From an uncultured SAR86 cluster bacterium (GTDB lineage: Bacteria; Pseudomonadota; Gammaproteobacteria; Magnimaribacterales; AG-339-G14): DNA of 64,000 nt. The translations under genes and the position numbers were made by a program. Below the pieces are notes generated by a model, which saw only the letters and a program-made list of their open reading frames with translations, ran no database searches and had not been told where the DNA came from. The stretch spans positions 37,145 to 101,144 of the forward strand of contig CACJRI010000004.1 in assembly GCA_902595715.1 (NCBI GenBank), in the 5' to 3' direction. Shown piece after piece: positions 1-64,000 of this stretch (position 1 is the stretch's first letter; each line of letters opens with the position of its first letter).

Positions 1-2
1 GG

Positions 3-107
3 TATTTTTTTGGAGTTACTATTGATGATAAGGGAATGCCAATTCATGATAGGGAACAGCCTTACGAGGGTTTTTTAGAAGAGTGGGTTGAAAGAAGTAT
101 TAACTAA
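3..107 (+). CDS. C-terminal fragment of an unidentified protein (runs off the left edge)
   Basis: Open frame from position 3 to TAA 105-107: YFFGVTIDDKGMPIHDREQPYEGFLEEWVERSIN*; stop overlaps the next ATG (TAATG). Confidence 0.45.
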   Translation, partial: YFFGVTIDDKGMPIHDREQPYEGFLEEWVERSIN

Positions 108-232
108 TGAATAAAACTTTAATATTTATAATCTTGGTTTTAGTTTTTGGTGGAGCTTTTCTCTACAACTTTTATCATACTCAGTTGGAGAAAATGCAAC
201 ATTCAGTTGAACACATGATTCATAGACATTAA
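107..232 (+). CDS. 41-aa single-pass membrane microprotein with His-rich C-terminus
   Basis: ATG overlaps the upstream stop; MNKTLIFIILVLVFGGAFLYNFYHTQLEKMQHSVEHMIHRH*; N-terminal hydrophobic helix. Confidence 0.5.
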   Translation: MNKTLIFIILVLVFGGAFLYNFYHTQLEKMQHSVEHMIHRH

Positions 233-1228
233 TCAAAGTAAATCTTTTATATCGTTTTTCTCATCCAGAAGTTCTTGAGTAGTTAGATCAATTTTCTCCT
301 GAGCATAATCGCTTATTGGTAAATCTTTGACGATTGAAACTTTTCCATTGGTATCTACCTTCAGGGGAAAGCCAAAGATTAAACCTTCTGGAACATTATA
401 ACTTCCATCGCTTAAGACTGCCGCACTAAACCAATCATCTTCAGGAGTTTCTTTAATTGTTGCCTTTACCGTATCAATGGCAGCATTAGCCGCTGAGGTT
501 GCAGATGAAGCTCCTCTTGCATCGATAATAGCCTTTCCACGTTGTTGAACGATTCTGAGAAAATCACTCTCAATCCAGTTTTGATCATTGATCCAGCCGC
601 TAGCCGATTCGCCTTTGATTTCTGCATTGTCTAGATCAGGATACATGGTTGGACTGTGGTTTCCCCATATAGTCATTTTTTTGATATCGGAGATATCTAA
701 ATTGCATTTGTTTGCAACTTGAGCTTTAGCTCTGTTGGCATCTAAGGCAGTCATTGCCATCCATGTTTGAGACTCATTGTTACCATGCGTGCAGCCAATT
801 AAAGCATTAGTGTTTGCCGGGTTCCCAACAACAAGTATTTTTGCATCTGCCTTGGCATTTTCTCCAAGGGCTTTTCCTTGTTCAGTAAAGATGCCACCAT
901 TTATTTTTAATAAGTCTGCACGTTCTTCAATTTTTTTCCCATTGATAGTGATACCTCTCGGAATGCTACCTACCAAGAGAGCCCAATCTATATCACCTGA
1001 AGCTTCATTCATATCAGAAAAGTTTTTTACAGTCCCTAAGGTGTTAAAACCACAATCTTCTAATTCCATGCGAGAACCCTCAAGCCTGGATACAACTTGA
1101 GGTACTTCAACGAGGTTCAAATTAACCTTAACATCCTGCCCGAAAGTTTCACCACTAGCCAATCTAGTCAGCAAGGCATAACCTATTTGACCGGCAGCTC
1201 CAGTTACTAAAACATTTACTTCTTTCAT
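233..1228 (-). CDS. mdh: Malate dehydrogenase
   Basis: VLVTGAAGQIGYALL Rossmann start, GNPANTNA, GNHSPTMYPD motifs. Confidence 0.95.
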   Translation of the reverse strand: MKEVNVLVTGAAGQIGYALLTRLASGETFGQDVKVNLNLVEVPQVVSRLEGSRMELEDCGFNTLGTVKNFSDMNEASGDIDWALLVGSIPRGITINGKKIEERADLLKINGGIFTEQGKALGENAKADAKILVVGNPANTNALIGCTHGNNESQTWMAMTALDANRAKAQVANKCNLDISDIKKMTIWGNHSPTMYPDLDNAEIKGESASGWINDQNWIESDFLRIVQQRGKAIIDARGASSATSAANAAIDTVKATIKETPEDDWFSAAVLSDGSYNVPEGLIFGFPLKVDTNGKVSIVKDLPISDYAQEKIDLTTQELLDEKNDIKDLL

Positions 1229-1238
1229 GTATCTTTCC

Positions 1239-2780
1239 TTAAATTAAGTTAAAAATATTCTTTCCTTGTTTTTGAGAAACGGATACTTTGGCATCCAACA
1301 TCTCATTTTTAATCATGCTATTCAGAAGAACTTCATCTTTTTCGCTATTCGCAATAAATCTAGTTCCATCTTCAAGAGATCCAATTATTAATCCAAATTC
1401 TAAACCTTTTCTTCCATTTATGACGGTATAAGTATCTATCTTTCCATTACCTGAAGGCGTTTCCGTGAAATTTTGAATAGCTTTTGAGTTGATATCCTTT
1501 TGAACAGAACTGTTATTTATTTTTTCAAAGGGTTTGGCCGGGATTGTCGACATGACAAGAGTTGCGTGTTTGGTGATAAACCATGAATTTGCAGTAAGCA
1601 ATCCATAAGTCTGAGGTTTTTTTCTCAGTTGTCTCACCATTTCCGTAGTTGAAAACATCGTGTAAGAATTTCCAGGGCCTCCAAAGTAGGGCAATCCTCC
1701 CGTAACCGTTAAATCTTTTTTTTCTTCCGGAATACCCAATTCCTTTTTTGCAATTTGTACTGCTGAAGGGAAACAAGAATACAAATCAAAGTGTTTTATA
1801 TCGGATAAAGAAATTTCAGCTTGATCCAAAGATTGATTTACACAAGTCTTAATTGCAGGAGAAGAATGAAAATCAGGTCTTTCAGTAACATTCCAAATAT
1901 CATTGAGAATAGAGCAGCCATGCACATACACTCTTTTATTTTCTGCAACGTTTAGTTCGTCGGCTTTACCTTGTGACATTAGGATAAAAGCAGAAGCCAT
2001 ATTTACTCGTATGACTGAATTTAAATATTTTGTATAAGGAAAACCTACCATTCGATTGTTTGTCGTTTCTTCTGCAATCTCTGTTGCGCTACGATAGGAA
2101 GGAAACCAAGAATAAGGATTTTTGGATGCAATTTTGCTGAATTCGCTGAATAAGGCGCTACATTCATCAAGATGGGTAGCAGCTGTTTTCTTCTCTACTT
2201 TTCTCAATGCTTGAGCAAAAAGAGGGTATACGTTGGTTGGCAAGTCCATTCCATGTAACTTTTCATGATCTGAAAAACCAATATCATTATTACCTATCAT
2301 CTCTGGCGAACCTCCTGGCTCATCTAGCCAATCCAATGACATGCCAGCTTTTAACTTAGCTATCATTGTTTGAAGAGCTTCACCACCACTAAGCAAAGCG
2401 CAATCTGTTTCTCCAGAGGAAATTTTAACTAGAGCATCCTCCAACAATACTTGAGGGCTATTACCGCCCATCGGCGCATATACTTCATTTTTCGCTGAGA
2501 CATTTAGTTTATTGGCAAGAGTTCTTGGAAAATTTGAATATTGAAAGTTTGATTGGTTGGTTGCGGTAAGAAAATCTACGGTAAATCTAACTACACCCAC
2601 ATAGTCAATGTGCTTATTCAATTCTTTGATGCCAGAGTCTTGAATTGCATGTTCACAGGCTTTTGCAAGAAGTTCTTGAGGGTTTAGCCCATCTTCCTTG
2701 GATCTATCAACTAAGTCACCGACGCCAACGATGACAGGAGCTCTTTTATCAATTTTTTTATTTTGCTTACGTTCTGACAA
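1239..2780 (-). CDS. Thiolase-like acetyl-CoA acetyltransferase (SCP-x type)
   Basis: APVIVGVGDLVDRSKE; PYFGGPGNSYTMFST; thiolase-like architecture. Confidence 0.75.
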   Translation of the reverse strand: MSERKQNKKIDKRAPVIVGVGDLVDRSKEDGLNPQELLAKACEHAIQDSGIKELNKHIDYVGVVRFTVDFLTATNQSNFQYSNFPRTLANKLNVSAKNEVYAPMGGNSPQVLLEDALVKISSGETDCALLSGGEALQTMIAKLKAGMSLDWLDEPGGSPEMIGNNDIGFSDHEKLHGMDLPTNVYPLFAQALRKVEKKTAATHLDECSALFSEFSKIASKNPYSWFPSYRSATEIAEETTNNRMVGFPYTKYLNSVIRVNMASAFILMSQGKADELNVAENKRVYVHGCSILNDIWNVTERPDFHSSPAIKTCVNQSLDQAEISLSDIKHFDLYSCFPSAVQIAKKELGIPEEKKDLTVTGGLPYFGGPGNSYTMFSTTEMVRQLRKKPQTYGLLTANSWFITKHATLVMSTIPAKPFEKINNSSVQKDINSKAIQNFTETPSGNGKIDTYTVINGRKGLEFGLIIGSLEDGTRFIANSEKDEVLLNSMIKNEMLDAKVSVSQKQGKNIFNLI

Positions 2781-2838
2781 GATGTAATATTACCGACTTG
2801 AATTAATCAAACGCATATTAAATAACAAGGAGAACTAA

Positions 2839-3747
2839 ATGACTATTAATTTTGACGGAAAAGTTGCCATTGTAACTGGAGCTGGTGGTGGATTAGGAAG
2901 ATGTCATGCTTTAGATTTAGCAAAGAGAGGGGCTAAGGTTGTTGTAAATGATCTTGGTGGAAACGTAGATGGTTCCGATGATGGTTCTTTATCGGCAGCA
3001 GAAAAAGTTGTTGAAGAAATTAAAGCAGCAGGCGGTGAAGCAATGGCGAATGGAGCAAGTGTCACTGATGTTGCTCAAGTCGAGGAAATGGTTAAACAAA
3101 CTATGGATGCCTACGGCAGAATAGATATCTTAATTAACAACGCCGGAATCCTAAGAGATAAATCTTTTTCAAAAGTTACTGATGAAGACTTTCGTATGGT
3201 CTTAGAAGTTCATTTAATGGGAACAGTGAACTGTACAAAGGCAGTTTGGGAAATTATGAAAGAACAGAATTACGGCAGAATTGTTGTGACTTCATCATCC
3301 AGTGGTTTATATGGAAATTTTGGTCAAACAAATTATGGTGCAGCAAAAATGGGAGTGGTTGGCTTAATTAATACCCTTAAACTAGAAGGCGCTAAGTACA
3401 ACATTAAATGTAATGCTCTTGCTCCTGTAGCCGGAACTCGAATGACTGAAGATTTGATGCCTGGAGAAGTTTTAGATCAGATTCAACCTGATCATGTAAC
3501 TCCAGCCGTAACCTATATGGTTTCTGAAGATGCACCTACAGGAGTCATCATGTCAGCAGGCGCTGGAGTTTTTGCAAGAGTTTTTGTTCACGAAACTATG
3601 GGTGTCAACTTAGGCACTGGTGAAGACATGACCGCAGAAAACATTGCAGAGAAATGGGATGAAATCTCTGATATGAAAGACGCAAGACCTTGTTATCAGG
3701 GCGGTGAACAATCACAAAAAATCTTTGAATTGATAATGAAAGGCTAA
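2839..3747 (+). CDS. Short-chain dehydrogenase (HSD17B4-like 3-hydroxyacyl-CoA dehydrogenase)
   Basis: TGAGGGLGR, NNAG, S...YGAAK motifs. Confidence 0.85.
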   Translation: MTINFDGKVAIVTGAGGGLGRCHALDLAKRGAKVVVNDLGGNVDGSDDGSLSAAEKVVEEIKAAGGEAMANGASVTDVAQVEEMVKQTMDAYGRIDILINNAGILRDKSFSKVTDEDFRMVLEVHLMGTVNCTKAVWEIMKEQNYGRIVVTSSSSGLYGNFGQTNYGAAKMGVVGLINTLKLEGAKYNIKCNALAPVAGTRMTEDLMPGEVLDQIQPDHVTPAVTYMVSEDAPTGVIMSAGAGVFARVFVHETMGVNLGTGEDMTAENIAEKWDEISDMKDARPCYQGGEQSQKIFELIMKG

Positions 3748-4658
3748 GGCTCACCAGCCCTTTCATAGTCAACTTCAACTTTATAAATCTCTCCAGTTTT
3801 GTTTTCTTTGCAAAACTGGGGATTAGAAGATTCGGCAGTCAAGATATAAAGTTCTTTTTCCTCTTTGCCACCTAACATACATGCATAAGCAGGCTGAGGA
3901 GTTGCAATTCGATCGGTAATTTTTCCTCCTTTCTTATATCTAATTACCTCTGCAGTAGTCGGAGAAGCAACCCAAATTCCATTATCTGAATCCAAGCATA
4001 TGCCATCCGGCACAGGAAAAGGGGTACTGTTTGATTCTTTTAGAGGAATATTCAGAAACCTAATAATGCTTGTGATTATTTTAAAGTGAAAGGGCATGAC
4101 TCTTGCCCAAATGGTTCTATGAGACAATTCACCAGATTCATTAATTTGAAAGGAAGTTAAATTTCCTCCAAACGTCTCTCCAACAATTAATTCTTTGCCA
4201 TCTGGTGAAATGACCGTTCCATTTGGAAAGAGTAGGCCATCAGCACATATTTTTGTCTCTCCCTCTTGTGTCACAGAGATCAAGCAAGTTTTATGAATCT
4301 TACTTTCAACATTGTCTGCTCCGAAGTTCCCTACATAAGCAGTTCCATCTTTGGCAATGACCATATCATTACATTGGTAAGGAGTAAGATGTGACATATC
4401 GGCATGAACCGAAAGCTCTCCATCTTTCAGTTTCATGAGTTTTCGATCTAGCATAGAAACAATAATCAAACTCCCATCCGTTAACCATCCAAGTCCAGAA
4501 GGTTGTTCTGGTATTTCAGCGACAGTAGATAAGTTTCCATCAGCATCAAGATTGTAGACTTTATAACCATGCATATCGGAAAACCATAATTTATTTTCAT
4601 ACCATCTTGGGCCTTCTAAAAAATGAAAACCGTCTGCAACTTTTATTAAATTATCCAT
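3744..4658 (-). CDS. SMP-30/gluconolactonase family protein
   Basis: FLEGPRWYENKLWFSDM, PDGICLDSDNGIWVA. Confidence 0.85.
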   Translation of the reverse strand: MDNLIKVADGFHFLEGPRWYENKLWFSDMHGYKVYNLDADGNLSTVAEIPEQPSGLGWLTDGSLIIVSMLDRKLMKLKDGELSVHADMSHLTPYQCNDMVIAKDGTAYVGNFGADNVESKIHKTCLISVTQEGETKICADGLLFPNGTVISPDGKELIVGETFGGNLTSFQINESGELSHRTIWARVMPFHFKIITSIIRFLNIPLKESNSTPFPVPDGICLDSDNGIWVASPTTAEVIRYKKGGKITDRIATPQPAYACMLGGKEEKELYILTAESSNPQFCKENKTGEIYKVEVDYERAGEP

Positions 4659-5409
4659 TTCTTTTTTCTTTTATTACTTTCATCAATTTTTTAGGATTAT
4701 CAGTGATTATTGCATCTACGCCAAGCTCTATTAGATCTCTCATATATTTCTTATTGTTTATAGTCCATGTGATGCAGTACTTACCCTCCTCCTTGAATCT
4801 TTTAATCAAATTCATACTTTTTTTTGAATCAATATGCTGACTGATACCAAACGATTTACTTTTTTCTAAAAAAGAGCTTATCTTTTTATAATCGTAATCA
4901 AAAAAAGCAGGGATGATGCTCAGCGTTGCAGGGATATCAAATCTCTTGATTAAACTTTTCACAACGTTTGGGTAAAAACCCAAAAAATGAGTATTCATTT
5001 TTGAAATAACATCGGTTTCAACCATCTCATCCAATTCATTAAAACTAATTTTGCTTGGCTTTATTTCAACAAAAATTTTTGATTTTTCCGGTTTACAATC
5101 AAACGCTTCTTTTAGTAAAGGTATACATGTGTTTGCAAACTTTTTTGAACGAGAGCTTCCTACGTCTATAGTTTTTAAAGTATCAAGAGTTTCTTTTGAG
5201 ATTGTATATTCGCTCTCACTGACTCTTGCAAGACTATCGTCATGAATACAAATCAATCGTCTATCTTTTGTTTCTCTGACATCAAGCTCTACGGCATCAA
5301 CTCCATGTTCCCAGGCTTTGACATATGCTGGAAGAGTATTTTCGGGAGCTTCCATCGAAGCTCCGCGGTGCGCAACTATTAAAGGATAATTCTTTTTTTT
5401 TAGTCCCAA
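4651..5409 (-). CDS. Glycerophosphodiester phosphodiesterase (TTG start inside the nrdB 3' end)
   Basis: [37 protein letters not shown]; 10-nt overlap with nrdB. Confidence 0.9.
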
Positions 5410-6638
5410 CTCAAAGCGCCACCAGTCTGGTACTCAATGACGCGAGTTTCAAAGAAATTCTTTTCTTTACGCAAGTCCATGATCTCAGACATCCAAGGAA
5501 AAGGATTAGTTGCATTAGGAAATTCTTCTTCAAGTCCAATTTGGGTAAGTCTTCGGTTTGCAATGAATTTTAAATAATCAGACATACTCTCTGCATTCAT
5601 CCCTAAAATACCACCTGGCATGGTGTCGTGAGCGTACTCAATTTCTAATTGCGTTCCTTGCAGAATCATATTCCTTGCTTCGGTTTGCATAGCTTCATCC
5701 CAGAGCTGAGGATTTTCAAGTTTAATCTGGTTGATCATATCTATTCCAAAATTAACATGCATAGATTCATCTCTTAGTATGTATTGGAATTGTTCCGCCG
5801 TTCCTGTCATTTTATTTCTGTTACCCATGGATAATATCTGGGTAAAACCACAGTAAAAGAAAATTCCTTCCAATACGCAGTAAAAGGCGATTAGATTTCT
5901 CAATAAAGTTTTATCATCCTCTAAAGATCCAGTTTTAAAATTTTGGTCAGAAAGAGATTCTGTAAATGGGAGAGCCCAAGCAGCTTTTCTTGCTACAGAA
6001 GGGATTTCTTTGTACATATTAAAGATTTCTCCTTCATCCATACCTAAAGATTCAATAACATACTGATAGGCATGAGTATGAATTGCTTCTTCCAAAGCTT
6101 GTCTCAATAAGTACTGTCTACATTCTGGATTTGTGATGTGTCGGTATACGGACAGGACGATATTATTTGCCACCAATGAGTCAGCTGTGGAGAAAAATCC
6201 AAGATTTCTCATTACGATTCTCCTTTCGTCCTCGGTAAGCCCGTTTGGGTCTTTCCAGAGAGCTACATCAGCAGTCATATTTATTTCTTGTGGCATCCAA
6301 TGATTGGCGCTGCCATCAAGATATTTCTGCCAGGCCCAATCGTACTTGAAGGGAACCAATTGATTTACATCTGCTCGGCAGTTGATCATTTGCTTTTGAT
6401 CAACGTCGACTCTACTTGATGCACCTTCTAACTCTTCTAACCCTTTTTCAATATCAAGATTATCCAGAGCTTCGGATACATCATTAATTGAGCCTGTACT
6501 TATTGGCGGGTTTTTTGCTGGAGTTACAGCATCATCATTCACAACTGCAGTTTGTTGCATTGCGACTTGCGCTTTTGCTGGTTCAGCTACCGGCGTTTTT
6601 TGTGTTTCTTCTGAGTTAAAGTCATCCCAAGATAACAT
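5400..6638 (-). CDS. nrdB: Class Ia ribonucleotide reductase beta subunit
   Basis: [27 protein letters not shown] di-iron motifs; C-terminal GGALSWD tail. Confidence 0.95.
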
Positions 6639-6656
6639 AGCTACCTCCTTATAAAA

Positions 6657-9473
6657 TTACTGACATGCCTCGCAGTCAGGATCGTCAATGGAACACGCTT
6701 CTGGCTGATCATAGGTTTTAGGTTCAGTCTTGACGGCATTGAGCTCCATATTGGTTATTGTTGATTTTTCTGTTGTTGTGGCACTTCTTGATCTTAGATA
6801 GTAAGTCGTTTTCAAACCTCTCAACCATGCCATTCGATACATAACATCGAGTTTCTTTCCGTTAGGCTCTGAAACATAGAGATTCAACGACTGGCTTTGA
6901 TCTATCCATTTTTGTCTTCTGCTTGCTGCTTCAATTAACCACTTAGGCTCTACCTCAAAAGATGTAGCGAACAGCTTCTTAATGTCTTCTGGTACTCTGG
7001 CTATACTTTCTAAGCTTCCGTTGAGGTTCTTAAGATCATAAACCATAACCTCATCCCACATATCTATTTCTTTAAGCGCATCAACTAGATGCATGTTTAT
7101 GACAGTAAACTCTCCAGAGAGATTTGATTTCACAAACAGGTTTGAATAGGTAGGCTCGATGGATTGAGTTAAGCCTGTGATATTGGCAATCGTTGCTGTT
7201 GGTGCTATTGCCATGGTGTTTGAGTTTCTCATCCCTTGAGTTTTTACTTTTTCTCTAAGAGCGTCCCAATCAAGACGAGTTGTCTTATCAACTTCGATGT
7301 AGTCTTTTCCTCTTTGTTTTTCAAGAATTTCAATTGAGTCAAGTGGCAATATTCCTTGACTCCAAAGAGAACCCTCATATGAAGAGTAAGAACCCCTTTC
7401 TTTAGCTAAATCAGAAGATGCGTTTATTGCCATATAGCTCACTAATTCCATTGACTCATCGGCAAAATCAACTGCTGCTTCCGACGCGTAAGGTATTTTC
7501 TTAATGTAAAGCGCATCTTGGAAACCCATGATTCCCATGCCTATAGGTCTATGCTTAAAGTTAGAGTTTTCTGCCTGAGGCACTGCGTAATAATTTATAT
7601 CTATTACGTTATCAAGCATTCTTATTGCAGTGGTTACGTTCTTTTTCAGTTTCTCTTTGTCTAGGTTTCCTTCCGCATCAAGGTGATTAGGAATGTTAAT
7701 TGAACCTAAGTTACAAACTGCAATTTCATCATTTGAAGTATTAAGGGTAATTTCTGTACATAAGTTTGATGAATGAATTACCCCTGTATGTTGTTGCGGA
7801 GATCTGAGGTTACAAGCGTCTTTAAAGGTTATCCAAGGATGACCGGTTTCAAAAAGCATGGACAATATTTTTCGCCATAATTCTTCCGCTTCCACTTCTT
7901 TATATGCTTTAAGTTTTCCTTCCTGGGCAAGCTTTTCATATTCCTCATACTTTTCTCTGAAGGCTTCCCCAGAAAGATCATGCAATTCAGGTGTCTCATT
8001 TGGAGTGAAGAGGGTCCACTTTTTCCCTTCAAACACTCTTTCCATGAATAGGTCTGGAACCCAATTGGCTGTATTCATATCATGTGTTCTTCTTCTATCG
8101 TCTCCGGTATTTTTTCTCAGCTCAACAAATTCTTCGATATCCAGATGCCAAGTTTCTAGATATGCACAAACAGCTCCCTTTCTTTTTCCACCTTGATTTA
8201 CAGCAACTGCTGTATCGTTTACTACTTTTAAGAATGGAACCACCCCTTGAGATTTCCCATTTGTGCCTTTTATATGGGCTCCCATTCCTCTTACAGGCGT
8301 CCAGTCGTTACCTAGACCGCCTGCCCATTTTGAAAGCATGGCGTTATCTTGAAGCGCACCATAAATTCCATGCAAGTCATCGGGGACAGTAGTCAAATAA
8401 CATGAGGACAATTGAGAATGCATAGTTCCTGCATTGAATAGGGTAGGCGTTGAACTCATATAATCAAATGAAGACAGCAACTCGTAGAATTCTAAGGCTC
8501 GTTGTTCTCTGTTTTCCTCGTTAAGGGCCAAGCCCATTGCCACTCTCATAAAGAATACTTGCGGGAGTTCAAATCTTATTTCATTTGAGTGAATGAAATA
8601 CCTGTCGTAAAGAGTTTGAATGCCCAAGTAGGAAAAAAGTAAGTCATTGTCTGGAATCATCGCTTTACCGAGTAAATCCAAGTCATAGTTTGCTAGCTCT
8701 GGGTTAAGAAGTTCTAACTCTATTCCTTTTTTTACAAATGCATTTAAAGCCTCAGGGTAGAGAGCTAACATTTCCTGATGAGTTGCATTCTCTGTTATCT
8801 CTAGGAAAGAAAGAGCCTCTGACCTTAGACTGTCCAATAGAATTCGTGCTGTTGCAAAAGTATAGTTTGGCTCCACTTCAACTAGTGAACGCGCGGAGAG
8901 CACTAATGCCTCCTTTACTTCATGTTCTGGCGCTCCTTCATAAAGGTTTTTGTTTGCTTCTAAAATTATTTTTTCACTGTCAGTTCCCTCTAAGCCGTTG
9001 CAAGCTTCTTTTGCTATAACTTCAATTCTTTCAGAAGTTTCAAGCTCCTCCTTTTCTGGACGATCGTGAATATGAGTTTCTATTGCTCTTTGATTTGCTC
9101 TTTCGGCACGGTATAAAACATATTCTCTTGCAACCTTGTGTTCTTCTGAGCGCATCAAAGCCAGTTCTACCTGATCTTGAATTTCTTCTATATGTATAGT
9201 TCCGCCGGATGGCATTCTCTTTCTAAAGATATCTTCAACTTGGCTACTTAAAGCTGATACTCTGCTATGAACGCTTGAAGATGCTGCTGCAGCACTAGTA
9301 TGTACTGCCAGAAAAGCCTTTGTAATGGCAATTTCTATTTTAGAACCATCAAAATCAACTACGGATCCATTTCTCTTTATAATTCTTAGTTGACCTGGCG
9401 AAACCATAGCTTTTTTTGGTTCCGATTGAACTGATTCTTGCTTCTTCTCTTCTATTGTTCCTGTTGTTTCCAA
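6657..9473 (-). CDS. nrdA: Ribonucleoside-diphosphate reductase alpha subunit with ATP-cone
   Basis: ATP-cone-like N-terminus (IIKRNGSVVDFDGSKIE), NLCTEI, PTATIANITG, C-terminal CSIDDPDCEACQ. Confidence 0.95.
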   Translation of the reverse strand: METTGTIEEKKQESVQSEPKKAMVSPGQLRIIKRNGSVVDFDGSKIEIAITKAFLAVHTSAAAASSSVHSRVSALSSQVEDIFRKRMPSGGTIHIEEIQDQVELALMRSEEHKVAREYVLYRAERANQRAIETHIHDRPEKEELETSERIEVIAKEACNGLEGTDSEKIILEANKNLYEGAPEHEVKEALVLSARSLVEVEPNYTFATARILLDSLRSEALSFLEITENATHQEMLALYPEALNAFVKKGIELELLNPELANYDLDLLGKAMIPDNDLLFSYLGIQTLYDRYFIHSNEIRFELPQVFFMRVAMGLALNEENREQRALEFYELLSSFDYMSSTPTLFNAGTMHSQLSSCYLTTVPDDLHGIYGALQDNAMLSKWAGGLGNDWTPVRGMGAHIKGTNGKSQGVVPFLKVVNDTAVAVNQGGKRKGAVCAYLETWHLDIEEFVELRKNTGDDRRRTHDMNTANWVPDLFMERVFEGKKWTLFTPNETPELHDLSGEAFREKYEEYEKLAQEGKLKAYKEVEAEELWRKILSMLFETGHPWITFKDACNLRSPQQHTGVIHSSNLCTEITLNTSNDEIAVCNLGSINIPNHLDAEGNLDKEKLKKNVTTAIRMLDNVIDINYYAVPQAENSNFKHRPIGMGIMGFQDALYIKKIPYASEAAVDFADESMELVSYMAINASSDLAKERGSYSSYEGSLWSQGILPLDSIEILEKQRGKDYIEVDKTTRLDWDALREKVKTQGMRNSNTMAIAPTATIANITGLTQSIEPTYSNLFVKSNLSGEFTVINMHLVDALKEIDMWDEVMVYDLKNLNGSLESIARVPEDIKKLFATSFEVEPKWLIEAASRRQKWIDQSQSLNLYVSEPNGKKLDVMYRMAWLRGLKTTYYLRSRSATTTEKSTITNMELNAVKTEPKTYDQPEACSIDDPDCEACQ

Positions 9474-9515
9474 AACAATTCCTTCTTAAAAAATTAACTA
9501 AAATGGGTATAAAAA

Positions 9516-9562
9516 ACACAACATATTGTGTTTTCATAACAATGAAGTACAAGATAAAGGGT
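9516..9562. promoter_or_regulatory. Tandem NrdR boxes upstream of nrdAB
   Basis: ACACAACATATTGTGT at 9516-9531 (15/16 to ACACWATATATWGTGT) and a degenerate GTACAAGATAAAGGGT at 9547-9562, offset 31 bp. Confidence 0.7.
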
Positions 9563-9638
9563 TTTTAACAAAAAAGCAATACAACAATTTATGAAAATTT
9601 AGTGGATAGGCTGTGTATAAGTGTATATAAATGTGTTC

Positions 9639-11081
9639 ATGTCTAAGTATTACATCTCAATAGATCAGGGCACTACGAGTTCGAGGGCAGTATTATACGA
9701 CAGCTCCTTTAACCAAATAACTCAAGAACAACAAGAATTTAAACAACACTATCCCGCAGAAGGATTAGTTGAGCACGACCCTGAAGAGATTTGGACTTCA
9801 GTGCTTAATACAGTGAATTCCTTGATGAGCAAGAAAGGCGTCAAAAGCTCAGATGTTATCTCCATTGGCATAACCAACCAAAGGGAAACGGTAATGCTTT
9901 GGGACAAAGATGGCAAAGTTTTGGATAAAGCCATTGTATGGCAAGATCGCAGAACAACAGAATTTTGTGAAGAACTCAAATCCAAAGACATTGAGTCAGA
10001 AGTAACAAAAAAAACCGGTCTTTTACTCGATCCTTACTTTTCTGCAACCAAAGCTCGTTGGTTATTAAAACAACATAAAATTGATCCAAAGAAATATTTT
10101 TTTGGTACTATTGATACTTTTCTTGTTTGGAAGTTAACAGAAGGAAAAAGCTTCAAAACAGATGTAACTAACGCATCAAGGACATTATTATTAAATATTG
10201 ATTCTGTCGAGTGGGATACAAACTTGATAGACATATTTGAGTTAGGTGGCTTAAATTTACCCGAAGTAACAAAGAACACTGCAGATTTTGGCTCAACTAA
10301 GCTTTTTGGCGGAGAAATAAAAATTTCTGGCATTGCAGGAGACCAACAAGCATCTCTAATAGGACAAGGTTGTTTTGCTAAAGGACAGTTAAAAAGTACC
10401 TACGGCACAGGATGTTTTTTAATGGCAAACACAGGCAAAAAAAGACAGAACTCCTCAAATAAGCTTCTTTCAACTATAGCCTACCAAGTGGACGATTTAT
10501 GCTATGCCTTAGAAGGAAGTATTTTTATGGCTGGAGCTAATTTTCAATGGCTTCGAGACAAAATGAATTTTTTCGAAGACGTCAGCGAATCTGAAGAACT
10601 GGCTAAAAGAGCAGATCCCAACACCAAAGTTTTTCTCATTCCTGCTTTTGTGGGTTTAGGAGCTCCGCATTGGGTTCCTGATGCCAGAGGAGCTATTTTT
10701 GGACTTACAAGAGACTCCGGAAGAGAAGAATTGAGTTTAGCTACCCATGAAGCAGTCGCTTTTCAAACCAAAGAGATCATATCTTCTTTAAAAAACGATG
10801 GCGTAAAAGTGGATAGTGTAAGAATTGATGGTGGTTTAACGAGAAATGCTTTTTTTAATCAGATTTTATCCAGCGTCATTGAATTGGAAGTTTTGTGTTC
10901 AAAAACGGTTGAATCTACTGCTTTAGGGGCCGCTTATCTTGCTGGTATTGGAGCTGGAGAAGTGTCTTTGCAAGATGTTGCCAAGAATTGGTCTCCCAAG
11001 GCAGAGTATAATCCGGATTCTGACTATGATTTAGAACGGTACGATACCTGGAAAGAATTTTTAAACAGATTAATCAGCTAA
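9639..11081 (+). CDS. glpK: Glycerol kinase
   Basis: YISIDQGTTSSRAVLYD; ALEGSIFMAGANFQWLRD; start chosen at the MSKYY Met. Confidence 0.95.
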   Translation: MSKYYISIDQGTTSSRAVLYDSSFNQITQEQQEFKQHYPAEGLVEHDPEEIWTSVLNTVNSLMSKKGVKSSDVISIGITNQRETVMLWDKDGKVLDKAIVWQDRRTTEFCEELKSKDIESEVTKKTGLLLDPYFSATKARWLLKQHKIDPKKYFFGTIDTFLVWKLTEGKSFKTDVTNASRTLLLNIDSVEWDTNLIDIFELGGLNLPEVTKNTADFGSTKLFGGEIKISGIAGDQQASLIGQGCFAKGQLKSTYGTGCFLMANTGKKRQNSSNKLLSTIAYQVDDLCYALEGSIFMAGANFQWLRDKMNFFEDVSESEELAKRADPNTKVFLIPAFVGLGAPHWVPDARGAIFGLTRDSGREELSLATHEAVAFQTKEIISSLKNDGVKVDSVRIDGGLTRNAFFNQILSSVIELEVLCSKTVESTALGAAYLAGIGAGEVSLQDVAKNWSPKAEYNPDSDYDLERYDTWKEFLNRLIS

Positions 11082-11966
11082 CAAAAATTCAAGAAGGCTT
11101 TGCTGAGCATGCAATCTATTCTCTGCTTGGTCCCAGACCATACTTTGAGCATGTTCTAGCATTGTAAAGCTTATTTCTTCACCCCTGTGAGCAGGCAAGC
11201 AATGTAAAAAGATTGCATTGTCACCAGCAAGACCCATGTCTTCTTCTTCAACAAAGAAATTTTTAAAGGTTTTTCTTCTCTCTTTTGCAGAGGTTTCATT
11301 ATTCATGGAAGTCCACACATCAGTCGTGACGATTTGGGCTTTTTCAAGAGCTTCATTTTTTGAGGATGCTAACGTTATGAAATCTTTAGCCTTATTTAAC
11401 AATGGCTGATAAGGCTCACAACCTTTAGGACAAAAAATACTAATTTCAAAATCAAAAATAGAGGCAGCTTCAATATAAGAATTGCAAACATTATTTCCAT
11501 CTCCAATCCAGCATACTTTGTTAAGAATTTCTCCTTCATTTTTCTCTTTGAAAGTCATCAAGTCAGCAAGAATTTGACAGGGATGAAATAAATCAGTTAA
11601 ACCGTTAATCACAGGAACAGAGGAGTTTTCTGAAAAAAGCTTCAATTCTTCATGACTGTCGTTTCTAATTACCACGGCATCAACCATGGAAGATAATACT
11701 TTAGAAGTATCTGCAATTGGCTCACCTCTGGACATTTGTAACTCAGATGAACTTAGGAAAATTGTGTTACCCCCCAATTTATTCATAGCTACTTCGAAGG
11801 AAACCCTCGTTCTAGTTGAGGGTTTTTGAAAAATTAAACCGAGAGTTTTTTTATCAAAAACATTTGATGTTTCTGATTTTGATTTTATTTCTATAGCTCT
11901 ATCAATGATATGGCTGAGGTCTTGTCTCGAAAAATTTTCAAAATTTAAGAAATGCTTTGGTCTCAT
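11070..11966 (-). CDS. argF: Ornithine carbamoyltransferase
   Basis: FQKPSTRTRVSFE, HPCQILADLMT, HCLPAHRGEE. Confidence 0.95.
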   Translation of the reverse strand: MRPKHFLNFENFSRQDLSHIIDRAIEIKSKSETSNVFDKKTLGLIFQKPSTRTRVSFEVAMNKLGGNTIFLSSSELQMSRGEPIADTSKVLSSMVDAVVIRNDSHEELKLFSENSSVPVINGLTDLFHPCQILADLMTFKEKNEGEILNKVCWIGDGNNVCNSYIEAASIFDFEISIFCPKGCEPYQPLLNKAKDFITLASSKNEALEKAQIVTTDVWTSMNNETSAKERRKTFKNFFVEEEDMGLAGDNAIFLHCLPAHRGEEISFTMLEHAQSMVWDQAENRLHAQQSLLEFLLAD

Positions 11967-12037
11967 TTAATTTAAGTTATAGAATTGCAGATTCAAAAAC
12001 TAATACTAATAGACTTCATTAAATAAATAAAATTCAT

Positions 12038-13219
12038 ATGACGCAAAAAATTAAAACCTTCAATGCTATTGCTGAGAAGGGTCTAAACATCCTTCAGGAA
12101 AAAAATTTTGAGGTATCTGATGGTCTTTCTGATCCTGACGCAATTATTTTGAGAAGCCACAAACTCAAAAAAGAAGACTTTGGAAACAATCTAAAAGCCA
12201 TAGCCAGAGCTGGGGCAGGGGTAAATAACATCCCTGTCGAAGAATGTTCTGAGCTTGGAATTCCTGTATTTAATACTCCAGGAGCGAATGCTAATGCAGT
12301 TAAAGAAATAGTTTTAGCAGCACTTTTAATGTCTTCCAGAGGTCTTTTTCAAGGAGCTAATTTTGTAAATTCAATAGAAGAGTCAAATCAAGAAGAATTA
12401 AAACCTTTAATTGAGTCTGGAAAAAAAAGTTTCAAGGGCAGAGAATTAACTGGCGGGACTTTAGGCGTTGTTGGTATGGGGGCTATAGGCTCTAAAGTTG
12501 CTGATATGGGAGTAATGTTAGGTATGAATGTTATTGGCTATGATCCAGCTATAACTGTTGAAGCTGCTTGGAAATTGCCTAATAAAGTTGAACGAAAAGA
12601 GAGTATTGAAGATGTTTTCAAAGAATCTGACTACATCTCTCTCCATGTGCCAGCAAATGATAAAACTAAGGGTCTTATAAATTCTGATTTACTAAAAAAT
12701 GCCAAAAAGGACTTAAGACTTATAAATTTTGCGAGAGATGAAATAGTTGTCTCAAAAGACATCATTGATAGCTTAGACAAAAACATCCTTAGCAAATACA
12801 TCACAGATTTTGCTGATTTAGACTTAATCTCTAGAGCCAAAATAGCTAACGATGTCATTATTTTGCCTCACATTGGAGCAAGCACAAGCCAAGCAGAAGA
12901 AAATTGTTCTGTCATGGCCGCTGAACAGCTCGATGATTTTTTAAATAATGGAAACATTAAAAATTCAGTGAATTTTCCTGAGTTAATTGAACCCAGACCT
13001 TCAGAATTTAGGATTACTCTTTCAAATAAGAACCATCCAGGAATGATAGGTAAAATTACTACTGTACTTGCCGATAATAAATTGAACATCATAGATATGG
13101 TAAATAAAAGTAGAGGCGATATTGCCTACAATGTAATTGATCTGGAAACCAAACCGCCGGAAAAGGTTCTGGATGAGTTGTCTGCTTTAGATGATGTTAT
13201 TTCTGTAAGGGAGGTATAA
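12038..13219 (+). CDS. serA: D-3-phosphoglycerate dehydrogenase with C-terminal ACT domain
   Basis: LGVVGMGAIGSKVADMG, LPHIGASTSQAEENC; C-terminal ACT-like region. Confidence 0.9.
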   Translation: MTQKIKTFNAIAEKGLNILQEKNFEVSDGLSDPDAIILRSHKLKKEDFGNNLKAIARAGAGVNNIPVEECSELGIPVFNTPGANANAVKEIVLAALLMSSRGLFQGANFVNSIEESNQEELKPLIESGKKSFKGRELTGGTLGVVGMGAIGSKVADMGVMLGMNVIGYDPAITVEAAWKLPNKVERKESIEDVFKESDYISLHVPANDKTKGLINSDLLKNAKKDLRLINFARDEIVVSKDIIDSLDKNILSKYITDFADLDLISRAKIANDVIILPHIGASTSQAEENCSVMAAEQLDDFLNNGNIKNSVNFPELIEPRPSEFRITLSNKNHPGMIGKITTVLADNKLNIIDMVNKSRGDIAYNVIDLETKPPEKVLDELSALDDVISVREV

Positions 13220-13221
13220 AA

Positions 13222-13983
13222 ATGACTAAACCAGTTGCAATTGTTACAGGTGGAAGTAGAGGTGTTGGCGCCGAGGTTTCAAAACTCCTTGCAAGCAAGG
13301 GTTGGAACATAGCAATAACTTGTTCAAGTTCAATAGAAGCAGCAAATGAGGTAAGTAAGGAGTGTGAAACATTAGGAGCAGAGACCATTGTTTTAAAAGC
13401 AGATGTTTCACAGCCCGAATCTTGCGCCCAAACAGTGAACGAAACTTTAAAAAAATGGGGAAAACTGGATGCTTTGATTAATAATGCCGGCACCACTAAA
13501 TTCAATGCACATGATAATTTAGACGGTCTCTCCAAAGATGATTTTCTTGGATTGTATGCAACAAATACCGTGGGTCCCTATATGATGATTAAAGAAGCAA
13601 GAGAAAGCCTCCTTAAGTCAGATAATCCATCAGTTGTGAATGTTGCCTCCATAGCTGGAGTTTTAGGAATAGGTAGTTCCGTAGCATATGCTGCATCTAA
13701 AGGAGCTTTAATAAATATGACCAAGTCTCTTGCCAGAGCTTTGGGACCAATTAGAATTAACGCAATCTGTCCTGGATTTATTCAAGGAGATTGGCTGAAA
13801 AACGGCTTGGGTGAGGAAACTTATGAGTTTGTAAAAAAATCTACTGAAGACAGTGTTCCATTAAACCTAACTTGTACTGCAGAGCAGGTTGCAGAAACAA
13901 TCTGTTATTTCATAGAATCAGGATCAACAATAACAGGAGAAACTTTATTGCTTGATGGTGGAATGCATTTAGGCAATTATTAA
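13222..13983 (+). CDS. SDR family oxidoreductase
   Basis: TGGSRGVGAEVSK, NNAG, YAASKGA. Confidence 0.85.
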   Translation: MTKPVAIVTGGSRGVGAEVSKLLASKGWNIAITCSSSIEAANEVSKECETLGAETIVLKADVSQPESCAQTVNETLKKWGKLDALINNAGTTKFNAHDNLDGLSKDDFLGLYATNTVGPYMMIKEARESLLKSDNPSVVNVASIAGVLGIGSSVAYAASKGALINMTKSLARALGPIRINAICPGFIQGDWLKNGLGEETYEFVKKSTEDSVPLNLTCTAEQVAETICYFIESGSTITGETLLLDGGMHLGNY

Positions 13984-13986
13984 GCC

Positions 13987-15078
13987 CTAAAAATATTTTT
14001 CCACATATTCCTTTGTAAAACCTACAATCTCGTCTTCTCGGCCCTCTTTAACCTTCAAAACCCATTCAGGATCAGATAAGAGAGCTCTACCTACAGCAAC
14101 CATATCGAATTCTTCTCTTTCGAACATCTCTACTAGAGTTTTAATGGATGAAGTATTCGCTTTATCATTGCCGATATACAGACCTATAAAATCTGAATCA
14201 AGCCCCACACTTCCCACCGTAATAGTGGGCTTGTTGGTTATTTTTCTAGTCCAGCCAGCAAGATTCAAATCAGACCCTTCAAATTCTGGCTCCCAGTATC
14301 TTCTTGTACTAGCATGAAAGACATCAACTCCAGAATCAGATATAGGCCCTAAAAAAGTTTCAAGGTCTTCAGGAGTTGGAGCAAGTCTTGCATCGTAATC
14401 TTGTTGTTTCCACTGAGAAAATCTCAGCATTATCGGAAAATCATTTCCAATAAGTTTTCTAGCACGTGAAACTATCTCACAGACAAACTTTGTTCTTAAG
14501 TCTTCTTCTTTGCCGTATTTATCTTTTCTTACATTAGTATCTCTCCAGAAAAATTGATCGATCATATATCCATGAGCTCCGTGAAGCTCTACACCATCAA
14601 AACCCAACATTTTTATAGTTTCAATATCTTTTACATAGTTCTGAATGAGGTCTTCAACATCGTTATCTGTCATTTCATAAGCTACTTTTTTATCTTTTCT
14701 GACTAAACCTGAGGGCGTATAACCAGGTACCTCAGGATTTGGAGGTTGACCGGGTTTTCTTATTCCTCCCACATGCCATAGTTGACAAAATATCGTGGAA
14801 CCTTCTTTTTGAACTGCAGAAATTAAATTCTTCCAGCCTTCATGAGAATCTTGTCGTAAATTAGGAACATTAGGATAGCCACTCGATGCAGGATGACTTA
14901 CCTCAACGCCTTCAGTAATGATCATCCCAACCTCTGCAGCTGCTCTGCGTTTGTAATATTCTAAATTCTGATCTGTTGGAATACCATTTGGAGACATGCT
15001 CCTAGTCATAGGCGCCATTGCTATTCTATTGGGTACAACTAAGTTATTGATTTTTATTGGTTTAAATAAAGTTTCCAT
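13987..15078 (-). CDS. Old yellow enzyme family NADH:flavin oxidoreductase
   Basis: LFKPIKINNLVVPNRIAMAPMTR, GVELHGAHGYMIDQF. Confidence 0.9.
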   Translation of the reverse strand: METLFKPIKINNLVVPNRIAMAPMTRSMSPNGIPTDQNLEYYKRRAAAEVGMIITEGVEVSHPASSGYPNVPNLRQDSHEGWKNLISAVQKEGSTIFCQLWHVGGIRKPGQPPNPEVPGYTPSGLVRKDKKVAYEMTDNDVEDLIQNYVKDIETIKMLGFDGVELHGAHGYMIDQFFWRDTNVRKDKYGKEEDLRTKFVCEIVSRARKLIGNDFPIMLRFSQWKQQDYDARLAPTPEDLETFLGPISDSGVDVFHASTRRYWEPEFEGSDLNLAGWTRKITNKPTITVGSVGLDSDFIGLYIGNDKANTSSIKTLVEMFEREEFDMVAVGRALLSDPEWVLKVKEGREDEIVGFTKEYVEKYF

Positions 15079-15352
15079 TTTTACCTCTATTTTTATTCAA
15101 AATTAATAAGATCTTATTGGAATAAGAATTTTTTTTATAGTAACTTTTATATGAGTTACACACAAAAGTTTATTTATTTTTTTTAAATTCAAGTTAGGTC
15201 TGTCTTTTACTGCTTTATCATGGTGCAATCTTAATAACTTCATAAGCTATTGATTTTATTGAATATTTTTTAAGTGGTTAAAAATTAACCAATTTAACTA
15301 AAACACTTCTGTTTAAAGGATCTAATCAATCTTCCTTATTTTATCCAAAGAG

Positions 15353-15375
15353 TTATCCACAATTTCTGTGGATAA
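15353..15375. promoter_or_regulatory. Inverted pair of consensus DnaA boxes
   Basis: TTATCCACA 15353-15361 and TGTGGATAA 15367-15375, in a ~330-bp AT-rich divergent intergenic region. Confidence 0.65.
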
Positions 15376-15406
15376 AAAAAAATAAAAATTTGTTAATATT
15401 TCTCTC

Positions 15407-16075
15407 GTGGAGGGCTCATTAGAATCTTGGAAAGAAGTTGCTGTTGAATATGGTTTAAAAGATATTTTAAAACCTATAAGAAAAAAAATATCTGAAGCTT
15501 CTTCAAAGAAAAAGAAAATTTACCCAAGCGGCAAAGATATTTTTAGGGCATTCGAACTAACACCTTTTAAAAAAGTAAATATTATAATTCTCGGGCAAGA
15601 TCCCTATCATGGCCCAAATCAGGCAAATGGCTTAGCTTTTTCAGTTAATTCCGAGGTTAGGTTTCCTCCATCTTTATTGAATATTTTTAAAGAATATTCC
15701 ACAGATTTAAATTTACCTATTCCCTCAGATGGAAATTTATCGGCTTGGGCAGAACGAGGGGTTCTGCTACTAAATTCTATCTTAACTGTAGAATCCGGAT
15801 CTCCAGGATCGCATAAGAATTTTGGATGGGAAGAATTTACCAATCAGATTATCAAAGCTTTAAGTGATAAAAAATCAAATCTAGTTTTCATCTTGTGGGG
15901 GGCATATGCTCAATCAAAGAAAATTCTTATTGATCCTTCAAAGCATTTAATCATTGAATCTCCTCACCCATCACCATTATCGGCTCACAGAGGATTTTTT
16001 GGATCAAAACCTTTTTCTAAGACTAATGACTATCTTAGGAAATACAAAAATGAAGAGATCGACTGGAGAATATAA
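15407..16075 (+). CDS. ung: Uracil-DNA glycosylase
   Basis: ILGQDPYHGPNQANGLAFSV, HPSPLSAHRGF; GTG start. Confidence 0.95.
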   Translation: MEGSLESWKEVAVEYGLKDILKPIRKKISEASSKKKKIYPSGKDIFRAFELTPFKKVNIIILGQDPYHGPNQANGLAFSVNSEVRFPPSLLNIFKEYSTDLNLPIPSDGNLSAWAERGVLLLNSILTVESGSPGSHKNFGWEEFTNQIIKALSDKKSNLVFILWGAYAQSKKILIDPSKHLIIESPHPSPLSAHRGFFGSKPFSKTNDYLRKYKNEEIDWRI

Positions 16076-16078
16076 AGA

Positions 16079-16750
16079 TTACAGAATGTTTAAAATTTGT
16101 CCGCCTAGATAAACAGACTCAGTTTGATCATCTTTGTTTTTAAAAAAAATAAAGCCGTATTTACCTTCTTTAGATAAGATTTCTCCAACTTTCTTTCCTT
16201 CTTTGTTATAAATCGAAGATTCCTTGATCTCATCTTTTAAATTATCTGCAATTTTGAGAGCAAATTTCAATTTCCCTCTATATTCCATTCTTGCAATTAC
16301 CTCTTGACCATTAAAGCAGCCTTTTGAAAAATCAATCAGTTCGTTATTTTGATAATTAAGTTCGTGGGGAGTAAATTTTGAGGAAGTCTGTTTGTTAACT
16401 TCCACTATTCCTTTATTAATTAGAAATTTCATCCATTCTGCTGAATCTAGATCTTTTTTAAAGTCATCTTGTGCATCATTTTTTAATTCCGCATCGAAGA
16501 AAGGGATATATTTGTTCATATGTTCTTCAAAAGACGCGATTAACTCTTCAAGGATGGCTATCTTAAATCCATTTTCTATCTTTTTAATCCAAAAAGTTGC
16601 CATGACTCTGCCTTTGTTGTTGCAAATGCAGGCAGGTTTAAAATCTTCATTAAAAATCTTTTCTATATCTATTGTAATTTGTCCTTGTAGGAATTCTGAA
16701 GCTTGAGATCCTTGAACAATGAGAGAAGTATGTTTTTCTGAAAAATTCAT
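16079..16750 (-). CDS. ygfZ: YgfZ-like folate-binding protein
   Basis: KGCFNGQEVIARMEYRGKLK signature. Confidence 0.85.
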   Translation of the reverse strand: MNFSEKHTSLIVQGSQASEFLQGQITIDIEKIFNEDFKPACICNNKGRVMATFWIKKIENGFKIAILEELIASFEEHMNKYIPFFDAELKNDAQDDFKKDLDSAEWMKFLINKGIVEVNKQTSSKFTPHELNYQNNELIDFSKGCFNGQEVIARMEYRGKLKFALKIADNLKDEIKESSIYNKEGKKVGEILSKEGKYGFIFFKNKDDQTESVYLGGQILNIL

Positions 16751-16786
16751 TCTTTTTTGTAATTTCTAGATTATATAATTCTTTCT

Positions 16787-17035
16787 GTGAGTGACCTATT
16801 AAATAAAGCTAAATTTAAGGCAAGAAGAGGCTTAAATGAACTAGATAAAATCTTTGTACCCTTTGTAGAAAAAAGGTTCTTATCCTTAAGTAATGCTCAG
16901 ATTGATCAACTATTTGAACTATTTGAAATTGATGATGTTTCCCTAGCAGATATGATTATTTACAAAAAAATGGATTATCCAATTGAACTCAAAGAAATAT
17001 TTGAAGAAATATTTGAATTTTATAGTGAAATTTAG
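16787..17035 (+). CDS. sdhE: Succinate dehydrogenase assembly factor SdhE
   Basis: ARRGLNELDKIFVPF (RRGxxE motif). Confidence 0.85.
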   Translation: MSDLLNKAKFKARRGLNELDKIFVPFVEKRFLSLSNAQIDQLFELFEIDDVSLADMIIYKKMDYPIELKEIFEEIFEFYSEI

Positions 17036-17037
17036 CT

Positions 17038-17065
17038 GAACTTGTGGACAATACGCATGTCTATA
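17038..17065 (+). promoter_or_regulatory. Sigma-E type promoter upstream of rpoE
   Basis: GAACTT 17038-17043, 16-nt spacer, TCTATA 17060-17065; rpoE ATG at 17077. Confidence 0.6.
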
Positions 17066-17076
17066 AGGATTAGGAC

Positions 17077-17652
17077 ATGGAAAACGATATAAACATTATT
17101 AATCTTGTTAAAAAAGGGGATGTGAGAGCCTTCGATATCCTCGTGGTTAAATACCAAGATAGACTTGTTTATTCTGTTTTTAAGTTTTGCAAGGACTTTG
17201 AATTATCTCAAGATATTGCTCAAGAAGCTTTTGTCAAAGCTTTCAGAAATATTGATAAATTTAGAGGGGAAAGTTCGTTCTATACTTGGATTTACAGAAT
17301 TGCTATCAATACAGCAAAAAACTACTTTTCGAATAAATCCAGAGGAGCTGAAACTTACAATGAAGACGTTCTTGATGGCGCTTTATCTGATTTGTCTTTA
17401 AATTCGGATAATCCTGAAACACTTTTAGCAGCGGAAGAAATGAAAGATGCTGTAAATCAGGCTTTTCAGAATTTACCAGACGAAATAAGATCAACTTTAT
17501 CTCTCAGAGAGTATGATGGGTTGAGTTATGAAGAAATAGCTAAAGTCCAAAACTGTCCAATTGGTACGGTGAGATCAAGAATTTTTAAAGGAAGAGAGCT
17601 TATTAACGAAACTTTTTCTAAATTAGGACTGTCTAAAACCTGGAGCAATTAG
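17077..17652 (+). CDS. rpoE: ECF sigma factor RpoE/AlgU
   Basis: AFDILVVKYQDRLVYSVFKF; YEEIAKVQNCPIGTVRSRIFKGRE. Confidence 0.9.
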   Translation: MENDINIINLVKKGDVRAFDILVVKYQDRLVYSVFKFCKDFELSQDIAQEAFVKAFRNIDKFRGESSFYTWIYRIAINTAKNYFSNKSRGAETYNEDVLDGALSDLSLNSDNPETLLAAEEMKDAVNQAFQNLPDEIRSTLSLREYDGLSYEEIAKVQNCPIGTVRSRIFKGRELINETFSKLGLSKTWSN

Positions 17653-17653
17653 C

Positions 17654-18343
17654 ATGGAATCAAGCGTAGATCAAAGATTATCTTTACTTTTGGATGGTGA
17701 AGCTTCCGAATTCGAAACACGCAGACTCGTTGAGGATATTTCCAAAAACCCTCATATTAAGAAGCGCTGGCTGGAGATGAATAAACAAAAATCAGCGCTT
17801 CGAAGAGAACTTTTAATGCCAAATCTGGACCTTTCTTCCAAAATCTTAAACGAACTTCAAAAATCTAAAAAAACAAATAACCAAAAACATCACGAAAGCC
17901 ATTTTAGTTGGGGAAAAATTCCCTATATGAGGACCTGTTCTTATCTTTTTGGCCTCTGTTTTACTCTCACCTTTATATTTTTCGAATTTTCCTCCCAACC
18001 CAATCAATCTTTCCTCCAAGTCTCAGCTCCAAAAACACTAGTCTCTACAATAAATCCGGTTATCCTTGGCGATTACGGTAGAAATTTTGATGGTAATCTT
18101 CGTAGTTATAGATTCATCTCCAATAATCAAGTAGAGGCTAACTATGGACTCAAAGGTTCAAATGCGAATCTTAAACTAAAATTTTTCTTCGAAGATGGCT
18201 CCAACACTGTGAAACTGTCTTCCATTTCCAATGGCGTTACTATAAATGCAAAGAAAGGTGACAAATCAATGATTATAAATTTATCCAGTGATAAATTATC
18301 TAACCAAAAATTGATAAGTATTTCTAATTTGATTTTAGAATAA
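17654..18343 (+). CDS. RseA/MucA-like anti-sigma-E factor
   Basis: Position after rpoE; SSVDQRLSLLLDGEASEFETRRLVE N-terminus; one TM segment. Confidence 0.75.
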   Translation: MESSVDQRLSLLLDGEASEFETRRLVEDISKNPHIKKRWLEMNKQKSALRRELLMPNLDLSSKILNELQKSKKTNNQKHHESHFSWGKIPYMRTCSYLFGLCFTLTFIFFEFSSQPNQSFLQVSAPKTLVSTINPVILGDYGRNFDGNLRSYRFISNNQVEANYGLKGSNANLKLKFFFEDGSNTVKLSSISNGVTINAKKGDKSMIINLSSDKLSNQKLISISNLILE

Positions 18344-18356
18344 TAAAAATCTTACT

Positions 18357-19772
18357 ATGCAAAGAAAATTATTTGTATTTTTTACTCTCTTCCTCGTTTC
18401 CAGCTCAGGCTGGAGTCAGTTGAACCAAAACGTATCAGATCTTCCCAATTTTGCCTCTTTAGCTGAGAAAGTGACTCCTGCTGTTGTAAATGTAAGCGTC
18501 ACAAAAGTTATTAAATCTCCAGCACAAAACGAAATGAGAAGAGGGCCTTTCAACGATCCTTTCTTTGATGACTTTTTTGGTTCTCCCTACAACCCTCCAA
18601 ACCGAGATAGAAAAGTAGCATCAGGAGGTTCAGGATTCATTATTTCTGAAGATGGTTACATATTAACAAATCACCACGTAATTGAAGATGCCTCCGAAGT
18701 TGTAATTAGTCTTCAGGACAGAAGAGAATTTTCTGCAGAGATAATTGGAAGCGATAAAAAGTCAGACGTTGCTCTTTTGAAGGTGAAAACTAATGAGAAC
18801 CTTCCTTTTTTAAGTTTAGGAGATTCCGAAAAAGTTAGAGTTGGCGATTGGGTCATGGCAATCGGATCACCTTATAGGCTGAATGCAACGGTAACGGCAG
18901 GAATAGTGAGTGCAAAAGCTAGAAGCGTTCCAGGACAAAGCACTTCATATATTCCTTTTATTCAATCAGATGTAGCTATTAATCCAGGAAACTCAGGGGG
19001 TCCATTATTCAATCTTAACGGAGAAGTCATTGGTATTAATGCAATGATTTATTCAAATCGTGGCGGGTATATGGGCATATCCTTCACTATTCCCATTAAC
19101 TACGCAGATGAAATAGTTAAACAAATAAAAGAAAACGGGTTTGTCTCCAGAGGCTGGTTGGGTGTTGCAGTCCAAGAAGTTACTAAAGATTTAGCAGATT
19201 CGTTTGGCTTAGACGTACCGCGTGGGGCTTTAATTGGTAGTGTTTTAAAAGATTCTCCTGCAGAAAAAGCTGGACTAAAAAATGGTGACGTAATTATTGA
19301 TTTTGATGGTCAACAAATAATTTATTCAGGTGATCTTCCTCTAATCGTAGGAAGGATACCTCCTGAAAAAAAAGTAAACGCAACAATATTTAGAGATGGA
19401 AAGAAAGTAACGGTTTCTGTGACAACTGGTAAATTAGATGAAAAAGTTGCTCAAGATACAACTGTTGATAAAAAAGAAGAAACTGGAAATATTTTAGGTA
19501 TTGCCGTCAAAGATATTGGTTCCTTGACAGAGCCGGAACAAAAACAATTAGGCCAAAATAAAGGAGTTGTGGTATCAAGTGTTTTTCCAGGACCGGCGTC
19601 TGAAGCCGGAATCAGAAGGGGAGACATAATCGATAAAATACAGTTTAAGGATGTTGGCAATATCAAAGATTATGAAAAAATTTCTAAAACTCTAAAAAAA
19701 GGCTCTACTATTGCTTTAAGAATTATCAGAGATAAAAACGGTTCTTTTCTCACCCTTAAAATTCCAAAATAG
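18357..19772 (+). CDS. DegP/MucD-like periplasmic serine protease with two PDZ domains
   Basis: Signal peptide; [21 protein letters not shown] triad. Confidence 0.92.
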
Positions 19773-19786
19773 GACATAATGCCCGC

Positions 19787-21586
19787 ATGTCGAGCCATGC
19801 TTCTATAAATAAGATCAGAAACTTCTGCATCATTGCGCATATTGATCATGGAAAATCGACACTCGCAGATCGTCTTATCGAAATATGCGAAGGCTTAAGC
19901 AAACGTGAGATGCAAAATCAAGTGTTGGACTCTCTTGATTTAGAAAGAGAAAGAGGCATTACTATCAAAGCTCAATCGGTATATCTAGAATATGAGTTGG
20001 ATAAAGAAAAGTATCAGATTAACTTGATTGATACTCCGGGGCACGTGGACTTTGCCTACGAAGTGTCTAGATCTTTAGCTGCATGCGATGGAGCTATTTT
20101 ACTTGTTGATGCTTCTCAAGGAGTTGAAGCACAAACTCTTTCTACTTGTTATAACGCTATTGATCAAGGACTTACGATATTCCCTGTATTGAATAAAATT
20201 GATCTCAAACAATCAGATCCAGAAAGAGTCAAACAAGAGATTGAAGAAATAATCGGCATAGAAGCAAGCGAAGCACCAGCTATAAGTGCAAAGGATGGAT
20301 TAGGTGTTAAAGATTTATTAGAAAAAATTATTAGAGAAATACCTCCGCCAGAAGGCTCCATTGCAGAACCATTACAGGCTTTAATAATTGACTCTTGGTT
20401 TGATCAATACCTTGGAATTGTCTCTTTAGTGAGAGTGGTAAATGGTGAAATAAATCTTGGCGATAAAATTAAATTTATCTCAAATAATAATGTTCATTTA
20501 GTGGAAAAATTAGGAGTCTTTACTCCCAAACGATTAGAAAAAACTAAACTAGTTGCTGGAGAAGTTGGTTTTATCTGTGCCGGAGTTAGAAGCATTAAAG
20601 GCGCTCCTGTTGGAGATACTATAGTTCTACCTGATAAAAATAACTCTTTGCCAGGATTCAAGCCAATAAAACCTCAAGTTTTTGCTGCCCTTTATCCTTT
20701 AGATTCTGGTGAATTTGAATCATTTAGAGAATCCTTGGAAAAATTAGCCTTAAACGATGCTGCCTTGCAATTTGAACCAGAGCAATCTCAGGCTTTAGGG
20801 TCCGGTTTTAGATGCGGTTTTTTGGGCACTTTACATATGGAAATCATTATAGAAAGACTTCAAAGAGAGCATGGAATGGAGCTTTTAGCTACAGCGCCTA
20901 CTGTCGTGTATGAAATTCTATTGAAAAACAATGATGTAATTGAAATAGAAAATCCAAGTAGATATCCTGATCCAAGTTCAATAGAGGAGGTCAGAGAGCC
21001 AATAGCTCTAGCAACTATTCTTGTTCCTGAGGATTATGTTGGAAATGTTATTTCTCTTTGCGTGGAAAGAAGAGGAAGTCAAAAGTCTCTCAGATATGTG
21101 GGTGGCCAAATAGAACTGGTTTATGAAATGCCAATGAATGAAATAGTTCTCGATTTCTTTGACAAATTAAAATCAACCAGCAAAGGATATGCATCTCTAG
21201 ACTATGATTTTGTCAGATTTGACCAAAGTGACATTACTCGAATTGATATCTTGCTCAATGGCGAAAAGGTTGATGCTCTAAACTTCATGGTGCATCGCTC
21301 TAAAGCTGACTATAAAGGGAGAGAATTGACAAAAGCTCTGAGAGAGGTTATTCCCAGACAAATGTATGATGTAGCAATTCAAGCTGCAATTGGAAACAAA
21401 ATTATTTCTCGAGAGACAGTTAAAGCCTACCGTAAAGATGTAACGGCCAAGCTTTACGGTGGAGATGTAACGCGAAAGAAAAAACTTTTGGAAAAACAAA
21501 AAGCTGGTAAGAAAAAAATGCGTCAGATTGGAAAAATTGATGTTCCTCAAGAAGCATTTTTATCGGTTTTAAAGGTAAGCAAATAA
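19787..21586 (+). CDS. lepA: Elongation factor 4
   Basis: [39 protein letters not shown]. Confidence 0.96.
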
Positions 21587-21588
21587 TT

Positions 21589-22569
21589 ATGTTTGAATCA
21601 ATTTTAATTATTTCAGTAATCATAATTTCTATCTTATTTGCAGTTTGGGTTTATTCAGAGAAAAAATTAGAAGGTAAATTTTCCAAGACCATCAGCACTA
21701 TTTCGTTCCCGTTTCCTCTTTTAGCTTTGTATGCAATTTTTAAACTTAATATTAGCTTTGGTTATATTTTAGTTGGCTTAACTTTGATTTCACTTGTAAT
21801 TTGGATAATCTCTCGTCGAACCGATTTAGTGAATTTGCAGAAAGAAGCAAGATCTTTTTTCTTAATCCTCCTTGGGATAACTATTTTTAGATCATTTATT
21901 TATGAACCTTTTCAAATTCCTACAGAATCTATGATTCCTCAGATACAAGTTGGAGATTTTTTGGTAGTGGATAAATTTTCTTATGGTTTAAAAAATCCTG
22001 TAGGAAAATCAACTTGGTTTGAAACAAGAGAGCCAAAAAAAGGAGAGATGGTTGCATTCATTCCCGAGCATACTATTTGCAGTTCTCCAATTGAGAATGC
22101 CTATCCGGAAAAAAACTTCGATAGCTCTCAGGAATATCTTTGGCAACGTTATAGCGAAGCTTGCACTCCCTTGGGTCTTACTTTTGTAAAAAGATTAATA
22201 GCAAAAGAAGGAGATGAAGTTATTTATCGAAACAAAGAATTGATAGTGAATGGTAAAAAATTAAAAAGAGAGTTTTTATCTTCAAATGATGATGAAATTT
22301 ATTTAAAAGAGTTCTATAAAGATAAGGCTTACACGATAAGACTGTTAGAAAACTATAGGAATCAACTCACATACGGAGCTGAACGTAAATGGGTGGTACC
22401 AAAAGATTATTATTTCGTAATGGGCGACAACAGAGATAACAGCGCTGACAGCAGAAGTTGGGGTTTTGTACCAAAACAAAATGTTGTTGGCAAACCAGCT
22501 TTCATATGGATGCATTGGGAGTGCTTAACCTGTATTCCATCTTTTTCAAGGAATAAATTTTTGAATTAA
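21589..22569 (+). CDS. lepB: Signal peptidase I
   Basis: PFQIPTESMIPQIQVGDFL; VMGDNRDNSADSRSWG. Confidence 0.95.
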   Translation: MFESILIISVIIISILFAVWVYSEKKLEGKFSKTISTISFPFPLLALYAIFKLNISFGYILVGLTLISLVIWIISRRTDLVNLQKEARSFFLILLGITIFRSFIYEPFQIPTESMIPQIQVGDFLVVDKFSYGLKNPVGKSTWFETREPKKGEMVAFIPEHTICSSPIENAYPEKNFDSSQEYLWQRYSEACTPLGLTFVKRLIAKEGDEVIYRNKELIVNGKKLKREFLSSNDDEIYLKEFYKDKAYTIRLLENYRNQLTYGAERKWVVPKDYYFVMGDNRDNSADSRSWGFVPKQNVVGKPAFIWMHWECLTCIPSFSRNKFLN

Positions 22570-22571
22570 GA

Positions 22572-23243
22572 ATGAGTCTTGTTGAGTTAGAAAATTCTAT
22601 TGGTTATAAATTTAAAAACAAGAAACTTTTAGACGAGGCTATTACGCACAAAAGTATAAACTCTGATTTCAACAATGAAAGGTTAGAATTCCTTGGCGAT
22701 TCAGTAATTTCACTTGTTGTTTCAGAAGCCTTGCATTTTGAAGAGAGTTCTCTAGACGAAGGAAAATTAAGTATTTACCGCTCTAGAATCGTAAGTAGAT
22801 CTTCATTGAGTAAAGCGGGCCTGAAAATAAAATTAGATAAGTATTTACATGCAGGTTCAGCGCTTAAGAATAATCAAAACCTAACAGAAACTATCATCGG
22901 GAACACTTTAGAAGCTCTCATTGGAGCTATTTTTCTTGATTCAGATTTTTTAAAAGCAAAAGAAATTACCTTGTCTATTTTAGATATAGATTTTTCTAAA
23001 CTTTTATTAGAAGAACAGAAAGATTCTAAAACTCTTCTTCAGGAATTTTTACAGTCTTTAGACGAAGATTTGCCTGAATACGTAACTACTGAAAAAAAGC
23101 AAAATGGAGAAATTTATTTTATCTCTAAGGTAACTTTGCCGATACATGGTGTTTTTGGTGAAGGACAAGGAAAAAGTAAAAAATTAGCTGAACAAGAGGC
23201 CGCTTCAAACGTTTTAATCATGCTGAATAAAGATGGAAAATAA
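22572..23243 (+). CDS. rnc: Ribonuclease III
   Basis: NERLEFLGDSVISLVVSE; C-terminal dsRBD. Confidence 0.95.
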   Translation: MSLVELENSIGYKFKNKKLLDEAITHKSINSDFNNERLEFLGDSVISLVVSEALHFEESSLDEGKLSIYRSRIVSRSSLSKAGLKIKLDKYLHAGSALKNNQNLTETIIGNTLEALIGAIFLDSDFLKAKEITLSILDIDFSKLLLEEQKDSKTLLQEFLQSLDEDLPEYVTTEKKQNGEIYFISKVTLPIHGVFGEGQGKSKKLAEQEAASNVLIMLNKDGK

Positions 23244-24126
23244 ATTTGGTTTTGTTTCGTTATCAGGCCGAACAAATGTTGGCAAATCAACCTTGCTTAA
23301 TGCTTTCTTTCAAAAAAAGATTGCCATTACTTCGAGAAAACCGCAGACCACTCGCAATCGTATTTTAGGGATACTCACAGAAGAAAAATCTCAAATCGTT
23401 TTTCTAGATACTCCTGGGGTACATCTAGGATATAAAAGGCAGCTTAACAAATTCATGAATAAAATCGCCTCTCACTGCTATGAAGAGGTAGATCTTGTTC
23501 TCTTTTTAATTGATCGTTTTAAGTGGCAAAAGGAAGAAGAAAGTATTCTCAAAAGGTTAAAAAACCTCAATAAGCCTGTAGTTTTAGTCATAAACAAAAT
23601 AGATAGATTGAGAGATAAAACCAAGCTATTAGCATTTATCAAAGATATTAGTGAAAAATTTAATTTTTTATCTATTGTTCCAATATCCGCATTGAAAAAA
23701 GATAATTTGATGGAATTGAAAAATGTAATTTTAAATAATCTGGAAACTGGTCCACATCATTTTCCAGAAGACTCTCTAACAGAGTTTTCAGATAATTTTT
23801 TTATCTCAGAAATAATTAGAGAAAAAGCGATCAATAGATTGGGCGATGAATTACCTTATCGTCTGAATGTCGTGATTGAAAAAATTGATGATTCAAAAAA
23901 GCTTAAGACCATCTATGCAGCCGTCATTACTGAGTCTCAGAGTCAAAAAGGAATCATCCTTGGCAAGCAGGGCAGTATGATTAAAGCCATCGGAACAGCT
24001 GCCAGAAAAGAATTGGAAAAAGAGTTTTCAAAAAAAGTGAACCTTCAACTTTGGGTTAAAGCAAATAAAAATTGGACAAACGATATCAATAAGTTAAAAA
24101 AATTTGGTCTTGGAGTTGATTTTTGA
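23233..24126 (+). CDS. era: GTPase Era
   Basis: GRTNVGKSTLLNAF; DTPGVH; NKIDR; KH domain. Confidence 0.95.
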   Translation: MENKFGFVSLSGRTNVGKSTLLNAFFQKKIAITSRKPQTTRNRILGILTEEKSQIVFLDTPGVHLGYKRQLNKFMNKIASHCYEEVDLVLFLIDRFKWQKEEESILKRLKNLNKPVVLVINKIDRLRDKTKLLAFIKDISEKFNFLSIVPISALKKDNLMELKNVILNNLETGPHHFPEDSLTEFSDNFFISEIIREKAINRLGDELPYRLNVVIEKIDDSKKLKTIYAAVITESQSQKGIILGKQGSMIKAIGTAARKELEKEFSKKVNLQLWVKANKNWTNDINKLKKFGLGVDF

Positions 24127-24821
24127 AGTCTTTAGGCGCGAATGAAACAGAAGCAATTCTATTACTAAGTAGAAAGTTCTCAGAAACCAGTCTGATTTGC
24201 GAAATTTTTACTAGAAAAAATGGCAGAGTTTCTGTCATAGCCAAAGGAGCTCGATCAAAAAAAAACAAATTTCAAAATGTTGCTGCTCCAAATATTTTAG
24301 CCAACATTAACTATTCTGGTAAAAGCGAACTAAAGACCTTAACTTATTGGGAAGAAATTAAATACTTTCAAATACTTGGAAAAAATTTAAAAATTTTACT
24401 GTATCTCAATGAATTGATTTTCAAATTAATAGAAAAGGAAGTTAAACAAGAGAAAATTTTTGATGCCGTAATTAATTTTTACAAGATCTTAGAATTGGGA
24501 GAAGCTAAAAATATTGAGATATCTTTAAGAGAGTTTGAATATTTTTTAATTTGTGAACTTGGCTATGGTTTTAATTTTCAAATCGATGACAAAGGAAAAG
24601 AGATACAAAAAGATGGAATCTACTATTTTCATCCAGCTCAAGGTTTCTCAGAAAAACCTTTAAATAATTTTTTAAAAGTCTCTGGAATTGATATCATAAA
24701 TTTTACTAATGGAAAAATCACTTCTTCTTCAGCAAGAAGTAAAATAAAAAAAATTATGCAACTTGCCATCACCTACATTGCTGAAAAACCTATGAACGCG
24801 GGAGCAATATTCAATGACTAA
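24123..24821 (+). CDS. recO: DNA repair protein RecO
   Basis: N-terminal OB-fold pattern (ETSLICEIFTRKNGRVSVIAKGARSKK); synteny after era. Confidence 0.88.
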   Translation: MKSLGANETEAILLLSRKFSETSLICEIFTRKNGRVSVIAKGARSKKNKFQNVAAPNILANINYSGKSELKTLTYWEEIKYFQILGKNLKILLYLNELIFKLIEKEVKQEKIFDAVINFYKILELGEAKNIEISLREFEYFLICELGYGFNFQIDDKGKEIQKDGIYYFHPAQGFSEKPLNNFLKVSGIDIINFTNGKITSSSARSKIKKIMQLAITYIAEKPMNAGAIFND

Positions 24822-25200
24822 ATTAAGAAGCGGAATAGATTTGGTAAAGGTCTCAAGATTGGCAAAGGCTTATGAGAACTTTGGTCTTAGATTTTTGCAC
24901 AGAATTTATGACAATCTTGAGATCGAACAATTTCAAAAAAAATCTACTAGGGCTAAACCTTTCTTTTTAGCAAAAAATTTTGCTGGCAAAGAAGCTGTAT
25001 CAAAAGTCATAGGCTATGGCTTCACCAATGGCGTCAGACCAAAAGACATTGTGATACTAAGAAAATATGGGGGCCCAAAAGTTAAACTTAATGGAAGAGC
25101 AAAATTATTGGCAAAAGCGCAAGGGCTTAAAGACATTTCCCTAAGCTTAAGCGATACCGAAGAACACGCCACTGCAATGGCTGTAGCTATCACCGAATGA
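24814..25200 (+). CDS. acpS: Holo-[acyl-carrier-protein] synthase
   Basis: SGIDLVKVSRL; FAGKEAVSKVIG; SLSDTEEHATAMAV. Confidence 0.9.
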   Translation: MTKLRSGIDLVKVSRLAKAYENFGLRFLHRIYDNLEIEQFQKKSTRAKPFFLAKNFAGKEAVSKVIGYGFTNGVRPKDIVILRKYGGPKVKLNGRAKLLAKAQGLKDISLSLSDTEEHATAMAVAITE

Positions 25201-25844
25201 ATCTCATTATTTTAGGCCCACCCGGAGCTGGTAAAGGTACCCAAGCAGCTTTTATTGCTTCAGAAAAAAACATTCCGCATATCTCTACAGGCGACATGTT
25301 ACGAGAAGCCATTAAGAATGGAACAGAATTAGGCATACAGGCAAAGGCAGTAATGGATGCTGGAAACTTGGTTTCTGATGAGCTAATCATCGAATTGGTC
25401 AAAGAGAGGATTTCACAAGACGATTGTAAAAATGGCTTTTTATTTGATGGTTTTCCTAGGACCATACCTCAAGCTGCAGCACTTCAGGAAAATAACGTTG
25501 ACATAAATGGGGTCATAGAATTAGTTGTTGCAGATGACGAAATTATCAAAAGAATGTCTGGTCGAAGAATCCACTTGGCGTCTGGTAGAACATACCATGT
25601 TGATTTCAATCCACCCAAAAAAACCGGGCTAGATGATGAAACGGGCGACGAACTTATCATGAGAAAAGATGATGAGCCAGAAACAGTCAAAGACCGTCTA
25701 AAAGTCTATTGGACTCAAACTCAACCGTTGATTGAATATTATTCAAATTTTAAAAACGCCTCAGATTTCAAGTATCTTACTGTTGATGGCACTTTAACCG
25801 TTGAGGAAATTAAAAATAATATTAAAGACTTTTTATCTCAGTAA
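25197..25844 (+). CDS. adk: Adenylate kinase
   Basis: LGPPGAGKGTQA; FLFDGFPRTIPQA. Confidence 0.96.
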   Translation: MNLIILGPPGAGKGTQAAFIASEKNIPHISTGDMLREAIKNGTELGIQAKAVMDAGNLVSDELIIELVKERISQDDCKNGFLFDGFPRTIPQAAALQENNVDINGVIELVVADDEIIKRMSGRRIHLASGRTYHVDFNPPKKTGLDDETGDELIMRKDDEPETVKDRLKVYWTQTQPLIEYYSNFKNASDFKYLTVDGTLTVEEIKNNIKDFLSQ

Positions 25845-26516
25845 ATGACCAACATTTTAGCTATTGAAACCTCTTCGGTTTACTGTTCAATTGGCTTGGC
25901 AAAAAATAAAGAAATTTATATTGAGCATTCTCAGGAAGAAAATACTCATGGTAAAAATATTTTTGGTTTTATAGATAACCTCCTTAAGAAATCTCAACTT
26001 GAAAAAGAAGAGCTAGACTTCATTGCCTTGAGTGTTGGCCCAGGATCTTTTACAGGGTTAAGGGTAGGGTGTTCTGTAGCACAAGGCCTTGCGTTTGGTT
26101 TGCAAAAGAAAATCTTACCTCTGTCTAGTCTTTGGGTTTTAGCTCAAACTGTTCTTTTGGAACACAAAGCCAAAGAACTTTTTATTGTCAAAGAAGCACA
26201 TATGAACGACTTATATGTTGGTAAATTTACAAGAAAAAATAATGATTTGGCTCACCCTTTAATCAACGATGCTGCCATTAAGAAAACAGAACTTTCTGAT
26301 TTTATTTCTTCAGATAATAAGGAAATCATATGTAGCGATTGTCATGAGTTTTTAGACTACTTAATTAAGCCAAATCTTTTAGAAACAAATAACCATGCAA
26401 AAGGTTTATTACACTTAGCCTGTTATCTCGATGATTTAGATACTAGATTGAAAAATCCTGAAGAGGTATACCCCGCTTACCTTTCAGGCACCGATCAATG
26501 GAAGAGAGTTAAATAA
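25845..26516 (+). CDS. tsaB: tRNA t6A biosynthesis protein TsaB
   Basis: LAIETSSVYCSIGL; SVGPGSFTGLRVGCSVAQGLA. Confidence 0.92.
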   Translation: MTNILAIETSSVYCSIGLAKNKEIYIEHSQEENTHGKNIFGFIDNLLKKSQLEKEELDFIALSVGPGSFTGLRVGCSVAQGLAFGLQKKILPLSSLWVLAQTVLLEHKAKELFIVKEAHMNDLYVGKFTRKNNDLAHPLINDAAIKKTELSDFISSDNKEIICSDCHEFLDYLIKPNLLETNNHAKGLLHLACYLDDLDTRLKNPEEVYPAYLSGTDQWKRVK

Positions 26517-27293
26517 ATGGAAGTTTTGCAAATTCTAATTTTGTCGGTCATTCAAGGCTTAACTGAATTTTTACCTATTTCTAGTTCTGCACACTTGATA
26601 ATCACTTCCACAATCTTAGATCAAGAGACCCAATCAATCACTTTTGATATTTTTGCTCATGGTGGCAGTTTATTTGCAGTAATTATTTATTTTAGAGCAG
26701 AACTAACTGACGCTTTAAAAGATTACAAATTATCTTCAAGTAATTCTTTTTTAAACAAATTGTTGCTTGGATCCTTGCCAATATTAATTACAGGATTTTT
26801 ATTAAGAGATTTCATTTCAGAAAATTTAAGGACTCTAGACATTATTGCGCTTTCAACTATTTTTTTTGGTATTCTTCTTTGGATTGCTGATAGATCTTCA
26901 AAAGATAAAACGCCTTATGAATCAGTAACTCTTAAACATGCTTTTTTCATTGGCTTAGCTCAATGCTTGGCTTTGATTCCAGGAACCAGCCGTTCGGCGA
27001 TCACAATAATTTGTGCTTTATTCTTGAGTTACTCCAGAACGGTTGCCTCAAAGTTTGCTTTCATGCTTGCAATACCTACTTTGGGTATTATTTTCCTTTC
27101 CGAAATTATCGCCTTAGGATTTACCTCATCAGAAATAAATTGGCTTGATGTTCTTTTGGTTTCAACCTTTTCATTTTTAAGTTCTTACTTATGCATTGGA
27201 ATTTTTTTAAACCTTATTGAAAGAATAGGCTTTACACCTTTTGTCGTCTATAGAGTTTTACTCGGGATTTTTTTACTTTTCTTAGCCTACTAA
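26517..27293 (+). CDS. uppP: Undecaprenyl-diphosphatase
   Basis: QGLTEFLPISSSAHL; PGTSRSAITI. Confidence 0.95.
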   Translation: MEVLQILILSVIQGLTEFLPISSSAHLIITSTILDQETQSITFDIFAHGGSLFAVIIYFRAELTDALKDYKLSSSNSFLNKLLLGSLPILITGFLLRDFISENLRTLDIIALSTIFFGILLWIADRSSKDKTPYESVTLKHAFFIGLAQCLALIPGTSRSAITIICALFLSYSRTVASKFAFMLAIPTLGIIFLSEIIALGFTSSEINWLDVLLVSTFSFLSSYLCIGIFLNLIERIGFTPFVVYRVLLGIFLLFLAY

Positions 27294-28133
27294 TTGTCTT
27301 TTGATGCTCCACCCACTATATTTTTGAACCACATAAAAGATGTAGGATATGAATCTAATGATTCTAGGAATCTTTGTTTCTTTTGCAAAAACTTCTCTTT
27401 TTAATAAGCTTTCATACCAATCATTAACATTGGGATGAAGAATATGTATTGGATATCTTGCAGCCTTAAGTCTTGAAACATAAATAAACCATGCAATATC
27501 GGGTAAGGTTAGTTCGTTGCCCAAAATGTAAGTATGGTGAGAAAGTTTTTCATTTATTTCATCAAGATGGAGTTTAAGATTGAGCAATGATTTAGTTGCA
27601 GCCTCGTCTGTGATCCCTACTTTTTTATAACTCTCCCAAAACTTTCTATTTGCATCGTCTTCTGAATCTTCATTTCCATGTAAGGTAGCCTTTGATTGGG
27701 ATTTTTCTTTAATTTTTACGTTATTCAAGAATTTTGGAACTAAGAATTTAAAAGTCACATTTCGAATGTCTAAATGAAGGTCATTTTCTTCAATCATCAT
27801 CTGATTTATCTCTTCTTCTTTATCTACAGGTATCAAAGTCATGGGGGGAAATTTATTGTCTAAATACTTAAGGATGTCGTTACTCTCGATATGAACTTCT
27901 CCGTCATCAACCAAAACAGGAACCAATGATCTCGGAGTAATGCCTTGAAAGTAAGGAGAAAAGTTTTCTTTTTTTTGAAGATTAATATGATGGCCTGTGT
28001 AATCTATATTTTTTAATCCCATAAAAATTCTTGTTTTCATTGAACAAGCTGAAAAAGTGAAATGAAAGAGATGGATTCCTTTCCAAGAAAGGACTTCTTT
28101 TGTTTTAATATCTTCTTGTCTGAGTTTAACCAT
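27282..28133 (-). CDS. Glutathione S-transferase family protein
   Basis: Thioredoxin-like N-terminus with ESNDILKYLD; GST C-terminal domain. Confidence 0.8.
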   Translation of the reverse strand: MVKLRQEDIKTKEVLSWKGIHLFHFTFSACSMKTRIFMGLKNIDYTGHHINLQKKENFSPYFQGITPRSLVPVLVDDGEVHIESNDILKYLDNKFPPMTLIPVDKEEEINQMMIEENDLHLDIRNVTFKFLVPKFLNNVKIKEKSQSKATLHGNEDSEDDANRKFWESYKKVGITDEAATKSLLNLKLHLDEINEKLSHHTYILGNELTLPDIAWFIYVSRLKAARYPIHILHPNVNDWYESLLKREVFAKETKIPRIIRFISYIFYVVQKYSGWSIKRQLVG

Positions 28134-28147
28134 CGTTTTTTACTAAC

Positions 28148-28921
28148 ATGAACAATTTTACAGAAAGAAAGCCATTTGTATCTTATCTTTCGAAAAATGA
28201 AATCAGATTTGCAGAACAATTTGCTTCCAAACACAACTTGGAATTAATCACACCAAGAAACTTAAGGATCTCCGAAACACACAAGCAAGTCATATGGGCA
28301 TCAGCCAAAAACCTTGCATTGCAAGATTTGGCAATAAAGAACTCAAAACCTTTTGTCATCGATTACATGGACTTTAAAAAAATTATGGCTAAATCATCTT
28401 TGCTAAAAAAATGTTTTTCTAAAAAAGATATTGGTAGAAAAGTGATTGATTTGACCGCAGGATTTTGTATAGATGCTTTAGAAATAAGTTTTCTTGGGTA
28501 TTCAGTCACTGCCATAGAGAAAAAATCTTGGCTATATGAATTTACAAATCAATGTATGCAAAACTCAAAGCATAAAGACTTGCAACATTCCATTAATAGA
28601 ATAGATTTTTTAAATGGCGATTCTCTGGATCTTATAAAAAAATATTCGGATCATGAGATTGTCTATCTGGATCAAATGTTTGAACAAAAAAATGATGCAA
28701 GAGCCAAAAAAGAAATACAATTTTTAAGAAATTTGGATTTTGAAGAATTTGATTTAAATAGATTTAAAAAGTCTCTGAAACAAAACAATTTCAAGAAAAT
28801 CATTTACAAATCAGCTCTGCATAGCAATATGAGCTCGCTTATTAATTTAAAGCCTTCCCGTGTTATAAAAGGGAAAGCATTTAAATACAATATATTTACT
28901 TTAGACCAGGAGAACGAATGA
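28148..28921 (+). CDS. rsmJ: 16S rRNA m2G1516 methyltransferase RsmJ
   Basis: VIDLTAGFCIDALEISFLGYSVTAIEK; YLDQMF. Confidence 0.85.
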   Translation: MNNFTERKPFVSYLSKNEIRFAEQFASKHNLELITPRNLRISETHKQVIWASAKNLALQDLAIKNSKPFVIDYMDFKKIMAKSSLLKKCFSKKDIGRKVIDLTAGFCIDALEISFLGYSVTAIEKKSWLYEFTNQCMQNSKHKDLQHSINRIDFLNGDSLDLIKKYSDHEIVYLDQMFEQKNDARAKKEIQFLRNLDFEEFDLNRFKKSLKQNNFKKIIYKSALHSNMSSLINLKPSRVIKGKAFKYNIFTLDQENE

Positions 28922-29286
28922 ATTATCAAAAAGATGTATCTAACTTTATGATCTTAGGAGAACAAAAAATAGCTTCAGATCTTAATCTTAAAAATGAGCA
29001 AACTCAGCTTTATATGAATTTGATCAAAGAAGAGTTTGAAGAGACCGCGAAAGCATTTGATGATGAAGACTTGGTTGAGGTTGCTGATGGTCTTGCAGAT
29101 ATGGTTTGGGTCATTATGGGTATGTGCAATAGCGTAGGCATAGATTTTGATAAGATTTGGGAAGAGGTGCGAAGCTCAAATATGAGTAAATTTGTTGATG
29201 GAAAATTCATTAAAAATGATGCTGGGAAAATTATGAAGCCAGAGACTTATTTCAAACCAAATATAAAAAAAGCTTTGGGTTTATAA
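28918..29286 (+). CDS. MazG-like nucleotide pyrophosphohydrolase
   Basis: LIKEEFEETAKAFDDEDLVEVADGLADMVWVIMG (EExxE...ExxD). Confidence 0.8.
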   Translation: MNYQKDVSNFMILGEQKIASDLNLKNEQTQLYMNLIKEEFEETAKAFDDEDLVEVADGLADMVWVIMGMCNSVGIDFDKIWEEVRSSNMSKFVDGKFIKNDAGKIMKPETYFKPNIKKALGL

Positions 29287-29288
29287 TC

Positions 29289-29311
29289 CATGCCGCCTTG
29301 ACGGCGGCATG
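29289..29311. terminator. Hairpin between convergent mazG-like gene and hsp20
   Basis: CATGCCGCC-ttgac-GGCGGCATG, 9-bp perfect stem; no U-tract. Confidence 0.4.
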
Positions 29312-29323
29312 TTTCGGGGGAGA

Positions 29324-29770
29324 TTATTCTGTAATTAATTCACCTGAATTAATTTGAATAACTTTTGCTTTTTCCGACTCTGGAATAACCCTTTCTAGGT
29401 TTATTTTTAATAAACCATTCTTTAGATCGGCTGTTTTTACAACAACTTCCGGGGCAAGAGAGAATTGCAATTTAAAGGCCCTCGCAGCAATACCTTGATG
29501 TAAGACTTCTCCAGAAGAATTTTTAGATCCTTCATGAGTGATGCTCAAGTTGTTTTCTTTAGTTTCAACTGTTAAATCATCTTCACTAAGACCTGCAACT
29601 GCAACCTCGATGGTAATATCATTACCTTCACGTTTGATATTGTAGGGTGGATAAGACCTTGAATCTTCTCCTATCTCACTGAAAGTTCTCAATGAATCGA
29701 ACAGACTGTCGAATCCTAAGAACCTCGTTGAAAAGAAAGGATCTGATAAATTTAATAAACTATTTTTCAT
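29324..29770 (-). CDS. Small heat shock protein (IbpA/Hsp20 family)
   Basis: alpha-crystallin domain: YPPYNIKREGNDITIEVAVAGLSEDDLTVETKENNLSITHEG. Confidence 0.92.
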   Translation of the reverse strand: MKNSLLNLSDPFFSTRFLGFDSLFDSLRTFSEIGEDSRSYPPYNIKREGNDITIEVAVAGLSEDDLTVETKENNLSITHEGSKNSSGEVLHQGIAARAFKLQFSLAPEVVVKTADLKNGLLKINLERVIPESEKAKVIQINSGELITE

Positions 29771-29870
29771 AATAAACTCCTTAAAATTTAAGCAAGTTAA
29801 TAAAAAGACACCTCATTCGAGCATGTCGACCTAAGGAAAGATCCCATCACGGCAATCTTTCTCAATATTT

Positions 29871-29898
29871 ATATGGAGGTATTTTTTATTTTTTCAAG
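29871..29898 (-). promoter_or_regulatory. Sigma-32 type heat-shock promoter for hsp20
   Basis: On minus strand: CTTGAAA, 13-nt spacer, CTCCATAT. Confidence 0.6.
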
Positions 29899-29901
29899 AC
29901 T

Positions 29902-32271
29902 TTAAGTGGTACTTTTGGAAAGTTCTTTCAGCCAATTTGGCTCTAAAAACTTATTAGCATCCTTTTCTAATCGTTGAGTTATCCTGGTGGGATAAAGCAT
30001 TCCCTTATCATCCTCGCGGACATATTTATTTTCTATTAACCTACTTAAGAAAACATCAAACATCCATTTTTCTGAAAACTCTGGAGTCAATCTTGCTTGA
30101 GTTTTTTCTAAAGTTTTAAGTATCTCTAGAGAATTTCTTTCCAATTCATTTTTTGAAATATGTTCTGCTGAATTTTTCCATAATTGAGAAATCAGAACGT
30201 AAAATCTATCAATGGATGGTTGGACAAGTTTCCCCAGAGATTGAGTTTCATAAAACTCTTTTGATTTGAAATCAGGCCTTTTAAAAACATTGGAATCTTC
30301 AAGAATGAGCTTTTTATTTATAAGTTTGTTAAGTTTTAAGTCAATTATTTGGTCTAAATCGGCCTCATCCCATTTAAGAAAAAATTCTTCTTTCAAAAAC
30401 GGGTAAATCATTTTTATGGACTGCAATAAATCTTCCTTAACGATTTCTTTTTGGTACTGAAAAAAACCGCATATTAGTGACTCAAAAATAAGCAAGTGAG
30501 AAATATTATTTCTGTAAAAGCTAAGCTTAGCCGCCTCTAAATTTGTTAAAGAAATTCTGTCGTTTATGTCTTCCTTAGAAAGGAAACCCAACTTTCTCAT
30601 TTGATTAATTATCTCTTCTCCAGTTTTTTCACAAATCAAGGTTTTGGAAGAATATTTATCCTCTTCAAGCAAAGACTTCAATAATTCAATTCTTGAAATA
30701 AGTTCTTGTTTTGATATAGAGAAACCATCACTATTCAAAATTGCCAAAGAAAACAACGCAGTAGATGTCACAACAGTTGCGTCATTGATATTCGTCATGA
30801 TTTTCTTACCAAGAACAGGAGTAATTTTAAAGAGCCAATCCTTCTCAGATGAATAGTCGCTAAGTGGATATTCTATTAAAAGGGTATTCAAATTTATTGG
30901 ATCTCCAAATTGCAAATAAGCCTCTCCAAGATAATTTCTAAAATCTCTAAATACGGAAAAGATATCTTTTAAATTTTCCTTTTTCTTCTCTGCACCCATT
31001 ACTTCATTGATATAAGAATTTCCTTCAAGGACTTTTTCATAATTAATAGAAATTGGCACGAAACTAACTTGTTTTTCATCCATGCCTAAGAAGGATCTGA
31101 GTATCATCGAAATAATACCAGGTCTTGGTGGCATTAATTTTCCTGATCTTGAACGACCTCCTTCAGGAAAAAATTCTATTGAATGTCCTCTTTGCATTAA
31201 TTTTCTTAAATGTTCATAAAACACCACAGAGTAAAGACGATTGTTGCTAAAAGAGCGCCTCATAAAAAAAGCTCCTCCTTTTCTCAAGAGTGGACCTACT
31301 AGAGGTAGATTTAAATTTTTGCCGGCAACGATTTGAGGCAACATCAAGTCTTTGTAGTAAAGCAAATAAGATAAAGCTAGATAATCAATATGGGAACGAT
31401 GACAAGGTGAAAAAATTAGAGAGGTGCTAGGCGCAATTTTTCTAATTTCTTCGAAATTTAATACCTCCAAGTTCTCATATCTCGAGTTCCAAAACCAAGA
31501 TAGGGCTCTATCGTATAGATAAATAAATGGATAAGACATGTCCGAACAAATTTCCCATACATATTTACTGGCTTTTTTTTGTAATTTAGCTATTTCTTTT
31601 TGACTGCCCTCGGATTCAGATTCAATAAAACTTTTAATCGAATTAGAATTTAGAATACTGGCCACCAATGTTCTTCTATTGGAAATATCTGGTCCTAAAT
31701 GAGCTTTTCGATTTTGTCTAAATCTAGCTCTCAAAAGTCTTTCAGTTTTTAAAACAAGATTTTTATCTGATTCAGGACTATTGAAAATGTCCTCTACTTC
31801 GAGAGGTTTGTGAAAAAATATTTTCACATTTCTGCCATTAAAAAAAAGTTTGAATAAGTTTCTGATAAAACTGGTTCCCTCCCAAGATTCTCTAAACAGA
31901 AGCTTCAGCCAGTTATCCTGTCGTTCTGGCGATTTCCCCCAAAAAACGTCTACGGGGATGATGATTGCTTTTTTTGAAAAATTTCTATTTTCAGCAAGAA
32001 TGCTCAATTCCTTTGGGTGCATTCTTTTGGGAGTCTGCCAAGGAAATTTTCTTTTCGGATTTCTAATTTGAAAATAATTTTTCCTAATTGGAGATTTTTC
32101 ATTTTTTAATTTAAGACCAGTAAAGTTTTTTTGTTTAGTGAGGATTTTTAAGGCTTGAAAATCTATTCTTGAGGTTGAGGAAAGGGCGTAGATAATGTCT
32201 TCATTTTTTAAGAGTAATTCGGTTTTTTTTGATTCACTCTCGTGATTGGCCTTTATTAGATAATTAAACAT
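29902..32271 (-). CDS. plsB: Glycerol-3-phosphate 1-O-acyltransferase
   Basis: SPCHRSHIDYLALSYLLY; FFPEGGRSRSGKLMPPRPGI. Confidence 0.93.
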   Translation of the reverse strand: MFNYLIKANHESESKKTELLLKNEDIIYALSSTSRIDFQALKILTKQKNFTGLKLKNEKSPIRKNYFQIRNPKRKFPWQTPKRMHPKELSILAENRNFSKKAIIIPVDVFWGKSPERQDNWLKLLFRESWEGTSFIRNLFKLFFNGRNVKIFFHKPLEVEDIFNSPESDKNLVLKTERLLRARFRQNRKAHLGPDISNRRTLVASILNSNSIKSFIESESEGSQKEIAKLQKKASKYVWEICSDMSYPFIYLYDRALSWFWNSRYENLEVLNFEEIRKIAPSTSLIFSPCHRSHIDYLALSYLLYYKDLMLPQIVAGKNLNLPLVGPLLRKGGAFFMRRSFSNNRLYSVVFYEHLRKLMQRGHSIEFFPEGGRSRSGKLMPPRPGIISMILRSFLGMDEKQVSFVPISINYEKVLEGNSYINEVMGAEKKKENLKDIFSVFRDFRNYLGEAYLQFGDPINLNTLLIEYPLSDYSSEKDWLFKITPVLGKKIMTNINDATVVTSTALFSLAILNSDGFSISKQELISRIELLKSLLEEDKYSSKTLICEKTGEEIINQMRKLGFLSKEDINDRISLTNLEAAKLSFYRNNISHLLIFESLICGFFQYQKEIVKEDLLQSIKMIYPFLKEEFFLKWDEADLDQIIDLKLNKLINKKLILEDSNVFKRPDFKSKEFYETQSLGKLVQPSIDRFYVLISQLWKNSAEHISKNELERNSLEILKTLEKTQARLTPEFSEKWMFDVFLSRLIENKYVREDDKGMLYPTRITQRLEKDANKFLEPNWLKELSKSTT

Positions 32272-32356
32272 TAGAAGTCATTCCTTCTTTATAGTGATAA
32301 GATGCGGATTTTAACAAAACAAATCTTATTTTTTTTGAATTTTACCTTGTAATATA

Positions 32357-32442
32357 GCCGGAGTGGCGGAATTGGTAGACGCGTTCGATTCAAAATCGAG
32401 TGCCCACAAGGCGTGAGAGTTCGAGTCTCTCCTCCGGCACCA
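32357..32442 (+). tRNA. tRNA-Leu (CAA), CCA encoded
   Basis: gccggag...ctccggc acceptor; anticodon loop ttCAAaa; TTCGA arm. Confidence 0.95.
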
Positions 32443-32456
32443 AAGGAGAAGCAAAT

Positions 32457-32771
32457 ATGAAAGAAACAGAAATAGTCATGGCCCAACAAACCCCAAGTTT
32501 TTTTGGTCCGCAATTAATTTTATTAATTGGTTTTGTCGCCATTATGTACTTTTTAATAATTAGACCTCAAAACAAAAGACTTAAAGCTCAAAAAGAAATG
32601 ATCGAATCACTTGCCGTGGGAGACGAAGTGATTGCTTCAGGAGGTATGGTCTGTGTTATTACAAAGATGAATGATGACTTTATAACCGTACGGGCTAATG
32701 ATACAGTTCTTACAATTCAGCGAGAATCTGTAAGTAATGTCTTGCCTAAGGGAACAATAAAATCTCTTTAA
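32457..32771 (+). CDS. yajC: Preprotein translocase subunit YajC
   Basis: MYFLIIRPQNKRLKAQKEMIESLAVGDEV; start placed after AAAGGAG, not inside tRNA-Leu as in the ORF track. Confidence 0.93.
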   Translation: MKETEIVMAQQTPSFFGPQLILLIGFVAIMYFLIIRPQNKRLKAQKEMIESLAVGDEVIASGGMVCVITKMNDDFITVRANDTVLTIQRESVSNVLPKGTIKSL

Positions 32772-32774
32772 AAA

Positions 32775-34595
32775 GTGCTCAGATTTCAGCTCTGGAAAAT
32801 TGTAATCATATTGTTTGTCATTTCCATTGGCATTACATATGCGTTGCCTAATTTTTATCCACCAAGTCCAGCTGTTCAAATCACCTTGGACAGTTCTTTG
32901 GGGAAAATATCTCCTAATATCGCAAAACGAATCGGACAACTAGCAACAGAAACAGAAATAAGTTTCTCATCAAATTTTAATGAAGAACTTGATGGGTATG
33001 ACTCAATTTTATTTAAGACAGAGAATTATCAAGATCAAGTTAAGCTTAAAGAATATTTAGAACAAAACTTAGAGCGAGAATTTGTAATTGCATTAAATCT
33101 TGCTCCAAATACTCCTGCTTGGCTATCAGATATTCAAGCCTCGCCAATGAAGTTAGGTTTGGACCTTAGAGGAGGAGTTCATTTTTTAATGGAAGTAGAT
33201 TCAGAATTGCTTATTTCAACTCGTTTGGAATCTTATTTGGCAGATATCAGAAGGAAGTTAAGAGAAGAGCGCATCGGAATCAGTCGATCTGAAATAACTA
33301 ATAATCAAATTATTTTCACTACACGGACTGATGCAACAGATCAATTAGACGACTATCTAAAAAGTAACATTGACCTTGAGTATAGCAAAGAAGGGAGCAA
33401 TCAATTTATTGTTGAGTATAACGACCAAGGCCTTGATGACTTGATCGATTATGCAGTTTCGCAAAATCTAATAACTCTGAGAAATAGGGTAAATGAGCTT
33501 GGTATTTCTGAGCCAGTAGTAGTTCGTCAAGGTAAGAATAGAATTTCTGTTCAACTTCCTGGTGTTCAAGATACTGCTGAAGCAAAAAAGATCATTGGCA
33601 AAACTGCTAACTTAGAATTTCGTCTTGAGGCAGAATCTAATAGTTTACTATCGCGAACCGACCAATTTGATTTTTCTGGCAGAAGCATAAGGCTGCTGAA
33701 ACAAGTAATCATTACAGGTGACAAAGTAGCTGATGCAAGCGTCGGTTACGATGAAAGCGGTTTCCCACAAGTAAATATTTCTTTAGATGGCGAGGGTGGA
33801 ACAAAAATGCATCGTTCTACAAGAAACAATGTTGGTAGAAAGATGGCAGTTATTTTTGTAGAACGGAAAATAAAAACATCAAATAAAAGCGAAGAAATTG
33901 AAAGTTATTTTGACAAAAGAGTTATAAGTTTTGCCACTATTCAATCGGCACTTGCCAACCAATTTAGAATCACGGGTTTGGACAGCCCTAATGAAGCTTC
34001 CGAATTGGCACTGCTTTTAAGAGCAGGAGCCTTAGCTGCACCAATGAATTTTGTTGAAGAAGGGACAGTCGGACCTTCTTTAGGAGCCGATAACATTCGT
34101 GTAGGAGTGCAATCATTAATTCTTGGCTTGTCTTTGGTCTTAATCTTTATGATTTTTTACTACAAAGTTTTCGGTGTAATTGCCAATATTGCCGTAGCAC
34201 TAAATATCGTCTTAATAAGCGCCATCATGTCAATTTTATCAGCAACCTTAACGTTACCAGGTATAGCTGGAATAGTTTTAACAATTGGAATGGCAGTTGA
34301 TGCCAATGTTTTGATTTTTTCTAGAATCAAGGAAGAATTAAAAAACAGACTTAAGCCGCTTGATGCCATCAATGCCGGATATGATAGAGCCTACATTACA
34401 ATTGTAGATGCTAACATAACAACCTTAATCGTCGCATTGATTCTTTATACAATAGGAACAGGTCCGGTCCAAGGCTTTGCAATAACTTTATCGGTAGGAA
34501 TTTTAACCTCCATGTTCACTGCTATTTTAGTAACAAGATTTTTAGTTTGGTTGGTTTATAGGAATCGAAAGAATCTTGAAACTCTATGGATTTAA
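32775..34595 (+). CDS. secD: Protein translocase subunit SecD
   Basis: KLGLDLRGGVHFLMEVD; GMAVDANVLIFSRIKEEL; GTG start. Confidence 0.95.
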   Translation: MLRFQLWKIVIILFVISIGITYALPNFYPPSPAVQITLDSSLGKISPNIAKRIGQLATETEISFSSNFNEELDGYDSILFKTENYQDQVKLKEYLEQNLEREFVIALNLAPNTPAWLSDIQASPMKLGLDLRGGVHFLMEVDSELLISTRLESYLADIRRKLREERIGISRSEITNNQIIFTTRTDATDQLDDYLKSNIDLEYSKEGSNQFIVEYNDQGLDDLIDYAVSQNLITLRNRVNELGISEPVVVRQGKNRISVQLPGVQDTAEAKKIIGKTANLEFRLEAESNSLLSRTDQFDFSGRSIRLLKQVIITGDKVADASVGYDESGFPQVNISLDGEGGTKMHRSTRNNVGRKMAVIFVERKIKTSNKSEEIESYFDKRVISFATIQSALANQFRITGLDSPNEASELALLLRAGALAAPMNFVEEGTVGPSLGADNIRVGVQSLILGLSLVLIFMIFYYKVFGVIANIAVALNIVLISAIMSILSATLTLPGIAGIVLTIGMAVDANVLIFSRIKEELKNRLKPLDAINAGYDRAYITIVDANITTLIVALILYTIGTGPVQGFAITLSVGILTSMFTAILVTRFLVWLVYRNRKNLETLWI

Positions 34596-35496
34596 AATGC
34601 AAATAAATTTCATGCGACCTAGAAAGATAGCCTCAGCAATATCGATTGTATTGGTTTTGATATCACTTGTTTCTCTTACATTTAAAGGTTTGAATGCCGG
34701 ATTAGATTTTACTGGCGGGACTTTGATTGAGATAAAGTTGTCTCAACCAGCAAACCTAGAAGAAATAAGAGGTGTTCTTGGTTCTAAGCTAGAAGACGAT
34801 TTTCAAGTTTCATATTTTGGCTCTGAAGAAGATATTCTTATCAAGATTCCGGGAGGCTCAGAAAACAATATATCGGATGAAATTGTTTCTACTTTGGCAA
34901 ATGTATTTCAATTTGATTTGAGGCGTAAGGATTTTATTGGTCCACAAATAGGGGAAGAGTTACGTGACCAAGGAGGTCTAGGCTTACTTGCTGCGCTTTT
35001 GGTGATGATGGTTTACATCATGTTTAGATTTCAGTTTAAATTTGCCATTGGAGCACTTTTAGCATTAGTTCACGACGTATTGATCGTACTAGGATTTTTC
35101 TCAATATTTTACATTGGCTTTAACTTAACAGTCCTAGCTGCCATTCTTGCCGTAATTGGTTACTCGCTCAACGATACAATAGTAGTGTCAGATCGAATCA
35201 GAGAAAATTATCGAAAGAAAAGAAAATCTGATAATGTCGATGTAATAAACAGATCTTTGAATCAAATGTTGGGAAGAACTTTAATTACTTCTTTAACTAC
35301 TTTATTAGTTTTATTTGCACTTTTAATTTTAGGCGGAGATTTCATTCAAAATTTTGCAATTGCCCTGATATGCGGGGTTATTGTTGGAACTTATTCCTCA
35401 ATCTATGTTCTTTGCAACAATTTGATTTTGACGAAACTAAGTTTCGATGATCTTGCCATTAAAAAAAGCGAAACATACGACGACGGTCTACCATAA
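34576..35496 (+). CDS. secF: Protein translocase subunit SecF
   Basis: GLNAGLDFTGGTLIEI; AVIGYSLNDTIVVSDRIREN. Confidence 0.95.
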   Translation: MKLYGFKMQINFMRPRKIASAISIVLVLISLVSLTFKGLNAGLDFTGGTLIEIKLSQPANLEEIRGVLGSKLEDDFQVSYFGSEEDILIKIPGGSENNISDEIVSTLANVFQFDLRRKDFIGPQIGEELRDQGGLGLLAALLVMMVYIMFRFQFKFAIGALLALVHDVLIVLGFFSIFYIGFNLTVLAAILAVIGYSLNDTIVVSDRIRENYRKKRKSDNVDVINRSLNQMLGRTLITSLTTLLVLFALLILGGDFIQNFAIALICGVIVGTYSSIYVLCNNLILTKLSFDDLAIKKSETYDDGLP

Positions 35497-35522
35497 AAAA
35501 AAGGGAGGCCCGAAAGCCTCCC
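35494..35522 (-). terminator. Intrinsic terminator of the YRG microprotein unit (hairpin probably shared with secF)
   Basis: GGGAGGC / GCCTCCC stem (35503-35509 / 35516-35522), then T8 on the minus strand. Confidence 0.85.
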
Positions 35523-35543
35523 TAAATTTTTACTATTCCTCAA

Positions 35544-35708
35544 TTAAGCAGAATGTTTTACACCACGGTAAATACCGTTTTGTAACTTTCCTGACTTATC
35601 TGATTCCATAGCATCATGCTTTACGCCTCTGTAAACACCAGGTTGAGTTGCTTGCTTCTCAACGTGAAGGTTGTTTTCAGTGACTTTGATACCTCTGTAA
35701 GTAGACAT
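35544..35708 (-). CDS. 54-aa YRG-repeat microprotein, DUF4278-like (absent from the ORF track)
   Basis: MSTYRGIKVTENNLHVEKQATQPGVYRGVKHDAMESDKSGKLQNGIYRGVKHSA*; GGAGG Shine-Dalgarno 6 nt upstream; three YRG[I/V]K repeats. Confidence 0.85.
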   Translation of the reverse strand: MSTYRGIKVTENNLHVEKQATQPGVYRGVKHDAMESDKSGKLQNGIYRGVKHSA

Positions 35709-35768
35709 ATCGCCTCCAGTTTTCGTTTCGATTATGTTTCATGTGCCTCACGGCATACACCCTCGTAA

Positions 35769-35904
35769 CGCGTTCCTTCGGTAGATATTCGGTCTCGTTC
35801 CCCATAAAAAGGTACTTGCTAGCCTTTCTACACATCGTGCAGAAAGAGGTTTTCCTATCTTCCTACTTCCGTTCAATGCACTAAAAAAGGGCACTGAATG
35901 AACG
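35769..35904 (-). ncRNA. Candidate glutamine riboswitch aptamer (glnA / Downstream-peptide class)
   Basis: P1 CGTTC(35904-35900)/GAACG(35775-35771); P2 TTCAGTGC/GCATTGAA; junction CGGAAGTA then GG; P3 GGAAGATA/TATCTACC (one A-A mismatch); 3' GAAGGAACGCG. Confidence 0.82.
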
Positions 35905-35914
35905 ATTAATGTGC

Positions 35915-35944
35915 ATTTTATCAAAAAAAATAACAGTTTGTAAA
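35915..35944 (-). promoter_or_regulatory. Sigma-70-like promoter for the riboswitch-YRG unit
   Basis: Minus strand TTTACA (35944-35939), 18-bp spacer, TAAAAT (35920-35915); predicted start just before aptamer P1. Confidence 0.6.
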
Positions 35945-35948
35945 TATT

Positions 35949-36740
35949 TCAGATCAAGGATTTTTTTATTTCTTGGTTGATGGCTTTCACGCAAGACATG
36001 TTCCCCGCAACAATATTATGTGAAGAAAATACATCTTCATTGCCGATGAAGTCATTTATAAAACCACCAGCCTCCATTACCAACAAAGCTCCAGCCGCAA
36101 AATCCCATACCTTCATACCGTATCCTAAAAATGCATCAAGTTTTCCAGAAGCTACAAAAGCAAGGTCTAATGCCGTTGATCCTGTCCTTCGCAAGGTTAA
36201 AGAGTTTGAATAAAGATTTCTAATTAAAGTAAGTTGATCAAATTTTGGCTCAAGATTTGTGCCGCCATGGAAAGAATTACATATTAAAGAATTTTTTAAC
36301 CCCTTTATATCAGAGACTCTAATACGAGTTTTATTAAGAAAAGCTCCTTTTCCTTTTGATGCGTAATATTCATCATCTCTCGAAAGATCATAAATTAAGC
36401 CATGTTCTATTGAGCCTTTGTAGAAGCATGCAATTGAGATTGAGTAAAAGGGAAAATCATGTATAAAGTTTGTAGTTCCATCCAAAGGGTCTATAATCCA
36501 ATGATAGTCTGAATTCTTATTACCTTGACGACCAGATTCTTCTCCTTCAAAAGAATGGTCAGGAAAAGAGGTCTTTAGAGTGTCGATAATTATATTTTCA
36601 GCAATACTGTCTACTTGAGTTACAAAATCAGTAGGCCCTTTTTCAAAAATATTTATTTTATCTCTTCGTCGAGAAAATTTATGAATTTCTTTTGCAGCAA
36701 GTCTAGCGGCATTAATCGCAATAGTAACTTTAGGTTCCAT
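35949..36740 (-). CDS. suhB: Inositol monophosphatase family protein SuhB
   Basis: GEESG; WIIDPLDGTTNFIHDFP; KVWDFAAGALLVMEAGG. Confidence 0.93.
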   Translation of the reverse strand: MEPKVTIAINAARLAAKEIHKFSRRRDKINIFEKGPTDFVTQVDSIAENIIIDTLKTSFPDHSFEGEESGRQGNKNSDYHWIIDPLDGTTNFIHDFPFYSISIACFYKGSIEHGLIYDLSRDDEYYASKGKGAFLNKTRIRVSDIKGLKNSLICNSFHGGTNLEPKFDQLTLIRNLYSNSLTLRRTGSTALDLAFVASGKLDAFLGYGMKVWDFAAGALLVMEAGGFINDFIGNEDVFSSHNIVAGNMSCVKAINQEIKKSLI

Positions 36741-36775
36741 GGTTTTTTGTAAGGAAAGAATTGTAAACTATAAAG

Positions 36776-37519
36776 GTGTCCGATTCTTCACTAAAAAATA
36801 AATTTGATTTCATTTTGGTTGAACCATCACATCCAGGAAATATTGGAGCAGCTGCAAGAGCAATTAAAAATATGGGATTTATAAATCTTTCTCTAATTAA
36901 CCCAAAAGATTTTCCAAATGACGATGCCTTTTATCGAGCCAAAGGTGCAAAAGACATTTTAGATAATGTGAAAATTTATGAGGATTTGTCTGATGCTTTG
37001 AAGAACGCTACTTTGATATTTGGCACTAGCGCAAGAACTAGAACTATTCCATGGCCTACCAAGATGTCATCTGAATTGAATGTTGTTTTAAAAAAAGCTT
37101 TGGAAAGTAGCAATGCAAAAATTAGCTTTGTTTTTGGAAGGGAAATCAGCGGTCTAAGTAATGAAGAACTTCAAATGTGCGATTACCATATAAAAATTCC
37201 AACTGCTGAGGAATTTTCATCTATAAATTTATCCCATGCTGTTCAAATTATTTCTTATGTATTGAAGATGGAAATAGATAGCATAGATTTACTGACAGAG
37301 ACAGACAATAACTCTCCAACATTTCAAGAAAATGAATACTTAATTGACCATTTCGATCAAGTTATGAAAAAAATGGATTTTTATGATCAGGAAAATCCCA
37401 AGCAAGTAAAAACAAGAATGCGAAGACTTATTAAACGTCTTCAACCCGATAAATTAGAAACGGGTATCCTTAGAGGATTTTTAGCTAAAATCGAACAAAT
37501 ACTTAACAAAAAAAATTAG
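36776..37519 (+). CDS. trmJ: tRNA (Cm32/Um32) methyltransferase TrmJ
   Basis: VEPSHPGNIGAAARAIKNMGF; FGREISGLSNEEL; INLSHAVQI. Confidence 0.9.
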   Translation: MSDSSLKNKFDFILVEPSHPGNIGAAARAIKNMGFINLSLINPKDFPNDDAFYRAKGAKDILDNVKIYEDLSDALKNATLIFGTSARTRTIPWPTKMSSELNVVLKKALESSNAKISFVFGREISGLSNEELQMCDYHIKIPTAEEFSSINLSHAVQIISYVLKMEIDSIDLLTETDNNSPTFQENEYLIDHFDQVMKKMDFYDQENPKQVKTRMRRLIKRLQPDKLETGILRGFLAKIEQILNKKN

Positions 37520-37544
37520 TCTGATAAAATCTCTTCCCTTCAGT

Positions 37545-37619
37545 GTCCCCTTCGTCTAGCGGTTAGGACACCGGGTTTTCATCTCGGCAACAGGGGTTCG
37601 ATCCCCCTAGGGGACGCCA
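37545..37619 (+). tRNA. tRNA-Glu (TTC), CCA encoded
   Basis: gtcccc...ggggac acceptor; anticodon TTC. Confidence 0.95.
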
Positions 37620-37796
37620 AGAGTTTTTCTTGGCGGAAAAGTTCCATTGCTGTTTCTTGGTGCAAATAAATTTTTTAAACATCTGTTTTTGAAAAGTTTT
37701 AGTGCAAAAAACTATATTTTTGTTCTTTTGACCCAAAATTTAGCTAGTTTACAACGCTCTATAATTGCTCAAATTAATCTTTAATTAGGTGAAGAT

Positions 37797-38153
37797 ATGA
37801 AACTGTTAACAATAGTCGTTAAGCCGTCCAGATCCGATGGAGTTAGGCGTGCTTTATCAACCATTGGTACTGGTGGAGCTACTATCATTTCTGCTCAAGG
37901 TTTTGGAACCCAAAAGGGTCATTCCGAAACTTATCGTGGAGCAAGTTATGAAGTAGATACAAAACCTAAAACGATGTTTCAAGTAGCTTGTAAAGACGAT
38001 GACGTCGAAAACATCATCCGAGCCGTGCGAGAAGTCGCAAATACCGGCGAAATAGGTGATGGCAAGATATTCGTAACAGAACTTAACGATGTCGTTCGCA
38101 TCAGAACAGGTGAAACTGGTGAGGACGCAATAAAGGAGAATAGCAATGAGTGA
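37797..38153 (+). CDS. glnK: PII signalling protein GlnK
   Basis: GFGTQKGHSETYRGASYEV T-loop; NTGEIGDGKIFV; VVRIRTGETGEDAI. Confidence 0.93.
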   Translation: MKLLTIVVKPSRSDGVRRALSTIGTGGATIISAQGFGTQKGHSETYRGASYEVDTKPKTMFQVACKDDDVENIIRAVREVANTGEIGDGKIFVTELNDVVRIRTGETGEDAIKENSNE

Positions 38154-39372
38154 ATTAGAGTATGCTTTAAATACTTTTTATTTATTAATCTCTGGAGCCT
38201 TCGTAATGTGGATGGCTGCAGGATTTACCATGTTAGAAGCCGGTTTAGTTAGAGCTAAAAATGTATCAGAAATTGTTACAAAAAATTTAGGTCTTTACTC
38301 TATCGCATGTGTCATGTACCTAGTATGTGGCTTCTTTTTAATGTACCCAGGTGATAGCGTATACAACGCATACTTCCCTATGATTGGCAGTACTTGGGGT
38401 ATGTCTTTAGATGGCTTAACTTTCAATACCGATTTAGGTTATTCAGATGCTGCTGACTTTTTCTTTCAGGTAGTTTTCGTTGCAACAGCAATGTCAATTA
38501 TCTCTGGAGCAGTTGCAGAAAGAATGAAATTAATTCCATTTTTCTTATTTGCCATCGTCTTAACAGGCTTTATCTACCCAGTCCAAGGTTATTGGAAATG
38601 GGGTGGCGGTTGGTTAGACGCTATTGGCTATACTGATTTTGCAGGATCGGGTGTTGTCCACTTATGTGGTGCAGCTGCTGCTCTTGCTGCGGTAATTATT
38701 CTCGGTCCAAGATCTGGTAAATACGGTTCAGATGGATCCGTTAAAGTTATGAGAGGTTCAAACATTCCAATTGCAGCTTTAGGTGCACTAATCCTTTGGT
38801 TAGGTTGGTTCGGTTTCAACGGTGGTTCTCAATTAGCTGTCAACGATGCTGCAAATGCAAATGCTGTTGCTCAAGTCTTCCTAAACACAAATGCTGCTGC
38901 TGCAGGTGGTGTAATAGGTGCATTACTTATAGCTAAAGTTCTCACCGGTAAAGCGGATGTAACAATGGCTATTAACGGTGCTATTGCAGGACTAGTTGCT
39001 ATTACAGCGGCTCCTGACACTCCCTCAGGCGGATTAGCCACAATCATCGGATTTATTGGTGGAATAATTGTTTACTTCTCAGTGGTCTTTTTAGACACAG
39101 TTCTTAAAATTGACGACCCTGTTGGAGCAATTTCCGCTCACGGTACTGTTGGTATTTGGGGAATCATGGCGACACCACTGTCTGGTGCTGGAGCTTTTGG
39201 AACTCAAGCAATAGGAGCTATTTCAATCTTCCTTTGGGCTTTCATATGTACTGCAGGAACTTTGTTAGTGTTAAATGCGACCATAGGTCTAAGACCTTCA
39301 GAGGAAGAAGAAACTTCAGGACTAGATGCTTCAGAAATTGGAGTGGAGGCTTATCCTGAGTTTAAAGATTAA
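38146..39372 (+). CDS. amtB: Ammonium transporter
   Basis: FVMWMAAGFTMLEAGLVRAKN; GSGVVHLCG; HGTVGIWG. Confidence 0.95.
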   Translation: MSELEYALNTFYLLISGAFVMWMAAGFTMLEAGLVRAKNVSEIVTKNLGLYSIACVMYLVCGFFLMYPGDSVYNAYFPMIGSTWGMSLDGLTFNTDLGYSDAADFFFQVVFVATAMSIISGAVAERMKLIPFFLFAIVLTGFIYPVQGYWKWGGGWLDAIGYTDFAGSGVVHLCGAAAALAAVIILGPRSGKYGSDGSVKVMRGSNIPIAALGALILWLGWFGFNGGSQLAVNDAANANAVAQVFLNTNAAAAGGVIGALLIAKVLTGKADVTMAINGAIAGLVAITAAPDTPSGGLATIIGFIGGIIVYFSVVFLDTVLKIDDPVGAISAHGTVGIWGIMATPLSGAGAFGTQAIGAISIFLWAFICTAGTLLVLNATIGLRPSEEEETSGLDASEIGVEAYPEFKD

Positions 39373-39390
39373 TTAATTATCCTCCCCCCT

Positions 39391-39424
39391 AAAAGCAGGT
39401 AAGGAAACTTACCTGCTTTTTTTA
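39391..39424 (+). terminator. Intrinsic terminator after amtB
   Basis: AAAAGCAGGTAAG-gaaa-CTTACCTGCTTTT then TTTATA. Confidence 0.9.
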
Positions 39425-39435
39425 TATAATTTCTC

Positions 39436-41442
39436 ATGCCTTTTTTTCTCTTTTTATTATTACTCTTTCCTAGTTTTTCTTTTCTTACTGAGACTAACGA
39501 AGAACTAACTGTCTCTACCAATCAAAATTGGAATTTTAAACCCTCCTCAGAGACCATTTCATCTGATGAAATTAGATTTTTAAACATTTCTCACAACAAA
39601 GAACTTTTTAATTTATCAGCCGGTAGTTGGATTAGTAGAGGATCAGGCCAAGAAAGTTTAATTTCTTTAAGATCTCCAGTATTAACCGGTTCGGGTGCCT
39701 GTGGATCTTTCTTGATTTTAGAGGATGGTTTGCCAATCAGACCTGCTGGATTCTGTAATGTAAATAATCTCTTTGAAGTCTCTACAAACTTATCTTCTAA
39801 GGTTGAAATTTTAAAAGGCCCATCCAGCGCAAGATTTGGCGGCAATGCTTTACATGGGGCAATAAATTTTCAATCTCTTGAGATTGATGCAGATAATTAC
39901 CTAAAGACAGAAGTAAATGACGATGAGTCTTTCAAAGCATCTTTTCAATATCAGGAAGCAACCGATTGGTCTTTGGGAATTTCCTTAGATAGAGATCAAG
40001 GATTCAGAGATTCTAGTGGTTTTGACCAACAAAAATTGGCTTTTAAGTCAAAAAATAACCTCAAGAACTGGCAAGCCACAACATATTTGAATTTAACTAA
40101 CATCAATCAAGAAACAGCAGGGTATATCAGTTCTTATAAATCGAACTTAAGATTTACGAATGCCAATCCAGAAGCGTATCGTGATGCTAAGTCATTTCGC
40201 TTAAATTCTCTTTTAATCCAAAATAAAGATAACTTTGAATTTCAGTTAAGACCTTACCTGAGATACAGCAAGATGGACTTCATCCAGCATTATCTTCCTG
40301 GAAAGCCCATAGAAAAAAACAGTCAAACCAGTTCGGGTTTGAATTTTTTAGTGAATCTGAAACGCTTTCCTAAGCACAAGCTATCATTTGGGGCTAATTT
40401 TGAGATAGCCGATGTTCAATTAGAAGAATTTCAACCAAACCAACTTACAAACAGCTCAGCTTTCAATAATGCAACAAGGCCTCAAGGTTTACACTATGAT
40501 TTTGAAGTAAATACCAATTTATATGCTGCATTTTTGACTCATGAATTTTTAACTGATGATGATTTTAAAATATTCTCTAATTTTAGAGTCGAAAGACTAA
40601 GCTATAATTACGATAATCTCATGCTTGACGGCAGAACCAGATCTGACGGCTCTGAATGCGGATTTGGGGGTTGCTATTATTCAAGACCAGCCGATAGCAA
40701 TATTTCTTTTGCTGATAACTCTTTTAGGTTTGGCTTTTCCAAACAAATTTTGGCAAATGAATTTTTCCTACAATTTAGTAAAGGTTTTCGACCACCTCAA
40801 ATAAATGAGCTTTTCCGATTGCAAAAAGCCCAGACTTTAGCTGACTTAAATTCTGAAAAAATTGATTCTTTAGAATTTGGAATTCTTTCAACTGGGAATA
40901 AATTTATAAATAAATTTGTTCTTTTTTCTTCAAAGAAAAAGAATTACATCTTTAAAGATGCTGATGCAACAACTATAGCTGGAGGAAAATCAAAACACCA
41001 AGGTATTGAAATTTCTGGTTCTGTAGATGCAATGCCTATGCTGAAGATTGAATATGCCTGGAGTATTGCAGAACATCTTTACGATTTTTCTTTATCCTCT
41101 ATTGGAGTGCAAGAAGGCAATTTGATAGATACCGCCCCTAGATTACAAGGGAGCTTATTTTTTAATATTTTTCCAATAGATAAACTTACCCTTCAAATTG
41201 AAGAAGAATACATGGGTAAGTATTTTTTGGATCCTGCAAACCAATATAGCTATCCGGGTCACTTTTTAACTAACATTAGAGGTTTCTATAATCTTACCTC
41301 AAAGCTTGATATCAACTTTAGCGTGCTGAATATTTTTGACAAGCGTTATGCTGAGAGAGCTGATTACTCATCCTTTTCTGGAGAAAGATATTTTCCAGGT
41401 CTTCCGATACAATGGCGTTTCGGGTTTAGTTATTCTTTCTAA
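39436..41442 (+). CDS. TonB-dependent outer-membrane receptor
   Basis: Signal peptide; plug domain VEILKGPSSARFGGNALHGAINF; C-terminal barrel ending FGFSYSF. Confidence 0.88.
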   Translation: MPFFLFLLLLFPSFSFLTETNEELTVSTNQNWNFKPSSETISSDEIRFLNISHNKELFNLSAGSWISRGSGQESLISLRSPVLTGSGACGSFLILEDGLPIRPAGFCNVNNLFEVSTNLSSKVEILKGPSSARFGGNALHGAINFQSLEIDADNYLKTEVNDDESFKASFQYQEATDWSLGISLDRDQGFRDSSGFDQQKLAFKSKNNLKNWQATTYLNLTNINQETAGYISSYKSNLRFTNANPEAYRDAKSFRLNSLLIQNKDNFEFQLRPYLRYSKMDFIQHYLPGKPIEKNSQTSSGLNFLVNLKRFPKHKLSFGANFEIADVQLEEFQPNQLTNSSAFNNATRPQGLHYDFEVNTNLYAAFLTHEFLTDDDFKIFSNFRVERLSYNYDNLMLDGRTRSDGSECGFGGCYYSRPADSNISFADNSFRFGFSKQILANEFFLQFSKGFRPPQINELFRLQKAQTLADLNSEKIDSLEFGILSTGNKFINKFVLFSSKKKNYIFKDADATTIAGGKSKHQGIEISGSVDAMPMLKIEYAWSIAEHLYDFSLSSIGVQEGNLIDTAPRLQGSLFFNIFPIDKLTLQIEEEYMGKYFLDPANQYSYPGHFLTNIRGFYNLTSKLDINFSVLNIFDKRYAERADYSSFSGERYFPGLPIQWRFGFSYSF

Positions 41443-41468
41443 AATAACTTTAATCCCAAACTTTTAAT

Positions 41469-42842
41469 ATGCAAGAATCTACTGCTCGTACAGATATTGA
41501 CGAAGAATCAACAGAAAAAGTTGCTAGTCCTGAGACACTTTCGGTTTGGGGGCTTGCATGGCCTTCGATATTAGCAAATGTTTTATTTGCCTCAGTTGGA
41601 GTAGTGGCCTTAAAAGCTGTAGGTAACTTAGGTACAGATGCAGTTGCCGCAGTAGGTACAGGTGGTCGAATCTTTTTTGTCATTCAATCCATAATGATGG
41701 CAATTTCAACAGGAACCACCGCACTGGTTGCAAGAGCTTATGGAGCAAGACGATATCAAGAAGCAAGCCAAGTCTTATATGATTCAATTCTAATAAGTAT
41801 CTTTTTAAGTTTTATTTCTATCTTTGTTATTTGGGTAGCTGGTGAAGATTTAATGAGCCTTTTTGGTTTGGAGTCAGAGGCGAAAAATTTAGCTGTTGAT
41901 TATTTAAAAGTTTTAATCTTATTTGCTCCAGCTTTTGGCGTTTCAATTGTTCAAGGTGCTGCAATTAGAGCTGCAGGAGATGTGAAGACACCTCTTTACT
42001 TGGGTTTAATTCAAAACGTAATAAATATTTTCCTTTTAATAGGATTGGTAAACGGACGATTTGGCTTTCCTGAACTTGGTGTCGTCGGAGCAGCATATGC
42101 TGGAGGCATATCTTTTGCTATCGGCACAATATTAGGGATTTTAGTGTGGATTTTTAGGGTCATTACTATTCCTTTACCAAATCTTTCCAGCTTTTCTTTT
42201 TCTAGGTTTAGAGAATTGATCCATGTATCTACGCCAGCTGGACTAGAACAGGGAGTGTTTCAATTAGGCCTTCTACTTTATTTTTGGATTATTTCCTTAT
42301 ATGGAAACGCACCTATTGCTGCTTACAATGTTGGTATTAATATTCTGATGCTTTCTTTTATGGTTGGGCAAGGCTTTACTGTCGCTGGCGCAACTTTAAC
42401 TGGACAGTTTATAGGCGCAGAAAATCCTAAAGAAGCTAAAAGAAGTGGTTGGCGTTCTGCAGGGCTAACTATGATTTCAATGGGAATTTTAGGAATTATT
42501 TTAGCTTTAGCATCTCGTCCTATCGCCAGTTTTTTTGTGGATGACCCTGAGGTCATTCGTTTGACAGTTTTATTCGTCTGGCTCCTAGGAATTATGCAGC
42601 CTTTGATGGCCTTGGAATTTGCTTTAGGCGGAGCTCTCCGAGGTGCAGGAGATACTAAATCTCCGTTATACATCATTACGATTAGCCTTATTTTCTTTAG
42701 GCTTACTTTCGCTGGACTTTTTGTTTGGCTGAATTTCCCAATTGAATACATTTTTGGGAGTTTAATAATCGACTATATTGTTAAAGGAATTCTCTTTACA
42801 TATCGCTTTGAATCTGGTCGGTGGATAAAACTTAAAACCTAG
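41469..42842 (+). CDS. MATE family efflux transporter
   Basis: WPSILANVLF; multi-TM; AAIRAAGDVKTPLYLG / GGALRGAGDTKSPLYI repeats. Confidence 0.9.
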   Translation: MQESTARTDIDEESTEKVASPETLSVWGLAWPSILANVLFASVGVVALKAVGNLGTDAVAAVGTGGRIFFVIQSIMMAISTGTTALVARAYGARRYQEASQVLYDSILISIFLSFISIFVIWVAGEDLMSLFGLESEAKNLAVDYLKVLILFAPAFGVSIVQGAAIRAAGDVKTPLYLGLIQNVINIFLLIGLVNGRFGFPELGVVGAAYAGGISFAIGTILGILVWIFRVITIPLPNLSSFSFSRFRELIHVSTPAGLEQGVFQLGLLLYFWIISLYGNAPIAAYNVGINILMLSFMVGQGFTVAGATLTGQFIGAENPKEAKRSGWRSAGLTMISMGILGIILALASRPIASFFVDDPEVIRLTVLFVWLLGIMQPLMALEFALGGALRGAGDTKSPLYIITISLIFFRLTFAGLFVWLNFPIEYIFGSLIIDYIVKGILFTYRFESGRWIKLKT

Positions 42843-42928
42843 AGTTTTTCAAAAAATCCGTATATTATCTAGAACATAACTCATTTAGGAGAGTTAATTT
42901 ATAAATTAAATCACTTTTGGGAGGATTT

Positions 42929-43615
42929 ATGAGCTATTTAGCTACAAATGATTACGTAGGTATCTCGTTCTGGATTGCGACTGCTATTATGTTAGCGTCG
43001 ACAGTATTCTTCTTTGTAGAAAGACAAGACGTATCTGGTAAGTGGAGAACTTCTCTTACCGTTGCAGGTCTTGTTACTGGTATTGCTTTCTGGCATTACC
43101 TTTACATGAGAGGAATGTGGTCAGACATGGGAGCTTCCCCTACGGTATTTAGATACATTGACTGGTTAATCACAGTGCCACTTCAAATCATTGAGTTTTA
43201 CTTAATTGTTGCAGCTGTCACAGCGGTGAGCGCAGGAATATTCTGGCGTTTACTTATCGCATCAATCGTAATGCTTGTTGGTGGTTATCTTGGTGAAACA
43301 GGACTATGGGCGCCTTCAGTAGGTTTTGCTGTTGGAATGATTGCTTGGGTATACATCATCTATGAAATATTTCTTGGTGAGACTGCCGCAGCCAATGCCT
43401 CTAGTGGAAACTCTGCGAGTCAAAGCGCATTTAACACTATTAAATGGATCGTAACTGTAGGTTGGGCAATTTACCCAGTTGGTTACGCGCTTGGTTATTT
43501 CGCAGGCGGAGTTAACAACGAAGCACTAAACATTGTTTATAACCTAGCTGATTTGATCAACAAAACAGCATTTGGTTTAGCAATTTGGGCAGCAGCTAAA
43601 GCAGATTCAGCTTAG
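42929..43615 (+). CDS. Proteorhodopsin, proton-pumping, Q105 (predicted blue-absorbing)
   Basis: FWHYLYMRG (His), RYIDWLITVPLQIIEFYL (Asp97, Gln105, Glu108), NLADLINKTAFG (Schiff-base Lys); start follows GGGAGG. Confidence 0.96.
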   Translation: MSYLATNDYVGISFWIATAIMLASTVFFFVERQDVSGKWRTSLTVAGLVTGIAFWHYLYMRGMWSDMGASPTVFRYIDWLITVPLQIIEFYLIVAAVTAVSAGIFWRLLIASIVMLVGGYLGETGLWAPSVGFAVGMIAWVYIIYEIFLGETAAANASSGNSASQSAFNTIKWIVTVGWAIYPVGYALGYFAGGVNNEALNIVYNLADLINKTAFGLAIWAAAKADSA

Positions 43616-43631
43616 CTTCAGCCTAATAAAG

Positions 43632-43666
43632 AAAAACCCTAGCTGTTGAAGCTAGGGTTTTTTTTT
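43632..43666 (+). terminator. Intrinsic terminator after proteorhodopsin
   Basis: AAAAACCCTAGCT-gttga-AGCTAGGGTTTTT then T-run. Confidence 0.92.
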
Positions 43667-43779
43667 AAGAGCCCCTTGCACATGTCTCCCCCAAGAGCAC
43701 AAGGGACAAAACGAAATATATAAAATTCTTTCTTAACGGTCAAAAAAAAATAAAAAAAAATTATAAGGAAGAAAGTTCT

Positions 43780-44517
43780 TTATAGGATTGCATCAAAAGT
43801 TTCACTGATGCTGGCGTTGATGACCAAATCTGCAAATTGATCCATTTCGGTAGGTTCATTATTTAAAATGACAAACTTTGCACCACTCTGTTTGCCAAGC
43901 AAGGGAATAGTCGCTGCAGGATAAACCACGAGTGATGAACCGACTGCAATCATAAGATCACAATTAGCTGCTTCGTTTTGAGCGCGCATCATTTCTTTTT
44001 CTGGCATAGGCTGCCCAAAGGAAATGGTTGCTGTTTTTACAAACCCTCTACAATCCTCACAAGTAGGCGGCTCCAGATTTTCTCTAAAAGCTTGATGAAT
44101 GGGTTCAAGCTCAAATTTTTTTTCACAGTTCAGGCATACCGCATAAGTTGCATTGCCATGAATTTCAGTAACTTGATCATCTTCTAGACCCGCTGCTTGA
44201 TGTAAATTATCAACATTTTGAGTAACGCAATGCCCGTTATCTTTTGATTTAATAATTTTTGCAATAGCCTTATGACCTTTGTTAGGTTCAAACTGAGAGA
44301 AATTGCTTTTGAAATTTACACTTTGTTCCCAATATTTTCTCCTCATGTCTTCTGATGACATGAAATCTTGAAAATAAATTGGCGTATTTTTTTTCCAAAA
44401 TCCATTTGGCCCCCTGAAATCAGGAATTCCAGAGTCAGTGCTTATTCCAGCACCTGTAAAGAATACCGGGTAAGAAGAGTTTTCTACAAGTTTTTTAAAT
44501 TCTTTAAGATCCGTCAT
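43780..44517 (-). CDS. Sir2-family NAD-dependent deacylase (CobB-like)
   Basis: FTGAGISTDSGIPDFRG; TQNVDNLHQAAG; Zn ribbon CLNC...CEDC. Confidence 0.93.
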   Translation of the reverse strand: MTDLKEFKKLVENSSYPVFFTGAGISTDSGIPDFRGPNGFWKKNTPIYFQDFMSSEDMRRKYWEQSVNFKSNFSQFEPNKGHKAIAKIIKSKDNGHCVTQNVDNLHQAAGLEDDQVTEIHGNATYAVCLNCEKKFELEPIHQAFRENLEPPTCEDCRGFVKTATISFGQPMPEKEMMRAQNEAANCDLMIAVGSSLVVYPAATIPLLGKQSGAKFVILNNEPTEMDQFADLVINASISETFDAIL

Positions 44518-44610
44518 AAAATTAAACCTTCATAAAGAGTTTAAATATTTCTTAAAAAAAATTCTATCTAACTTGAAATAACTTATTTCTCAGAGTAAAT
44601 TGAATTTCTT

Positions 44611-44686
44611 GCGAGTATAGCTCAGCTGGTAGAGCGCGACCTTGCCAAGGTCGAGGCCACGGGTTCGAACCCCGTTACTCGCTCCA
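44611..44686 (+). tRNA. tRNA-Gly (GCC), CCA encoded
   Basis: gcgagta...tactcgc acceptor; anticodon GCC. Confidence 0.95.
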
Positions 44687-44703
44687 TTTTTAGGAGTGCC
44701 ATT

Positions 44704-45633
44704 ATGAAATATCTACTAATTGCTTCCGTCTTTTTCTTCAATACTTTACTAGCGTCAGAATCTTGTGAATATTCAAAATGGGGAAAAGGCGATGAAATTG
44801 GAAATGCAAATCTTATTACCAATAAGTCTGTTTTAAATGCAGCGAAATTGATAAAGACCGGAAAAGTTTACAGCTTGGGACTAACGCTTGATTCAAATAC
44901 ACCTGCATATCCTCCTCGCAGTTTAAATCTTCAAGTGGTTCAGCCTACGCAACAGTTTGGAGAAAGAGCTTTTCCTAACTCAACATATAACGATGATATT
45001 TTTCAAGGTTGGTTTGGTATAGGCTCTCAACTTGATGGTTTAGGACACATTGGCCGACCTGATGGTAAGTTTTACAACTGTTTCGATGGAAAAAAAATTG
45101 CTCCCATCACGGGACTTACGAAATTAGGAATCGAGAAAGTACCTCCAATGGTTACTCGAGGAGTACTTTTCGATATAACAAAAATTTTGGGGGTGGAGTA
45201 TTTAAAAGCTGGACAAACTTTTTCAGTCAAAGAGTTAAAGCTGGCGGAAAAAAAGCAAGGTATTAAAGTTCAAAAAGGCGATGTCGTTTTGTTTCATACG
45301 GGTTGGACAGATGCAATGTTGGAAAAATTCCCAGAAAAATGGGGAGCTGAAATTCCAGGTCTTACACCCGAGCTGGCACAATATTTAGCTGACTTAGAGG
45401 TCATTGCAGTTGGTTCAGATACTTATGGATTAGATGTTATTCCGCCGGTAAACCCTGAAGAACCTTTTCAAGGACACGTTATTTTATTGCAACAAAATGG
45501 CATTTATATTTTAGAGGCTATGAATACTGGACCGTTAGCCAAAGATGAAGCTTTTGAATTTTTATTTGTATTGGGACAAGCTAAAGTCAGGGGTGCAGTT
45601 CAGATGTATATAAACCCAATAGCGATTAGATAA
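44704..45633 (+). CDS. Secreted cyclase family protein (kynurenine formamidase-like)
   Basis: Signal peptide; QLDGLGHIG; GDVVLFHTGW. Confidence 0.8.
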   Translation: MKYLLIASVFFFNTLLASESCEYSKWGKGDEIGNANLITNKSVLNAAKLIKTGKVYSLGLTLDSNTPAYPPRSLNLQVVQPTQQFGERAFPNSTYNDDIFQGWFGIGSQLDGLGHIGRPDGKFYNCFDGKKIAPITGLTKLGIEKVPPMVTRGVLFDITKILGVEYLKAGQTFSVKELKLAEKKQGIKVQKGDVVLFHTGWTDAMLEKFPEKWGAEIPGLTPELAQYLADLEVIAVGSDTYGLDVIPPVNPEEPFQGHVILLQQNGIYILEAMNTGPLAKDEAFEFLFVLGQAKVRGAVQMYINPIAIR

Positions 45634-45634
45634 A

Positions 45635-46276
45635 CTACATAAGATCAGCAAATTCGTGATTCTTATCACGGTGACCAGCTTCATCTGCTCTAACAGCTAT
45701 TACTACATCTCTTAAGGTTGCTTGTGTTCCAAGGTGCCAGTAATCAATGGCTATTTGAGGGGCAGGGCGATTAAGAATTTTACCGTTATCTATTTCAGCT
45801 AGATATTCAGAGTAAGAGATCACAGCTTCCTCTTCAAAATAACCTATCATTCTATGGGCAGTTTTTTTGAAAAAGATATATAAAAAAGTATAGAAAATCC
45901 CGAAAGAAATTTGTGCCAACAGAATTAAGAACCTTTCCACCTTTGAAGGCTTGGCGATTTCAATAAAAGTCATTAAGTGCATTCTTTCGTTTTCTGCTTC
46001 ATCAAGTAGTTCCTTAATCATGCCATTATCATCTTTCATGTTTCTAAGTGATCTCAAGTGATGGACGACGCCAGCCACCATTCCAGGCACTCCTGCGACG
46101 GTTTCCAAGACAACAGCACGGTGACCATATCTTTTGCGGAAAAGAGTATCTGCAAAGAACCTTAAAGCTTTAGTTATAAAAAGCGCGAACGAATCACTAA
46201 AGCTCTGGGGAGGAGTATGAAGTTGAGCTCCAATGGATTCGTTCGATACAAATTTATTGTCATCTGTATTTAGCAT
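45635..46276 (-). CDS. aox: Alternative oxidase (cyanide-insensitive ubiquinol oxidase)
   Basis: RYGHRAVVLETVAGVPGMVAG; LLDEAENERMHLMTFIE; YFEEEAVISYSEYL; LRDVVIAVRADEAGHRDKNH: di-iron ligands all present. Confidence 0.93.
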   Translation of the reverse strand: MLNTDDNKFVSNESIGAQLHTPPQSFSDSFALFITKALRFFADTLFRKRYGHRAVVLETVAGVPGMVAGVVHHLRSLRNMKDDNGMIKELLDEAENERMHLMTFIEIAKPSKVERFLILLAQISFGIFYTFLYIFFKKTAHRMIGYFEEEAVISYSEYLAEIDNGKILNRPAPQIAIDYWHLGTQATLRDVVIAVRADEAGHRDKNHEFADLM

Positions 46277-46386
46277 GGTTGTACTATATATACTTCAAAG
46301 TTATATAAAATATTTCAAACCTAATTATTAGATATATATAGCTTTTTTGCATAAGTGCTAAAGTTTGAATAAATATAGAGGTAAAG

Positions 46387-47196
46387 ATGAATACACTTAA
46401 AACTGAAATTAAAGAAAAAGGAGTCTTTGTGATTACCTTGAATAGACCTAAAGTCCTAAATAGTTTAAATAAAGAAATAATCGATGAATTACTTGAGGCA
46501 TTCGATAAAGCTTATGAAGACCAATCAATTAGAACTGTAGTACTTACTGGTGAAGGAAGGGGTTTTTGCAGCGGAGCTGATCTTGCTGGAGGCGGTTGGC
46601 CTAGCGATCCAAAATGGTCCCCCGGTGAATCAACGGCAAATGCCATGGAAATTGGTTTCAACCCCTTGGTTAGAAAGATTGTGAATTGTCCCAAACCCGT
46701 AGTGAACGCCATTAATGGTATTGCTGCTGGAGGCGGCGTAGGTTTGGCGTTATGTGGAGATTTAATTTTGGCTGCTGATACAGCAAAATTTAAATTGGTG
46801 TTTGGTCCTCAATTAGGCATCATTTCCGATGTAGGAGCATCTTGGTTGGTACCTAATCTTTTAGGCCGTGCTAAAGCTAACGGAATGGCATTATTGGGAG
46901 AAGATATCAGCGCTTCTCAAGCAGAAGCTTGGGGTTTGATTTGGAAAGTTATTCCTGAAAAAGACTTATTAGATGAAGCTTGTAAGTTAGCGGGCCAAAT
47001 GGCAGATGGAGCTATTACAGGTTTAAAAGCTATCGTCAAAGCTCACGATAATGCGCTACAAGTATCTTTATCCGATCAATTGGATTACGAGAGAGATACA
47101 CAACGCGTTTTATGTGACGGGGCTGTTTTTAAAGAAGGGGTGCAAGCCTTTTTAGAAAAAAGAAAACCAAATTTCAGAGATATTGAAGAAGTTTAG
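46387..47196 (+). CDS. Enoyl-CoA hydratase/isomerase family protein
   Basis: LTGEGRGFCSGADL; NGIAAGGGVGLALCGDLILAA. Confidence 0.92.
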   Translation: MNTLKTEIKEKGVFVITLNRPKVLNSLNKEIIDELLEAFDKAYEDQSIRTVVLTGEGRGFCSGADLAGGGWPSDPKWSPGESTANAMEIGFNPLVRKIVNCPKPVVNAINGIAAGGGVGLALCGDLILAADTAKFKLVFGPQLGIISDVGASWLVPNLLGRAKANGMALLGEDISASQAEAWGLIWKVIPEKDLLDEACKLAGQMADGAITGLKAIVKAHDNALQVSLSDQLDYERDTQRVLCDGAVFKEGVQAFLEKRKPNFRDIEEV

Positions 47197-47202
47197 TTTC
47201 GA

Positions 47203-48333
47203 CTAATTCAAATTGAGTCTTTCTAGAAGGTTTATATAAATTCCCTTAAGCGTTTCTAAGTCCTGGAGACTTACATTTTCATCGGTTTTGTGAATGGTTT
47301 CGTTCAATGGACCGAGTTCTACAATTTCTGAGCCCATAACTTGTAAGAAGCGTCCATCAGAAGTACCGCCCCCATTATTGATAATCGGTTCGTAACCTGT
47401 AACTGATTTAACAGAGTCAACAATTTTTTCAATGAAATATTTTTTTTCAGTTAGATAAGGAAGACCACTTAATACCCATTCCACCTCGTATTTGAGATTA
47501 AGCTTTTTAAGAACAGCCTCAAAGGTTTCTTTTAAGTAAGCTTCATTGGATTCTGAGCAAAATCTAAAATTGAACATCATCTCTAAAACTCCTGGCACAA
47601 CATTGGTTGCTCCAGTTCCAGATTTGATATTAGAAATTTGAAAAGATGTTGGTTGAAAATGTTCATTGCCCTCATCCCAAGTAATGTTTTCCAGTTCAGA
47701 GATTAATTTGGCACTGGTAAAAATAGGATTTTCAACTTTTTCAGGATATGCAACATGGCCTTGTTTGCCTAAAACTTTTAATGTTCCGCTTAAAGAACCA
47801 CGCCTACCTATTCTGATGGTATCTCCAACTTTCGTGTTTGAAGAGGGTTCGCCAACCAAACAGAAGTCAATGTGCTCACCATCTTCCATAAATTTTTTAA
47901 TGATGACATCGATTTTGCCATCTTCAGGTTCACCTTCTTCGTTGGAAGTTAACAACACGGCTAATCGATAATTCAAAGTAGGGTTAGTACCTAAGAAATC
48001 TTTTAAAGCTAAAAGGTAGGCAGCAATATTTCCTTTCATGTCCGCGGTGCCACGTCCATACATATGACCGTCTATAGTCACTGCTGAAAAGGGCGGTTGA
48101 GTCCAATTTTCAACTGGCCCAGTGGGAACTACATCTGTATGACCTAAGAAACACATCAGAGGGCCATCGTTGCCAAGAACTGCGTAGAGATTTTCGACAT
48201 TTTCGTAGTCAATACGTTTGCATTTAAAACCCAAATCTTTCAAAAACGGCTCAATGAGATCAAAACATCCTTCATCCCTAGGGGTGATCGATTCAATTTT
48301 GATTAGGTCTTTTAGTAAACTTTCTATATTCAT
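47203..48333 (-). CDS. dapE: Succinyl-diaminopimelate desuccinylase
   Basis: CFLGHTDVVPTGP; YGRGTADMKGNIAAY; NNGGGTSDGRF. Confidence 0.92.
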   Translation of the reverse strand: MNIESLLKDLIKIESITPRDEGCFDLIEPFLKDLGFKCKRIDYENVENLYAVLGNDGPLMCFLGHTDVVPTGPVENWTQPPFSAVTIDGHMYGRGTADMKGNIAAYLLALKDFLGTNPTLNYRLAVLLTSNEEGEPEDGKIDVIIKKFMEDGEHIDFCLVGEPSSNTKVGDTIRIGRRGSLSGTLKVLGKQGHVAYPEKVENPIFTSAKLISELENITWDEGNEHFQPTSFQISNIKSGTGATNVVPGVLEMMFNFRFCSESNEAYLKETFEAVLKKLNLKYEVEWVLSGLPYLTEKKYFIEKIVDSVKSVTGYEPIINNGGGTSDGRFLQVMGSEIVELGPLNETIHKTDENVSLQDLETLKGIYINLLERLNLN

Positions 48334-48429
48334 CTAAGAAATATTATAAGTCCTTAAACAAACTTGTTTTAAATTTTATTACTACTGCTAAAATCATTCT
48401 TTTATTAGAACTAAATCATAGGAACCAAT

Positions 48430-50586
48430 ATGACCAATCGTATCCAAAGAGGCGATCTTCAAGTAAGTGAGGAATTAGACAAATTAATAACCGAAAAAGT
48501 TTGTCTTAATATCGATGTGGACCCAGACCAATTTTGGAATTCTTTCAATGACATTGTTAAAGAATTTACCCCCAGAAATAAAGCTTTGCTTGCAGAACGA
48601 GATGAGCTGCAAACAAAAATAGATAATTGGCATAAAGAAAATAAAGAATTTGATAAAGAAACTTACAAAACCTTTTTGAAAGAAATTGGTTATTGGGTTG
48701 ATACTAATGATGATTTTGAAATAGAAACCACAAATGTGGATTCAGAAATATCTACCATCGCAGGGGCACAATTGGTAGTGCCAGTAATGAATGCTAGATT
48801 TGCTTTAAACGCTGCCAATGCCAGATGGGGCAGTCTCTATGATGCTTTATATGGCACAGATATGATTTCCGAAGATGATGGAGCTGAACGCGGAGGGGCT
48901 TATAATCCTGTAAGAGGAGATAAAGTAATTGAGTTTTCCAAAAACTTTATGAATGAAAACTTTCCCTTAAGCAATGGTTCCTACCAAGAAATTGCAGCAT
49001 TTCAAATTGCCGATGGTAATTTAGAAATTACACTCAAAGATCAAACTAAAGTTACATTGGCAGATAACGATAAGTTTGTTGGCTACTCTGGAGATGTTGA
49101 AAATCCAACTGGAATTTTAATGAAAAACAACAATCTGCATGTTGAAGTCCAAATTGATCGTGATGACTCAGTCGGTAAAGATGACCTAGCTGGCATTAAA
49201 GATATCTTGGTTGAGTCAGCAGTTACCACCATTCAAGATTGCGAAGATTCAGTTGCTGCTGTTGATGGTGAAGACAAAGCTACTGTTTATAGTAACTGGC
49301 TTGGCTTGATGCAAGGGAATCTAGAAGAGACCTTTGACAAGGGTGGGAAAGCCATGACTCGAAAGCTAAATCCGGATCGAGATTATTCTAATCCTGAAGG
49401 CGAAGGATTCACTTTGCCAGGAAGAAGCACGATGTTAGTTAGAAATGTTGGACACTTAATGACTACTCCTGCCATTCTCGATGCCGAAGGTAATGAAATT
49501 TTTGAAGGCATCATGGATGCTATGTTTACCATCACCATTGCTAAGCACGATTTACTAAGCAACGGTACTTTCAAAAACAGTCGCACTGGCAGCATTTATA
49601 TTGTGAAACCCAAAATGCATGGTCCAAAAGAAGTACAACTTACTTGTGATTTATTTGCGGCTGTGGAGAAAGCGGTAGGACTTGCTCCATTAACAGCAAA
49701 AATTGGCATCATGGATGAAGAGCGTCGTACAACAATAAATCTAAAAGAATGCATCAAAGTTGCCAAAGATCGAGTGATCTTTATAAATACTGGCTTTTTA
49801 GATCGTACTGGCGATGAGATTCATACTTCCATGGAAGCAGGTCCCATGATAAGAAAAGCGCAGATGAAACAAGAGCCTTGGATACTGGCCTACGAAGATT
49901 GGAATGTCGACAAAGGATTGCAAACTGGTTTTAAAGGCAAAGCTCAAATTGGAAAAGGAATGTGGGCCATGCCGGATGAAATGCTTGGTATGTACGAAAA
50001 CAAAACTGTGCATCCGGAAGCGGGTGCCAATTGTGCTTGGGTACCTTCGCCTACGGCTGCAACTTTACATGCGCTGCATTATCATCAAATCAGCGTTCCT
50101 AGCGTTCAGGAAGATTTACAAAAAAGAAAAGAAGCAAATATGGATGAAATCTTGGAAATTCCACTTTTGAAAGAAAAACTAACAGCTGAGGAAATTCAAG
50201 CTGAGTTGGACAACAATGCTCAAGGAATCTTGGGTTATGTGGTTCGTTGGATTGATCAAGGCGTGGGATGTTCCAAAGTTCCTGATATCAATAATGTTGG
50301 TTTAATGGAAGACCGTGCAACTTGTCGTATTTCCAGTCAACATATTGCCAATTGGTTGCATCATGGTTTGTGTGATGAAACACAAGTTTTGGAGACCATG
50401 AAAAAAATGGCTGTCGTAGTCGATGAACAAAACTCTGGTGATCCAGAATATGAAAACATGGCGCCTAGTTATGATGGGGATGCTTTTCAAGCTGCTTGTG
50501 ACTTAGTTCTAAAAGGCCGCGTACAACCTAGTGGTTACACTGAGCCAATTCTGCACGCACAACGATTGGTTAAAAAAGCTCACTAA
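48430..50586 (+). CDS. glcB: Malate synthase G
   Basis: 718 aa; [35 protein letters not shown]. Confidence 0.95.
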
Positions 50587-50592
50587 ACAAAG

Positions 50593-51606
50593 ATGAGCAA
50601 TCTCTCTCAAGCAGATTGGTTAGCTCAAATATCTGAAGAGATCATTGATCCACATCAAAGGATTATTGATCCACATCATCATCTTTGGCCTGGAGCAACA
50701 GAAGACACTCAATATCTGTTGAATGATCTTTGGGCTGATACTGGCTCTGGACATAACGTTACGAATACGGTTTTTATCGACTGCAGTCAGTGCTATTGGA
50801 ATTTAGAAGATGAGGCATTGAATCCAGTAGGGGAGACGGAATTTGTTAAAGCATTAGCGGATACATCAAGAGCAAATCCTAACCAAGCAACCATTTCCGG
50901 AATTGTCGGACATGTTGATATGTTATTAGGCTTTGAAGCAGAACGAGTACTGGAAAAGCATTTGGAAGTTGGACAAGAATTGTTTAAGGGTATTCGCCAT
51001 GCAGGCGGTTGGGATTCGCATTCTAAGGTGCGTAACTCACATCATGATGCTTGCGAAGGTTTGTATCTTTTACCAAACTTTTTAGATGGATTGCAGACTC
51101 TCACCAAATTAGGCTATGTTTTTGAAGCTTGGCAATACCACCATCAAATCCCGCAAATTACTGAGTTGGCAAAACAATTTCCAGATCTCATTATTATCTT
51201 GAATCATTTCAGCGGTCCTTTGGGTATCGGCCCTTATGAGAACAAACAGACTAAAATCTTTCCTCAATGGCAAAAGGATTTAAAAGAACTCAGTCAGCAC
51301 GAAAATGTTTATGCCAAACTTGGTGGCTTAGCGATGCCAGTTAATGGCTTTGGTTTTCATACGCAACCAAAACCACCAACATCCAATGAGTTTGTAAGCA
51401 AGCAAAAGGCCTACTACGAAACAGCACTTGAGTATTTCACACCTGCAAGGTGTATGTTTGAAAGCAACTTTCCTGTCGATAAAGCTTCCATTTCTTATCC
51501 AGTGTTATGGAATGCTTTTAAAAAAATAGCAAAAGAGTACAGTTCTGCTGAAAAAGATCAGCTCTTTTACCAAACCGCCGCAAAGGTTTATCGAATTACT
51601 GATTAA
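50593..51606 (+). CDS. Amidohydrolase 2 family protein
   Basis: IIDPHHHLW; GIRHAGGWD; FESNFPVDK. Confidence 0.88.
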   Translation: MSNLSQADWLAQISEEIIDPHQRIIDPHHHLWPGATEDTQYLLNDLWADTGSGHNVTNTVFIDCSQCYWNLEDEALNPVGETEFVKALADTSRANPNQATISGIVGHVDMLLGFEAERVLEKHLEVGQELFKGIRHAGGWDSHSKVRNSHHDACEGLYLLPNFLDGLQTLTKLGYVFEAWQYHHQIPQITELAKQFPDLIIILNHFSGPLGIGPYENKQTKIFPQWQKDLKELSQHENVYAKLGGLAMPVNGFGFHTQPKPPTSNEFVSKQKAYYETALEYFTPARCMFESNFPVDKASISYPVLWNAFKKIAKEYSSAEKDQLFYQTAAKVYRITD

Positions 51607-52690
51607 AGCCTTGAATTTCGGCTGCTTCTTCGCGAATCAATTCTGGACCGCCTAAAAGTTGACGGTTAAGACCAATTCGTTTGAACCAATAATGCAGCCC
51701 CAAAAGATCAGTAAAGCCCATACCACCATGAACTTCGGTGGCTTTTTTAGAAACCATTTTTGCAACTTCAGAAATATGCGATTTTGCCTGACAAGCTTGC
51801 AGTCGAGCTTCATCTGGCTCGTGATCAAAAGAATGAGCTGCCTGCCACAACATGGCATAACAAGGCTCCAAGTCCGAAGCCATTTCAGCACACATGTGTT
51901 TTACTGCTTGAAAGGAACCAATCACTCTGTTGAATTGTTTTCTTTCTTTGGCATACGAAACAGCTTTTTCAATCATAGTCTCAGAAGCACCTAAGCTATC
52001 TGCAGCAAAAATTATTCGCCCAGCATCTAAGACTTTTTTTGCAATCTCAGGATTGTTTTCTGAACCAGGCAAAACCTCAGCAGCCACGTTTTTTAAATTT
52101 AATTCCAAATAGGATCTAGTTTTATCAACTGAAGTTAGCTTGGTGATTTCAAGGCCTTTGTCTTTTGCATCTACTAAAAACAAAACACCTCCTTTATTGG
52201 ATAGCAGAAAATAATCTGCTTCATCCCCATCGATGACAAATAAAGCTTTTCCGTTTGCCTTACCACTTGCCAAATCAATTCCTGCATCCTCCCTAGCTGC
52301 TACATACTCACTCAAACCTACTCCAAATTTAGTTTCATTGGACACGATTTGTGGCAAGTATTTAGCTTTTTGCTCATCAGAACCAGCTAGATTAATTGCA
52401 ATCGGCGTCATCACATAAGCACCTGCAAACGGAATAGGTCCTACTCCAGAACCCAAACCTTGTGCTACCGCAACAGCGGATAATAGGTCTGCTCCCAAAC
52501 CACCATGTTCTTCAGGAACTAAAAGAGCATTGATACCTAAGTTGATAAGTCCGCTATAAATTTCTTTTGCTAATGCCTCATCTTCGCCGTTGGCAATTTT
52601 TCGGATTTCATCAACAGTTACATTGTCAGCTAAAAACTTTTTAACGTAATCTTGAAATTGTTCTTGTTCTTCTGATAATCCAAAAAACAT
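51596..52690 (-). CDS. Acyl-CoA dehydrogenase family protein (short)
   Basis: ALLVPEEHGGLGADLLSAVAV; ERKQFNRVIGSFQAVKHMCA. Confidence 0.9.
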   Translation of the reverse strand: MFFGLSEEQEQFQDYVKKFLADNVTVDEIRKIANGEDEALAKEIYSGLINLGINALLVPEEHGGLGADLLSAVAVAQGLGSGVGPIPFAGAYVMTPIAINLAGSDEQKAKYLPQIVSNETKFGVGLSEYVAAREDAGIDLASGKANGKALFVIDGDEADYFLLSNKGGVLFLVDAKDKGLEITKLTSVDKTRSYLELNLKNVAAEVLPGSENNPEIAKKVLDAGRIIFAADSLGASETMIEKAVSYAKERKQFNRVIGSFQAVKHMCAEMASDLEPCYAMLWQAAHSFDHEPDEARLQACQAKSHISEVAKMVSKKATEVHGGMGFTDLLGLHYWFKRIGLNRQLLGGPELIREEAAEIQGFNQ

Positions 52691-53931
52691 TACGAAGCCT
52701 CCGTGACCTTAGGTTCTTTAGGCATTCCCAAACCACGTTCGGAAATGATGTTTTTTTGAATTTGATTCGTTCCGCCACCAATAATCAGACCAAGGAAATA
52801 CATATAAGTGAATTGGAAAGAACCGTCTTCTTTTAAATAGGGGCTATCTTCATACAAAGTACCAATTTCTCCGAGCACATCAATAGCAAGACCCTCAAGC
52901 TCATGACGCAACTCAGTTCCGACTAATTTTTGAATCATGCCACCCAGTTTTACGTTTTGTCCTGGATTAATTTTTGAAGAGAGCAACCTCAAGGAATGGG
53001 CTTGACTGGCCATGACTTTTCCTTGCACTTGCATCAAGCGATCACGATAAGAAGGAATGTCTATCAAGCGCCTTCCATCAATGGTTTGTTCCTTCATCAT
53101 GTTGATTAATGTATTTAGTCGATTCATAGTGGCATTTGGATCGGCCAAGGAACCACGTTCGTGACCTAAAACCGAGTTAGCAACCGACCAACCCTCACCG
53201 CGTTTAGCTACAATATTTTCTTCTGGAACGGTGACGTCATCAAAGAAAACTTCATTGAAGCCAGCCTGCAAGGTCATATCCACTAAAGGTCTAATTTCAA
53301 TACCAGGAGTATCCATCGGAATTAAAATAAAACTAATTCCAGAATGCTTAGGAGCTTGTGGCTCAGTTCTCACCAAACAAAACATCATTTGCGAATATTG
53401 TGCTGTACTGGTCCAAATTTTTTGACCATTGATTACCCAATTCCCATCAATTAGTTCTCCTTTGGTTTGTAGGCTTGCTAAATCACTTCCCGCATTGGGT
53501 TCCGAGTAACCCTGACACCAAATCATCTCACCATGCAAAGTAGGGCGGATGTACTTTTGTTTTTGTTCTTCACTACCCCATTCAAGTAAGGTTGGCACCA
53601 ACATATCAATACCTTGACCGCCCATTCCTCCAGGCACTTTGGCTTTGGAAAATTCAGTCGCTATGATTCTACTTTTGATAATGTCGGTTTCACCACCATA
53701 TCCACCGTATTCCTTAGGAATGGCTCTTGCGATATAGCCTTTTTCAATTAAGATTTTTTGCCACTCAGAACGTGTGATTTCCTTTTTTGATTTTTTAGTC
53801 GCTGAAGAATTGTTTAGAGTATCTGCAACAACGTTGCTTTCACGCTTGAAAGAGACCCCTTGATATTCCTTACAAAAACCTTGTACCTCCTTACGGAACT
53901 CTTCGTATTCTGCACCATAGTTTAAATCCAT
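52690..53931 (-). CDS. Acyl-CoA dehydrogenase family protein (long)
   Basis: WCQGYSEPNAGSDLASLQT; abuts the adjacent ACAD gene. Confidence 0.92.
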   Translation of the reverse strand: MDLNYGAEYEEFRKEVQGFCKEYQGVSFKRESNVVADTLNNSSATKKSKKEITRSEWQKILIEKGYIARAIPKEYGGYGGETDIIKSRIIATEFSKAKVPGGMGGQGIDMLVPTLLEWGSEEQKQKYIRPTLHGEMIWCQGYSEPNAGSDLASLQTKGELIDGNWVINGQKIWTSTAQYSQMMFCLVRTEPQAPKHSGISFILIPMDTPGIEIRPLVDMTLQAGFNEVFFDDVTVPEENIVAKRGEGWSVANSVLGHERGSLADPNATMNRLNTLINMMKEQTIDGRRLIDIPSYRDRLMQVQGKVMASQAHSLRLLSSKINPGQNVKLGGMIQKLVGTELRHELEGLAIDVLGEIGTLYEDSPYLKEDGSFQFTYMYFLGLIIGGGTNQIQKNIISERGLGMPKEPKVTEAS

Positions 53932-54057
53932 TTGCTTCTCCTTATTGTTAATGAATGGCGTCTAAATATTCTAAGGCTAAATAACACAAACGCCAACAAG
54001 AGAGCAGAGAAAAAGTATTGTTGGCGCTTGGAATACAAACTAGCTAAAATCAAAAAA

Positions 54058-54738
54058 ATGACTCGCTGGTTTCTTATATTCATTACTTCTTTGTTGATTG
54101 TCTTAGGAGCGCGTTATGGTACTTATTCACCGATGCCAGGAGTGGTTTTTGCCGATTGCGAGACTCCAGTTATTGAAAACAAACTCCTAGGTCTTTGGGA
54201 ATTAGATCGTATTGATAATTATGAAGCCTTTCATGAGGCTCTAGCTGAAAACTCAGGATTTTTAAGTTATTTGGAAGTATTTGCCTATCCATTTGTTTTG
54301 GAGCGCAGTCAACTTTACCGCATTGAGCAGTGCGGTTCCGATCTTGCTCTTTCAGTAAATTATTTGAGAACTTGGCTTGTCGCAACTGCAGAAATTGAAG
54401 AACCAAATATTCAAGTTGAAATGAAAGATTTTGCAACCGAACTAAAAGAAACTCTTGAGGAAACTTTTGAAGAAGTCCTAACAGATGTCAAAGATGCGCT
54501 TGCCATTGAAGCAAAGCCAAAAGTTAATAAATCTTTGAAATTTTTACGAAAGTCTAACAATTTAAATCTTGTTGCAGAATTGACTCTTTCAGATGAGGAA
54601 ATTACTCTTTATGGCACCCTCAATGGTAAAAATTACAAAGAAAAAATTTATTACGATGCCGGTGAGCTAGTAAGGGAAATTGCTTTTGTTGATTCTACTT
54701 TAGGTTCGACTGACTTTATTTATCGACGTTATCCGTAA
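54058..54738 (+). CDS. Hypothetical protein with N-terminal signal/TM segment
   Basis: MTRWFLIFITSLLIVLGARYG; later in-frame start than the ORF track. Confidence 0.55.
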   Translation: MTRWFLIFITSLLIVLGARYGTYSPMPGVVFADCETPVIENKLLGLWELDRIDNYEAFHEALAENSGFLSYLEVFAYPFVLERSQLYRIEQCGSDLALSVNYLRTWLVATAEIEEPNIQVEMKDFATELKETLEETFEEVLTDVKDALAIEAKPKVNKSLKFLRKSNNLNLVAELTLSDEEITLYGTLNGKNYKEKIYYDAGELVREIAFVDSTLGSTDFIYRRYP

Positions 54739-55360
54739 TCTCCCAGGAGTGTTTTTCTTTTAGGATACGCTCTATTACTGCATCCCTTTGCTCATTGGGT
54801 ATATCGACCACAACAATATTTTTAGCTAATTTTTCAAAAGCTTCTTTTTCCAATAAGTCGCCATCAACTATTTGTTGAATTGCACCCATTGCTGCCCATT
54901 GCACATAATGGCGCGAAAGACGAAAGTCCATTAGATCCTCAATATCGGTATTTTTAATTTGTTTGGCTTTTACAGCATTCAGAAAGGTATTCTCCATATT
55001 TGGCTGAGTGATTTCTTTAAAGACTTGAACAACCATTTGGATATCGTCCAATAACCACTTTATTGAAGGGGAGTTAGATAACAAATTCAAAGCCCGCAAC
55101 AAAGCTAAATAAATGATGTATACATAATCTTTTTCGTTAATTACATTGAGTTTGAAGTCAATCAACATATCTTTAACAGTCTTGCTCAAGGCCTCATATT
55201 GAATATCCTCGATACTATCAAAATGATTATAAAAAGTTCCATAACCCACATCGGCTATTTTAATGAGTTTCTTGACACTCATTTTCGCCTTACCTTCAGA
55301 ATTTAAGTAGGTAATTGCGGCATCTACTAACTTTGCTTTTGTTTTGCTCATTTCTGACAC
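54716..55360 (-). CDS. TetR family transcriptional regulator
   Basis: KTKAKLVDAAITYLNSEGKAKMSVKKLIKIADVGYGTFYNHFDSIEDI. Confidence 0.88.
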   Translation of the reverse strand: MSEMSKTKAKLVDAAITYLNSEGKAKMSVKKLIKIADVGYGTFYNHFDSIEDIQYEALSKTVKDMLIDFKLNVINEKDYVYIIYLALLRALNLLSNSPSIKWLLDDIQMVVQVFKEITQPNMENTFLNAVKAKQIKNTDIEDLMDFRLSRHYVQWAAMGAIQQIVDGDLLEKEAFEKLAKNIVVVDIPNEQRDAVIERILKEKHSWEITDNVDK

Positions 55361-55411
55361 AGTGTACAGAAAATATGACAGACATCACAGATTTTGCTTA
55401 AATAGTGCCAT

Positions 55412-58400
55412 ATGAAGATAAAAATTAAATTTTTATCTCATCAAAGTACCAAAAACATCTTTATAAAAATTTTTGTCACCTTGGTGGGATTGTCTGCGGG
55501 ACTCTTTGCCTATACCCAAGAGGAGATAGGTGTAGCTGCTGCAGTAAACACTACGACAACCGATAACTTTTACGATCCTTCGGGAATGTTCGCTGAACGT
55601 CGCCTGATTGATGAGGGTTATAAGATCATCCAAAACCGAACCATTGAAACCGATGAGAAAGGTAAGGCGCAAATGATTCTTATCGATGGAACTGCGTTTA
55701 CCATCGGTCCCAATTCCAAAGTTATTTTGGATAAATTCGTTTACAACCCAGAAACCAACGATGGCTTTTTAGAAATGCAAGCAACTGGTCTTCTAAGGTT
55801 AGTCGGAGGAAAGGTCACCAAGAAAAATGCTGCAACCATTAATACCAGCGTTGCCACAGTTGGTATTCGAGGCGGTATTGTTATTGTTGATTCCGATGCT
55901 GAAACAACCTCAGCAGCTTTTGTCTATGGCCAGGAAATGGAAGTCATTCCATTAAATAACCAAGACGGCAGAACTCTTTTAACCGAAGATGGTTTTGTTG
56001 TTGAAGTAAATGATCCTTATGATGATATTGATACCCCTGAACTTTTAACTGCTGAAGCTTTAGCTAGTTATTCGGCAAGTCTTGAAGGGAGCGAGGAAGA
56101 AGAAGAGGAATCAGAAAGCGAATCGGAAGAAGAGTCTGAAGAAGAGGAAGAAGAATCCGAAGAAGAGTCAGAAGAAGAATCCGAAGAAGAGTCAGAAGAA
56201 GAATCTGAAGAGTCCGAAGAAGAGTCCGAAGAAGAATCTGAAGAAGAATCTGAAGAGGAATCTGAAGAGGAATCTGAAGAGGAATCTGAAGAGTCAGAAG
56301 AAGAATCAACAGAAGAAGAATCAACAGAAGAAGAATCAACAGAAGAAGAATCAACAGAAGAAGAATCAACAGAAGAACAAAATGAAGATTCTGGAGATAG
56401 CGAATCTAGCGATGGTGATTCCGAGAGCGAATCATCAGATGAACAAGCACCCGCTGATGATTCAGGGTCTGATGATAGCGCCCAAGAGGATAATCCAGAG
56501 TCTGAAAAATCAGAAGATGGCCCTGCACTAGAAAAGGAAGAAGGTGAAGCCGAACAACCTGTAAGTTCAGATACAACTACAAGCGATGAAAGCAGTGCAC
56601 CGATTGAAACTGGGGACGATAAATCTGCAGCTGATTCCGAAACGCCTGATGTTGGTAGACAAGAAGATAGTGGTGAAGTTGATTTAAATAATGAATTCAA
56701 TGAAGTATCAGAAAAAGAAGAACCGGAAGTTGTAATCGACGAAGATTCGCTTTTAACAGACTCTGGAATTTCTGATAACAGTTCCAATGTAGCTCCTGAC
56801 CAATTGACTACTTCTGATGATATTGGAGGTGAATTGGGAGCTAGCGATTTATTTGAAGTTGAACAAGAAGAAGAGGAACCGGCAGAAGAAACTACTGAGG
56901 AAGTTCAAGACACCACAGCAGAGACTGTCCAACAAGAAGCTATTGAAGAAAAAATGTCAGCAAACGTTTCTGTTAGGGCGGATTCCTTTATTGAAAGTTC
57001 TCCAAAAAATACTTTGGTCGCCACTACTGCAGTAGAGGGCGAAGGTGTGACTTATGCCCTAGAAAATGATTTTGGGGTATTTAAGGTAAATAAAAGAGGA
57101 AAAGTCAAAACCAAAGGTTTTTTAGACTTTGAAACCAATGAAAAATATGACTTGGTGCTCTTGGTCACCAATAAAAAAGGAAAGACCGTCAGAGTTCCTT
57201 TCACCATCAATATTGCAGATGTCTCGGAGTTGAGCGCAACATCTTCAGTAAGAGCAACAAATTATCATGAAGGAAAAACTTCTGTTAACACAATTGTTGC
57301 TGACATTAACCCTGTCTCAGATGAGACGCCAACATACGAAATCACTGGAGAAGGTAAAGAGTATTTTCGTATCAACAACAATGGAAAAATTAAATTAGAC
57401 AAAGCCTTTGATTCCACTGACCGCAAAGTATTCAACTTAGTAGTTAAGGTTAGAGCTGGAACAGAAACAGTAGATGTTCCGGTTAATATTAATGTTCTAG
57501 AAAATATCGCTCCAGATTTCTCAATAGACTGTCAAAGTTCTTGTTCTTTAGCTGAGTCAGCAGCTACAGGGACAGTTGTGATAAATGCCTCGAGAACCGA
57601 TAGCGATATCGACGATCTGACATATTCTCTTGAAAACAATTTTGGCAATAAATTCAGTATCAACCAAACAACCGGTCAAGTTACCTTGAATAGCGCCTTG
57701 GATTATGAGACGACAAATTCTTATAACTTAAAAGTCATCGCAACTGACTCCAAAGGTATTACCAAAGAACGTAGTTCTACTTTTAACGTAACGGATATAT
57801 CCCCAGGCTACAGTGGCAATCTTATTTCTGCTAGTAAAGCAGAATCAGTAGCTACTGGCACAGTGATTTTGAATTCCTCTTTAAGTGGAAGTTTCAGCAA
57901 CCCAACTTATTCGATTTCTGGTGGTAATTCTAAATTCGCTATAAATTCTTCTACCGGACAAGTTACTTTAGCCAATGCTTTAGATTATGAAACTGCAACT
58001 TCGCATACTTTTACGGTTACTGTTCAAGCAGGCGGCGAGAGTGAATCAAGATCCTTCACTTTGAACGTATCGGATGTAGCTTTGGGCTATAGCGGTACTT
58101 TGGCATCAGCCAGTAAGGCAGAAAACATAGCTACTGGCACGGTCATTTTAAACTCTGCGGTAAGCGGTTTTCCAAGTGCAACCTATTCCTTGAGTGGCGG
58201 ACAATCCAAATTCGCCATCAATTCATCTACAGGACAGGTGACATTAGCTAATGCTTTAGATTATGAAACAGCAACTTCTCATACTTTTACCGTGACTGCT
58301 GCAGCTGGAGGCGAAACACAAAGTCAGAACTTTACTTTAAACGTCGATAACATTACTTATACCGTTTCAGCTCCAGCTTCAACTACCAGCAGTTTTGTAA

Positions 58401-61400
58401 AAAAAGGAGTATTTTATAGAACCGGCTCTGCCAATTTCACCTATTTAATAGATGAAGATATTACGAGCAAAGGAGCTTCAGATAGGGTCATTGGTAATTT
58501 TTCAACTGGCGTTGCGGGCACAACCTATAGTTTAGGCGGAACAAATCAAAATTATTTCAGTATAGATTCGTCAGGTGTTCTAACTATTGACGATTGTATG
58601 ATGTGTGAAGCCAGCATCAGAGTTCATGAAGAAGCAACCGGATCTAATCCGACCGTACCTGCACAAAATTTCATTTTAGATTTGGAAGTCATAGCCTCTA
58701 TTCCAGGTGAAGGCAACGTAAGTAGCGGGAATTTTACATTAAAAGGTAAGAATGTTGAGGCCAACGAAAATCTGGTGATGAAATTTGCCAGTGGTTACAG
58801 CAGTAAGACTCACAATTTTCAGGGAGCTAATCCGTTTACTGCAATAGCTACTCGTAATTCCAGTGGAACTGGTGGCTTAAACAACGCAGTAGTCACTGAA
58901 TCGGTTTTAACGGTAGCCGATCGAGTGAGCAGTCCGCATATAGCCTCAGCCAACGATGAGTTTTATACGCGCTATGGTCAAAATGGTGGTAAATCTTATT
59001 ATCGAACCAGCACAAGATCCAACGGCGATAACGAACACGGTACCGAAATTTTGGATTTTGAATATTGGTTCCCAATTGATTCTACAACTGGTAATACCTA
59101 TTCTCGACAGTATGCCCCTATGTCTGATTTAGCTGCTGCTTGGGATGACCGAAGACCCACTAGAGAAGAGGCTAAATACGCTTGCTTGGACTCTGGACAA
59201 GGTTGTGGTGGTGGAACCACCGAAGTTGACATAAATGGAAATTGGACTTCTACCACAGAAGGCTCCGATTTTTCTGGTTATCTAGTCACGCAAAGAAATT
59301 TTAACCGATCTGTAGATAATCTTTTGAATTCCAACGCAAATGGTTCATCCGCTGGAGATGGATCTGGAACCAATACTCTTTTGGGTGAGTACAACCAAGG
59401 CTTTGGTGGGACTAACAATAATTACGTTTCAGAATTTGAAATCGTGGCTCTACCTGAAACTTTTGAGTATTTTGGACAATCTTTTTCTCACATTTATGTA
59501 AATGAAAATGGATTTTTAACTTTCGGTAATGGCGGTGCTAATTCTAATAAACCATGGCACCAAGTAAATCTATCGCAAGCGCCAGCTGCGCATTCAGGTG
59601 GTGGTAGGCCTTTGATGTATTTGCATGAGTCGGGTTCCTATTCTTCTTCTAACGGCAGTGCTTTTCCCGATGGCTATCGACTACCTGACGTTTACGGAAA
59701 GCCTGGAACAGCCCATGCAGATAATCTGGATAACACTATCTTTGCTCTCTGGAATGACTACTATACAGATGGTAGCAACAATAATTGGTCAATACGTCAA
59801 TTATGGAATAGTACGACAAAAATCCTTACCATTGGTTGGTACAACATCAGAAGTTATAGCCAGTCGAATAATAATGCGGAAGCCAACTTCGAAGTCCAGT
59901 TAGATTTCAATGACGACTCTTTCCGAATCGTTCATGGAGATTTTGGAAATAGTTTCCCGCATCAATCATCAAATAATGCATTTGTTGGTATTTCTAAAGA
60001 CGTCTCTTGTGCAACAAGCGCTGAAGACATTTCCATGTGTGAGGGAAAAGATTACATCCAACTTTATTTTCACGATAATCATTTTGGTAGATATGAAACC
60101 CCACAGAGTCAATTTAATACTTTTCAAAATCCGGATGGAAATGATACGCCCAGTAGCATCGACCATATGTGGAACTCCTATTTTACTAATTATCAAACTG
60201 TTAATGGGACAAAATATTGTTTTACCAACGACAATAATTTAAGTTCAACCTCTTGTGCCAGCTCTTATAATCAAAATCATGCCAAGGCTGGTACCCACTT
60301 CACTTTTACCCCTCAAGGTTCGGGCGGAGTCAAAAACGTTCTTCTGCCCTCAGACATCAAGCAATCTTATCGTTCCGGTCGGATGGCAGAATTCATGTGG
60401 ATGCATTTGGATAAAGATCCAACCACTTTGGTTTACACGCCGCCAGCAAACAATGCGACCGGTTTTGATGCTGCAGGACCCAATTCTCGAGACGGTGTAA
60501 CCGGTGGCTCGCTGAGTGCAGGAAGTGCAATCACGCATACCACGGCACTTGATGAGATTGTCATTGCAGGGGAGGTTTACGCCAACAGAAAACTAGAAAG
60601 TTTCTTAGGCAATGCCAAGAAGGTAGTTGCCTACGCACCCATTCCTTTGTTGCACACCAACAAATACGAATTGCCACAACTTACAACAAATACAAGCTTT
60701 GGTCCTTGGTACGATGATCGATACAAACGTGTCCACACCATTATGCCGCCCTTTATTTCCACCGATTATATGGAAAGCAAAGACAACGGTACGGATGCCA
60801 ATTTTGATTTCCACCAATTGAACGATAACAGTTATTTCAAAGGCAACATCTCGGGTGTTGTCTACAATTCCAGGGGCACCACTTTTAATAGTCAAATAGT
60901 TGGCTCCAATTGGCAGAACGAATCTCGCCTTGACGGCATGTACGGTTATGCGGCTAAGGTATTGGATCACAATACGCATGTTGCTTCAGAACGTTTTGGC
61001 AATTTAGCCAATAATGCTGATTTCGTGCCTACTGGACAATCGCTTTGGTATCAAGTTTTCAACCCAACGGGTAGAGGCGTGGGGCTTTTTGCTCAGCTCA
61101 GTTGGAGTTGTGGACTGTCCGCCACCAATATCAACTATGCTTGTCATAATGGTCAACACGACACAAATCCATCCGTTGCTCCGCACCATTCTCAACAAAG
61201 TTTGTTTTCCGTCTTGATTGTAGACTCCGGTGACAAATCGAATTTCGCCAAGACGAATAACCCAGCAGGTTATTCGGCAGCATCCACTGGAACAGTCGTC
61301 GATGGCTCGCATTATTGGAGTTACAAACGTCGAGACGGAAGGACTGCGACAACCGATGGTGAATATGCGGGTGCAGAAAAAGCACCGCAAATTGCATTTG

Positions 61401-62962
61401 GTATCAACCCAATTGCTTGTGTTTCCGGTCCTGATAACGGGTGTTTCTTTGGTGACAATCAAGGCGCGAATTCCGGTACGATTGGTGCTCCCTCAACTGC
61501 AATCATTACCACCAGTGATCCTTGCAGCAGCACTTCAGCGCATAACCATACTAGGTGTTATCAGCCAAATTCATCAAACATGGAATTGGGTGTAATGTAC
61601 TCCATGGAAGCCAATAGCTCTGCAACCTTAGCGGATCAAAAATACAAAACTGAAACCTTTTATCAAGGTATTGCTCAGCAAAAACAATACGACGGTTCCA
61701 ACTATGTGGATGCCATAAATCTAAACGGCTCCAACAGTTGGCGTTCGGGCATCACTGCTTCAGCAGATACTTGGCATGGAAGATTCTCAGGTCACTGGCT
61801 AACCGATGTTGCGTCAAACCTAAAAAGCCTGCCACAGTACTTTCGATCAGGTTTAACAGCTTCTTTTGATGCTACCAACGACCGAGTCAAAGTCGTAGCT
61901 ACTAATATCAACATTCATGCAGATCCCGATTGGCATATTGGTACCAGTGTTGGAGACAATACTTGGTATCATGCTCATTCAAGCGGCTGTAATAGTACCC
62001 CAACTTCTTGGACTTCCAGTGGCTGCTCGCCTGTTTTTCCAGTGGAAACTGCCCGTGGCAGTACTTTGCAATTTGGTGACGATGACAATCAAAAAGATAG
62101 CGCTACTTTTGCTAATTCAGCCTACATCAATAAAAAAGTTTTCGGCGCCATGCTTAAAAACGAATCAAAAAATATCAAATGTCAATTGCTCTGCTCACAG
62201 GGTATTTTAGCAGAATCAAGCGTTGATAATGCCGGGGCACTGGTCACATGGGATACCATCGACGAGAAAGACAAAGACTGGCTGAGTCCTTGCACTACTA
62301 TCTTCGGCAATGCCGTTAATTGCGCTGATCCTGAACCTTCTTTGGAATACATGACTTGGGGGGTTTGGGCCTTTGCTGCTAATGACGGCATTGAATACTT
62401 GGCTGACGAACAACCCAGTGCCGTGCACATGGGTACTTGGTATGCCGGTGATTTATTGGATGCCAGCGATTGGCCAGTCAGTAGGACTGCAACTCTTGCC
62501 GGAATGGCAATGTTTAACATGTGGAAAAGCCAAACCGTAAGTGGCGTTACCACTAATTACGCTTGGACTGAAGGCTCTAGAGCAGATGGTTCTGTTGTCT
62601 TTGCTAGTTCAGGGGCTTATAACGTAACCATCAATGTTCACGATCTCGGCCAAACCACTTGTTCTGGTGCTGCAAGTGGATACCCTTGTAGTTCAGGTGC
62701 TGGTAGTTCAGCAAGTTCTTTCGATAACGGACAAAGGATGGGTACTATTACTTGGACGGCATCCGGCACTAATGGAAATCCTAATTTCAGTGGAGGAGAT
62801 AATGCTGCCAGTGTTAACAATGGGGTGAGTACTTGGAAATACATGCAAGGCAGTCTTTACGGCACTTCCTCACACGTTGAAGCAGGCGCGGAGCTAATTT
62901 ATTCAAAACAAAATGCTGCAAATTATATTCAAGCGATTGGTACCGTAATTTTATCGGAGTAA
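55412..62962 (+). CDS. Giant (2516 aa) secreted surface protein: FecR-like, acidic SE linker, cadherin-like repeats, nidogen-like domain, TbpB-like C-terminus
   Basis: Signal peptide; VGGKVTKKNAATINTSVATVGIRGG; (E)nS repeats; DYETxxxxxFTVTxxxG cadherin-like repeats; FEYFGQSFSHIYVNENGFLTFG; C-terminal GSLYGTSSHVEAGAE...IGTVIL. Confidence 0.8.
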   Translation: MKIKIKFLSHQSTKNIFIKIFVTLVGLSAGLFAYTQEEIGVAAAVNTTTTDNFYDPSGMFAERRLIDEGYKIIQNRTIETDEKGKAQMILIDGTAFTIGPNSKVILDKFVYNPETNDGFLEMQATGLLRLVGGKVTKKNAATINTSVATVGIRGGIVIVDSDAETTSAAFVYGQEMEVIPLNNQDGRTLLTEDGFVVEVNDPYDDIDTPELLTAEALASYSASLEGSEEEEEESESESEEESEEEEEESEEESEEESEEESEEESEESEEESEEESEEESEEESEEESEEESEESEEESTEEESTEEESTEEESTEEESTEEQNEDSGDSESSDGDSESESSDEQAPADDSGSDDSAQEDNPESEKSEDGPALEKEEGEAEQPVSSDTTTSDESSAPIETGDDKSAADSETPDVGRQEDSGEVDLNNEFNEVSEKEEPEVVIDEDSLLTDSGISDNSSNVAPDQLTTSDDIGGELGASDLFEVEQEEEEPAEETTEEVQDTTAETVQQEAIEEKMSANVSVRADSFIESSPKNTLVATTAVEGEGVTYALENDFGVFKVNKRGKVKTKGFLDFETNEKYDLVLLVTNKKGKTVRVPFTINIADVSELSATSSVRATNYHEGKTSVNTIVADINPVSDETPTYEITGEGKEYFRINNNGKIKLDKAFDSTDRKVFNLVVKVRAGTETVDVPVNINVLENIAPDFSIDCQSSCSLAESAATGTVVINASRTDSDIDDLTYSLENNFGNKFSINQTTGQVTLNSALDYETTNSYNLKVIATDSKGITKERSSTFNVTDISPGYSGNLISASKAESVATGTVILNSSLSGSFSNPTYSISGGNSKFAINSSTGQVTLANALDYETATSHTFTVTVQAGGESESRSFTLNVSDVALGYSGTLASASKAENIATGTVILNSAVSGFPSATYSLSGGQSKFAINSSTGQVTLANALDYETATSHTFTVTAAAGGETQSQNFTLNVDNITYTVSAPASTTSSFVKKGVFYRTGSANFTYLIDEDITSKGASDRVIGNFSTGVAGTTYSLGGTNQNYFSIDSSGVLTIDDCMMCEASIRVHEEATGSNPTVPAQNFILDLEVIASIPGEGNVSSGNFTLKGKNVEANENLVMKFASGYSSKTHNFQGANPFTAIATRNSSGTGGLNNAVVTESVLTVADRVSSPHIASANDEFYTRYGQNGGKSYYRTSTRSNGDNEHGTEILDFEYWFPIDSTTGNTYSRQYAPMSDLAAAWDDRRPTREEAKYACLDSGQGCGGGTTEVDINGNWTSTTEGSDFSGYLVTQRNFNRSVDNLLNSNANGSSAGDGSGTNTLLGEYNQGFGGTNNNYVSEFEIVALPETFEYFGQSFSHIYVNENGFLTFGNGGANSNKPWHQVNLSQAPAAHSGGGRPLMYLHESGSYSSSNGSAFPDGYRLPDVYGKPGTAHADNLDNTIFALWNDYYTDGSNNNWSIRQLWNSTTKILTIGWYNIRSYSQSNNNAEANFEVQLDFNDDSFRIVHGDFGNSFPHQSSNNAFVGISKDVSCATSAEDISMCEGKDYIQLYFHDNHFGRYETPQSQFNTFQNPDGNDTPSSIDHMWNSYFTNYQTVNGTKYCFTNDNNLSSTSCASSYNQNHAKAGTHFTFTPQGSGGVKNVLLPSDIKQSYRSGRMAEFMWMHLDKDPTTLVYTPPANNATGFDAAGPNSRDGVTGGSLSAGSAITHTTALDEIVIAGEVYANRKLESFLGNAKKVVAYAPIPLLHTNKYELPQLTTNTSFGPWYDDRYKRVHTIMPPFISTDYMESKDNGTDANFDFHQLNDNSYFKGNISGVVYNSRGTTFNSQIVGSNWQNESRLDGMYGYAAKVLDHNTHVASERFGNLANNADFVPTGQSLWYQVFNPTGRGVGLFAQLSWSCGLSATNINYACHNGQHDTNPSVAPHHSQQSLFSVLIVDSGDKSNFAKTNNPAGYSAASTGTVVDGSHYWSYKRRDGRTATTDGEYAGAEKAPQIAFGINPIACVSGPDNGCFFGDNQGANSGTIGAPSTAIITTSDPCSSTSAHNHTRCYQPNSSNMELGVMYSMEANSSATLADQKYKTETFYQGIAQQKQYDGSNYVDAINLNGSNSWRSGITASADTWHGRFSGHWLTDVASNLKSLPQYFRSGLTASFDATNDRVKVVATNINIHADPDWHIGTSVGDNTWYHAHSSGCNSTPTSWTSSGCSPVFPVETARGSTLQFGDDDNQKDSATFANSAYINKKVFGAMLKNESKNIKCQLLCSQGILAESSVDNAGALVTWDTIDEKDKDWLSPCTTIFGNAVNCADPEPSLEYMTWGVWAFAANDGIEYLADEQPSAVHMGTWYAGDLLDASDWPVSRTATLAGMAMFNMWKSQTVSGVTTNYAWTEGSRADGSVVFASSGAYNVTINVHDLGQTTCSGAASGYPCSSGAGSSASSFDNGQRMGTITWTASGTNGNPNFSGGDNAASVNNGVSTWKYMQGSLYGTSSHVEAGAELIYSKQNAANYIQAIGTVILSE
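56086..56380 (+). repeat. Acidic Ser-Glu repeat tract
   Basis: Repeated gaagaatctgaagag-like units, then five 15-bp tcaacagaagaagaa copies (56306-56380) encoding STEEE. Confidence 0.9.
57804..58346 (+). repeat. Tandem near-identical cadherin-like repeat units (two copies)
   Basis: GYSGxLxSASKAExxATGTVILNS...SKFAINSSTGQVTLANALDYETATSHTFTVT in both copies. Confidence 0.85.
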
Positions 62963-63221
62963 TTATTGAATAGGGAGAAACAGAATTTGAATTGAGCATG
63001 AGAACGGAGATCAATAACCTTTCTTTTGGAACCTTCTTTGGTTCTTTGTTGTCTTTTTGGTACTTTGACAACAGAAAGGCTATTCATCACTCAATCTTGC
63101 TCGGCTGGGCTCGATGGTTTCCATCGGGTTCAGTCCAAGTTATTGATTTTATTTGGAAAAAGCTAAGTAAAAAGATTGAAAAAAGGGCATATTTTGCTAA
63201 TTTTCACCTTAGCTTTTTGCT

Positions 63222-63254
63222 AAAACCTCAAAAAATTCGTTTTTTTGGGGTTTT
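63222..63254 (+). terminator. Terminator-like hairpin between the tandem FecR proteins
   Basis: AAAACCTCAAAAAA-ttcgt-TTTTTTGGGGTTTT, 14-bp stem with one G-U. Confidence 0.5.
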
Positions 63255-63277
63255 TGGCGTTTGTTATTGATATGTAT

Positions 63278-64000
63278 ATGAGACAAAAATATATGAATCT
63301 CTTAAAAACTGCACTCATTGCAGTGAGTTTCATCGTCTATCCATTGTCTTTTGCTCAAGAAGAAATTGGTGTGGCAGCTGCGGTAAACACCAAAACCGTT
63401 GATATGGTGGCCTATCCTGGAGGCAATATTCAAAATGTAAACGTTGACCCTGGCTATAAAATTATTTCTAATCGAACCATTGAAACCAACAAAAGTGGAA
63501 AAGCCCAAATGTTGTTGGTTGATGGAACTGCCTTCACCATTGGTCCAAACTCCAGAGTGACTTTGGATAAGTTTATTTATGATCCAGAAACAGCTTCCGG
63601 TTCCTTGGAAGTTTCAGCAAAAGGTTTGGTAAGACTAGTAGGTGGAAAAGTAACAAAAAAAAGACCTGCAATTATTAAAACGAGTACTGCAACAGTAGGT
63701 ATTAGAGGAGGAATTGCAATCGTTGAAGCAAATCCAGAAGAAACCAAAGCATCCTTTGTTTATGGCGTAGAAATGGAAGTTGCTCCGTTAGAAAATCCAG
63801 ATAATAGTTTGGTTTTAACTCAGGTTGGGTTAAGTGTAGAAGTGGAAGCTGGCTCGGATGAAGTGGAAGATCCTGAAGTCTTAACTTCAGAAGAATTAGA
63901 CAGTTATTCTGATGATTTTGAAGGAAATGAAGAGCCTGATGAAGAATCAGATACCGAAGAATCAGAAGAAAACTCAGAAGAAAGTGAAGAATCTGAGGGA
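63278..64000 (+). CDS. Second FecR-like / acidic-linker protein, paralog of 55412-62962 (runs off the right edge; not in the ORF track)
   Basis: Open frame to window end: signal peptide, EEIGVAAAVNT, IETNKSGKAQMLLVDGTAFTIGPNSRV, VGGKVTKKRPAIIKTSTATVGIRGG, acidic tail. Start could also be 63272 or 63293. Confidence 0.88.
   Translation, partial: MRQKYMNLLKTALIAVSFIVYPLSFAQEEIGVAAAVNTKTVDMVAYPGGNIQNVNVDPGYKIISNRTIETNKSGKAQMLLVDGTAFTIGPNSRVTLDKFIYDPETASGSLEVSAKGLVRLVGGKVTKKRPAIIKTSTATVGIRGGIAIVEANPEETKASFVYGVEMEVAPLENPDNSLVLTQVGLSVEVEAGSDEVEDPEVLTSEELDSYSDDFEGNEEPDEESDTEESEENSEESEESEG

Follow-up and report, generated by a model that had tools for sequence, protein, structure and literature searches.

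Glutamine riboswitches were described in 2018 as restricted to cyanobacteria, and links to GS, PII and ammonium transporters were reported only from environmental, uncultured sequences (PMC6316151). Two types are modelled in Rfam, type 1 as RF01739 (glnA RNA) and type 2 as RF01704 (Downstream-peptide). According to the 2018 review, the main partners of glutamine aptamers in cyanobacteria are DUF4278 genes. The GS inactivating factor IF17 has DUF4278 as its N-terminal part, and in the riboswitches of gifB and of the Prochlorococcus DUF4278 gene PMM1846 glutamine raises expression (PMC6316151). Type 2 elements likewise precede small peptides, and DUF4278 proteins in picocyanobacteria (PMC6316151; PMC2864571). 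Glutamine riboswitches are also carried by the marine phages Melnitz, Mosig and AG-345-P14, and the Melnitz riboswitch lies in an ssrA region (PMC9004378).

The DNA analyzed here, referred to as the window, is a stretch of 64,000 nucleotides from an uncultured SAR86 cluster bacterium. SAR86 is an abundant heterotrophic lineage of the ocean. An earlier note on this DNA had proposed a candidate glutamine riboswitch in a gammaproteobacterial genome, and the proposal was supported by the Infernal search that the note had suggested: RF01739 matched positions 35906-35767 (minus strand) with 41.1 bits against a gathering threshold of 35 (cmscan; E-value 1.6e-5 for 64 kb x 4227 families, 2.2e-7 in a local search). 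All 20 related loci that were scanned also exceeded the gathering threshold of this model, in each case 5' of the same gene, and the aptamer was present by sequence pattern in all 36 related leaders, each time before the orthologous gene. Over the whole genome of the window RF01739 gave no match; its prefilter probably fails on the long P3 insert, because our own model R1 does find the element and scores it at 129.8 bits, with the window sequence in the R1 training set. The type 2 model RF01704, which the note had also named, found no match in the window in either the whole-window or the local Rfam search, and in this the element differs from the type 2 class.

The aptamer with its P3-nested domain occupies 35770-35904 (minus strand). 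As in RF01739, its core is a P1-P2-P3 junction with CGUUCAU (CGUUCA as counted around the three helices of the window element), CGGAAGUA and GAAGGAACGC, and a DUF4278 gene follows downstream as in cyanobacteria. It differs from the Rfam family in lying on a SAR86 gammaproteobacterial chromosome and in holding a nested domain of 68 nt within P3, at the position of a short hairpin in the Rfam consensus. The P1 strands, CGUUC at 35900-35904 and GAACG at 35771-35775, are invariant in 63/63 distinct nested elements; all five pairs are therefore uninformative on covariation. The P2 hairpin (35872-35898) has eight outer pairs, one of them G-U, and double changes were found in 7/8 of these pairs. The conserved J2/3 CGGAAGUA (35864-35871) consists of invariant columns and contributes the AGUA half of what we take, from general knowledge of the motif, to be a loop-E-like motif, the GAA half of which lies at 35779-35777. 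P3 including the nested domain extends over 35780-35863, with an outer stem (35863-35857 / 35786-35780) that covaries in an alignment of 48 sequences; double changes affect 4/6 pairs of the P3 stems.

The sequence and pairing of P1, P2 and P3 in the earlier note were all present at 35904-35771. Its P3 strands, first drawn as 35863-35856 and 35787-35780 with a 68-nt extension, do pair at 7/8 positions as letters, but the last A-U belongs to a conserved internal loop AGG/GAAU outside the covarying stem. The covariation that the note had asked for among relatives was detected in P2, P3 and both nested helices, P1 being silent for the reason given above. Sequence comparison confirms a genuine type 1 glutamine riboswitch in a lineage new to the class. 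The nested variant, with its conserved peptide cargo, is undescribed in Rfam and in the openly searchable literature, and L-glutamine is presumably the ligand, as membership in the family suggests.

Signals for expression surround the aptamer on the same strand. A sigma-70-like promoter at 35915-35944 (TTTACA, 18 nt, TAAAAT, with TG before the -10 box) was identified by pattern scan with 10/12 matches, a score that chance alone would be expected to give once in the region; relatives carry similar boxes at a similar place, and the start implied lies ~5 nt upstream of P1. Between aptamer and Shine-Dalgarno there is a conserved leader hairpin (35741-35760) with compensated stem variation (alignment columns 169-187), which is a candidate for the expression platform. 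The Shine-Dalgarno GGAGG (35713-35717) follows an invariant ACGAAAACUGGA stretch and precedes a 54-aa ORF (35544-35708), and an intrinsic terminator was found by pattern scan at 35502-35523. The earlier note had placed the element between secF and suhB; it does lie in this gap, but the gene it probably regulates is the 54-aa ORF, neither secF nor suhB.

We consider it quite probable that these parts form a glutamine-responsive unit that controls the YRG protein encoded by the ORF, with the P3 domain tuning the aptamer. Promoter, type 1 riboswitch, Shine-Dalgarno, the gene of the 54-aa DUF4278/YRG protein and terminator would together make a complete cis-regulatory unit, in which cellular L-glutamine would bind the P1-P2-P3 junction and lock P1, and the locking of P1 would alter ribosome access to GGAGG. 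The pattern scan found no terminator between aptamer and ORF, and control at the translational level would therefore fit. The YRG protein would most likely be switched ON at plentiful nitrogen, by analogy with gifB and PMM1846 in cyanobacteria. In thermodynamic folding, the mean accessibility of the Shine-Dalgarno over 24 leaders was 0.43 with the aptamer enforced and 0.43 otherwise, and the direction of switching is without support from folding because no consistent change appeared. The insert has an invariant CCUCU that might act as a direct anti-Shine-Dalgarno, but the folding test of Shine-Dalgarno release did not support such pairing. The nested P3 domain may tune or gate the aptamer, and the YRG protein may act on nitrogen uptake or assimilation.

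The large P3 insert with its own hairpin, which the earlier note had recorded, turned out to be a conserved folded domain and not a spacer. It forms a nested three-way junction (35787-35856, minus strand) and ranks among the best conserved segments of the leader. In the window the order is AGG-AAAACC, Pa (35846-35824), G-NWAGCWA, AGUACC (35816-35811), Pb, GGGAACGAGACC (35802-35791) and GAAU. One pattern, in which Pa covaries, fits 63/63 distinct sequences from SAR86 and viral contigs: P3 stem, AGG or CUG, AAAACC, Pa, G-NWAGCWA, AGUACC, hairpin Pb, GGGAACGAGACC, GAAW and P3 3' strand. An automatic consensus fold of the whole leader missed P1 and P3, and the known aptamer structure was imposed and then tested. 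In the 48-sequence alignment, 94.5% of cells were paired and double changes were present in 19/30 pairs; the covariation score was 0.283 versus 0.116 after shuffling and at most 0.069 with the partners slid. Sliding the partners by 1-3 columns lowered pairing to 37-50%, a control that is partly favorable in that the structure was drawn from the same sequences, which does not affect the double changes in this way. Searched against all of Rfam, the insert belonged to no family, the sole match being a chance one of 9.5 bits (gathering 56), and the insert alone did not match RF01739. Absent from Rfam and unmentioned in the openly searchable literature, the nested domain is an undescribed, conserved RNA structure; nor is the nested-P3 form with a YRG peptide described in the accessible part of the phage study (PMC9004378).

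What the insert does may be explained in several ways. The reading with the best standing, which comes close to an even chance, is that it is a structural extension of P3 that uses its loop-E-like motif to pack on the aptamer and increases affinity or the rate of folding, with no ligand of its own. Its place inside P3 appears obligate: the insert was within a glutamine aptamer in 94/94 true copies found by pattern and was never seen outside one, the other 12 pattern matches having no core and looking like chance. The loop-E-like motif in the insert and the lack of any Rfam relative agree with such a role. A structural extension alone leaves the tie to three-YRG proteins, described below, unexplained, although shared ancestry of the cassette could account for it.

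It is possible, though rather doubtful, that the insert is a second independent aptamer, either for glutamine or for an opposing signal such as 2-oxoglutarate, which would make the element a two-input riboswitch by nesting. Its unpaired junction bases are nearly invariant across SAR86 and phages while its stems covary, as in ligand-binding RNAs, and it shares with the aptamer the form of a three-way junction with an AGUA/GAA loop-E-like motif on the second branch. In genera g14 and g17, moreover, a tandem pair of short-P3 aptamers takes the place of the nested aptamer before the same YRG gene, and the insert may thus stand in for a second sensor. Two-domain glutamine leaders are known as tandem glnA RNAs (PMC2864571), and tandem copies occur in g14, g17 and other SAR86 members; the window differs in that its second domain is nested in P3 and is not recognizable as a second copy of the aptamer. 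Against a second aptamer, the insert by itself resembles neither RF01739 nor another Rfam family, it is never found alone, unlike most aptamers, and tertiary packing would conserve the junction bases as well.

The probable target, the 54-aa ORF, carries three YRG motifs and matches DUF4278 (PF14105) narrowly, at 26.1 bits against a cut-off of 25.3, over residues 3-51. The RF01739 aptamer and the DUF4278 cargo therefore support each other independently. Orthologues were detected in 36/61 relatives and in 46/203 genomes of the order, and the three YRG triads are the only invariant columns among 40 aligned YRG proteins. No relative of the peptide was found among solved structures. The closest described case is Synechocystis gifB, which encodes IF17 and in which a type 1 aptamer also precedes a DUF4278 coding region (PMC6316151). 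IF17, however, adds an IF7-like GS-inhibiting part, whereas the SAR86 protein has three YRG repeats only, and the GS of the window genome is GlnII-like rather than GSI. The 54-aa protein is thus not an IF17, with DUF4278 at residues 3-51 only and no GSI match above cut-off in the window's family. Under viral short-P3 riboswitches, the peptides have 0 to 3 YRG motifs, down to a 17-mer with one. On viral contigs, which are not independent of one another, a three-YRG peptide follows 40/52 nested copies versus 2/75 short-P3 copies.

The nitrogen physiology of the window's family bears on both aptamer and protein. The genes glnK (PII) and amtB lie ~2 kb from the element at 37797-39372 (plus strand; PF00543, PF00909, TIGR03644), and synteny places the element no more than a few kb from glnK-amtB in several lineages. 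The AmtB (38146-39372) is above cut-off for NCBIfam TIGR03644, 'probable ammonium transporter, marine subtype'. The GlnII-like GS gene of the window genome stands beside ntrB and ntrC. GlnE was found in 0/37 genomes tested and GlnD in 0/23 genomes of the window's family, with positive E. coli controls for both; the genomes are incomplete and single absences of GlnD or GlnE mean little, but the pattern over 23 does count. Outside the family, GlnD was present in 9/14 genomes tested. Because GlnD is absent in 23/23 and GlnE in 37/37, the window's family is without a classical glutamine sensor, while it keeps PII, AmtB and NtrBC. A riboswitch serving as glutamine sensor where GlnD and GlnE are missing fits these data, and the fit is no proof; the element is a candidate sensor for this family and may be how SAR86 measures nitrogen supply. 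In the f2 genome G040, GlnD and the riboswitch occur together, so the absence of GlnD and the presence of the riboswitch are not strictly linked. Genome G013, which is fairly complete and belongs to the window's genus, has neither PII nor the YRG gene.

For the protein, a weak analogy suggests that YRG peptides could mimic the T-loop of PII, the arginines at YRG hairpin tips blocking the pores of trimeric AmtB, so that ammonium uptake would be shut off at high glutamine with no need of GlnD; we regard this as unlikely. GlnK blocks AmtB through Arg47, which sits in a YRG at the apex of the β-hairpin T-loop and enters the AmtB pores, with 31 Å between the three (PMC3198391; PMC6243067), and the PII T-loop in the window reads ETYRGASYE. 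The evidence for mimicry is circumstantial. The restriction of invariance to the YRG triads, the recurrent nearness to glnK-amtB and the presence of PII in 46/46 YRG-positive genomes of the order versus 119/157 others agree with it, the last association being confounded by descent. AlphaFold2 predicts three short hairpins with RG at the turn, but at low confidence (mean pLDDT 68, pTM 0.21). Among the window's proteins, a motif scan places the T-loop no higher than 5th, which is suggestive at best, the gene lies away from amtB in genera g2, g8, g14 and g17, and no precedent was found in the literature searched.

That the insert is a binding site of the basic YRG protein, allowing feedback on its own translation, is improbable. 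The strong association of the nested form with three-YRG peptides across phages and SAR86 and the small, Arg- and Lys-rich protein speak for such a site, but in four genomes (G059, G091, G092 and G097) the three-YRG gene follows tandem short-P3 aptamers that have no insert, and in a co-inherited cassette the association may reflect descent. We likewise give little chance to the full combination, in which the insert would be an independent ligand-sensing domain nested in the aptamer; the two-input switch so formed, in SAR86 and its T4-like phages, would drive a PII-T-loop-like peptide and replace GlnD/GlnE sensing.

The chromosomal, non-cyanobacterial setting pointed out in the earlier note holds throughout the SAR86 order. 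The note was right that the copy extends the class; the copy is not isolated but part of an order-wide set. Searching a named collection of 85,462 species with a DNA pattern derived from the insert retrieved 37 contigs; almost all of them are from SAR86 cluster bacterium, including one from the window's own genus. Nested elements (R1 above 115 bits) are present in 42 genomes of the SAR86 order, and some type 1 element was detected by R1 in at least 89/203. A class-wide gammaproteobacterial sample of 369 genomes yielded, under strict filters, only three matches, all within the SAR86 order, and 0 of ~365 genomes outside it matched. Short-P3 elements of SAR86 precede gltB, GlnII, a Gcw_chp porin-like gene plus amt, TonB receptors and a DUF4177-like protein, others precede several unnamed ORFs of 45-61 aa, and in one genome (G039) two tandem copies lie ~100 nt before GSI glnA. 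The SAR86 copies before gltB, GlnII, GSI glnA and the amt cluster are one likely source of the orphan environmental sequences. Among the SAR86-order riboswitches collected (loci L314-L350; gltB, GlnII, GSI glnA, amt cluster, TonB receptor and small ORFs), tandem arrangements are common and triple ones occur. On contig L103, binned as Halieaceae, a nested copy with a three-YRG ORF lies 2.9 kb from glnK-amtB; it may be an example beyond SAR86, or the contig may be misbinned.

Nested elements were further found on 57 marine viral contigs, mostly before a three-YRG peptide, and on some of these contigs genes of T4-like portal, protease and major head proteins adjoin the element. That the likeness to a glutamine riboswitch is chance, or decayed sequence without function, is hardly credible given conservation and covariation, which extend over 42 SAR86 genomes with nested elements and over the 57 viral contigs. 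The evidence on phages comes from IMG/VR contigs; in GenBank phage records neither the peptide nor the nested DNA was convincingly matched. The nested form resembles the riboswitches of Melnitz, Mosig and AG-345-P14 in being carried by marine phages. In a tree of aptamer and ORF, five SAR86 cassettes of the window's genus fall inside a clade of T4-like phage cassettes with 100/100 support. A subclade of this genus (L021-L026 and L082) carries the phage-like YRG cassette, and in L082 it occupies the same secF-suhB gap as the cassette of the window, where other members have the vertical cassette. The simplest reading of these sequences is that cassettes were probably exchanged between phages and SAR86, which suggests that those T4-like phages infect SAR86; the exchange would tie a group of T4-like marine phages to this lineage.

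A contig binned as Flavobacteriales (L099) has a nested cassette that groups with the viral ones and is probably a phage contig. Marine viral type 1 riboswitches (L174-L250) precede many different short basic peptides without YRG, for example MDRFTFWCFQKLIKQHREKKINFLL. Unnamed ORFs of 45-61 aa stand under glutamine riboswitches at five SAR86 loci (L316, L317, L321, L327 and L338) and four viral ones (L185, L196, L215 and L242), and most such ORFs have no match in Pfam. One group of them, present in SAR86 and viruses, ends in NPFYP, and another ends in FFPYYL.
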